A stretch of 38,384 bases of DNA from a bacterium (lineage in GTDB: Bacteria; Patescibacteriota; Minisyncoccia; Minisyncoccales; UBA1441): NCBI GenBank assembly GCA_029559515.1, contig JAKQBO010000009.1:1-38384 (forward strand), read 5' to 3'. The first letter of the stretch is position 1; each line of letters opens with the position of its first letter. Below are positions 1 through 38,384 of the stretch, one piece after another. Under the pieces are notes generated by a model. That model ran no database searches and was not told the DNA's origin. It saw only the letters and a list, made by a program, of their open reading frames with translations. The translations under genes were made by a program, and so were the position numbers.

Positions 1-72
1 GTGGAGTTAGAGGGAATCGAACCCTCATCTCGGCCATGCGAAGGCCGCGCTCGGCCATTGAGCTATAACCCC
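1..72 (-). tRNA. tRNA-Ala (anticodon CGC), 3' end cut by window edge
   Basis: Reverse complement GGGGTTATAGCTC...TTCGCAT...GGTTCGATT...TAACTCCA folds as a cloverleaf; anticodon loop TTCGCAT; G3:U70 alanine identity pair present. Confidence 0.9.
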
Positions 73-78
73 TAATAA

Positions 79-291
79 TTATGATTTTTTGTTCAGCTCC
101 GCCAGCAGATCCGATAAAGGCAGGCCGTACCGTTCGGCCACCTGTCCCAAGGATAGTTGGCTGATTTCGTAAGCCGCCAGAGGACAGCTGAGGCAGGGCA
201 GTTGATAGCGGGCTAAAATCTCTGCCGCTCCGGGACGATCGAGAATTTTGGCTAAATTCGTTTCTGCGGTAATTTTTTTCATCTTGGCCAT
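79..291 (-). CDS. DUF1858-like small redox-disulfide protein (CxxC)
   Basis: MAKMKKITAETNLAKILDRPGAAEILARYQLPCLSCPLAAYEISQLSLGQVAERYGL resembles the DUF1858 pattern; start moved to M29 of the ORF because an extended -10 lies 9 nt upstream. Confidence 0.75.
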   Translation of the reverse strand: MAKMKKITAETNLAKILDRPGAAEILARYQLPCLSCPLAAYEISQLSLGQVAERYGLPLSDLLAELNKKS

Positions 292-330
292 ACTACACTT
301 AAGATAGCACAAAAGGCTATTTTCGGCCAT

Positions 331-359
331 TTGCTCCGGCCAAGACAATGGGATACAAT
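331..359 (+). promoter_or_regulatory. sigma70-like promoter TTGCTC-N17-TACAAT, -10 ends 8 nt before the ATG at 368
   Basis: Read directly; 17-nt spacer. Confidence 0.55.
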
Positions 360-367
360 CAGGGATC

Positions 368-1291
368 ATGAACAAGATAATTTACCTGGGAATGGTTATT
401 TTAGCCTTTGGTTTGCTTGGCGCCGGCCCAGCTTCAGCCGAAACAGTTACTGATGTACCGCTCTTTAGCAAGCTCGACCCCGAATCAGCTTCAATGTTGG
501 CAACCACGATTGTCCTTGGTTTTGTAGACGGGCTTAACCCATACTCTCTCTGGGGGCTGGTTTTTCTCTTAGGAATCGTCATGACTGCCGGCTCTCGCTC
601 CCGGGCAGTCATTGTCGGGCTAACCTATTTAGTAGTTGTTGGCCTGACCTACGGCCTGATGACCGTCGGCTTTTTGAATGTTTTTTCTCGCTTCTCTCAT
701 CAGTATCTGCTCCAGGTCATTGTCGGCCTGGTAGCCATGGTTTTTGCTTTAATTAATATTTATGATTATTTCCGCGGCCGGGACAAGTCAACCTTGGTGG
801 CTCCCAAAAGACAGTCTCGACTGCGCCAAAGAATCCAAAAAGTTATGAGCCCGACCAACGGCATCGGCACTCTGATTATCGGAACGGTGGTGGTGGCTTT
901 AGGGATGACAATTCTTGAATTCCCCCTAAGCTTTTCCACGCCTCTAATCTGGACTAATATTATAGCTCGGCATCAAGTTAACTTGCTCGTCTTCCTTCTG
1001 CTGTTGCTAGTATATCTACTGATTTATCTATTCGATGAATTCATTGTTTTCTTTTCAATCATCTTTGCCTTGGGCAAAAATAAGTCCCACCAAAATAGAG
1101 AGTCGGCTCTAAAGTTAATCGGTGGAACCGTTATCTTCTTTTTGGCCATTGCTTTAATTATGGATCTAGAACTCCTGAACACTTTGACCGGATCATTGCT
1201 CCTCTTTGGCTTAGCCTTAGCCGTTTCTTTTTCGATTCTAATAATTTTTCCCGATCGCCGAAAAAAGCTTGAGATTAAGAGCTCCACTTAA
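368..1291 (+). CDS. CcdA/DsbD-transmembrane-like membrane protein lacking the conserved cysteines
   Basis: Signal/TM N-terminus and several TM helices; motif FVDGLNPYSLWGLVFLLGI resembles xDGxNPCAxWxLxFL with Cys replaced by Tyr. Confidence 0.6.
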   Translation: MNKIIYLGMVILAFGLLGAGPASAETVTDVPLFSKLDPESASMLATTIVLGFVDGLNPYSLWGLVFLLGIVMTAGSRSRAVIVGLTYLVVVGLTYGLMTVGFLNVFSRFSHQYLLQVIVGLVAMVFALINIYDYFRGRDKSTLVAPKRQSRLRQRIQKVMSPTNGIGTLIIGTVVVALGMTILEFPLSFSTPLIWTNIIARHQVNLLVFLLLLLVYLLIYLFDEFIVFFSIIFALGKNKSHQNRESALKLIGGTVIFFLAIALIMDLELLNTLTGSLLLFGLALAVSFSILIIFPDRRKKLEIKSST

Positions 1292-3956
1292 GTTTCACTC
1301 GGACTGTTATCATTTTCCTGATTTCTTCACCGATTATGACTGTGGCCGCCAAGCTAATGGCCATCAACCATTCGCTTAGAGTCAGGGATGTTGTCCGGAA
1401 AACTGCCTGCATCCAAGGGTTATAGACTACCAGCATCTGAAGCGGAATAACGGCGAGCATGACTCCAAGCAACCAGCGATTGCTTAATGGGTTCAGCTGA
1501 AAAATTGATTTGTTTTGGCTACGGCAATTCCAAGCATTAAACCACTGAGAAATAGCCATCGTTGTTAAGGCCAGAGTCTGGGCTTTAGCTAAATCAAAAT
1601 CAGCAAAATTAGAGTATTGGCTAAAAAGCCAGAGCGTTCCGAGCATCATTGGAACTGACATTAGTAATATTCTCAGGCCCATCAGTGAATCAACCAAGTG
1701 CTGCTTGGTTTTTCTAGACTTGGCCTTAAGGAGGCCCTCTGCCTTTGGCTCAAAGGCCAGGGCCACATCCAGGGAACCGTCGGTTACCACATTCAACCAG
1801 ATGATCTGAGCGGCGGTCAGCGGTAGTGGCAGACGCAGCAAGAAGGCAGCTGAAATAAGCAAAATTTCTCCGGCCGAAGTGGCAAAAAGATACAGAATAA
1901 CTCTTTTGATGCTCTGATAAATTCCCCGGCCTTCTTCCACCGCGGCAACAATACTTTCTAGATTATCATCGAGCAAGATAATGTCCGAGGCCTCTTTAGC
2001 CACTTCGGTTCCCAGCCGTCCCATAGCTACCCCTAGGTCGGCGGCCATCAGAGAGGGAGCGTCATTAACTCCGTCTCCGGTCATGGCAACAACTTCTTTT
2101 CTTCGGCGATAAGCCTTGACAATCCTGAGTTTATGCTTCGGAGTCACCCGGGCAAAGACACTCACCCGGTTCAGTTTCATTTCCAGTTCTTCATCTGACA
2201 TTTGGTCGAGCTCGGAGCCGCTTAAGCTCCGGTCTCCTTCAAGGAAGATATTTGCTTCCCGGGCGACCGCCCGGGCCGCCGCCTCGTAGTCTCCGGTAAT
2301 CATAGCAACTTTAAGCCCGGCCGCCTGTAGCTTCCTGACTGCCCGGGCCGCTTCCGGTCTTATTGCATCTCTCATTCCACAGAAACCCAGAAAATTAAGC
2401 TTCGGTAAATTCTTGGAATCTACCGATCCGCTAACTTCCCTCTCGGCAAAGGCCAGAACGCGCAAACCGTCTTCAGCCATCGCTTCAAAGATTTGTTTCA
2501 GCTCTGCCTTTCTTTCAGCTGTCAGCTGTAGCCGCTTATCTTCTTTTTGCCACCCTGAGCAGAAATCTACCACTATCTCCGGAGCCCCAACCACGATTAA
2601 GGTTTTTCTATCGCCTTCTTGAAAGACGGCGGCCTGGTACTTGGCTTGATAGTCGAAAGGCATTCTTTGAATCACCGGCTTTTCTTTTAAAAGATCTTCC
2701 CGCCTAACTCCCATTTTCTGAGCCAAAACTTGCAGAGCAGCTTCAGTGGGATCACCGGCCACGCGCCAACGATCCTCTTCCTCCAAGTAGGCTAGACGGG
2801 CCGAACCAGCAAAGGCAGCCGCCTGGGCTACCCGGAACAGCTCCGGCCATCTCTTTTCATCAGCCGGATGATCATTAAACAGAACCCGACCCTCGGGCTG
2901 GTAGCCGACTCCGGTAACCCGGAAGTGTTGGCCACTAACGTAAAGCTCTCGAACCACCAGCTCGTTTTTAGTAATGGTCCCAGTTTTATCAATAGCGATA
3001 ACATGAGCTTCGCCCAGGGATTCAACTGCCTGTAGTCTTTTAACCAGGACATTTCTTTTGCCCATTCGCCAGACTCCAGTTGCTAAAACCAAGGTAATTA
3101 CAACAGGTAACCCTTCCGGGATGACAGAAACAGCAATCGCAACAATCACCTCAAATGTCTCTAACATGTTTCGGCCGGTCAGCCAGGCAAAGGAAAAGAG
3201 GCCGGCAGCTACCACGGCAAAAGCGACAATAATCAAATGGGACAGCTTCTTGATGTTGTCCTTTAATGGTGAAGTGGTGTCGATTGCGGCAATCTCTTGT
3301 GATACCTGGCCAATGGCCGTGTTGACGCCCGTACCGACAACCACCGCCCGACCGACACCGGCCAGAACATAGGTCCCTTTAAAAACCATGTTCATCTGAT
3401 CAGCCAAAACAGCCTCACCCTTTATTGCTTCAGCCTTTTTATAGATCGGATGAGATTTTCCGGTCAGGGCGGCCTCGTCGATTCTGACTTGATGAGATTC
3501 AATTACTCGAGCATCGGCAGGAATCTTTTCGCCTTCCTGAAGCACAATAATGTCGCCCGGCACAATTTCTTTATCCGCAACAATTAGTTCCCGGCCTTCC
3601 CTGATAACCGTAGTATTGGTTTCCACAAATTTCTTCAGGGCCGTCAGGGCATTCTGAGCTTTTCCCTCCTGAACGGTGCCGATAACAGCGTTGAAGGTCA
3701 GCACCGCCAAAACAATTAGCCCGTCAATATAGTCGCCCAATAAAAAGAAAACTAGGCCGGCGCCCAAGAGAACGTAAATGAGCGGACTTCTGAACTGATG
3801 CCAGAAAATAGTCAATAGGCTGTCGACTTTAGCCTCGGGAAGCTTATTCGGACCAACCTGGCTGATTCTTTCTTTAACCTCTTGCTCCTTTAAGCCAGAA
3901 AGCCGACTATCAAGCTTCTGAATGACCTCATCTGGGCTGAGGTTGTACCAGTTCAT
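1275..3956 (-). CDS. P2-type cation-transporting ATPase (Ca2+-ATPase-like)
   Basis: Cation_ATPase_N-like start, PEGLP in M4, DKTGTITKNE phosphorylation motif, MITGDYEAAARAVA, AMTGDGVNDAPSL, WLNVVTDG in M6; actuator motif reads TGKS. Confidence 0.93.
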   Translation of the reverse strand: MNWYNLSPDEVIQKLDSRLSGLKEQEVKERISQVGPNKLPEAKVDSLLTIFWHQFRSPLIYVLLGAGLVFFLLGDYIDGLIVLAVLTFNAVIGTVQEGKAQNALTALKKFVETNTTVIREGRELIVADKEIVPGDIIVLQEGEKIPADARVIESHQVRIDEAALTGKSHPIYKKAEAIKGEAVLADQMNMVFKGTYVLAGVGRAVVVGTGVNTAIGQVSQEIAAIDTTSPLKDNIKKLSHLIIVAFAVVAAGLFSFAWLTGRNMLETFEVIVAIAVSVIPEGLPVVITLVLATGVWRMGKRNVLVKRLQAVESLGEAHVIAIDKTGTITKNELVVRELYVSGQHFRVTGVGYQPEGRVLFNDHPADEKRWPELFRVAQAAAFAGSARLAYLEEEDRWRVAGDPTEAALQVLAQKMGVRREDLLKEKPVIQRMPFDYQAKYQAAVFQEGDRKTLIVVGAPEIVVDFCSGWQKEDKRLQLTAERKAELKQIFEAMAEDGLRVLAFAEREVSGSVDSKNLPKLNFLGFCGMRDAIRPEAARAVRKLQAAGLKVAMITGDYEAAARAVAREANIFLEGDRSLSGSELDQMSDEELEMKLNRVSVFARVTPKHKLRIVKAYRRRKEVVAMTGDGVNDAPSLMAADLGVAMGRLGTEVAKEASDIILLDDNLESIVAAVEEGRGIYQSIKRVILYLFATSAGEILLISAAFLLRLPLPLTAAQIIWLNVVTDGSLDVALAFEPKAEGLLKAKSRKTKQHLVDSLMGLRILLMSVPMMLGTLWLFSQYSNFADFDLAKAQTLALTTMAISQWFNAWNCRSQNKSIFQLNPLSNRWLLGVMLAVIPLQMLVVYNPWMQAVFRTTSLTLSEWLMAISLAATVIIGEEIRKMITVRVKLKWSS

Positions 3957-3989
3957 CTTAAACGTTTTTGCTAATTGTTATAAACACAG

Positions 3990-4060
3990 TCGGGACACCG
4001 AGATTCGAACTCGGACCAGAGCCACCCGAAGGCCCCGTGCTGCCATTACACCATGCCCCG
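3990..4060 (-). tRNA. tRNA-Pro (anticodon CGG)
   Basis: Reverse complement CGGGGCATGGTGTAATGGCAGCACGGGGCCTTCGGGTGGCTC...GTTCGAATC...TGTCCCGA; loop TTCGGGT; CCA not encoded (ACTG). Confidence 0.9.
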
Positions 4061-5518
4061 TTATTTGACATAAAACTTTTCTCGGATCGAAAGATCTTCT
4101 TCTTGCCTCACCTTATCTATTTCTTGCTTTGATTTTTCCGCCTGTTCCATCAGCTTTTCATCTGAAAGCTGGCCGAGCCTTCTGACTTCCTCAAGCAAAA
4201 TTTCTTTTTTATTTTTCTTCGGATCTTCTAAAACCTGCTCTAATAGAATATGCAAGACCTGACCAATCTTGGGTCCGGGTTTGATGTCTAAAGCCTGCAT
4301 AATGTCATAGCCGTTGACGGCCAGCATCTCGGTTGAGATCGGATCCTGAGCCAGGTGTTCAACCATATACTCCAGGTGCCGAAGCTTATAGGGCTTAGCC
4401 TTGGGCACTCCTGAACCGATTCGGTCGGCCATGCGGACCTGGATCAGGTCGGGGATGTTTTCCAAACCAACCCGGCGAATCAGCTTTCGCACCGAGGACT
4501 CGCCAACTTCGTCAACATTATAGTAGAAAAGATGATAACGAACCAGTCTGACCACTTGCCTGATGTCCTGACTTGGAAATCTCAGGCGTTTCATTATCTT
4601 TTCGGTCATATTAGCCCCAACTACCTCGTGGTTGTAAAAAGTCGCCTCTGCTCCTTGGCCGCTTTTTGTCTTTGGCTTGGCAACGTCATGCAATAAAGCC
4701 GCTAGGCGAACATGAAGATTAAACCCTTGCTCGGCCGCATAGCGCAGCGAGCGGATTGAATGCTCATAAACATTGTAAATATGGTGTTTGTTTTGATCAA
4801 CATCATATCCTTCTTCTAGCTCGGGGATGATATAACGCAGCAATCCAACTTGCCTCAAAAGGTCAACTCCTTCAGCGGCACGGACGCTCATAATAATTTT
4901 AACTAATTCGTCTCGAATTCTTTCCGCCGAAATGTTTTTCAACAGATGAGCCTGTTTTTGGATGGCCTGAATGGTTTTAAATTCAATTTCAAAATCTAGT
5001 GTTGTTGCTAGCCGGACAGCTCTCATCATGCGCAGAGCGTCTTCGTTAAAGCGTTCATCGGGTTGGCCAACGGCTCTGATAATATGATCGGCCAAGTCCT
5101 GCTGCCCTTCAAAGGGGTCAACTAATATTGTTTTGTCGTCTTTAACTTCTAAAGCAATGGCGTTGATGGTAAAGTCGCGCCGAGCCAAGTCCTCTTGTAA
5201 ACTGTCAATGAAATCAATCTTGCTCGGATGGCGTTGGTCGCGGTAGTCTCTTTCAATTCGGTAAGGCATAACCTGAATCTCCTTCAGGCTGCTCTCGGAA
5301 CTGCCGGTTAAGACCGTGACCATGCCAAAATTATTATCAATAAAGTGCTTTTTAAATAATTTGGTAATCTCCGGCGGCCGGGCATTGGTCGTCACATCCC
5401 AATCATTGGGTTTTTGATCCAGAATTAAATCCCGAACACAGCCGCCGACCAAGTAAGCCTCGTAGCCGGATTTCTTTAAAGTGGCCACAACTTCTTTTAC
5501 TTCTTTAGGAATAGTCAT
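4061..5518 (-). CDS. cca: CCA-adding tRNA nucleotidyltransferase with HD domain
   Basis: YLVGGCVRDLILDQKPNDWDVTTNARP nucleotidyltransferase motif; RDFTINAIAL; HD motif LLHDVAKP. Confidence 0.93.
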   Translation of the reverse strand: MTIPKEVKEVVATLKKSGYEAYLVGGCVRDLILDQKPNDWDVTTNARPPEITKLFKKHFIDNNFGMVTVLTGSSESSLKEIQVMPYRIERDYRDQRHPSKIDFIDSLQEDLARRDFTINAIALEVKDDKTILVDPFEGQQDLADHIIRAVGQPDERFNEDALRMMRAVRLATTLDFEIEFKTIQAIQKQAHLLKNISAERIRDELVKIIMSVRAAEGVDLLRQVGLLRYIIPELEEGYDVDQNKHHIYNVYEHSIRSLRYAAEQGFNLHVRLAALLHDVAKPKTKSGQGAEATFYNHEVVGANMTEKIMKRLRFPSQDIRQVVRLVRYHLFYYNVDEVGESSVRKLIRRVGLENIPDLIQVRMADRIGSGVPKAKPYKLRHLEYMVEHLAQDPISTEMLAVNGYDIMQALDIKPGPKIGQVLHILLEQVLEDPKKNKKEILLEEVRRLGQLSDEKLMEQAEKSKQEIDKVRQEEDLSIREKFYVK

Positions 5519-5524
5519 GGCTTT

Positions 5525-5553
5525 ATTCTAACGGAATCGTCCCGGGCTTTCAA
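5525..5553 (-). promoter_or_regulatory. sigma70-like promoter TTGAAA-N17-TAGAAT, -10 ends 6 nt before the cca ATG
   Basis: Reverse complement TTGAAAGCCCGGGACGATTCCGTTAGAATAAAGCCATG. Confidence 0.7.
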
Positions 5554-5594
5554 TTGACCTATGGGAGTTTTTATGATTAAATGGCCCTAGCTCG

Positions 5595-5668
5595 GCGCCC
5601 GTAGCTCAATCGGATAGAGTGAATGCCTTCGAAGCATTAGGTTGCAGGTTCGAGTCCTGCCGGGCGCA
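5595..5668 (+). tRNA. tRNA-Arg (anticodon TCG)
   Basis: GCGCCCGTAGCTCAATCGGATAGAG...CTTCGAA...GGTTCGAGTCCTGCCGGGCGCA cloverleaf; CCA not encoded. Confidence 0.95.
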
Positions 5669-5682
5669 CTTATCGTTGCCCA

Positions 5683-5754
5683 GCCCCCATAACTCAACGG
5701 TAGAGTAGCTGCCTCTTAAGCAGTAAGTTCTAGGTTCGAATCCTAGTGGGGGCA
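5683..5754 (+). tRNA. tRNA-Lys (anticodon CTT)
   Basis: GCCCCCATAACTCAACGGTAGAGT...CTCTTAA...GGTTCGAATCCTAGTGGGGGCA cloverleaf; CCA not encoded. Confidence 0.95.
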
Positions 5755-5773
5755 CTAATTAATCATTAAGTAT

Positions 5774-5968
5774 ATGAGTGAAGACTCTGAAAAGAAAAAT
5801 CCAGATACTGGATCGGCTGAAGCCCAGATCGAAGCCATAAATCAACGCCTAGAAAAGCTGTCCCAGCACTTTGAGAAACACCCCAAAGACAAACATTCGC
5901 GGCGTGGCTTATTAGCCTTGATTAATCGGCGACGCCGGAATTTGGAGTATCTTAAAAAAGACAAATGA
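5774..5968 (+). CDS. rpsO: 30S ribosomal protein S15 (uS15), shortened at both ends
   Basis: DTGSAEAQIEAINQRLEKLSQHFEKHPKDKHSRRGLLALINRRRRNLEYLKKDK matches the S15 core; located upstream of pnp as in many bacteria. Confidence 0.9.
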   Translation: MSEDSEKKNPDTGSAEAQIEAINQRLEKLSQHFEKHPKDKHSRRGLLALINRRRRNLEYLKKDK

Positions 5969-6495
5969 AAAAATCAAAAGAACAGCGCGTCGGGGTGTTT
6001 ATCGACGTCCAGAACCTTTATCACACCGCCAAAAATATCTATAAAACTCGAGTTGATTTTGGCCAAATCCTAAAAGAGGCCATTGACGGACGAAAGCTGA
6101 TTCGGGCTTTCGCTTATGTTATTCGAACTAAGGGCGGTGAAGAGAAGGCTTTCTTTGACGCCTTGAGCCAACTCGGTATTGAAACCCGGGTCAAAGACCT
6201 TAAGGAGTTTTACAGTGGCGTCAAGAAGGCCAACTGGGATGTCGGCCTGGCCGTTGATGCAATCCGAGTCGGCCCTGGAGTAGATGTAGTTGTGATCGTC
6301 TCCGGAGACGGAGACTTCGCTCCCCTGGTTGAATATTTAAAAAACCGGGGCAAGCGAGTAGAAGTGGTTGCTTTTGGAAAAACTACCGCTCAGGAATTAA
6401 TTGAAGTGGCTGATGAATTTATTAATCTCGACCAAAACTCAGGACACTTTCTAATGAAAGAGAAGTTCTACAGCCGTCTGATAAAAAATCAATAA
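5965..6495 (+). CDS. NYN domain (LabA/DUF88-like) putative PIN-fold ribonuclease
   Basis: GVFIDVQNLYHTAK, KKANWDVGLAVDAIRV, VVIVSGDGDFAPLVEYLKNRGKRVEVVAF; 4-nt ATGA overlap with rpsO. Confidence 0.9.
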   Translation: MKKSKEQRVGVFIDVQNLYHTAKNIYKTRVDFGQILKEAIDGRKLIRAFAYVIRTKGGEEKAFFDALSQLGIETRVKDLKEFYSGVKKANWDVGLAVDAIRVGPGVDVVVIVSGDGDFAPLVEYLKNRGKRVEVVAFGKTTAQELIEVADEFINLDQNSGHFLMKEKFYSRLIKNQ

Positions 6496-6498
6496 AAT

Positions 6499-8649
6499 AT
6501 GATAGGTGAAAAACAATTCAAAAAAGAAATTGCCGGGCAGGAATTTGAAGTCCGGATTGGCCAGATAGCCAATCAGGCTAATAGTAGCGTTATTGTTCGG
6601 CAAGGCGAAACCACCGTTATGGTTACTGTCTGTTCCGGCAGCAACCAGCACGGCAAAGATTTCTTTCCTTTAACCGTAGATTATGAAGAGCGCTATTATG
6701 CCGCTGGTAAGATTTTGGGGTCCCGGTTTATGCGGCGAGAGGGTCACCCCTCCGACGAGGCCACTTTAACCGGTCGATTAATTGATCGATCAATTCGGCC
6801 CCTCTTCCCGGAAAGTTTTAGAAATGAAGTTCAAGTAATTATTACCGTTCTTTCATTCGACGGAATTAATGATCCGGACGTCCCCGGCTTACTGGGAGCC
6901 TCGATTGCGCTGTCGCTGTCTGACCTCCCCTGGCAAGGGCCGATTGCTCCCTGCCGAGTTGGCTATCTAGATAATCAATGGAAGATTAACCCCTCTTACG
7001 AACAACAAGATCAGGCCGAGGTTTATTTAACCCTTTCCGCGGTTGAGGGAGAAAAAGAGATTTTAATCAACATGATTGAAGCCGCCGGGCAGGAGGCCGC
7101 TGAAGAAAAAATCGTCGAAGGACTAACCCAGGCCGAGCCAGTATTAAAAACGCTGATTCAGTTTCAGAAAGAAATTATCAACCAGTACTCCCCGACCAAG
7201 ATTCCGATCCCTGAAGTTGATATTTCTCTTGAAGCTCCAGTTGAGCAAAGCATCAGAAAGTTTATTCAAGAAAAATTAAATAATATTTTTCCGGTTCAGG
7301 CGGAGCAAGAGGTTAAGGAAGTTCTATCCCAGCTCCATCAAGCGCTTCAAGACTTTCTCAATCAGAACCATCCCGAGTGCTTGCCAGAGGGCTTCACTAT
7401 CCTAGAAGAGGAGCTTTATCAATTTATGCGACAACAGGTTCTAGATAACGATCAGCGGCTTGACGGTCGGGGGTTGAAAGAGATTCGGCCTCTCCAGGCT
7501 GAAGTTTCTTTGATTCCTCGAGTCCACGGATCGGGTCTCTTTCAACGAGGCCTGACTAAGGTTCTTTCTGTCGTTACTCTTGGACCAACCGGTGATTGCC
7601 GAAAACTCGAAGGCATGGAAGTGATCGAAGAACGGCGCTTTATGCACCACTACAACTTTCCGCCTTACTCAACCGGAGAGGTTAAGCCTCTCGTCGGCAC
7701 CAAGAGAAGAGAAATTGGACACGGCTATTTGGCTGAGAAGGCTCTCAGCCCCCTTATTCCCGATGTCGAAGACTTCCCTTACACGATTAGGCTGGTCTCA
7801 GAGTGTCTCTCTTCTAATGGCTCAACTTCCATGGGTTCGGTTTGCGCCTCTTCCCTTTCTTTGATGGATGCCGGAGTGCCAATTAAAGCTCCGGCGGCCG
7901 GTATTTCCGTTGGACTGGTTACCGGTCCAGACCACTATAAACTTCTAACCGACGTTCAGGGGGCCGAAGATCACTACGGTGACATGGACTTCAAGGTAGC
8001 CGGGACCAAACAAGGTGTTACGGCTATGCAGGTCGATGTTAAGATCAAAGGCTTAACTAAGCAGATGATCAATGAGGCCCTAGCTCAAGCCAAAGAAGCT
8101 CGCCTGGCTATTTTAGAGACAATGGCCCGGGCGATCGAGCGACCCCGGGATAATCTTTCTCCCTGGGCTCCAAAAATTGTAAGCGGACAAATTAATCCCA
8201 GCAAGATTGGTATGATCATCGGTCCCGGCGGACGAACGATCAATGCCCTAGTTGATAAACACGGCGTCACCATTGACATTGAGGACGACGGCCATGTTTA
8301 TGTTGCCGGGCCAGAAAGGCAGCAAGCTCAAAAAGCTCTTGATGAGATTATGGGAATGACTCATGAAGCCGAAGTTGGTGAAACTTTTGAAGGAAAGGTA
8401 ACTCGAATCTTCAATTTTGGAGCAATGATTGAGTTTTTACCCGGACAGGAGGGCCTGGTCCATATCTCCGAATTTGCTAATCACCGTATCGGACAAGTAG
8501 AAGACGTCGTCAAGGTTGGCGACACCATTCCTGTCAAAGTAATCGAAATAGACGAAAAAGGAAGAATAAACCTTTCGGCCAAGGCGGCCGGTTTTCAAGC
8601 CCCTCAAAAGGCAACCGGTGCCCGCCCTGGACGAACAAGTAAAAGCTGA
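6499..8649 (+). CDS. pnp: polyribonucleotide nucleotidyltransferase (PNPase)
   Basis: Two RNase PH-like halves (GSRFMRREGHPSDEATLTGRLIDRSIRPLFP; SSNGSTSMGSVCASSLSLMDAGVPI), KH (IGMIIGPGGRTINALVDKHG) and S1 domain at the C-terminus. Confidence 0.97.
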   Translation: MIGEKQFKKEIAGQEFEVRIGQIANQANSSVIVRQGETTVMVTVCSGSNQHGKDFFPLTVDYEERYYAAGKILGSRFMRREGHPSDEATLTGRLIDRSIRPLFPESFRNEVQVIITVLSFDGINDPDVPGLLGASIALSLSDLPWQGPIAPCRVGYLDNQWKINPSYEQQDQAEVYLTLSAVEGEKEILINMIEAAGQEAAEEKIVEGLTQAEPVLKTLIQFQKEIINQYSPTKIPIPEVDISLEAPVEQSIRKFIQEKLNNIFPVQAEQEVKEVLSQLHQALQDFLNQNHPECLPEGFTILEEELYQFMRQQVLDNDQRLDGRGLKEIRPLQAEVSLIPRVHGSGLFQRGLTKVLSVVTLGPTGDCRKLEGMEVIEERRFMHHYNFPPYSTGEVKPLVGTKRREIGHGYLAEKALSPLIPDVEDFPYTIRLVSECLSSNGSTSMGSVCASSLSLMDAGVPIKAPAAGISVGLVTGPDHYKLLTDVQGAEDHYGDMDFKVAGTKQGVTAMQVDVKIKGLTKQMINEALAQAKEARLAILETMARAIERPRDNLSPWAPKIVSGQINPSKIGMIIGPGGRTINALVDKHGVTIDIEDDGHVYVAGPERQQAQKALDEIMGMTHEAEVGETFEGKVTRIFNFGAMIEFLPGQEGLVHISEFANHRIGQVEDVVKVGDTIPVKVIEIDEKGRINLSAKAAGFQAPQKATGARPGRTSKS

Positions 8650-8660
8650 CGCTAACCATT

Positions 8661-10691
8661 ATGGTTTCTCCTAAGTTGCAAAACATCGTTGTTCGGACTA
8701 TGCAGCGAGACTTGGAGATGTTAGAACGGGGCGAAGTCCCGGGCCGAGCTGGTCGTCCTTCTAGCAAAGCCGAAGAGATGATCAAGCAGGCCCAGTCGGC
8801 CATTCGCCAGGCTGAGGCTGAAAGAGGCGTTATGCGCCCTCCGACCCCTTCTCTGGAAACAGCCCCCGCTCCTTCTTCTAAAGAAAAGGCTCAAAAAATA
8901 GCTGAAGAAAAGAAAGCTGAAGAAGAAAGAAAAAAGATAGCAGAGCAGAAGAAGCAAGAGGAGCTGTCTCGTAAAGAAGCCGAGGCCCCTCGCATAACCG
9001 AAGAAGAAAAGAAACGAGTTGAAGCTGAAGCCCTGCGCCAAGCTGAAGAAGAAAAGAAACAAGCTGATAAAGAACGGTGGCTAGAAATTTTCTCCGAGGC
9101 TGAGAAAATTGCTCAAACTAAAAGCCTCATTCTGCCTGATATCAGTGAGGTCGAAGAAGTCACAGATTCTTTGTTTAAAATCGAGCGAGAGATTGAGCTA
9201 GTTCGCCTTGAGCTGGCAGAAATTCCTGCCCGAGAAAACATTTTGTTACCGGAAAAGAAAAAACTTTCTGAACAAAAAGAACAACTTGAGAGAGAATATC
9301 AAAAAATTATTCACCGGCTAGAGGAATTAAAAATAAAACGGCAACAAACAGAACAGGCTGAGGCTCGAGCAACTACCAGCGACAAGAGAAGGAAATTCGA
9401 AGAACAGCGCTGGCAAGTAGCCAAGAGACAAAGAGAGGTAGAGCAGGAAAAATGGACTAAAAAGGATGAATTAGCCGGACTGAGTGCAGCTTTAGGCCGC
9501 CTAGAAGACCAGGTTCAAGAGCTAGAACAGCGGCGCCAAGGTTATGAAAGCCGTCTTCAGAAACTTAACTCCCAAAAAGAAGAATTAGATATTCGAAAAG
9601 AGAAGATTGATCTGCGCCGGGAGCTAGAAGAGCTAGAGCCTGCTAAAGAAAAACCTATTCAGCAATTAAAAGAACTGGAAAACCAGAGAGAAGAAATTCG
9701 GGAAGAGCTTAGAGCTATTCTAGCCGAGGAAAAGAAAGTCGAAGAAAAGGAAATTGAGCTTCATCAAAAAATTGAAGCCTGCACTAATGACGAGGAAAAA
9801 CGACGGCTCACCAAAGACCGCTGGTCTGTTGAAAAAGAAAGAGAGTCTGTTGAAAAGGATCGTTGGCAAATTGAACAGAAGGTGGCGGCCCTCAGAGAAC
9901 AACAGCGGCAGATCATTGAGCCTTATCGAACCATAGTCAGTAAAGAGCAGCAAATTTATCAGAGATTGAGAGAAATCGATCTTCTGTTGGCTTTTGGCCT
10001 AGAAGCCGGCCGTCAAAAGATCAAACAACGGGCTCAGCAAGAAGAAGATTTAAAAGAAAAGCGCCAGCGCGGAGTTTTAACTCGAACCCATCAGCAGCAG
10101 CTTGAAGCTGAACGCCAGCACCAAGAGGCAGAAGCGAGGAGGAAGAAAGAATTAGAAGCTTTAGCTTTAAAGCAGCAAGAAGAAGCTGAGAAAGAGCGGG
10201 AACGGCAACGCTTAATTAAAGAGCAAAGAGATAAAGCAGAAGCAGAAAAAAGACAAAAAGAAGCTGAAGAAGCAAAAAAGGCGGCTGAAGTCAAAGAAGC
10301 TGAAGAAGCAAAAAGGGCTGCCGAAGCCAAAGAGAAAGAGGTAGCCGAAAAAGAACCCCTCTTCTCTGAAGACCAGTCCATAGAAAAAACTGAAATAAAA
10401 GAGCCGGCCGACGTTGCCACCGCCCGCGACATCTTTATTGAACAACTAATGGCCTCAACCTCTGAAGAGGAAGAGGAAAGAGAGCAGTTTTTGCGCCGAG
10501 TTAGGGGTGAAGGCGCGAGTATTCCGGCCGAAGACCAGCTTGAATCACAGTTAAAAGAGGGTGTTGTTTTCCGGCCGGTTCCGCAGAAACCAAACCGCGG
10601 ACAGAAGATAATCGCTCGCGTCCTGATCGTGCTTTTGTTAATCGGCTTAGGCTTAATAGTCTATCTTATCTTCAGCGGGTATTTACTTTAA
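8661..10691 (+). CDS. long coiled-coil protein with a C-terminal transmembrane anchor, unknown function
   Basis: Almost continuous E/K/Q/R-rich heptad-like sequence; C-terminal hydrophobic helix ARVLIVLLLIGLGLIVYLIFSGYLL. Confidence 0.8.
   Translation: MVSPKLQNIVVRTMQRDLEMLERGEVPGRAGRPSSKAEEMIKQAQSAIRQAEAERGVMRPPTPSLETAPAPSSKEKAQKIAEEKKAEEERKKIAEQKKQEELSRKEAEAPRITEEEKKRVEAEALRQAEEEKKQADKERWLEIFSEAEKIAQTKSLILPDISEVEEVTDSLFKIEREIELVRLELAEIPARENILLPEKKKLSEQKEQLEREYQKIIHRLEELKIKRQQTEQAEARATTSDKRRKFEEQRWQVAKRQREVEQEKWTKKDELAGLSAALGRLEDQVQELEQRRQGYESRLQKLNSQKEELDIRKEKIDLRRELEELEPAKEKPIQQLKELENQREEIREELRAILAEEKKVEEKEIELHQKIEACTNDEEKRRLTKDRWSVEKERESVEKDRWQIEQKVAALREQQRQIIEPYRTIVSKEQQIYQRLREIDLLLAFGLEAGRQKIKQRAQQEEDLKEKRQRGVLTRTHQQQLEAERQHQEAEARRKKELEALALKQQEEAEKERERQRLIKEQRDKAEAEKRQKEAEEAKKAAEVKEAEEAKRAAEAKEKEVAEKEPLFSEDQSIEKTEIKEPADVATARDIFIEQLMASTSEEEEEREQFLRRVRGEGASIPAEDQLESQLKEGVVFRPVPQKPNRGQKIIARVLIVLLLIGLGLIVYLIFSGYLL
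10257..10328 (+). repeat. two tandem 36-nt imperfect in-frame repeats (KEAEEAKKAAEV / KEAEEAKRAAEA)
   Basis: aaagaagctgaagaagcaaaaaaggcggctgaagtc followed directly by aaagaagctgaagaagcaaaaagggctgccgaagcc. Confidence 0.85.
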
Positions 10692-10700
10692 ATTAAAAAC

Positions 10701-10729
10701 AAAAAGCGGCCCACTTAAGCCGCTTTTTT
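10701..10729. terminator. bidirectional rho-independent terminator between convergent genes
   Basis: AAAAAGCGGCccacttaaGCCGCTTTTTT hairpin with A-tract and T-tract. Confidence 0.85.
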
Positions 10730-10744
10730 GTTTCTCTCTTTTAT

Positions 10745-11731
10745 TTAAAAACTAAGATAAGTTCCTACTGAATAGCGAGCTAACGGATTTGTTGCCCCTC
10801 TGACGTCAAAGTGCAGATGGCATCCGGTTGACCGTCCAGTTGTGCCCATTCGGCCAATCTGCTGTCCTTGAGCAACGCTCTGGCCAGCCTTCACCCATAT
10901 CTCTGAAAGATGCCCGTAATAGGTAACTACTCCGTTAGGATGGAGGATTTGTACTCTATTTCCTCCGATACTAATGTATCCGGCTCGCTGGACCGTTCCG
11001 GCGGCCGCAGCATAAATCGGAGTACCGCATTGGTTCGCAATATCAATTGCATTATAATGGTGTAGCCCCTGGGTGATGCGACCAGAGGTCGGACGGATAA
11101 AATAAGAAGAGGCTACCGTTGACTGGGTGCTGATTTGAGGCGTGGTCAGTTGCTTGCCTCCGGGAATGATCAAAACGTCTCCAATATATATTTCATTGGC
11201 ATCACTTATCTGATTGAAAGAAAGAATTGCTGCCTCCGAAACTTTATAAGCGCGAGCAATGTGGCTGAGTGTTTCGTTTTTCCCGACTAAATGTAGCGCT
11301 CCTGAAACCGGCAAGATAATTAAGCTATCACCCTCTTTTAAGGTATTATTACGGTTAAGGTCGTTCGCCCAAGAGATCGTGTCAGCTGAAATTCCGAACC
11401 TTTCAGCTAGCCCAGAAACAGTGTCGCCGGACTGAACGACGTAGTTAAAGATTTGGCTTTGATAGTCATAGCCGCCAGCCACCACCGTGCCCAGAGCCTG
11501 ACTGGTCACACTGGGGGAGGTATAAACCTGAAGGCTGGACTGCTCAATTAAACTCAGATGAGAAAAATCAAAACTCGCCGTCTTATCCAAAGCTGGAATG
11601 AACTCGCTAGAAGAGCTTAGTTCATATTGATCAAAAACCAACTCGGACGGCGAGACCGGCCAAACAGCGGTTATTAGTAACCCTATCGCAAGAGTAAGAA
11701 AAGCACCAACTACTCTTTTTGACAGATGCAT
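10745..11731 (-). CDS. LysM (two repeats) plus M23 metallopeptidase, envelope-associated
   Basis: YVVQSGDTVSGLAERFGISADTISWANDLN and LHLVGKNETLSHIARAYKVSEAAILSFNQI; M23 core YNAIDIANQCGTPIYAAAAGTVQRAG...GCHLHFDVRG. Confidence 0.92.
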   Translation of the reverse strand: MHLSKRVVGAFLTLAIGLLITAVWPVSPSELVFDQYELSSSSEFIPALDKTASFDFSHLSLIEQSSLQVYTSPSVTSQALGTVVAGGYDYQSQIFNYVVQSGDTVSGLAERFGISADTISWANDLNRNNTLKEGDSLIILPVSGALHLVGKNETLSHIARAYKVSEAAILSFNQISDANEIYIGDVLIIPGGKQLTTPQISTQSTVASSYFIRPTSGRITQGLHHYNAIDIANQCGTPIYAAAAGTVQRAGYISIGGNRVQILHPNGVVTYYGHLSEIWVKAGQSVAQGQQIGRMGTTGRSTGCHLHFDVRGATNPLARYSVGTYLSF

Positions 11732-11741
11732 GACGTTGACT

Positions 11742-11770
11742 AATTTATCTAAATCGAGGCCTTATGTCAA
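11742..11770 (-). promoter_or_regulatory. sigma70-like promoter TTGACA-N17-TAAATT, -10 ends 10 nt before the LysM/M23 ATG
   Basis: Reverse complement TTGACATAAGGCCTCGATTTAGATAAATTAGTCAACGTCATG; its -35 lies inside the start of the divergent rsmA. Confidence 0.65.
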
Positions 11771-12612
11771 ACAAGTTATCCCCAATCGAACCTAATCTAG
11801 CTAACCACACTAGAAATTTGCTGAAGAAATACCAGCTGCGACCCAATAAACGTCTTGGGCAAAACTTTTTAATTGATGACCGCGTTTTAAATGATCTTCT
11901 TCAGGCAGCGGAGCTGACTTCTCAGGACACCGTTTTAGAGGTCGGTTCCGGCTTAGGCACCTTAACCCGGGCTCTCGCCCGCCGAGTTCGAAAGGTTATC
12001 TCTTTGGAAAAAGACCGCCGGCTAAACGATATTCTGGCCTCCGAATTAAATGAATTTGACAATGTTTCTATTCTCAATCAAGACATTCGGACTTTTCTGT
12101 CTCAAAAAGACATCCTCTTCGATAAAGTGGTGGCCAATCTGCCCTTTTATCTGACTTCGCCCCTAATTACCGGGTTGATGAAACTTTCGCCGCCTCCTTC
12201 CCTGATGGTTCTAATGGTTCAAAAGGAGGTGGCTGAAAGGATTTGCGCCCAGCCACCCAAGGCCAACCGAATGGCTGTTCTCTGCCAGATCCAGGCTAGG
12301 TGCCGGCTGGTTCGCCAGGTGCCGGCTCGGAGTTTTTGGCCCGCTCCCGAGGTAGACGCTGCCATCCTGAAGATGAACACATCTGGGATATCGCCCGATC
12401 CGCTTTTAGAAAAATTGGTTAATGCCGGTTTTCGTTCCCCTCGGAAGACCCTAGCTAACAACCTCTCTTCTTTTCCCGGCTTCAATCAAGAAATATTGGC
12501 ACAATGCAACCTAAACCCTAAAGTTCGAGCGGAGGCCTTGACTTTACAAGACTGGAAACATCTTAAAAATTGTTTTCTCGGCCAAAAAAATGTTATAATC
12601 AGGCCAATATGA
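11764..12612 (+). CDS. rsmA: 16S rRNA (adenine(1518)-N6/adenine(1519)-N6)-dimethyltransferase
   Basis: RPNKRLGQNFLIDDRVL, VLEVGSGLGTLTRALARR, VVANLPFYLTSPLI. Confidence 0.96.
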   Translation: MSNKLSPIEPNLANHTRNLLKKYQLRPNKRLGQNFLIDDRVLNDLLQAAELTSQDTVLEVGSGLGTLTRALARRVRKVISLEKDRRLNDILASELNEFDNVSILNQDIRTFLSQKDILFDKVVANLPFYLTSPLITGLMKLSPPPSLMVLMVQKEVAERICAQPPKANRMAVLCQIQARCRLVRQVPARSFWPAPEVDAAILKMNTSGISPDPLLEKLVNAGFRSPRKTLANNLSSFPGFNQEILAQCNLNPKVRAEALTLQDWKHLKNCFLGQKNVIIRPI

Positions 12613-15170
12613 AAAAGAAAACCTTCAGAAGAATTTGTTTTCTTTTGATTGCTATTCTGGCGGTGGTTTTATTTATTGCCCCTGAATTTGTTGGACAAGC
12701 CGAAGCTGACACAATATACGAGAATATCCCAATTGTAGGAGGGCAGGGCGAAGCACTTCCTTTCTGGGCTTGGATTAAAAGACTTGTCCAGGATTTCTTT
12801 TGGTCTCTCCTCTCGTTAGTGTTATTGGTGATTAATTCGGTTTTTCTTGGAGCATTGGCTGTTGCTGAGATGCTCTTTAACGTCATCGCCAGTCCTGGCT
12901 TTATTTCTGAATCATTTACCGGTCCTGACAACCCCTTTGTTTACCCGAACTGGGTTCTGATCCGTGATTTGGCGAATATTGGTATTATCCTGGGCGTTGT
13001 TTTTTGCGGATTGAAAATGGCCTTTGGTCTCGATAGCCGTGCAACGAAGAAGAGCCTAGTTACTCTCATTGCTTTAGCTTTTTTGATCAACTTTACACCT
13101 GTTTTACTCGGCCTTTTAATCGACGCGGCTCAAATTGCCATGAACCAATTTATGGGCCCGGGGTTGACTCAGACGACCGGCATGGCTTCGGGGGTAATGA
13201 AAGCTTTCGCGAATATAAGAGATATTGGAGAAAACCAGATGGTCGCCTTTATTCAGATGTTAACCATGGGAGCAGTCTGCTTGTTTTTGGCTTTTATATA
13301 CTTTGTTTTGGCTATTGTCTTCCTGGTTCGCTACATCGTCCTCTGGGTTTTAGTAATTCTTTCGCCACTGGCCTTTTTAGCCTACGCTTTTAAAGGTGGT
13401 CAGAAGATTTGGAATATGTGGTGGTCTAATTTTATTAGCTGGACTTTTATTGGCGTCCCCATTGCCTTTTTTGTCGCTTTGGCTGGCTGGATGTACGGCT
13501 ATGGCCAGCCTTTATGGGATACAACCGCCCGAAATATGGCTCTTCGAATAAGCGATGAGGGATTGGCTGGAAGTGGCGTTATTTCGTCTGAAGTTTTTGC
13601 GCCCATCTTCCCCGGCATATTAATTGTGATCGGGTTCATGATCAGCCTTAATATTGCCCCGGCTTTCGCTAAGACGGTCATGGATTATACCAAGAAAGGC
13701 GCTCATGGTGCTGCGGCCTGGAGCTGGGGCAAAGTTAGATACCGTACCCGCGATCTTCGAGACAAGAGTAGAAGAGAGGTCCACGCCCGGCACGTTAAGG
13801 AAGACGCTCAAGCTCTGGGCATCAACACTGCCGGCTGGGATGACCCTAAAAAGAGTTATGCTGTACGCGCTCAGGTGGCGAAAGAGCTGCAAGAAAGCAA
13901 CCAGGCTAAAGGAGCGCAGAAGGCTCATGCTGCCAGGTATCTCGACGTTCAGCAAAAGATCGATGAACGCAAGCTGGAGCACTCTCGATTCGCTAAGAAG
14001 TTAAAAGATGCTAGTGAAGAAGAGCTTGATGCTCTGATTTATCAGCCCACGCCTCAGCTTGTGCCGCACACCAAGACCGGGGTTGCCAAAAAGAGGGCTC
14101 TGGCTTTACAGGAAGCCATGAACCGGGATAAAGGCAAGGCCCTGAAAAAGTTCAAGAACCTTGCCTCGTTAAGCGAAGAAGAGATCTTACAGACAGCAGG
14201 TGCTTTTGCTAGCCTGGGGCCGGCTTATCAGGGCACCCTTGAAAATTTTCTGGTTGCGGCAAGCGGCAAGCATGGCAAAACAATTAAAGAGCATGAAGAA
14301 GCGCTCGGCATTGAGAAAGGATCCCTCGATAAGGCGATAAAGAAGCTTAGGGCCGAAGACAACGAGCTCTTGGCTCATGTGTACCAAAATGCTTCAGAGG
14401 AAAACCAACGGCTTCTTCTGGATAATTTGATTGAGGCCGATACCAAGACAATTATTAGCACTATCCGCCGATTAAAGGCAGAAGAGAGAGGGCCTTTTGC
14501 CTTTAAATTAAAAGAGGCTGCTGAAAGAGCCGGTGGCGTCAAAGCAAAAAATTTCCAACATACAGCAAGATTTCTTAATGCACAGTGGTATCTTACCGAC
14601 TATGAAAAAGATCTCACTCCAGAGGCCGACCAATCAAGGATGAAAATCAAACAGATAGTAGAACGGGCTAAGGTGATAGAAAAAGAGACAGACCAGGGCA
14701 AGAGACAGAAAGAGGTTGCTGAAATTGTTTCTAAAATCATCTCTTCGGACAATGAGCAACGATCAGAAATTATGAACCGCATAGCGCCCGTGGCTCCTTC
14801 GGTTCATCAAGAAGCTCTACAGGAAACCATAAGGAAAGAATTAATTGGCCGCGCTAAGCAGATTAGGCGTATGAAAGACGATCCCCGAATGGAGCAAGAA
14901 AGCAAAGACCTCTCGGCTAAGCTTGCCGAGGACTTAAAGAAGATCGGCCCAAAGCAATGGCAAGAATTCCTTAAGGAAGATTTAATCGAGCGCGTTTATG
15001 AATTCCAGCAGAAGATAAAAAACGCCAAGACTTTGGAAGAAAAGAAGAAACTAGGTAATCGCATGATGCAAAGAGATATCCTGGATGAGATTAGCCTTCT
15101 TAATTCTAAAGACCAAAAAGAGATTACTGATCTAATAAACAAAATTTATGATCAAGAAATCCCGGCATAA
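12609..15170 (+). CDS. VirB6/TrbL-like polytopic membrane protein with about 450-aa soluble helical C-terminal tail
   Basis: Start moved to MKKKTFRRICFLL (ATGA overlap with rsmA stop); signal peptide, several TM helices (IYFVLAIVFLVRYIVLWVLVILSPLAFLAYAF), then long charged helical region. Confidence 0.65.
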   Translation: MKKKTFRRICFLLIAILAVVLFIAPEFVGQAEADTIYENIPIVGGQGEALPFWAWIKRLVQDFFWSLLSLVLLVINSVFLGALAVAEMLFNVIASPGFISESFTGPDNPFVYPNWVLIRDLANIGIILGVVFCGLKMAFGLDSRATKKSLVTLIALAFLINFTPVLLGLLIDAAQIAMNQFMGPGLTQTTGMASGVMKAFANIRDIGENQMVAFIQMLTMGAVCLFLAFIYFVLAIVFLVRYIVLWVLVILSPLAFLAYAFKGGQKIWNMWWSNFISWTFIGVPIAFFVALAGWMYGYGQPLWDTTARNMALRISDEGLAGSGVISSEVFAPIFPGILIVIGFMISLNIAPAFAKTVMDYTKKGAHGAAAWSWGKVRYRTRDLRDKSRREVHARHVKEDAQALGINTAGWDDPKKSYAVRAQVAKELQESNQAKGAQKAHAARYLDVQQKIDERKLEHSRFAKKLKDASEEELDALIYQPTPQLVPHTKTGVAKKRALALQEAMNRDKGKALKKFKNLASLSEEEILQTAGAFASLGPAYQGTLENFLVAASGKHGKTIKEHEEALGIEKGSLDKAIKKLRAEDNELLAHVYQNASEENQRLLLDNLIEADTKTIISTIRRLKAEERGPFAFKLKEAAERAGGVKAKNFQHTARFLNAQWYLTDYEKDLTPEADQSRMKIKQIVERAKVIEKETDQGKRQKEVAEIVSKIISSDNEQRSEIMNRIAPVAPSVHQEALQETIRKELIGRAKQIRRMKDDPRMEQESKDLSAKLAEDLKKIGPKQWQEFLKEDLIERVYEFQQKIKNAKTLEEKKKLGNRMMQRDILDEISLLNSKDQKEITDLINKIYDQEIPA

Positions 15171-15194
15171 TAGACCTAATCAACCTTAAAAACC

Positions 15195-15614
15195 ATGGAT
15201 AAATTAAGCCGCCGCAGCAATCTAAGCCACATTGAACTAATGAAGACGATTGATCGCCTCCCCCCAGCTTTGGGTGACGCTTATCATTCGATTGAAATGG
15301 TTGATGTTATTGGAAACATCGCTCGGCGTTATAAACTTAACCACGAAGAAGAGTGGGAGCTCTTAGGAATTGTTTACGATGTTATCCTGGGGCTACTGCC
15401 TCCGCCAGCCGTTGAGACTGAAATTAAAAATCGAGTCCGGCTAGAGCCTGAAGAAGCTGGCTTTGTTTCAGGTGAGCTTGACGCTTTCATATTCAATCAC
15501 ATTCGATCAGCATTGAATAAGATTTACGGATTAGAGAAAGCATCAAAAGAGGCAGAAGCAAAGAGTCTTCCGGATAAGAACACCGCTGACCCATATCGTG
15601 AGTCCATTGAATAA
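15195..15614 (+). CDS. conserved-looking small helical protein of the T4SS-like cluster, unknown function
   Basis: 139-aa ORF in operon spacing between VirB6-like and PrgI-like genes; no recognised motif. Confidence 0.65.
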   Translation: MDKLSRRSNLSHIELMKTIDRLPPALGDAYHSIEMVDVIGNIARRYKLNHEEEWELLGIVYDVILGLLPPPAVETEIKNRVRLEPEEAGFVSGELDAFIFNHIRSALNKIYGLEKASKEAEAKSLPDKNTADPYRESIE

Positions 15615-15616
15615 TT

Positions 15617-16036
15617 ATGCAGTATCTCGTTCCCCAATTTATTGAGCGCGAGTCTAAAATCGTCGGGCCTTTGAGCTTTAAACAGGTTATTTTTCTGGGT
15701 GCAGCTGGCGGACTAAGCCTGGCGGTCTGGTTTCTTTTGCCGACAGCCGTCGCCATGGTTCTTATCTGCCTGATTGTAGCCGCCGCCGTTGCTTTAGCCT
15801 TTTGGAAGCCACACGGGCGCCCGCTGGCTGAAATTATTGTTTCCGCCTTCCGCCATTCCATTTCGACTCGCCAATACTTATGGCGGAGACAATCAATTGA
15901 AGACCTGCCGATAATTAGCAGCGAAGACGAAAAGACAAACGATGTCAAACTTGACCTCGAAGACCAGCAGGCCTTGATGGAGCTTTCACCGCGGAGCCGG
16001 TTGGAAAAACTAAAAACCCGAATCGAATCTAAATAA
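15617..16036 (+). CDS. PrgI/VirB3-like T4SS membrane protein
   Basis: MQYLVPQFIERESKIVGPLSFKQVIFLGAAGGLSLAVWFLLP with two adjacent TM helices, PrgI-family layout. Confidence 0.8.
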   Translation: MQYLVPQFIERESKIVGPLSFKQVIFLGAAGGLSLAVWFLLPTAVAMVLICLIVAAAVALAFWKPHGRPLAEIIVSAFRHSISTRQYLWRRQSIEDLPIISSEDEKTNDVKLDLEDQQALMELSPRSRLEKLKTRIESK

Positions 16037-16038
16037 TC

Positions 16039-16692
16039 ATGAAAGGCTCGAGCCAACAATTTTTACCAATCGGCGAGATAAAAGAAGGGGTCCTCGTCCT
16101 TAAAAGTGGCGGCCTGAGGGGGATTTTAATGGTGTCGTCAATTAACTTCGCCTTAAAGTCGTCCGATGAACAGCAGGCCATTATTTATCAGTTTCAAAAT
16201 TTCCTGAATTCTCTTGATTTTACCACTCAAATTTTAGTTTACTCTCGGCGAGTGAATATGGCCGGTTATTTGGAAAAGCTAAAAAATCTAGAAGAGCGGC
16301 AAACCAACGACTTAATCAGAGCCCAGACGGCTGATTACCGCCGTTTTATTAAGCAGGTCTTAGAGAAGGGCGATATTATGAGTAAGACTTTTTATATTGT
16401 GGTTCCTTATACCCTGACTGAGGCTCAAGGAACGGTTTCAGCCACTCGAGAAATTTTCCGAAAAAAGAAGACTTCGCCAACCGGCTCCCGGATATCAAAC
16501 GAAGCATTTAATCGCGCCCGTTCCCAGTTGATGCAAAGAATGGAATTTGTCGCCATTGGTCTGAGACGGTGCCAGTTAGGGGCCGTTCCTTTGACCTCGC
16601 CGGAGCTAATTGAAATGCTTTGGGCTTTACACCACCCAGACTCAGCTGAACGGGGTTATTATCCGTCTATTATGCCGGAAATTATTAATTGA
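16039..16692 (+). CDS. TraC-like accessory/N-terminal domain protein upstream of VirB4
   Basis: FLPIGEIKEGVLVLKSGGLRGILMVSSINFALKSSDEQQAIIYQFQNFLNSLDFTTQILVYSRRVN resembles the VirB4/TraC N-terminal region. Confidence 0.65.
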   Translation: MKGSSQQFLPIGEIKEGVLVLKSGGLRGILMVSSINFALKSSDEQQAIIYQFQNFLNSLDFTTQILVYSRRVNMAGYLEKLKNLEERQTNDLIRAQTADYRRFIKQVLEKGDIMSKTFYIVVPYTLTEAQGTVSATREIFRKKKTSPTGSRISNEAFNRARSQLMQRMEFVAIGLRRCQLGAVPLTSPELIEMLWALHHPDSAERGYYPSIMPEIIN

Positions 16693-16694
16693 TT

Positions 16695-18509
16695 ATGTTA
16701 GATAAAATTAAGAAAAAACTTACCAAGGGAAGTAAGCCCGAGACTACCGGGGCCGGCAGTAGATTTGTCACCCTCCATGATTTAATTGCGCCTCCCTCGA
16801 TTCAAGTTAATCAGAACAGTATTGATTTAAGGGGGCGGCTAATTCGGACTATGTTTGTCTTCTCTTATCCCCGCTATCTGTCGGTTGGTTGGCTAACCCC
16901 GATTATTAACATGAATCGGCCGATAACAATCTCCTTTTTCTTTCACCCCGTTGAAACAGCCCCTATTCTTAAGAAACTCAGGAAAAAGACAACTGAAATC
17001 CAAGCCGAATTAATGGAACGCGAAGAGAAGGGCCTGGTCCGTGATCCGGAGCTAGAAACTGCCTTTCAGGATGTAGAAGATCTCCGCGACAAGTTGCGCA
17101 CTGCTCAGGAAAAAATGTTTCAGGTTGGTATTTACTTCGCCATTATGGGGAACAACGAAGAAGAGCTGCGCGATACCGAGGTGGAAATTCGTTCTATCTT
17201 AGAGTCCCGACTGGTTTACACCAAGCCAGCTTCCTTCCAACAAAAAGATGGGTTTTTAACTTGTTCGCCCTATGGTCTTGACGAGCTAATGATCCACACC
17301 CCTATGAATACCTCTCCCCTTTCCAGTGTTTTTCCTTTTGTTTCATTTGACTTGAGTTCTAATGAGGGCATTCTCTATGGTATTAATAAACATAATAATT
17401 CCCTAGTGCTTTTTGATCGCTTTTCACTGGAGAACGCTAACATGGTGATCTTTGGAAAATCAGGCGGCGGAAAAAGTTATGCCGCGAAACTAGAAATTCT
17501 GAGACTGATGATGGAAGGGATAGACGTAGTGATCGTGGATCCGGAGAATGAATATGAGTTTTTGAGCGATGCAGCTGATGGTTCTTTTGTCAAAGTCTCT
17601 CTTAACTCGACTAGCCACCTTAATCCCTTTGATTTACCTAAGATCGGAGTAGATGAAAAACCAGAAGACGCCCTGCGACGCAATGTTGTTGAGCTGGTCG
17701 GCCTATTTAGAATTATGTTGGGCGGACTGACACCCGAAGAAGATGCCATCATTGACCAGGCAATTGTTGAGACTTACGCCGCTAAAGACATTACGCCCGA
17801 TAACAACTTTGACAGAGCTCAGCCTCCCCTAATGAATGATTTCCAGGCTGTTTTAGAGAGCATGGAGGGGGCCGAGTCTCTCAGCCAGAGAACGCGTAAA
17901 TTTACCCGGGGCAGCTATGCCAATTTCTTTAATAACTACACCAATGTCGACATTGATCGCCATTTGGTTGTTTTTGGCATTCGTGATATGGAAGACGAAC
18001 TACGGCCCATGGCGATGTATATCATTCTCCACCACATCTGGAATGAAATAAGAGGAGAGTTAAAGAAAAGAGTTGTGGTCATTGACGAGGCCTGGGTGGT
18101 GATGCAGTCCCCAGATGGAGCTTCATTTCTTTTTGGGATGGCGAAGCGGGCCAGAAAGTACTGGCTTGGCCTGACAACTATTACCCAAGATGTCAATGAC
18201 TTTCTGGGCTCTCCTTATGGGGTGCCGATTCTCAACAACTCCTCCCTCCAGCTACTCATGAAACAGTCGCCGGCTTCAATTGATATTCTAGTTAAAACCT
18301 TTGCCTTAACTCTGAGCGAAAAACATCTAGTACTATCAAGTAATGTTGGCGAAGGGCTCTTCTTCGCCGGATCAAAGAGAGTCGCAGTTCAGGTTGTTGC
18401 TTCATACGCTGAAGACCAGATCATTACTAGCGACCCAGAGGAGGTAATTAAAATTAAAGAAGCGCAACGCGCTCGCAGGAGAGATGAGTTTATTAGGGGG
18501 TGGCGCTAA
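16695..18509 (+). CDS. VirB4/TraC-family T4SS ATPase
   Basis: Walker A VIFGKSGGGKSYAAKLEILR; VDPENEYEFL; Walker B KKRVVVIDEAWVVMQSPDGASFL; start taken as MLDKIKK. Confidence 0.92.
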   Translation: MLDKIKKKLTKGSKPETTGAGSRFVTLHDLIAPPSIQVNQNSIDLRGRLIRTMFVFSYPRYLSVGWLTPIINMNRPITISFFFHPVETAPILKKLRKKTTEIQAELMEREEKGLVRDPELETAFQDVEDLRDKLRTAQEKMFQVGIYFAIMGNNEEELRDTEVEIRSILESRLVYTKPASFQQKDGFLTCSPYGLDELMIHTPMNTSPLSSVFPFVSFDLSSNEGILYGINKHNNSLVLFDRFSLENANMVIFGKSGGGKSYAAKLEILRLMMEGIDVVIVDPENEYEFLSDAADGSFVKVSLNSTSHLNPFDLPKIGVDEKPEDALRRNVVELVGLFRIMLGGLTPEEDAIIDQAIVETYAAKDITPDNNFDRAQPPLMNDFQAVLESMEGAESLSQRTRKFTRGSYANFFNNYTNVDIDRHLVVFGIRDMEDELRPMAMYIILHHIWNEIRGELKKRVVVIDEAWVVMQSPDGASFLFGMAKRARKYWLGLTTITQDVNDFLGSPYGVPILNNSSLQLLMKQSPASIDILVKTFALTLSEKHLVLSSNVGEGLFFAGSKRVAVQVVASYAEDQIITSDPEEVIKIKEAQRARRRDEFIRGWR

Positions 18510-19035
18510 AAAAAGCCAGGGCGGATTGGAAACATTTACTATCGACATCGCGATTATGTATATTGTCGCCTTTATTTTGGATATGGCCGGAATAATCCTG
18601 GCGGCCATAACCCTTACTATTATCCTAGCTCCGATCGCGATAATCCTTCAATGGATTTTATCTCTCTTGGGTGGTCTGATATTCACCCTCTGGATTGTGT
18701 TTGTGCGGTCACAATCATCTGCCGAAGAAACAAGCCATGAAATTCTCGAGCCAGAAATACCCCAGAAGACAGCTCCTTCTCAGGCGTCATCTCTCGATGA
18801 TTCTGCGCCAAAAAAGCTAAATCAAGCCACCGAAGTACAGCCTACAGTAACGCCGCCTAAAAAACCTCTGGGGAAAAAACCGGGGCTTATGAAAAAATCC
18901 AACCCTTCTTCTTTGTTGATGAAAAAATGGCTGAAGAGAGTTTGCCTCCCCGGGGTGGTTGAGTCAATTCCGATTGTCGGGAAAATATCCTTCACCTGGG
19001 TATTAGCAGTCTATCTTGAGCAAAAAAATGGTTAA
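18484..19035 (+). CDS. small membrane protein of the T4SS-like cluster, unknown function
   Basis: Two to three N-terminal TM helices followed by a basic/Pro-rich segment; overlaps the virB4-like 3' end; preceded by an AGGAGA SD-like motif. Confidence 0.65.
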   Translation: MSLLGGGAKKSQGGLETFTIDIAIMYIVAFILDMAGIILAAITLTIILAPIAIILQWILSLLGGLIFTLWIVFVRSQSSAEETSHEILEPEIPQKTAPSQASSLDDSAPKKLNQATEVQPTVTPPKKPLGKKPGLMKKSNPSSLLMKKWLKRVCLPGVVESIPIVGKISFTWVLAVYLEQKNG

Positions 19036-21562
19036 GATGCATTTTTTAATAAAAATTTTAATTTTTGCTTTGATTATTTGCCCGGCTAGTGTTCTGGCGG
19101 TGGAAATTCCCAGCGACGATATTGAGACCCTGCCCGAACTGGTTAACACCGTCTTTAGCGTCATATTCGGCTTGTCCGGCATAGCAATCTTCGTTGTTTT
19201 AATAATTGGCGGATTGGGCTATTTAACCGCCGGCGGATCACCGATGTTAATGGCTAAGGCCCGACAAAGGATTATTATGGGCCTGGTTGGATTTGGGTTG
19301 GTTTTTGGCGGCTACCTCATTATCGACCAAATAAATCCTGACATTTTGACCGGAATCTTTACGCCTTGGGATATCGATAACCCCGAGCCGTCCGACCCTC
19401 CAACGATACGGGAACCGGATACTGACACGTATGTCTATCAGGAGATCCCCTTCGGGACAATTTTAGAGACCAAAATATTAGCTAAAAACATAACCTGCTA
19501 TGGGGGAGAAGGGTTGGTTGACTGCCACACTGGGGAGCCGATATTAGAAGAAGAAATTGAGCGGATTATTTATATTATGGCCAAAGAATTCCCTGATATC
19601 TGGGGTGAGGCAACCAAAGAAGACGCCGAATTGGCCTACCTCTGCTACGACTTTGACGACCAGGGAAACTTTACTCAGACCGATCCAATAGGGCACAACG
19701 ACCGGCTTGACTGCATTAGGCGCGTTGTCCAGGCTTTTGAGAGAAAAAGCATGGCCTTAAACAATCAAGTCCTTGAATTAAAAAGACTAACTGAAGCATG
19801 TTCCTGCGGACAGTGTAATTGCGGAGAGTGCGCTGTCTGCGAAGACCCGGCAGAGGTTTGTGGCAACCCTGAGGAATGCGCGCCAGAGGATGAAGCCTGC
19901 TTGCTGGCTATTCAACAGTGCTGGGATTATTGGGAAAACTGTAGTCCATGCGACCCGGCCTATAATAGCACTTGCCCCTGTGGGCAATCCTGCGATGGCG
20001 ATCCATGTGGGGCTCAGCGAGCAGCCATAGACGTTATTCGCCAAAATTTAAACATGGAACAAATCGTTGGAGGACATGATCTGCTCCAAGACAACGAGCT
20101 CGTCAAAGTTTTACCCGAAGATTATGATGAGATGACCTTAATCAACCAGGTGCGCTATCTAGCTAACCGTTTTTTCCCACCCCACATTGCCAGTCTTGAA
20201 GTTGATTTAAGTTATTTAGTTAAGGTCCGGGATATGTATCGAGACCAGTGTAGCTACGGCACTCACCTTTCCCAAGCTAATTTTATGGACTTAATAGCAT
20301 CTCTGGACTCGATTCCTTATGTTGAAACAGAGGTTAACAAGTTTTGTCTTAACGGCAACGAGGCTCGCTGGGGAGAGAGTTGCCCCGAGGAGCAACAAGT
20401 CAGAACAGATTACTGGTGCCACGAATTCAACTGCACCGACTGCGAAGAAGAAGGCGAAGCAAAGCTAGCTTGCGGTGTTTGCAATCTTGACGTTTTAGAA
20501 AAAGGGACTGAGGTGCCTTTTGCTCGGGCCGGTGAAGACAATGTTTCTTACAAGTGTTCCCAATACTATATTAACCAACAAGATGGAGAATTAGACCGGG
20601 AAGCCGACGACGAGCTTGGCATTATGTGCCGTATTCAATCAGATGGCGAACGCTGCCAGGAATCAACCGGCAATCCGGTAACCTTCTACTGTCCTCAGCC
20701 TGAAAGCAATGTTCCGGTCGAAACAACCGAACTAGTCTTAACTCGAGAATTCAACATTGATCACGATGTAGTCAATGGTTACCGAGCTGGCTATATTGAG
20801 CTGGGCCAATTGATTGACAGCAGCCGAGCCTATATCGATGCAATCAGAGCCCCCTTGGTGGGGATGGTTCGGAACGGCGTTCCTAGAATTACCTGTCCTT
20901 CTTTTGATAAAAATGACCCGGATAACCTCTGCCTCTTGTATCTCTTGCCAACGCGATGTACCTGCAATGGCGTCATCCAGACCCAGTACGAACCAGGGGA
21001 TGAATCGCTCTGCAATATCTCTTGCGACACCTGGCACGGCTGTTTGTGTAACGCCTGTGCGGAACCCTGCGATGGCTGCTCTTGTTCAACCTGCCTGCCC
21101 ACTCTTAATCAGCCCGAGGAATATAATCCTTATCCCTGCCCCCAGACTGTTATTAATCAGAGACAAGGCGAAACCACTAATGCTTATGGATTAATCAGGG
21201 AACAGCACGATACTGTTGTTAGCTTAATTCGAGCCACTGGTTTAGCCAACAATCAGCCAAGCCGGACAGAGATGTTTAATCAGCTTCAGGACAGCCAGAA
21301 AAAGTTGCAACGATGCGTTAGTGGCTTCCAGGTTGATTATACTGAAAGAACCGTTGCCCGGGCCGTTAACTGTCGCTATTTGTTGGACAATCAAGCTTTA
21401 GATAAGTGGCAGATTAGTCCCTTTTTCGAAACGTGCTATCCTTATAACAGTGAGAGATTGACCCCTCAGCAGCGAGCTGCCTGTCAGGCTGATCGCAATA
21501 GTCAGGATTGTTTATCTGCTATTCGTAATTTAATGTTTGACTATTTCTGCCTTATAAAATAA
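19028..21562 (+). CDS. VirB2/TrbC-like pilin-type membrane protein with large cysteine-rich exodomain
   Basis: Signal-peptide-like N-terminus, TM hairpin VFSVIFGLSGIAIFVVLIIGGLGYLTAGGSPMLMAKARQRIIMGLVGFGLVFGGYLII, then about 700 aa containing roughly 50 Cys. Confidence 0.75.
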   Translation: MVKMHFLIKILIFALIICPASVLAVEIPSDDIETLPELVNTVFSVIFGLSGIAIFVVLIIGGLGYLTAGGSPMLMAKARQRIIMGLVGFGLVFGGYLIIDQINPDILTGIFTPWDIDNPEPSDPPTIREPDTDTYVYQEIPFGTILETKILAKNITCYGGEGLVDCHTGEPILEEEIERIIYIMAKEFPDIWGEATKEDAELAYLCYDFDDQGNFTQTDPIGHNDRLDCIRRVVQAFERKSMALNNQVLELKRLTEACSCGQCNCGECAVCEDPAEVCGNPEECAPEDEACLLAIQQCWDYWENCSPCDPAYNSTCPCGQSCDGDPCGAQRAAIDVIRQNLNMEQIVGGHDLLQDNELVKVLPEDYDEMTLINQVRYLANRFFPPHIASLEVDLSYLVKVRDMYRDQCSYGTHLSQANFMDLIASLDSIPYVETEVNKFCLNGNEARWGESCPEEQQVRTDYWCHEFNCTDCEEEGEAKLACGVCNLDVLEKGTEVPFARAGEDNVSYKCSQYYINQQDGELDREADDELGIMCRIQSDGERCQESTGNPVTFYCPQPESNVPVETTELVLTREFNIDHDVVNGYRAGYIELGQLIDSSRAYIDAIRAPLVGMVRNGVPRITCPSFDKNDPDNLCLLYLLPTRCTCNGVIQTQYEPGDESLCNISCDTWHGCLCNACAEPCDGCSCSTCLPTLNQPEEYNPYPCPQTVINQRQGETTNAYGLIREQHDTVVSLIRATGLANNQPSRTEMFNQLQDSQKKLQRCVSGFQVDYTERTVARAVNCRYLLDNQALDKWQISPFFETCYPYNSERLTPQQRAACQADRNSQDCLSAIRNLMFDYFCLIK

Positions 21563-21568
21563 TCAATT

Positions 21569-23053
21569 ATGCCTAAAAATATATTATTTTTTGCTTTAAC
21601 TGCCTTATTGTTTTTATCTCCATTAGTCGTAGTCGGCGACGCCCAGGTTCGTCAGTTAGAAACAACCTACCCCGACATTCCCGGGGTTGATACCATTGGA
21701 GAAGACGCTACTCTACCGCAATATCTAGAGTATATTTATTATTTCATTATTAGCTTAACTGGGATTGCCGCCTTGATTATATTGATCTGGGGCGGGTTAA
21801 TTTATTTAACCTCAGCCGGTTCGCCCAATAAAATGAAGGAGGGTATTAATCGTATTATTGGCGGACTATCCGGCGTTGCTATTATTTTATTCGCTCACCT
21901 CATTTTAACCACAATCAATCCCCATATCTTTGGCTCAATTACTCAAAAAATAGATCTTCCCGCTGAAGGATATTGCTTAAAAGGAGACCAGGTCTACTGG
22001 CGAGAAGAGTGTCCCGAGACATGGGCTCCTATAAACAATGATACTTGTCAGCAGGTAATCGGCCAAGCTCCTTATACCCACTATAACTGCTGCCGGGTTG
22101 AGAGAATCTATTGTTTCGATCAAAGCGTCAATGATTTGGCTAGAATTGGTTTTATCCCTAAGGAGATAAACTTCCGGAGCAAAGAGCCAAGAATTCACAG
22201 TGTCTTTTTCTTTGAAGAGCCCGATTACCAGGGAGATCAACAGTCTATGATAAACATGAAGAGACAGCTAAACAATGACATTTGGTGGCCGCTTAGTCAC
22301 CTCGGAATTCAGTTTATCAGATCTGTGTATCCAGTAAGGAGAAGCCCCGGGTTTGTTATCTTTCCTACTGACAATTGTTCGTATGATTTTAGCGATTTTA
22401 GTCGCAATATGCCGACTATGGCCTACTCTCGACCAACTTCTCGTTTTGACAAAGAGGCCGTTTCCATATTAAGAGTGCCCCGAGGCGAAGATGAGGATTG
22501 GTTTGATTATGTTTCGTGGGGAGGGGTGTTTTTCTCCTCCGAGGGATATCACGGAGAGTGTCAGATTATTTTTAGCGAAAGGCCTTCTATTCCCGGACAG
22601 GGCCAGAACTGTTTCCTTCCTAGACAGAATTTTCCGAATGCTCAAATTGGCAGTAGAGAGACCCCTCAGAGCGCTTACATCTTTAGACGAAACATCGCTA
22701 ATGATTTTTCAGGCCAAGTCACCTTTTGCCCTTTATTGAATTATGGATCTATAGAGGATCCCAATAATCCGGTTGAATGCCATACTGTTGAAGCTAGTGA
22801 GATTATAAGCCAAAACACAACTGACTCTATCTGGAGAATTAATGATCCGTTAGATCACTGGACGGGAGGAAGACAAGAAAACATTCTTTCTGTAAAAGTT
22901 GACGGAAAATTTCTGGTTGTTCTAAATTCTGGACTAAATTTCACAGGAAGATGTACAGTTATCGATCGAGATACCCCCAATCTAATTGGCTCATATGTTC
23001 TTGGAGACGAAAATCGTGAGATCATGTCCATCGCCATCATCCCCTTACAATAA
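21569..23053 (+). CDS. VirB2/TrbC-like pilin-type membrane protein with beta/gamma-crystallin-like exodomain
   Basis: Signal peptide, TM hairpin FIISLTGIAALIILIWGGLIYLTSAGSPNKMKEGINRIIGGLSGVAIILFAHLIL; repeated Y/F-x(n)-F/Y-x-G Greek-key-like motifs downstream. Confidence 0.7.
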   Translation: MPKNILFFALTALLFLSPLVVVGDAQVRQLETTYPDIPGVDTIGEDATLPQYLEYIYYFIISLTGIAALIILIWGGLIYLTSAGSPNKMKEGINRIIGGLSGVAIILFAHLILTTINPHIFGSITQKIDLPAEGYCLKGDQVYWREECPETWAPINNDTCQQVIGQAPYTHYNCCRVERIYCFDQSVNDLARIGFIPKEINFRSKEPRIHSVFFFEEPDYQGDQQSMINMKRQLNNDIWWPLSHLGIQFIRSVYPVRRSPGFVIFPTDNCSYDFSDFSRNMPTMAYSRPTSRFDKEAVSILRVPRGEDEDWFDYVSWGGVFFSSEGYHGECQIIFSERPSIPGQGQNCFLPRQNFPNAQIGSRETPQSAYIFRRNIANDFSGQVTFCPLLNYGSIEDPNNPVECHTVEASEIISQNTTDSIWRINDPLDHWTGGRQENILSVKVDGKFLVVLNSGLNFTGRCTVIDRDTPNLIGSYVLGDENREIMSIAIIPLQ

Positions 23054-23054
23054 T

Positions 23055-23516
23055 TCAACTAGCCGGGTAGATCACAATGTGACGCTGATGACCGCGCCCG
23101 CTGCTTTGGCTGTAGACATCCTGCCTTTCGGCCAGAGCAGAGTGAATAATCCGGCGCTCCCAAGCCCACATTGGTTTTAAAGCCTGTGGCTTTTTAGTTA
23201 AGGCAGCCTGATCAGCCGCTGTCCGGGCTAAATCCTCTAGGTATTTGGCTTTCTTTTCTTTATAATTATTAATATCCAGGTCGATAAAAAGATGGCGGCC
23301 GGTCTCTTTGGCCAAAATTTTCTTAATTAAGTTCTGAGTCTCAACTAAAGTTTCGCCTCTTTCACCGATAAAGAAAGGTGCTTCTTCAACCCAAAAAGAG
23401 ATCTTAATGGTATCTGAGTTTATCTCTTCAAACTTAATAGGTGAATCAACATCTAAAAAACTGAAAAACTTTCTGACTTTTTCCTTTATTTTTTCTGTTT
23501 CGGAGGGTCGGAACAT
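23055..23516 (-). CDS. khpB: KhpB/Jag-type RNA-binding protein (KH + R3H)
   Basis: FFIGERGETLVETQNLIKKILAKETGRHLFIDLDINNYKEKKAKYLEDLAR and PMWAWERRIIHSALAERQDVYSQSSGRGHQRHIVIYPAS; next to yidC. Confidence 0.85.
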   Translation of the reverse strand: MFRPSETEKIKEKVRKFFSFLDVDSPIKFEEINSDTIKISFWVEEAPFFIGERGETLVETQNLIKKILAKETGRHLFIDLDINNYKEKKAKYLEDLARTAADQAALTKKPQALKPMWAWERRIIHSALAERQDVYSQSSGRGHQRHIVIYPAS

Positions 23517-24193
23517 AATGACTTTTTCTTAAGATAATATTGTTGCCCAATCATAAACAGGGTGTTTATTAACCAGTATACTCCAATGACAGCGCTTAAT
23601 CTAGTTAAGACAATAAACGCAAAGGCTGGAAGAAAGTAGACCATATTCTTTTGCCAGCCGCTCTTTTTGCCCGATGTTTCGGCTGTTTTAAGCTGCCAAT
23701 ATTGGATTACCGCAACGACAACAGCCAAGATAATATTCGACTGGACTAGGTCCGGGTTACCGAGAAATGTCAGCTCGGCCGCTTCCAGAGAAGGCGTAAA
23801 AGAATAAAGGTGGCTGTTTAGAGCCAAAACACTTAAGTCTTGAAAGATTCTAAAAATAGCAATAATTATCGGCAACTGGATCAGCGGATAAACAAGGCTT
23901 GATAAAGGGCTGATGTTGTATTTTTTATACAAGGCCATTATTTTTTGAGACTGCTCCGCCGGGTCCTTTTTATATTTTTTCCTAATCTCTTTCATCTCGG
24001 CGTCAATCTTGCTCATCTTTTCTTGGGTTCGGGTGGCCTTCAATGAAATGGGAAAGGTGATCAATTTAATTATTATTGTTACCAAAATAACCGACCAGAT
24101 CAGATCCTGACCGGGAAGATAAACATAAAATAAGATCAGCAGATTAAGAATCGGCTGATAAAGTAAAACATTAAATATATCTCCAATTAACAT
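23486..24193 (-). CDS. yidC: YidC/OxaA membrane protein insertase
   Basis: WSVILVTIIIKLITFPISLKATRTQEKMSKIDAEMKEIRKKYKKDPAEQSQKIMALYKKYNISP. Confidence 0.93.
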   Translation of the reverse strand: MLIGDIFNVLLYQPILNLLILFYVYLPGQDLIWSVILVTIIIKLITFPISLKATRTQEKMSKIDAEMKEIRKKYKKDPAEQSQKIMALYKKYNISPLSSLVYPLIQLPIIIAIFRIFQDLSVLALNSHLYSFTPSLEAAELTFLGNPDLVQSNIILAVVVAVIQYWQLKTAETSGKKSGWQKNMVYFLPAFAFIVLTRLSAVIGVYWLINTLFMIGQQYYLKKKSLCSDPPKQKK

Positions 24194-24197
24194 AAAA

Positions 24198-24530
24198 TTA
24201 GGATAGTTTTAATAAAATGTTTTCCCAGTCTGCTTTCAGTTCCTGATAGCTTGATTTTTCCGAAGATCGTTTGGCAATAATTACAATATCCCCGACTGTT
24301 TTCCCTTCAAGAACTTCGCTTCTTACAATTTCCCTTATTCTCCTTTTTATTTTGTTTCGCTCGGTTGCCTTTTTGGCTACTTTTTTGCTTACAACAATCC
24401 CGACTCTTGTTTTATTTTCCTGGTTTGGACTTATCTTGACTAAAAGAAACTCTCCTCCGACCGCCTTTCCCTGTTGGTAGGTTTTTTCAAATTCTTTTTT
24501 TTTAGTCAAACGATTCGGGCGGGGTAACAT
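24198..24530 (-). CDS. rnpA: ribonuclease P protein component
   Basis: MLPRPNRLTKKKEFEKTYQQGKAVGG...RVGIVVSKKVAKKATERNKIKRRIREIVR. Confidence 0.93.
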   Translation of the reverse strand: MLPRPNRLTKKKEFEKTYQQGKAVGGEFLLVKISPNQENKTRVGIVVSKKVAKKATERNKIKRRIREIVRSEVLEGKTVGDIVIIAKRSSEKSSYQELKADWENILLKLS

Positions 24531-24622
24531 AATAACTTAACCCCTAAAGGTTATCAGTCAAAAAGTCTTTAGTCAATTAACTTTTTTTGCCCAAAGTATT
24601 AACATTTTATCCCCACCACCTC

Positions 24623-24649
24623 AAAAGCCCCACTATTAAGGGGTTTTTT
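24623..24649. terminator. terminator-like hairpin between divergent rnpA and dnaA
   Basis: AAAAGCCCCactattaaGGGGTTTTTT. Confidence 0.6.
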
Positions 24650-24674
24650 AGTAGTTCTCTTGATTTTTTAATTG

Positions 24675-24683
24675 TGGTAAAGT
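24675..24683 (+). promoter_or_regulatory. extended -10 (TGGTAAAGT), 9 nt before the dnaA ATG
   Basis: Read directly; no strong -35 visible. Confidence 0.4.
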
Positions 24684-24692
24684 GAGTACACT

Positions 24693-26039
24693 ATGACCAA
24701 GGAAGAGTTATGGCAAGCTGCCCTAGCCCGCCTACAGTTTAGTGTTTCTCGCGCTAATTTTGCAGCCTGGTTTAAAGAGGCGGTTATTCTTGATTGGCAG
24801 GGAGACTCCGTCTCAATTGGTACTCCTAATAGCTTTTCTCAAGAATGGCTAAAGAAAAAATATCATTCAGATATTTTAAAAGCCTTGAACGAAGTCTGCT
24901 CTAAAATTAAAAAAGTAGACTATTTTGTCTCTAAGCAAAACAGAACCAGGGCTGAGGTCAGCCCGCCGGTTCCTGTTAATACCAAGCAAATACAATTTGA
25001 AGAGTTTCAACTCAATCCGAGAACCGGATTAAATACTCGCTATAACTTCAAAGATTTCATTGTTGCTTCTTTTAACGAGATGGCCTTTGCGGCAGCCGAA
25101 GCAGTCGTTCGAGAACCCGGCCGAGCTTATAACCCCTTGTTTGTTTATGGCGGAGTCGGTCTGGGAAAAACCCATCTTCTTCAGGCTGTGGGCAATAAGC
25201 TTGATGAAGAAGATGAAATGAAGATCAGGTATATTTCAGCCGACAAGCTGGTTTCCCAAATTGTTGCCAGTATTTATGAGCGCAGCATCGAGTCGCTCAA
25301 AAAAGAACTTCAACAGCTTGATGTATTAATTGTCGACGATATTCAGTTTATCGCCGGAAAAGAAAAAACCCAAGAAGAGTTTTTTCATGTCTTTAATGCG
25401 TTGTATGAAAAAAACAGCCAGATTATTCTCTCCTCTGATCGCTTGCCAAGCGCGATTCCGGCCCTAGAAAAAAGATTAAAATCAAGATTTGAGGGTGGAA
25501 TGGTGGTCGATATTAGCCGGCCTGACTATGAGAGCCGGCGGGCTATCCTTGAGACTAAAGTTAAAGAGTGGAAAGCCGAGATTGATTCGGAAGTTTTAGA
25601 TTATGTCGCAACTAATATTCAAAACAATGTTCGGGAGCTAGAGGGGGCTTTAAGGCGTCTGATTGCTCATCAAAATATTAAGAAAAATAAATTAAACACC
25701 GAAGTAGCTCAAAAGGTTTTAAAGGATTTAACCCGGACCCAAACTAAATCAGCTTCGCCTCAGAAGATAATTAGCAGCGTGGCTGATTTTTATGATTTAG
25801 ATTTAAAAGACCTGACTTCAGCTACTCGGAAAAAAGATGTTGCTTTTCCCCGCCAGATCGCTATGTATCTACTGAGAAAAGACCTAAAAAAATCATACTT
25901 AAGTATAGGCAACTTATTCGGCGGAAGAGACCATACAACCGTAATTTATGCCTGTCATAAAATTGAGAAGGAAGTTGATCAAGACGGCAGATTAGCTGAT
26001 GAAGTTAGTATGATTCGGCAAAGAATTTATGGGGAATAA
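24693..26039 (+). CDS. dnaA: chromosomal replication initiator DnaA
   Basis: NPLFVYGGVGLGKTHLLQAVGN, DVLIVDDIQFIAGKEKTQEEFFHVFNAL, C-terminal GGRDHTTVIYACHKIE. Confidence 0.98.
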   Translation: MTKEELWQAALARLQFSVSRANFAAWFKEAVILDWQGDSVSIGTPNSFSQEWLKKKYHSDILKALNEVCSKIKKVDYFVSKQNRTRAEVSPPVPVNTKQIQFEEFQLNPRTGLNTRYNFKDFIVASFNEMAFAAAEAVVREPGRAYNPLFVYGGVGLGKTHLLQAVGNKLDEEDEMKIRYISADKLVSQIVASIYERSIESLKKELQQLDVLIVDDIQFIAGKEKTQEEFFHVFNALYEKNSQIILSSDRLPSAIPALEKRLKSRFEGGMVVDISRPDYESRRAILETKVKEWKAEIDSEVLDYVATNIQNNVRELEGALRRLIAHQNIKKNKLNTEVAQKVLKDLTRTQTKSASPQKIISSVADFYDLDLKDLTSATRKKDVAFPRQIAMYLLRKDLKKSYLSIGNLFGGRDHTTVIYACHKIEKEVDQDGRLADEVSMIRQRIYGE

Positions 26040-26259
26040 AGCTGAATAACCGGTGGGTAAATATGGTACAATAAAGGGATAAGATTGACCGTTTTTAAAG
26101 CCCTCTATTTTAAACCAGATTTTCTCTCGTGGTTGTCCACCGCCTCTCCCCAAAATAAAATCTTTAAAATTCTTTATCTAAAAGAATTTTCATCTTTTCT
26201 CCCCAGGAAAACTTACCCTAACAACAACTATATATTTAAATAATTAAATTATTATTATT
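26040..26259. other. dnaA-dnaN intergenic region, candidate oriC segment
   Basis: 220-nt non-coding gap ending in an AT-rich run (actatatatttaaataattaaattattattatt); no clear DnaA-box cluster seen by eye. Confidence 0.35.
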
Positions 26260-27387
26260 ATGAAAATCGAAGTCCTCCGAGAAAAATTAAACCAAGCCGT
26301 TTCTATTGTCAGTCGAGCGGCTATTAAAAGCGCCAGTCTTCCTATTTTGGAAGGAGTAATGGTTAAAGCCGACGACAATACGGTCCAGTTTTCAGCAACA
26401 GATCTAGAAGTAGGTATAAGGGTTTCTGCTCTTGCTAAAATATCAAAGAGCGGCCAAGCCGTTGTTCCAGCTAGAATTCTTTCCGCGCTTGGCAAGTTAA
26501 TGAGCGGAGACAAGGTCTCTTTAGAGCTGATTAAAAACAGCTTAGTTATTAAAGACGACGACAACGAAACATCTCTACAAACCTTGGTATCGGAAGACTT
26601 TCCGGTTATTCCTCAACCTAATGATGATTTTTCAGTTGAAATAAACGGATCCGAGCTAAGTAAAGGATTAGCTCAGGTCATTGACTGTGTTTCAACCTCT
26701 CAATCTCGTCCGGAGATTTCCGGAGTTTATCTTAAAATAAGTGGTGACCAGTTGACGATTGCGGCTACCGACAGTTATCGCCTCGCTCAGAAAAACATTT
26801 CTTTGTCTGTAAAGGCGAAAAAAGACCGAGAGATGATTTTACCAGCTAAAGCGGTTAATCATCTAATTGGTATTATCGGCGAGACTAATAATTTAATTAA
26901 AGTCTCTGGAGATGATAATCAAATTAGGTTTGAATTTACCTTAGGCGAAGCGCCTTTAAGCTTGGAAATAGAAATGGTTTCTCGGCTAATTGAAGGAACT
27001 TATCCCCGCTATCAGGAGGTTATTCCACAAAAATCATCGGTCAAAATTAGAGTCGATCGACATGAATTTATGGGAAAGATTAAGGCAGCCAGCCTGCTTT
27101 CCGATCAAACCTATGAGGTTAGGCTTTCAACCCAGTCTGAAGAAGGCCGATTAAAAATAGAGGCTCGCAGTTCGCGAGTTGGAGAATTTAAATCCTCCTT
27201 AGTTGCTGAAATTGAAGGCGGCGAGACAGAGGTTTCATTTAATGGCCGGTTTTTATCAGATGCCTTACTTAATTTAAGTGGCTCAGACGCTCAAATTGGC
27301 TTAACTGATTCTGATAAAGCCGCTTTGATTAAATCCGGCGACGACCAGAGTTATTTGTATGTCTTGATGCCTATTCGCTCTAACTAA
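26260..27387 (+). CDS. dnaN: DNA polymerase III beta sliding clamp
   Basis: MKIEVLREKLNQAVSIVSRAAIKSASLPILEGVMVKA...TDSYRLAQK...; immediately downstream of dnaA; C-terminal YVLMPIR. Confidence 0.97.
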   Translation: MKIEVLREKLNQAVSIVSRAAIKSASLPILEGVMVKADDNTVQFSATDLEVGIRVSALAKISKSGQAVVPARILSALGKLMSGDKVSLELIKNSLVIKDDDNETSLQTLVSEDFPVIPQPNDDFSVEINGSELSKGLAQVIDCVSTSQSRPEISGVYLKISGDQLTIAATDSYRLAQKNISLSVKAKKDREMILPAKAVNHLIGIIGETNNLIKVSGDDNQIRFEFTLGEAPLSLEIEMVSRLIEGTYPRYQEVIPQKSSVKIRVDRHEFMGKIKAASLLSDQTYEVRLSTQSEEGRLKIEARSSRVGEFKSSLVAEIEGGETEVSFNGRFLSDALLNLSGSDAQIGLTDSDKAALIKSGDDQSYLYVLMPIRSN

Positions 27388-29285
27388 GGCTGGTTTATCG
27401 AATTTAAAGCGTAAGTCATAAACTCATTCCAGATAGCTCCAGCGGTGCTGACTGAAGGTCGCTGAACCATTGATTGCTGGTTGTTATTACCCAACCAGAC
27501 TCCGGCGACCAAGCTTTGATTATAGCCAATAGCCCAAAAGTCTTTATAGTCTTGGTTAGTTCCGGTCTTTACTGAAACTTCAGGATATTGAGGCAAAAAG
27601 AGATTTGAGTTGTAGCCAAACATTGGGGCCCGGGCATCTTCATCGGATAAAATGTCATTTATTTCTTGAGCGACCTGACGATTTAGAATTCTCTGGCTAA
27701 CCAAATTATTATTTTCATAAATTATCTGTCCTCGACTGTCTTCAATTCGGTCAATCAGGAATGGTTGAACCTTAAGCCCCTCGGTGGCAAAAATACCGTA
27801 TGAAGCAACTAGCTCAAATAACTTTACTCCGCCCCCGCCTAAAACTAGAGAGGGTACGGCGGGTAGATCGCTTTTAATACCCGCTTCTTCGAGTAATTTT
27901 AAGCTGTCTTCAATACCTGCTTTTTCCAAAAAAACCTTAACCGAAGGGATGTTTAATGACTGAGCTAAAGCACTGCGCAGGGTTACCTCACCTCGGAAAA
28001 GTCCGTCGTAGTTTCTGGGAATATAGTTAGACCCACCCCAGCGGCCAAAATTAGTTAACTCATCAACAACGATGTCATCAGGGGTCGCGCCTTTTTGAAA
28101 AGCCATTGCATAGATAAAGGGCTTTAAAGCAGACCCGGGATGCCGTTCGCCGGAAACAGCAACATTAAAATGAGGCTGGAAGAGACAATTCTGAGTACAA
28201 TCTTCAGGATAGGATGGTGCAAAGTAGTCTTTTGATCCAACTAAAGCCAAAACAGCTCCGCTTTGAGGATCAATGGCAACTAAAGATCCGTTGTAAATTC
28301 TAAAAACTTCGTAGTCATTAACCTTCTTTTTAATAATTTCTTCTGCTTTTTGCTGAAGATCCCAATTTAAGGTGGTATAAACCTTCAGGCCGTCTCTTTC
28401 TAGCCTCGAACGGCCATACATCTCTTCTAGTTGCTGAAGCACCTGCAGGGTAAAGTGGGGAGCTTTTAGAGAATGAATAATTTCATTGAAATTAATCTCC
28501 TCCTCTCGGGCCTGGCCTAGCTCTTCCTGGGTAATAAAGCCAAGTAACTCCATTCGGTTTAGGGCATGTTGTTGGCGCGCCACTAACTTTTCTAAGTTTC
28601 CACTGTAAGGGGAAAGAGCGCTTGGCGCTTGAATTAAAGCAGCCAAAGTAGCCGACTCTCCCAGGGTTAATTGGGCAGCTGGTTTATTAAAGAAGCCCTG
28701 GCTGGCCGACTCAATTCCATAGAAGTTAGAGCCGAAAGGAACCTGGTTTAAATACCACTCTAATATTTCATCTTTAGAATACTGGCGCTCCAACTCAAGA
28801 GTTAAAAGAACCTCTCTGATTTTTCTTTCAGTTGTTTTTTCAGTGGTCAGGAAGTGAGACCGGATGAGCTGCTGAGAAATAGTCGAGGCGCCTTCAGCTG
28901 GCCGCCGGAGTTTTAAATCAGTCAAAACAGCTCGCATAATACCGCGGGCGTCAACTCCTCGGTGCTCGTAAAATCGAGCATCCTCAAGAGCGATAACGGC
29001 CTGCTGAGCATATTCAGATATCTCTTCCAGCGGAACAACTAAACGGTTTTCCTCTCCAAAGACATTGTAAAGTAAAATTTCGCCGTCACGATCATAAATT
29101 CGAGTTGGTTGAGCGGCCGTGGTTCGGACAAATTTATCGGGTCGAGGAAAGTCATGAGTATAATAAAGAAAAAGAGCCAGGGCTAAAACAACTCCCGCTA
29201 AGAGAAGTATCAAGATAATCTGAATAAAAACGGACACCAGTCTTAAAAAAAGAGACTTCTTTTTCTTTGTCTTATTTTTTTTCAT
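27384..29285 (-). CDS. class A penicillin-binding protein (GT51 + transpeptidase)
   Basis: GT51 LEDARFYEHRGVD and EGASTISQQLIR; transpeptidase SALK, SLN, KTGT motifs. Confidence 0.95.
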   Translation of the reverse strand: MKKNKTKKKKSLFLRLVSVFIQIILILLLAGVVLALALFLYYTHDFPRPDKFVRTTAAQPTRIYDRDGEILLYNVFGEENRLVVPLEEISEYAQQAVIALEDARFYEHRGVDARGIMRAVLTDLKLRRPAEGASTISQQLIRSHFLTTEKTTERKIREVLLTLELERQYSKDEILEWYLNQVPFGSNFYGIESASQGFFNKPAAQLTLGESATLAALIQAPSALSPYSGNLEKLVARQQHALNRMELLGFITQEELGQAREEEINFNEIIHSLKAPHFTLQVLQQLEEMYGRSRLERDGLKVYTTLNWDLQQKAEEIIKKKVNDYEVFRIYNGSLVAIDPQSGAVLALVGSKDYFAPSYPEDCTQNCLFQPHFNVAVSGERHPGSALKPFIYAMAFQKGATPDDIVVDELTNFGRWGGSNYIPRNYDGLFRGEVTLRSALAQSLNIPSVKVFLEKAGIEDSLKLLEEAGIKSDLPAVPSLVLGGGGVKLFELVASYGIFATEGLKVQPFLIDRIEDSRGQIIYENNNLVSQRILNRQVAQEINDILSDEDARAPMFGYNSNLFLPQYPEVSVKTGTNQDYKDFWAIGYNQSLVAGVWLGNNNQQSMVQRPSVSTAGAIWNEFMTYALNSINQP

Positions 29286-29785
29286 TTCTTATTCTTCCAG
29301 TCAACAGGATCAAGTAGTTTGTTTTTAATCAGATAACAGGCGGCGGCCCCCAGGGCGTCGGTGGCATGATGAGAATAATGATTTTCCTTTAGAGAGAATA
29401 ACTGCTGGACGGCCAGCCTCATCTCTTCTTTATCGGCCCGGCCCCATCCGGTGACGGCCAATTTAATCTCTAGGGGGCTGAACTCATAGATCGGCAGTTT
29501 GTGTTTTTCTGCTGCCAATAAAACAACACCCTTCATCTGACTGACGGCTAAAGCGGAGCGGCGGTTTTGGAAGAAAAAGATGCTTTCAATCGTTAAAACA
29601 TCAGGTTGATATTGGCGAATAATGCGGCGAGTTTCTTTTTCCATTATCAGAAGGCGGTAGGGGTCTTCTCGGTCTGACGCAGTTTCGATTAACCCGCAGT
29701 CAACTATTTTGGGCCGCTGGCGCTGGCAGGAAATTAAACCATAGCCTGTTTCAGCTGTTCCGGGATCGATACCGAGAACAATCAT
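29282..29785 (-). CDS. ruvC: Holliday junction resolvase RuvC
   Basis: MIVLGIDPGTAETGYGLI, LTIESIFFFQNRRSALAVSQMKGVVLLAA, HHATDALGAA. Confidence 0.95.
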   Translation of the reverse strand: MIVLGIDPGTAETGYGLISCQRQRPKIVDCGLIETASDREDPYRLLIMEKETRRIIRQYQPDVLTIESIFFFQNRRSALAVSQMKGVVLLAAEKHKLPIYEFSPLEIKLAVTGWGRADKEEMRLAVQQLFSLKENHYSHHATDALGAAACYLIKNKLLDPVDWKNKK

Positions 29786-30504
29786 AGTTCGGCATTAAGA
29801 TATACTTCTTGTACGTCGTCGTGATCGCTTAAAGCTTCTAAAAGACGGTTTAACTTTTGCTGGTTGGCTTCATCTAACTGGAGGTTTTTTTGGGGCCGCC
29901 AAATTAAAGAATGTTCTTTAAGCGACAAGCCTGCTTCTTCTAGATGCTTCTTTGATTTTTCTAATTCTTCGGGCTTAACGTAGACAATTAAATATTCTTC
30001 ATCCCATTCAACATCGGTCGCTCCAGCCTCAATGGCTTTTAATTCTAAGTCTGATTTATTTTCTGATGAAGGCGAAACAATTAATTGTCCGGTTTGGACA
30101 AAAAGCCATCGAACTGAACCAGACTCAGCCATCTTTCCACCGTATTTGTTTAAAATACCCCGAACTTCTTCTAGGGTTCGGTTTTTATTATTAGTAATTC
30201 CATCTATTAATAGGGCTGTTTGGCCAGGACCAAAAGCTTCGTAGTTTACCTTAAACCACTCTTCTCGGTCAGCCCCTAGCCCAGCGCCTCGTTGGATCGC
30301 CCGTTCGATGTTTTTATTAGGCATATTAGCCGAGCGGGCCTTGTCAATAGCGTTGCGGAGCTCAAAGTTTGTCTCCGGGTCGGGGCCTCCTTCCCGGGCA
30401 GCGATAGATAATAAGCGAGTCATGCGTGAAAAAACGGCCCCTCTTTTTTTATCTTGAGACTCTTTACGGTGTTTAATAGTTGACCAATGAGAATGTCCAC
30501 TCAT
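29782..30504 (-). CDS. YebC/PmpR family protein
   Basis: MSGHSHWSTIKHRKESQDKKRGAVFSRMTRLLSIAAREGG...ANMPNKNIERAIQRG. Confidence 0.96.
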   Translation of the reverse strand: MSGHSHWSTIKHRKESQDKKRGAVFSRMTRLLSIAAREGGPDPETNFELRNAIDKARSANMPNKNIERAIQRGAGLGADREEWFKVNYEAFGPGQTALLIDGITNNKNRTLEEVRGILNKYGGKMAESGSVRWLFVQTGQLIVSPSSENKSDLELKAIEAGATDVEWDEEYLIVYVKPEELEKSKKHLEEAGLSLKEHSLIWRPQKNLQLDEANQQKLNRLLEALSDHDDVQEVYLNAEL

Positions 30505-31175
30505 GATTGTTTTAATTTTTTTTGATAATAAACATTGAAAATCTTTACAGAAGATAAGCTTACCGCAACAGCGGCCAGAATCAAGCCAAACCAGGAAGAG
30601 CTTTGCCGGCGCAAGGGGGCAGGTTCTACCACTGAAGAGGCCTGCGCCGATGCCGGCCGTTCCGTCAGGTAAAAATCATCATAGTTTGACTGGCTGTCTT
30701 GGTATTTTTCATTAACTAATTTTCTTTTGATCTGTTGATGCGGCTCGGGATTCGGCAGGCGGAGCCGACCTTCTTGATATTGATTGTTTCCCTGTCCCCA
30801 GGCTAGGGCACTAATTACTTCGCCCTCGGGGCTGATTAAGGCAATGCTGTTGTTGACAGACAGGGTGGCCGCGCTAGACAGATCAGCTTCTAGTTTTTCA
30901 GCAAAACCTTCTTGGGAATTAGCCCAGGTTAAACAATCCTGAGGGCCAATAAGGGTGCCTTTGGGAAAAAGACGCAGAGAGTAGTCTTTGCCAGTAGAGC
31001 TCTTTTTTCTTAATCGATAGCCACTGACATCAATTTCTCGATCCAGGTCATTATATATTCTAACATAATCATGGTTGGCTTGATCACCAGCAATTTGAAC
31101 CTCAACAATTATTAAAGCCGAAGCTGGCCGGGCCACCAGCAACAACAATAAAACAAGAAGACTAACTCTCTTCAT
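30501..31175 (-). CDS. lamin-tail-like domain protein with signal peptide and C-terminal TM helix
   Basis: MKRVSLLVLLLLLVARPASALIIVEVQIAGDQANHDYVRIYNDLDREIDVSGYRLRKK matches LTD pattern; C-terminal hydrophobic helix. Confidence 0.7.
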   Translation of the reverse strand: MKRVSLLVLLLLLVARPASALIIVEVQIAGDQANHDYVRIYNDLDREIDVSGYRLRKKSSTGKDYSLRLFPKGTLIGPQDCLTWANSQEGFAEKLEADLSSAATLSVNNSIALISPEGEVISALAWGQGNNQYQEGRLRLPNPEPHQQIKRKLVNEKYQDSQSNYDDFYLTERPASAQASSVVEPAPLRRQSSSWFGLILAAVAVSLSSVKIFNVYYQKKLKQS

Positions 31176-32496
31176 TAATCTGAACCTTGGTTGTTGCTCG
31201 ATGTACTTCATCCAAGGTTGAGATATGGTTAACTACTCGAACCAAACCATCATAATACATAGGAACCATACCCTTTTCAATGGCCCTTTTTCTTAGGGCG
31301 GGAATGCTGGGTGATTGCTGGATTAATTCTTCCATTTCGTCGTCCACAAAGAAAGCTTCAAAAATTCCAATTCTTCCCCGATATCCAGTGAAGTTGCAGG
31401 AGCGGCAGCCTTCGGGATTGGCATAAAATATCTTAGTGTCTTTATTAAAATCAGGCACTTTGACTGTTGAGGGCAGGGCGGCCAGTCCATCCTTGATCTC
31501 TTTGAAGTCCTGTTCGTTTGGTTTTCCCAATTGTCCGCACTCCAGGCAAACTCGTCGAATTAAACGCTGAGCAATGGCGACATTCAGGGCGGGAGCAATG
31601 TTATGAGGCTTCTCTCCCAGGGCTTCTATTCGAGCAACCGTTCCGGCCGCATCATTAGTATGAACAGTGCTAAATACTAAATGGCCGGTCATAGAAGCTT
31701 GGAGGGCAATGTGGGCCGTTTCATAATCTCGAATCTCGCCGACTAGAATTACATCTGGATCTTGGCGGACGATAGCCGCCAGCCCCTTTGCAAAGTCATA
31801 ACCTTGCTGGGGATTAACCTGGGTCTGAGAAACTCCCGGTAGCTGATATTCGATCGGGTCTTCAATGGTGATGATCTTAATCTCAGGATGATTAATCTTT
31901 TTAAGAAAAGCGTAAAGAGTCGTTGTTTTTCCAGATCCGGTCGGACCGGTCAAGATAATCATGCCATTTGGCTTTTTTAACTCCTTCAGAATGTCCTGAT
32001 GCAGGTCGGGGCGGAGACCCAATCCCTCAATGTCTAATAAGGCAACCGGATCGAGGATTCTCATCACAATTGTTTCGCCATAACTGGAAGGAAGGACCGA
32101 GGTCCTTATCTCAATTTCCCGGCCCTCCTTCTCAAAATCAATGCCGAACCTTCCGTCTTGAGCCTTTTTGCTGATGTTTAATTTTAACTTAGCTAAAAAC
32201 TTAATTCGGGAAACGATCTGTCGATATAACTTTAAGGGCAATAAGTCAACCGTCTGCAAAATACCGTCAATTCTTAATCGGAGGCGGGCCTTTTCTGCCT
32301 CAGGCTCAAGGTGAACGTCGGAAGAGCCCAGGGTAATTGCGCCGCCCATAATAATGTCAACTAGGCGAGATATGCTTTCCTCGGAGTTGTAGCGGATTAG
32401 CCTTTTCAGGTCGCGAATACTATACAAACGAGGCAAGATTTCATCAGAAACCTGAGGATCAATTTTGACGTTGCGCTCAATGTCTTTATCGTCCAT
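31162..32496 (-). CDS. GspE/PilB-type secretion/pilus ATPase
   Basis: SSDVHLEPE, GPTGSGKTTTLYAFLKKIN, TIEDPIEYQLPGVSQTQVNPQQGYDFA, VGEIRDYETAHIALQASMTGHLVFSTVHTNDA, CLECG/CRSC zinc pairs. Confidence 0.95.
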   Translation of the reverse strand: MDDKDIERNVKIDPQVSDEILPRLYSIRDLKRLIRYNSEESISRLVDIIMGGAITLGSSDVHLEPEAEKARLRLRIDGILQTVDLLPLKLYRQIVSRIKFLAKLKLNISKKAQDGRFGIDFEKEGREIEIRTSVLPSSYGETIVMRILDPVALLDIEGLGLRPDLHQDILKELKKPNGMIILTGPTGSGKTTTLYAFLKKINHPEIKIITIEDPIEYQLPGVSQTQVNPQQGYDFAKGLAAIVRQDPDVILVGEIRDYETAHIALQASMTGHLVFSTVHTNDAAGTVARIEALGEKPHNIAPALNVAIAQRLIRRVCLECGQLGKPNEQDFKEIKDGLAALPSTVKVPDFNKDTKIFYANPEGCRSCNFTGYRGRIGIFEAFFVDDEMEELIQQSPSIPALRKRAIEKGMVPMYYDGLVRVVNHISTLDEVHRATTKVQINEES

Positions 32497-33578
32497 TATA
32501 AAGAGAGAAGATAATTAGTTAATTGTTTCTTGATGATACTTAAGTCTGGCTGATTAACGGTAAACAGCCCTCGGCTTTCTTGATATTGGCCGGGGTAGAG
32601 ATAGGATAGCTGCTTCAGCCGGTCTTTTTCATCAAGATAAACAATTCCTTGGGTCAGGCTTCTTTTGGGCTGCCAAAGAACGATTAAGTTTTTTAGATCA
32701 AGCAGGCGGGACCTCAGCTCTTCGATTAAAAAAATTATATCATTAGAATATAGGCCTTGGTTTTCCCAATAGGGCAAACCTAAAACAGCCAGGTTTTTAG
32801 CCGGATAAAATTCCAATTTACGAATAGATCTTTCAAGCAGCGAAAGCTGTTCAATATCTTCGGTGGTGCAGGGGTTGGGAATATATGAGAGGGCTTCTTG
32901 GTTGACTAGCTCAGCTATCCACTGGCAGGAGTTATTTGAAAATTCCTGCGGGGAGGTGTAGAGCTTTAGCCCTTTTAAGAGATAGGCGCTCACTCGCTGA
33001 TCGATTAAATTTTCATCAATCGCCTTGATGGCATTAGCCACTATTTCCGCCAAGGGCTTCCCTGGATTGATTAAGTTAACCTGGCCAAAGGTCTCGTTTT
33101 CCCGATGATTATCTATATTGACAACAGCCGCCCGGTCTGATCTTTGGCGAAACTGTGGATGGACTATCTGTTTGCTACTGGAAAAACCCAGGCAGATAAA
33201 TAGATCGGGTTCGTTTTTAAAGGGCTCGAAAGCAATAGCCACGTCCTCGGCCCGGACAGAATCATTATGAGCGTTAATGTGGAGGTAAACCCGCCCATTG
33301 TTTTTATTGTATCTTATCTGGGAAATTTTATCAGCCGAAGGACGATTAATAATTATTGTCGGCTTGTCTCGCCATGATTGAGCCTCTTCTAGGCCGATTA
33401 TTGAAGGTGGCAGAGATTCAAGTAATAAACTTGTTTTTCGGTTTAAATTATCTAAACTGAAGAGTAGAGCTAAAGCGGAAAACAAAGATTCGCCCCTCGT
33501 TTCTAGCGAAGGGACTAGGGCGATCTCTCGGCTGTTTTCAATCAGTCTTTTAAATTCTGAAAGTTGACGTAAATCCAT
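32496..33578 (-). CDS. DHH-phosphoesterase-like protein with degenerate active site
   Basis: VVNIDNHRENETFGQVNLINPGKPLAEIVANAIKAI resembles the NIDHHxxNxxFGxxNxxxxxxxS(S/A)EIV segment of DHH proteins; N-terminal DxD motif not found. Confidence 0.55.
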   Translation of the reverse strand: MDLRQLSEFKRLIENSREIALVPSLETRGESLFSALALLFSLDNLNRKTSLLLESLPPSIIGLEEAQSWRDKPTIIINRPSADKISQIRYNKNNGRVYLHINAHNDSVRAEDVAIAFEPFKNEPDLFICLGFSSSKQIVHPQFRQRSDRAAVVNIDNHRENETFGQVNLINPGKPLAEIVANAIKAIDENLIDQRVSAYLLKGLKLYTSPQEFSNNSCQWIAELVNQEALSYIPNPCTTEDIEQLSLLERSIRKLEFYPAKNLAVLGLPYWENQGLYSNDIIFLIEELRSRLLDLKNLIVLWQPKRSLTQGIVYLDEKDRLKQLSYLYPGQYQESRGLFTVNQPDLSIIKKQLTNYLLSL

Positions 33579-33593
33579 TTCTCTTGTTTCGTT

Positions 33594-33622
33594 AATTTAT
33601 CCCATTTTTAGCCAATCGTCAA
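33594..33622 (-). promoter_or_regulatory. sigma70-like promoter TTGACG-N17-TAAATT for the minus-strand six-gene operon
   Basis: Reverse complement TTGACGATTGGCTAAAAATGGGATAAATTAACGAAACAAGAGAAATG. Confidence 0.6.
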
Positions 33623-33630
33623 TTATAATT

Positions 33631-34131
33631 ATGTTATTAACCACTCAAAGCCCCGAGGAGACCGAGGCAATAGGGCAGAAACTGGCTAGTTGGTGTCTGA
33701 ATCGGCCCGAAAAGGAAAAGCGGGCTTTAGTTTTGAATTTAGAAGGCGACCTAGGCGGCGGGAAAACAACCTTTGTTCGAGGGCTGGCCCGGGGGCTGGG
33801 AATTAGTCATCCTATCACCAGCCCGACTTTTGTTTTGTCCCGAAGGTATCCAGTTAAAGCCGGTAATCTTAAAAACTTCTATCACCTGGACTTCTATCGC
33901 CTGGCAAAGGAAGACGATCGGTTTTTAGATCAGATTAACTTCAGGCAGATAATCAATTGCTCAGAAAATATTGTCGCGATTGAATGGAGCGAGCGCCTGG
34001 GCCGCCTTCGTCCGTCTGGATTGATTCTCTGTTTTGTTTTCAAAAGCGAGCATCAGCGAGAAATTACTTTAAAAGGGGAAACTGACCTCTTAAACCAGGT
34101 CAAGGCTTATCTTTATGGAAAATCAGCTTGA
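33631..34131 (+). CDS. tsaE: tRNA threonylcarbamoyladenosine biosynthesis ATPase TsaE
   Basis: NLEGDLGGGKTTFVRGLARGLGISHPITSPTFVLSRRY, FYHLDFYRL. Confidence 0.93.
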   Translation: MLLTTQSPEETEAIGQKLASWCLNRPEKEKRALVLNLEGDLGGGKTTFVRGLARGLGISHPITSPTFVLSRRYPVKAGNLKNFYHLDFYRLAKEDDRFLDQINFRQIINCSENIVAIEWSERLGRLRPSGLILCFVFKSEHQREITLKGETDLLNQVKAYLYGKSA

Positions 34132-35005
34132 TTTAAATTTTGGCCAAGCCAGCCTGGCGGTAGTTGACGGCAATGCCGTTATTCACCGGGCTTTTCACGC
34201 TTTGCCGCCTCTAACAAACAAACAAAACCAGCCAGTGGGAGCAGTGTACGGGTTTTTTCGGGTTCTTTTTAAGATTATTCGGGAGTACCAGCCGACTCAC
34301 TTAGCGGTGGCCTTTGACTCGCCCGGGCCGACTTTTCGCCACCAGGCTTTTCCGGAATATAAGGCAACCAGGATTAAAGCTCCGAAAGAGCTTTATCAGC
34401 AGATTCCGGTAATTAAAAAAATTCTTAAATCAATGCAAGTTCCAGTTCTAGAAAAAGAGGGACTAGAGGCGGACGACTTAATCGGTTCCTTAGTTAAAGG
34501 GGTCGACAGCCAGGTCGGCAAGCTCATCGTCAGCGGGGACTCTGATCTGCTTCAATTGGTTGATAAAAACACTAAAGTGGCTCTCTTGCGACAAGGGGTC
34601 AGCCAGTATCAAGTTTTGGGTTTGTCCGAGGTTAAAGACAAATATCAGGGGCTTGCGCCAGAGCAACTGATTGAGCTAAAGGGGTTGAAAGGTGATTCTT
34701 CGGACAATATTCCCGGGGTTCCTGGGGTGGGTGATAAAACTGGTCGAGGGCTCATTAAACGCTTTGGCTCGCTGGAAGATATTTATCGTCACCTAGAAGA
34801 GATTCCTCTGGGCCTCAGGAAAAAGCTGACTGAAAATAAGGAACAGGCTTTTCTGAGTCGCGATTTGGGCCGCATAAAAAACGACGCTCCTGTGCCTTTA
34901 GAATTAGAAAAATATCGAATAAAAAGCTATAATAAAAAAGAAGCCATTAAATTATTAGATCAAATGGGCCTGAAAGTTCTGGCTCGAGATTTAAGCAGAA
35001 CATGA
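34115..35005 (+). CDS. stand-alone 5'-3' exonuclease (PolA N-terminal/FEN-like)
   Basis: LAVVDGNAVIHRAFHALPPL, GAVYGFFRVLFKII, EGLEADDLIGSLVK, KGDSSDNIPGVPGVGDKTGRGLIKRFGS. Confidence 0.92.
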   Translation: MENQLDLNFGQASLAVVDGNAVIHRAFHALPPLTNKQNQPVGAVYGFFRVLFKIIREYQPTHLAVAFDSPGPTFRHQAFPEYKATRIKAPKELYQQIPVIKKILKSMQVPVLEKEGLEADDLIGSLVKGVDSQVGKLIVSGDSDLLQLVDKNTKVALLRQGVSQYQVLGLSEVKDKYQGLAPEQLIELKGLKGDSSDNIPGVPGVGDKTGRGLIKRFGSLEDIYRHLEEIPLGLRKKLTENKEQAFLSRDLGRIKNDAPVPLELEKYRIKSYNKKEAIKLLDQMGLKVLARDLSRT

Positions 35006-35856
35006 AGAATATCTTTGCCTCGGAATTAGTTCGGGATAGAGAATTTCAGAAATTTTTAGGGAAAGAAAAGTTTTCTTTCATCAACTTCTTTTTTATTTAC
35101 ATCGGAGCTTTAGTTACCTGTTTTCTTCTGAGCACATATCTTGATGTTCTTAAGTTTTCTCCTCTGTTCAGCTTTGGAAATCTGCTGTTGTTCTGGGCAG
35201 CTTGGCTAGTGATTAACTTCCCCCTAGCCTATCGTCCCGGATTTGAACGCTTGGTGCTTTGGACGAATAACCTATTTTTAACCTTTCTCTTTTTCTACTT
35301 AGTTTTTCTTTCTCCAGCCGAATGGGTATTAATTCTTCTGCCTTACTTGGTTTTTGGCCTGCTTTTGATTAACTTTATTCAAGCCAACTTTTTTCCTGTT
35401 GCTGACTCACTGGCCTCGGCCTTTATCGGCTTAATCGGGCTTATTTATTTCTATTTTAATCACCAGATTATCTTTCAAGCCGACCCTTCAGCTCTGTTGG
35501 TTTTTCTGTTCATGATTATTCTCTCTCTGGTTGGGACGGCCTTTTTCATTTGGAACAGCGTTCGCACTCAAAAGTTCCTTTATAAAACATATCTTCAAGG
35601 GCGAGAGCTTAAAGAAACGGCGGTTGTTTTAGAGATCAGAATTAAGGCCAAGACTCGGGAGCTACAGGAACAAGCCGAGCTGTTGCGCCAAGAGAATCGG
35701 CTAAAAACAGAAGCGCTCCGAAAAAGAATCGAAGAGCTGGAAAGATTTCGGCGGATGGTTGTCGGTCGAGAGCTGAAGATGGTTCAACTGAAAGAAGAAT
35801 TAGCGCAACAAAAAGAGGCTCTGGAAAAATTAAAGAAGCAAAAGGATGGAGAGTAA
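35002..35856 (+). CDS. multi-TM membrane protein with C-terminal coiled coil, kinase-less sensor-like
   Basis: About six TM helices then coiled coil ending ERFRRMVVGRELKMVQLKEELAQQKEALEKLKK; overlaps the histidine kinase gene. Confidence 0.7.
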   Translation: MKNIFASELVRDREFQKFLGKEKFSFINFFFIYIGALVTCFLLSTYLDVLKFSPLFSFGNLLLFWAAWLVINFPLAYRPGFERLVLWTNNLFLTFLFFYLVFLSPAEWVLILLPYLVFGLLLINFIQANFFPVADSLASAFIGLIGLIYFYFNHQIIFQADPSALLVFLFMIILSLVGTAFFIWNSVRTQKFLYKTYLQGRELKETAVVLEIRIKAKTRELQEQAELLRQENRLKTEALRKRIEELERFRRMVVGRELKMVQLKEELAQQKEALEKLKKQKDGE

Positions 35857-37795
35857 AGAGCTTGCCACCCAGGCCGAGAAGAGGATATTAATTAAGAGAA
35901 TTGAGCAACAGACCAGGTTAAGACAGCTTTTCCTGCCGGTATTTTCGTTGATACTGCTTATTTTGTTGATGTTGGGCCGGGAGACCAACTCCATGCTGTT
36001 AATTGCTCTTTGCGCTGGGTTTATTATTTTTTCTTTTCTGCTGTTCTTTCTGGCGGCCCGCTTTGTTCGGACAACGAAGTCGATTTCGCTGGAACAAATT
36101 AGGCACATTCTCTCGGGAATATTTGTTTTAGAGGTTTTGACAATCTGGTTGACCTTCTACCTTTTTGCTCCGATGGCCGCCGCCTACCAGATCCCCCTGT
36201 CCTACCTGGCTATCATCTGTTACGTCTTTTATATTATTCTCATTGCGCCCTTCTTCCGAGAAGACAATGTTTATCAAAACTTCTTTTATGCTCTGATTTG
36301 GTTCGCTTTGGCGATATTGATTTTCCTTAGTAGCAACTGCCGTTTTCTATTTGACTTTGGAGATAACGTCTGTTTTAGCGAACCAATGACGGAAGGCTTC
36401 TTATTGGTTGTTTCGGGATTAGTGATCTTTATGGTTCAATTTGCTGTCAACCATTTTCAGGAACAGACAAATTGGGTTTCGGACCAGCTAAGAAAAATTA
36501 ATCGAGTTCTGCAAGACAAACTTAAAGAAGAAGGGTATCAGGTAGCTCGCCTCCGGCAGGAACAAAATGCTCTTAAGGCTGAAAATACTCAAAAGCTCAG
36601 AGAAAAAGAGCGTCAGATTAAAGAGCTAAACCAAAAACTCAAGCAGCGGCTGGAAACAGTGGAAATTTCGGATAAAGACGAGGAAGTTTCTCAAATGAAA
36701 GAGACAACAGAAGCTCTGTTAAATATTTTAGAAGACACGGAAGAGGCTCGCCAGCGGGCCGAAGAAGAGAGAGAAAAAACCATGACGATCATTAATAACT
36801 TTGTTGACGCTCTTTTGGTGGTTAATCGCCATGGCTTAGTTGAAATGATTAATACCCGGGCCCGAGAAATATTTGGGTTTAAAGAGTCAGACCAGGGGCG
36901 GTCATTGCTTGAGCTGGGCGAAAACTCAAATCTGAAACCGGCTCTGCCACATATTCTCGATGGCCACCACTTGAGAATGGTTAAAAGGGCCGGCTTTGAA
37001 TTAAAAGAAGGCGTCTTTTTTGAAGTTTCAACGGTGCCGATGTCGAGCTCTAATGAAGGTAGTGATTATCTGGTGGTTTTTCATGACGTTTCTCGAGAAA
37101 AACTGGTTCAGCGTATGAAGACAGAATTTGTCTCAATTGCTGCTCATCAGCTCAGGACGCCACTTTCGGCGATTAAATGGAGCCTGAATATGTTACTAAA
37201 TGGAGACGAAGGCGAACTCAATAGCGGCCAGCTGGCCCTAATGAAAAAAACCTATCGTAGCAACCAACGAATGATTAATCTGGTTAATGACCTACTGAAT
37301 GTTTCCCGGATAGAAGAAGGGCGGTTCCTCTATGAGCTTGAGGAAACCGATCTCAAAGAGATGATCAGAAAAGTTATTGCCACGGCCGAACCGACTGCCC
37401 GGCAAAAGAAGATAAAAATAATCTTCCATTCGGGAAAAAAGAAACTGCCGCTTATTAAGGCCGACCAAGAGAAGCTGTTATTAGCCATCCAAAACGTAGT
37501 TGATAACGCGATCAAATACTCTAACGAGGGCGGAGAGGTTACCATCACCATCACCGCGGAAGACGGCTGGATTATGATTTCAGTCGCCGACCAGGGAATA
37601 GGCATTCCGCGTATCCAGCAACCCCGGGTTTTCCAGCGCTTTTTCCGGGCGAGTAATGCGATGGGCCAAGAACCTGAGGGCACCGGCCTCGGCCTGTTTA
37701 TCACTCAGAACATTATTGAGGCTCATCGGGGCAAGATCTGGTTTAAATCTAAGGAGAATGAGGGAACAACCTTCTACATCAAGCTTCCCTATTGA
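35846..37795 (+). CDS. membrane-bound sensor histidine kinase (TM, coiled coil, PAS, HisKA, HATPase)
   Basis: H-box FVSIAAHQLRTPLSAIKWSLNMLL, N-box VVDNAIKYSNEGG, G1 VADQGIGIP, G2 GTGLGLFI. Confidence 0.95.
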   Translation: MESKELATQAEKRILIKRIEQQTRLRQLFLPVFSLILLILLMLGRETNSMLLIALCAGFIIFSFLLFFLAARFVRTTKSISLEQIRHILSGIFVLEVLTIWLTFYLFAPMAAAYQIPLSYLAIICYVFYIILIAPFFREDNVYQNFFYALIWFALAILIFLSSNCRFLFDFGDNVCFSEPMTEGFLLVVSGLVIFMVQFAVNHFQEQTNWVSDQLRKINRVLQDKLKEEGYQVARLRQEQNALKAENTQKLREKERQIKELNQKLKQRLETVEISDKDEEVSQMKETTEALLNILEDTEEARQRAEEEREKTMTIINNFVDALLVVNRHGLVEMINTRAREIFGFKESDQGRSLLELGENSNLKPALPHILDGHHLRMVKRAGFELKEGVFFEVSTVPMSSSNEGSDYLVVFHDVSREKLVQRMKTEFVSIAAHQLRTPLSAIKWSLNMLLNGDEGELNSGQLALMKKTYRSNQRMINLVNDLLNVSRIEEGRFLYELEETDLKEMIRKVIATAEPTARQKKIKIIFHSGKKKLPLIKADQEKLLLAIQNVVDNAIKYSNEGGEVTITITAEDGWIMISVADQGIGIPRIQQPRVFQRFFRASNAMGQEPEGTGLGLFITQNIIEAHRGKIWFKSKENEGTTFYIKLPY

Positions 37796-37797
37796 AT

Positions 37798-37825
37798 TTG
37801 CAAAGCAGATTTTCCTTGTTATAAT
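37798..37825 (+). promoter_or_regulatory. sigma70-like promoter TTGCAA-N16-TATAAT, -10 ends 11 nt before the response regulator ATG
   Basis: Read directly. Confidence 0.55.
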
Positions 37826-37836
37826 TACATTAGTCT

Positions 37837-38211
37837 ATGAAGAAGATCTTAATAATAGAAGACAACGAAGAGATCATGGGTCTTCTCAGTCAGAAGATAT
37901 CGGACGTTGGCTATCAGGTGATTGAGGCCCGAGACGGCGAAGAAGGTCTGAGGTTATTACGATCCGATCAGCCGGATCTGGTTCTGTTAGATATTATTCT
38001 GCCCAATATTGACGGCCTCGAGCTTTTAAAGAGAAAGCAAGCCCTGTCGGAGACGAAGGACATTCCGGTAGTAGTTATCTCTAATTCCGGAGCTCCGGCC
38101 GAAATCAGCCAAGCTCGGCGCTTGGGCGCAGTTGACTGGATTACGAAGACAGAGTTTAGTCTTCAGGAGACGATAGACAAAATAGAAAAAATTATTAAAG
38201 AACCAAGATAA
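37837..38211 (+). CDS. single-domain response regulator (receiver only)
   Basis: MKKILIIEDNEEI...PDLVLLDIILPNIDGLELLK...VVVISNSG...GAVDWITKTEFS. Confidence 0.93.
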   Translation: MKKILIIEDNEEIMGLLSQKISDVGYQVIEARDGEEGLRLLRSDQPDLVLLDIILPNIDGLELLKRKQALSETKDIPVVVISNSGAPAEISQARRLGAVDWITKTEFSLQETIDKIEKIIKEPR

Positions 38212-38222
38212 TTATCTTTAAA

Positions 38223-38384
38223 ATGCCTAACTCTCCTAAAAAAATACTAATTATCGAAGACGACGTTTTCCTTAATGAGCTGATGGCCAAAAAGCTAGTT
38301 GAAGAGGGCTTTGACGTGATTAAGGCGGTTAACGGCGAAGAAGGGCTAGAGATGGCCCGGCAAGAAAAGCCGGATTTGATTCTA
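38223..38384 (+). CDS. second response regulator receiver domain, truncated by window end
   Basis: MPNSPKKILIIEDDVFLNELMAKKLVEEGFDVIKAVNGEEGLEMARQEKPDLIL. Confidence 0.88.
   Translation, partial: MPNSPKKILIIEDDVFLNELMAKKLVEEGFDVIKAVNGEEGLEMARQEKPDLIL

Follow-up and report, generated by a model that had tools for sequence, protein, structure and literature searches.

A T4SS pilin hairpin with a β/γ-crystallin-like head in one order of Patescibacteria: a candidate for contact with partner cells

How does the T4SS of Patescibacteria, tiny bacteria that probably depend on a host, make contact with another cell? Where this machine has been tested, namely in cultivated Saccharibacteria, epibiotic growth cannot do without the T4SS and its pilins (PMC10633639, PMC12857230), a dependence described for S. 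epibionticum (PMC10633639). A survey of Patescibacterial T4SSs describes pilin arrays and proximity to oriC, and did not find a PrgB-type adhesin (PMC12102498). The machine comes without a known contact protein; at stake are both the choice and the holding of a host. The question is raised in a concrete form by the stretch of DNA analysed here (38,384 nucleotides, hereafter the window), taken from a genome of 457 kb in 27 contigs. In it, an ORF of the T4SS cluster encodes a protein for which the initial annotation proposed a crystallin-like external domain on a VirB2/TrbC-type membrane hairpin.

The ORF is real, and all the strings quoted from it at the outset are found in its translation. Its N-terminal part combines the features of a T4SS_pilin protein – a signal peptide, a two-helix hairpin and a location in a T4SS cluster – with a match of residues 51–116 to Pfam PF18895 (E=7.6e-8, 32.8 bits against a curated cut-off of 26.6; 36.9 bits in the genome-wide search). 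The two membrane helices are joined by a basic loop, SPNKMKEGINR, and, because of the positive-inside rule, the ~375 residues past the hairpin are predicted to be extracellular. A hairpin of the pilin type is therefore present, as proposed, but the match to PF18895 does not establish VirB2/TrbC proper. Signal peptide, two-helix hairpin, tandem genes and an oriC-near T4SS cluster are all shared with PF18895/VirB2-like pilins and Patescibacterial pilin arrays (PMC12102498, PMC10633639). However, typical VirB2 major pilins are small and consist of the hairpin only, whereas the window protein has 494 residues and carries most of its mass in the head. The features of the locus are collected in Table 1.

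Table 1. Features of the T4SS cluster in the window and of its crystallin-headed protein
Feature	Position	Strand	Basis
Large polytopic membrane protein, VirB6-like	12570..15170	+	Position and hydrophobicity, conserved place; no Pfam match
PrgI (VirB3-like)	15617..16036	+	PF12666, E=2.4e-13
ORF on its own, taken as the N-terminal part of VirB4	16039..16692	+	Position; conserved as a separate ORF in relatives
VirB4/TraG-type ATPase, larger part	16689..18509	+	P-loop_TraG, PF19044, E=1.3e-24
Small membrane protein within the cluster	18484..19035	+	Recognisable at the same place in genomes G001 and G005
Sister pilin-hairpin protein, 848 aa, with a different, Cys-rich head	19016..21562	+	PF18895 over cut-off; two-pilin order kept in nearly all relatives
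Crystallin-headed T4SS-pilin protein, 494 aa	21569..23053	+	ORF conserved; 48% identical same-genus relative
Signal peptide, residues ~1–26	21569..21646	+	Basic n-region, hydrophobic stretch 2–27
T4SS_pilin hairpin, residues 51–116, two membrane helices	21719..21916	+	PF18895 above cut-off; hydrophobic windows 53–85 and 93–118
Cys-rich linker joining hairpin to head, residues 119–177	21923..22099	+	pLDDT <50 in the 14-sequence model; Cys 136, 148, 160, 174, 175
Crystallin domain I, residues ~178–258	22100..22342	+	Motif FEEPDYQG at 215; alignment, AlphaFold, repeat comparison
Crystallin domain II, residues ~259–377	22343..22699	+	Motifs PGFVIFPTDNCSY and FSSEGYHG; alignment, AlphaFold, repeat comparison
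Crystallin domain III, residues ~378–494	22700..23050	+	Motifs QVTFCPLLNYG and FLVVLNSGLNFTG; alignment, AlphaFold, repeat comparison

What the head consists of is not apparent from the window protein taken alone, which has no crystallin match in Pfam (including PF00030, Crystall), in the PDB by phmmer or in NCBIfam; these single-sequence misses are not counted as negative evidence, because family profiles detect the fold. Built from 14 heads, a profile matches Protein S in the PDB at 9.6e-9. As a control for circularity, a 30-sequence profile was built that excludes the window protein and its closest relative: 48 of its 49 PDB matches (E<=1) are β/γ-crystallins – a count that includes 3hzb, deposited as a 'carbohydrate binding protein', which we take to be a crystallin – with Protein S at E=4.9e-6. 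A larger leave-out profile recognises the window head at E=1e-34, against 0.28 for the best of 2000 shuffled copies. The relatives had been gathered with a profile that included the window protein, which introduces a mild circularity, though the best of them are individually strong. The Crystall profile by which the fold was to be checked leaves the window protein unmatched but matches 15 of 60 relatives taken singly (E<=0.1, best 3.7e-6), and a bridge is provided by a relative from the wider phylum, matched by the family profile at E=1.9e-21, whose own domains pass Crystall at E=3.5e-14. Matches to 2gwm, BNI1 and Nudix proteins in the PDB profile searches, weak and inconsistent between profiles, were set aside as noise.

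The predicted structure gives the same answer. An AlphaFold model of residues 169–494 built with 60 relatives (pLDDT 80.9, pTM 0.82) contains a Greek-key sandwich, and all 50 matches listed by Foldseek against the PDB are β- or γ-crystallins, two of them engineered from one (probability 1.00, lowest E 2.3e-5, highest target-normalised TM 0.72); a shallower model from 14 sequences, with a pLDDT of 62, likewise led Foldseek to crystallins. Together with the PDB profile matches, the Crystall matches of relatives and the internal repeats described below, this bears out the proposed crystallin-like head on a pilin-type hairpin, and we are close to certain of both the fold and the fusion. A chance pattern of aromatic and glycine residues might be suspected from the empty single-sequence searches, and from the fact that Crystall finds nothing above its curated cut-off in 60 genomes of the order – a blindness that would also explain why the head is absent from annotation. 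However, the leave-out profile, the PDB profile matches, AlphaFold and Foldseek are all concordant, which makes such a coincidence extremely improbable.

Three tandem crystallin domains are the best reading of the head (residues ~178–494, positions 22100–23050): six Greek keys are visible in the family alignment and pair best in this way, the domain borders being a reading of alignment and secondary structure rather than a computed parse. Profile comparison points to internal duplication, with P=4.6e-7 for domain I against II and P=1.4e-14 for II against III; it gives no such support for I against III, which align over 13 columns only. The stretch originally assigned to the crystallin-like part, 22202–22955, lies inside the head but covers only residues 212–462 of it. 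Of the four Greek-key signatures initially claimed, the presence of Greek keys stands, but their number is six, one signature was misassigned and two were missed: according to the family alignment, AYIFRRNIANDFSGQ comprises the final strand of a Greek key and the linker that leads to the following one, whereas PGFVIFPTDNCSY (260–272) and QVTFCPLLNYG (383–393) are motifs that had been overlooked. FLVVLNSGLNFTGRC (448–462) is a Greek-key motif in which the first aromatic residue is substituted. The signature [FYW]x4[FYW]xG occurs three times in residues 120–494, against 0.37 in shuffles (P=0.005); two of these matches, FEEPDYQG (215) and FSSEGYHG (322), are genuine Greek-key motifs, while FDYVSWGG at 312 was rejected as one.

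Microbial β/γ-crystallins typically have canonical calcium motifs, and the calcium site stabilises many of them; the motif, [DN][DN]xx[ST]S, is nevertheless missing from many other crystallins, hence no requirement for membership. In the window protein it was rightly described as degenerate, with no copy left. It survives in 21 of 83 family sequences, among them the head in L037 (FNNKATS), with 27 copies in all where shuffles give 5.4 on average and 13 at most. The window head shares the Greek-key crystallin domains of Protein S (Myxococcus xanthus, 1prr), 3hzb, clostrillin and spherulin 3a – Protein S and the microbial crystallins being the best profile matches, and the domains of Protein S being in tandem too – but has lost the canonical calcium motif typical of the Protein S type and, unlike any of these four, is fused to a membrane-anchored pilin hairpin.

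Is this fusion tied to the secretion machine? Gene neighbourhoods were compared between the window and 21 other loci. In all but one of them, truncated by the end of its contig, the crystallin-headed genes – one to three per locus, in tandem – adjoin a pilin gene with another long, non-crystallin head. The usual order is VirB6–PrgI–VirB4–pilin (other head)–pilin (crystallin head), mostly within one cluster, which in most loci converges on jag–yidC–rnpA–dnaA near oriC; the names of these four genes and of VirB6 are readings of sequence and conserved position, made without a profile test. As exceptions, the cluster lies elsewhere in some genomes, or VirB4 falls beyond the fetched stretch. From this linkage, the crystallin-headed protein is probably a part of the T4SS. 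VirB4 is seemingly split into two adjacent ORFs (16039–16692 and 16689–18509), a state shared by relatives across families; because the first has no Pfam match, its naming as the N-terminal part is provisional. The neighbouring sister pilin (19016–21562) has a Cys-rich head of ~720 residues with CxCxxC-like clusters, for which a comparison with the PDB matched no solved structure. A LysM and Peptidase_M23 protein on the opposite strand (10745–11731, -), a possible partner in wall remodelling, also adjoins the cluster.

The architecture had been called unusual, yet within its order it is common: the head was detected in 113 of 230 genomes. The hairpin accompanies it in 89 of 92 head-bearing ORFs, the other three being truncated where the contig or locus stops, and is also present in several larger variants of 550–960 aa and more. 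Among 60 related genomes, one protein from the same genus is 48% identical, one distant protein aligns past the hairpin, and many of the remaining matches have, on reading, similar heads. With the window protein as lone query, the related-locus search returned no loci; a closer alignment as query led to five named records with related heads, from Parcubacteria-type MAGs including Ca. Nealsonbacteria. Across the phylum, a spread of 381 genomes gave only eight matches, five of them from the same order, while the three from outside it have no detected hairpin in the stretch read, one of them having textbook crystallin domains; the fusion of pilin and crystallin therefore seems peculiar to this order. 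Several canonical crystallin domains occur in one very large phylum relative (L134), which also has an Ig-like domain and a lipase-like α/β-hydrolase part. No literature joining crystallin domains with T4SS pilins was found among open-licence PMC papers, nor was a mention of crystallin domains or heads found in the searched text of PMC12102498 and PMC10633639. The crystallin fold gains a new setting, one that escapes standard domain models throughout a whole order.

In sequence, the heads for the most part diverge far more quickly than VirB4, DnaA and the hairpin. Between two genomes of one genus (G005 and G104), identity is 92% for VirB4, 94% for DnaA and 80% for the hairpin but 42% at best for the head; between the window and G001, the corresponding values are 88%, 87%, 65% and 45%. 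The contrast is smaller between G044 and G131 (head 74–76%, VirB6 75%), and fast divergence also fits relaxed constraint.

A precedent for crystallin domains in adhesion exists in RbmC, whose tandem crystallin domains are mucin-binding adhesin modules (PMC10102183, PMC10903470). The likeness – tandem crystallin domains as surface adhesin modules (PMC10102183) – is one of description rather than of sequence comparison, and RbmC differs in being a biofilm-matrix protein with other adhesive domains and with neither T4SS nor hairpin. Given this precedent, the probable surface exposure and the divergence of the heads, a role in partner contact appears the most likely one for the head, and we give it somewhat better than even chances. 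The signal peptide and pilin-type hairpin would insert the protein into the membrane, possibly into a T4SS pilus or the base of one, and leave the C-terminal head outside the cell; there, the three crystallin domains would serve as a rigid scaffold with quickly varying sequence. Along with the adjacent Cys-rich pilin, the head most probably makes up the outward portion of the T4SS that contacts the target, and would bind glycans or proteins on the surface of a host or partner cell. The explanation as a whole – a displayed, partner-contacting head of a Patescibacterial T4SS – is favoured, though with reservations. Two headless pilins elsewhere in the same genome speak against it, as does the loss of the calcium site typical of many microbial crystallins. 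Moreover, a head of ~375 residues would be bulky on every pilus subunit, so that the protein may be a minor subunit or stand outside any pilus. A detectable head of this type is missing from half of the genomes in the order, so the T4SS does not depend on it.

The main rival to the partner-contact reading is that the head belongs to the structure of the outer channel, with the domains packed round it outside the membrane and spanning the cell wall or S-layer without binding a partner. Crystallin domains form stable stacks, the gene has a fixed place beside VirB4 and a second large-headed pilin, and an outer scaffold has not been identified in this locus; yet heads that diverge far faster than the machine, vary in copy number from one to three and are lacking in about half of the order's genomes do not sit well with such a part, which we consider rather unlikely. 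It is less likely still that the pilin hairpin has been reused as a mere membrane anchor for a surface protein that never joins the T4SS: the gene is locked into the T4SS cluster across families, even if the hairpin bears many heads in the order – dockerin-like and, more weakly, M23-, glucosaminidase- and C39-like – and headless pilins also occur in the genome. I36 peptidase inhibitors share the crystallin fold, and the Cys-rich, compact head could be imagined as an inhibitor of host proteases or a coat that protects against them, all the more as weak matches to Inhibitor_I36 are seen in 8 of 60 relatives (best E=0.00098). However, Crystall is matched by more relatives and more strongly (15, best 3.7e-6) and linkage to a T4SS would be unexpected for an inhibitor, which leaves this reading with little probability.

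The conserved, oriC-linked and fast-diverging crystallin-headed pilin is a concrete, expressible candidate for host contact. A broader proposal, which we put forward tentatively and at less than even odds, is that in this one order the T4SS pilin has become a modular display platform whose fast-evolving, interchangeable heads decide on the host cell and represent the missing T4SS adhesin; equally tentative is its component that triple β/γ-crystallins are a major kind of head on the conserved hairpin. Among other heads on the same hairpin in the order, the C-terminal parts in four loci (L008, L020, L022 and L032) include dockerin-like matches over the cut-off, as well as weak ones to Peptidase_M23, Peptidase_C39 and Glucosaminidase that stay below it, in part truncated where the locus ends. 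The window's own genome (G000) encodes three further T4SS pilins elsewhere (L003, 69–911, and L004, 1249–2337, on contigs C5 and C13), namely two headless ones in tandem (116 and 155 aa) and one of 362 aa with yet another head.
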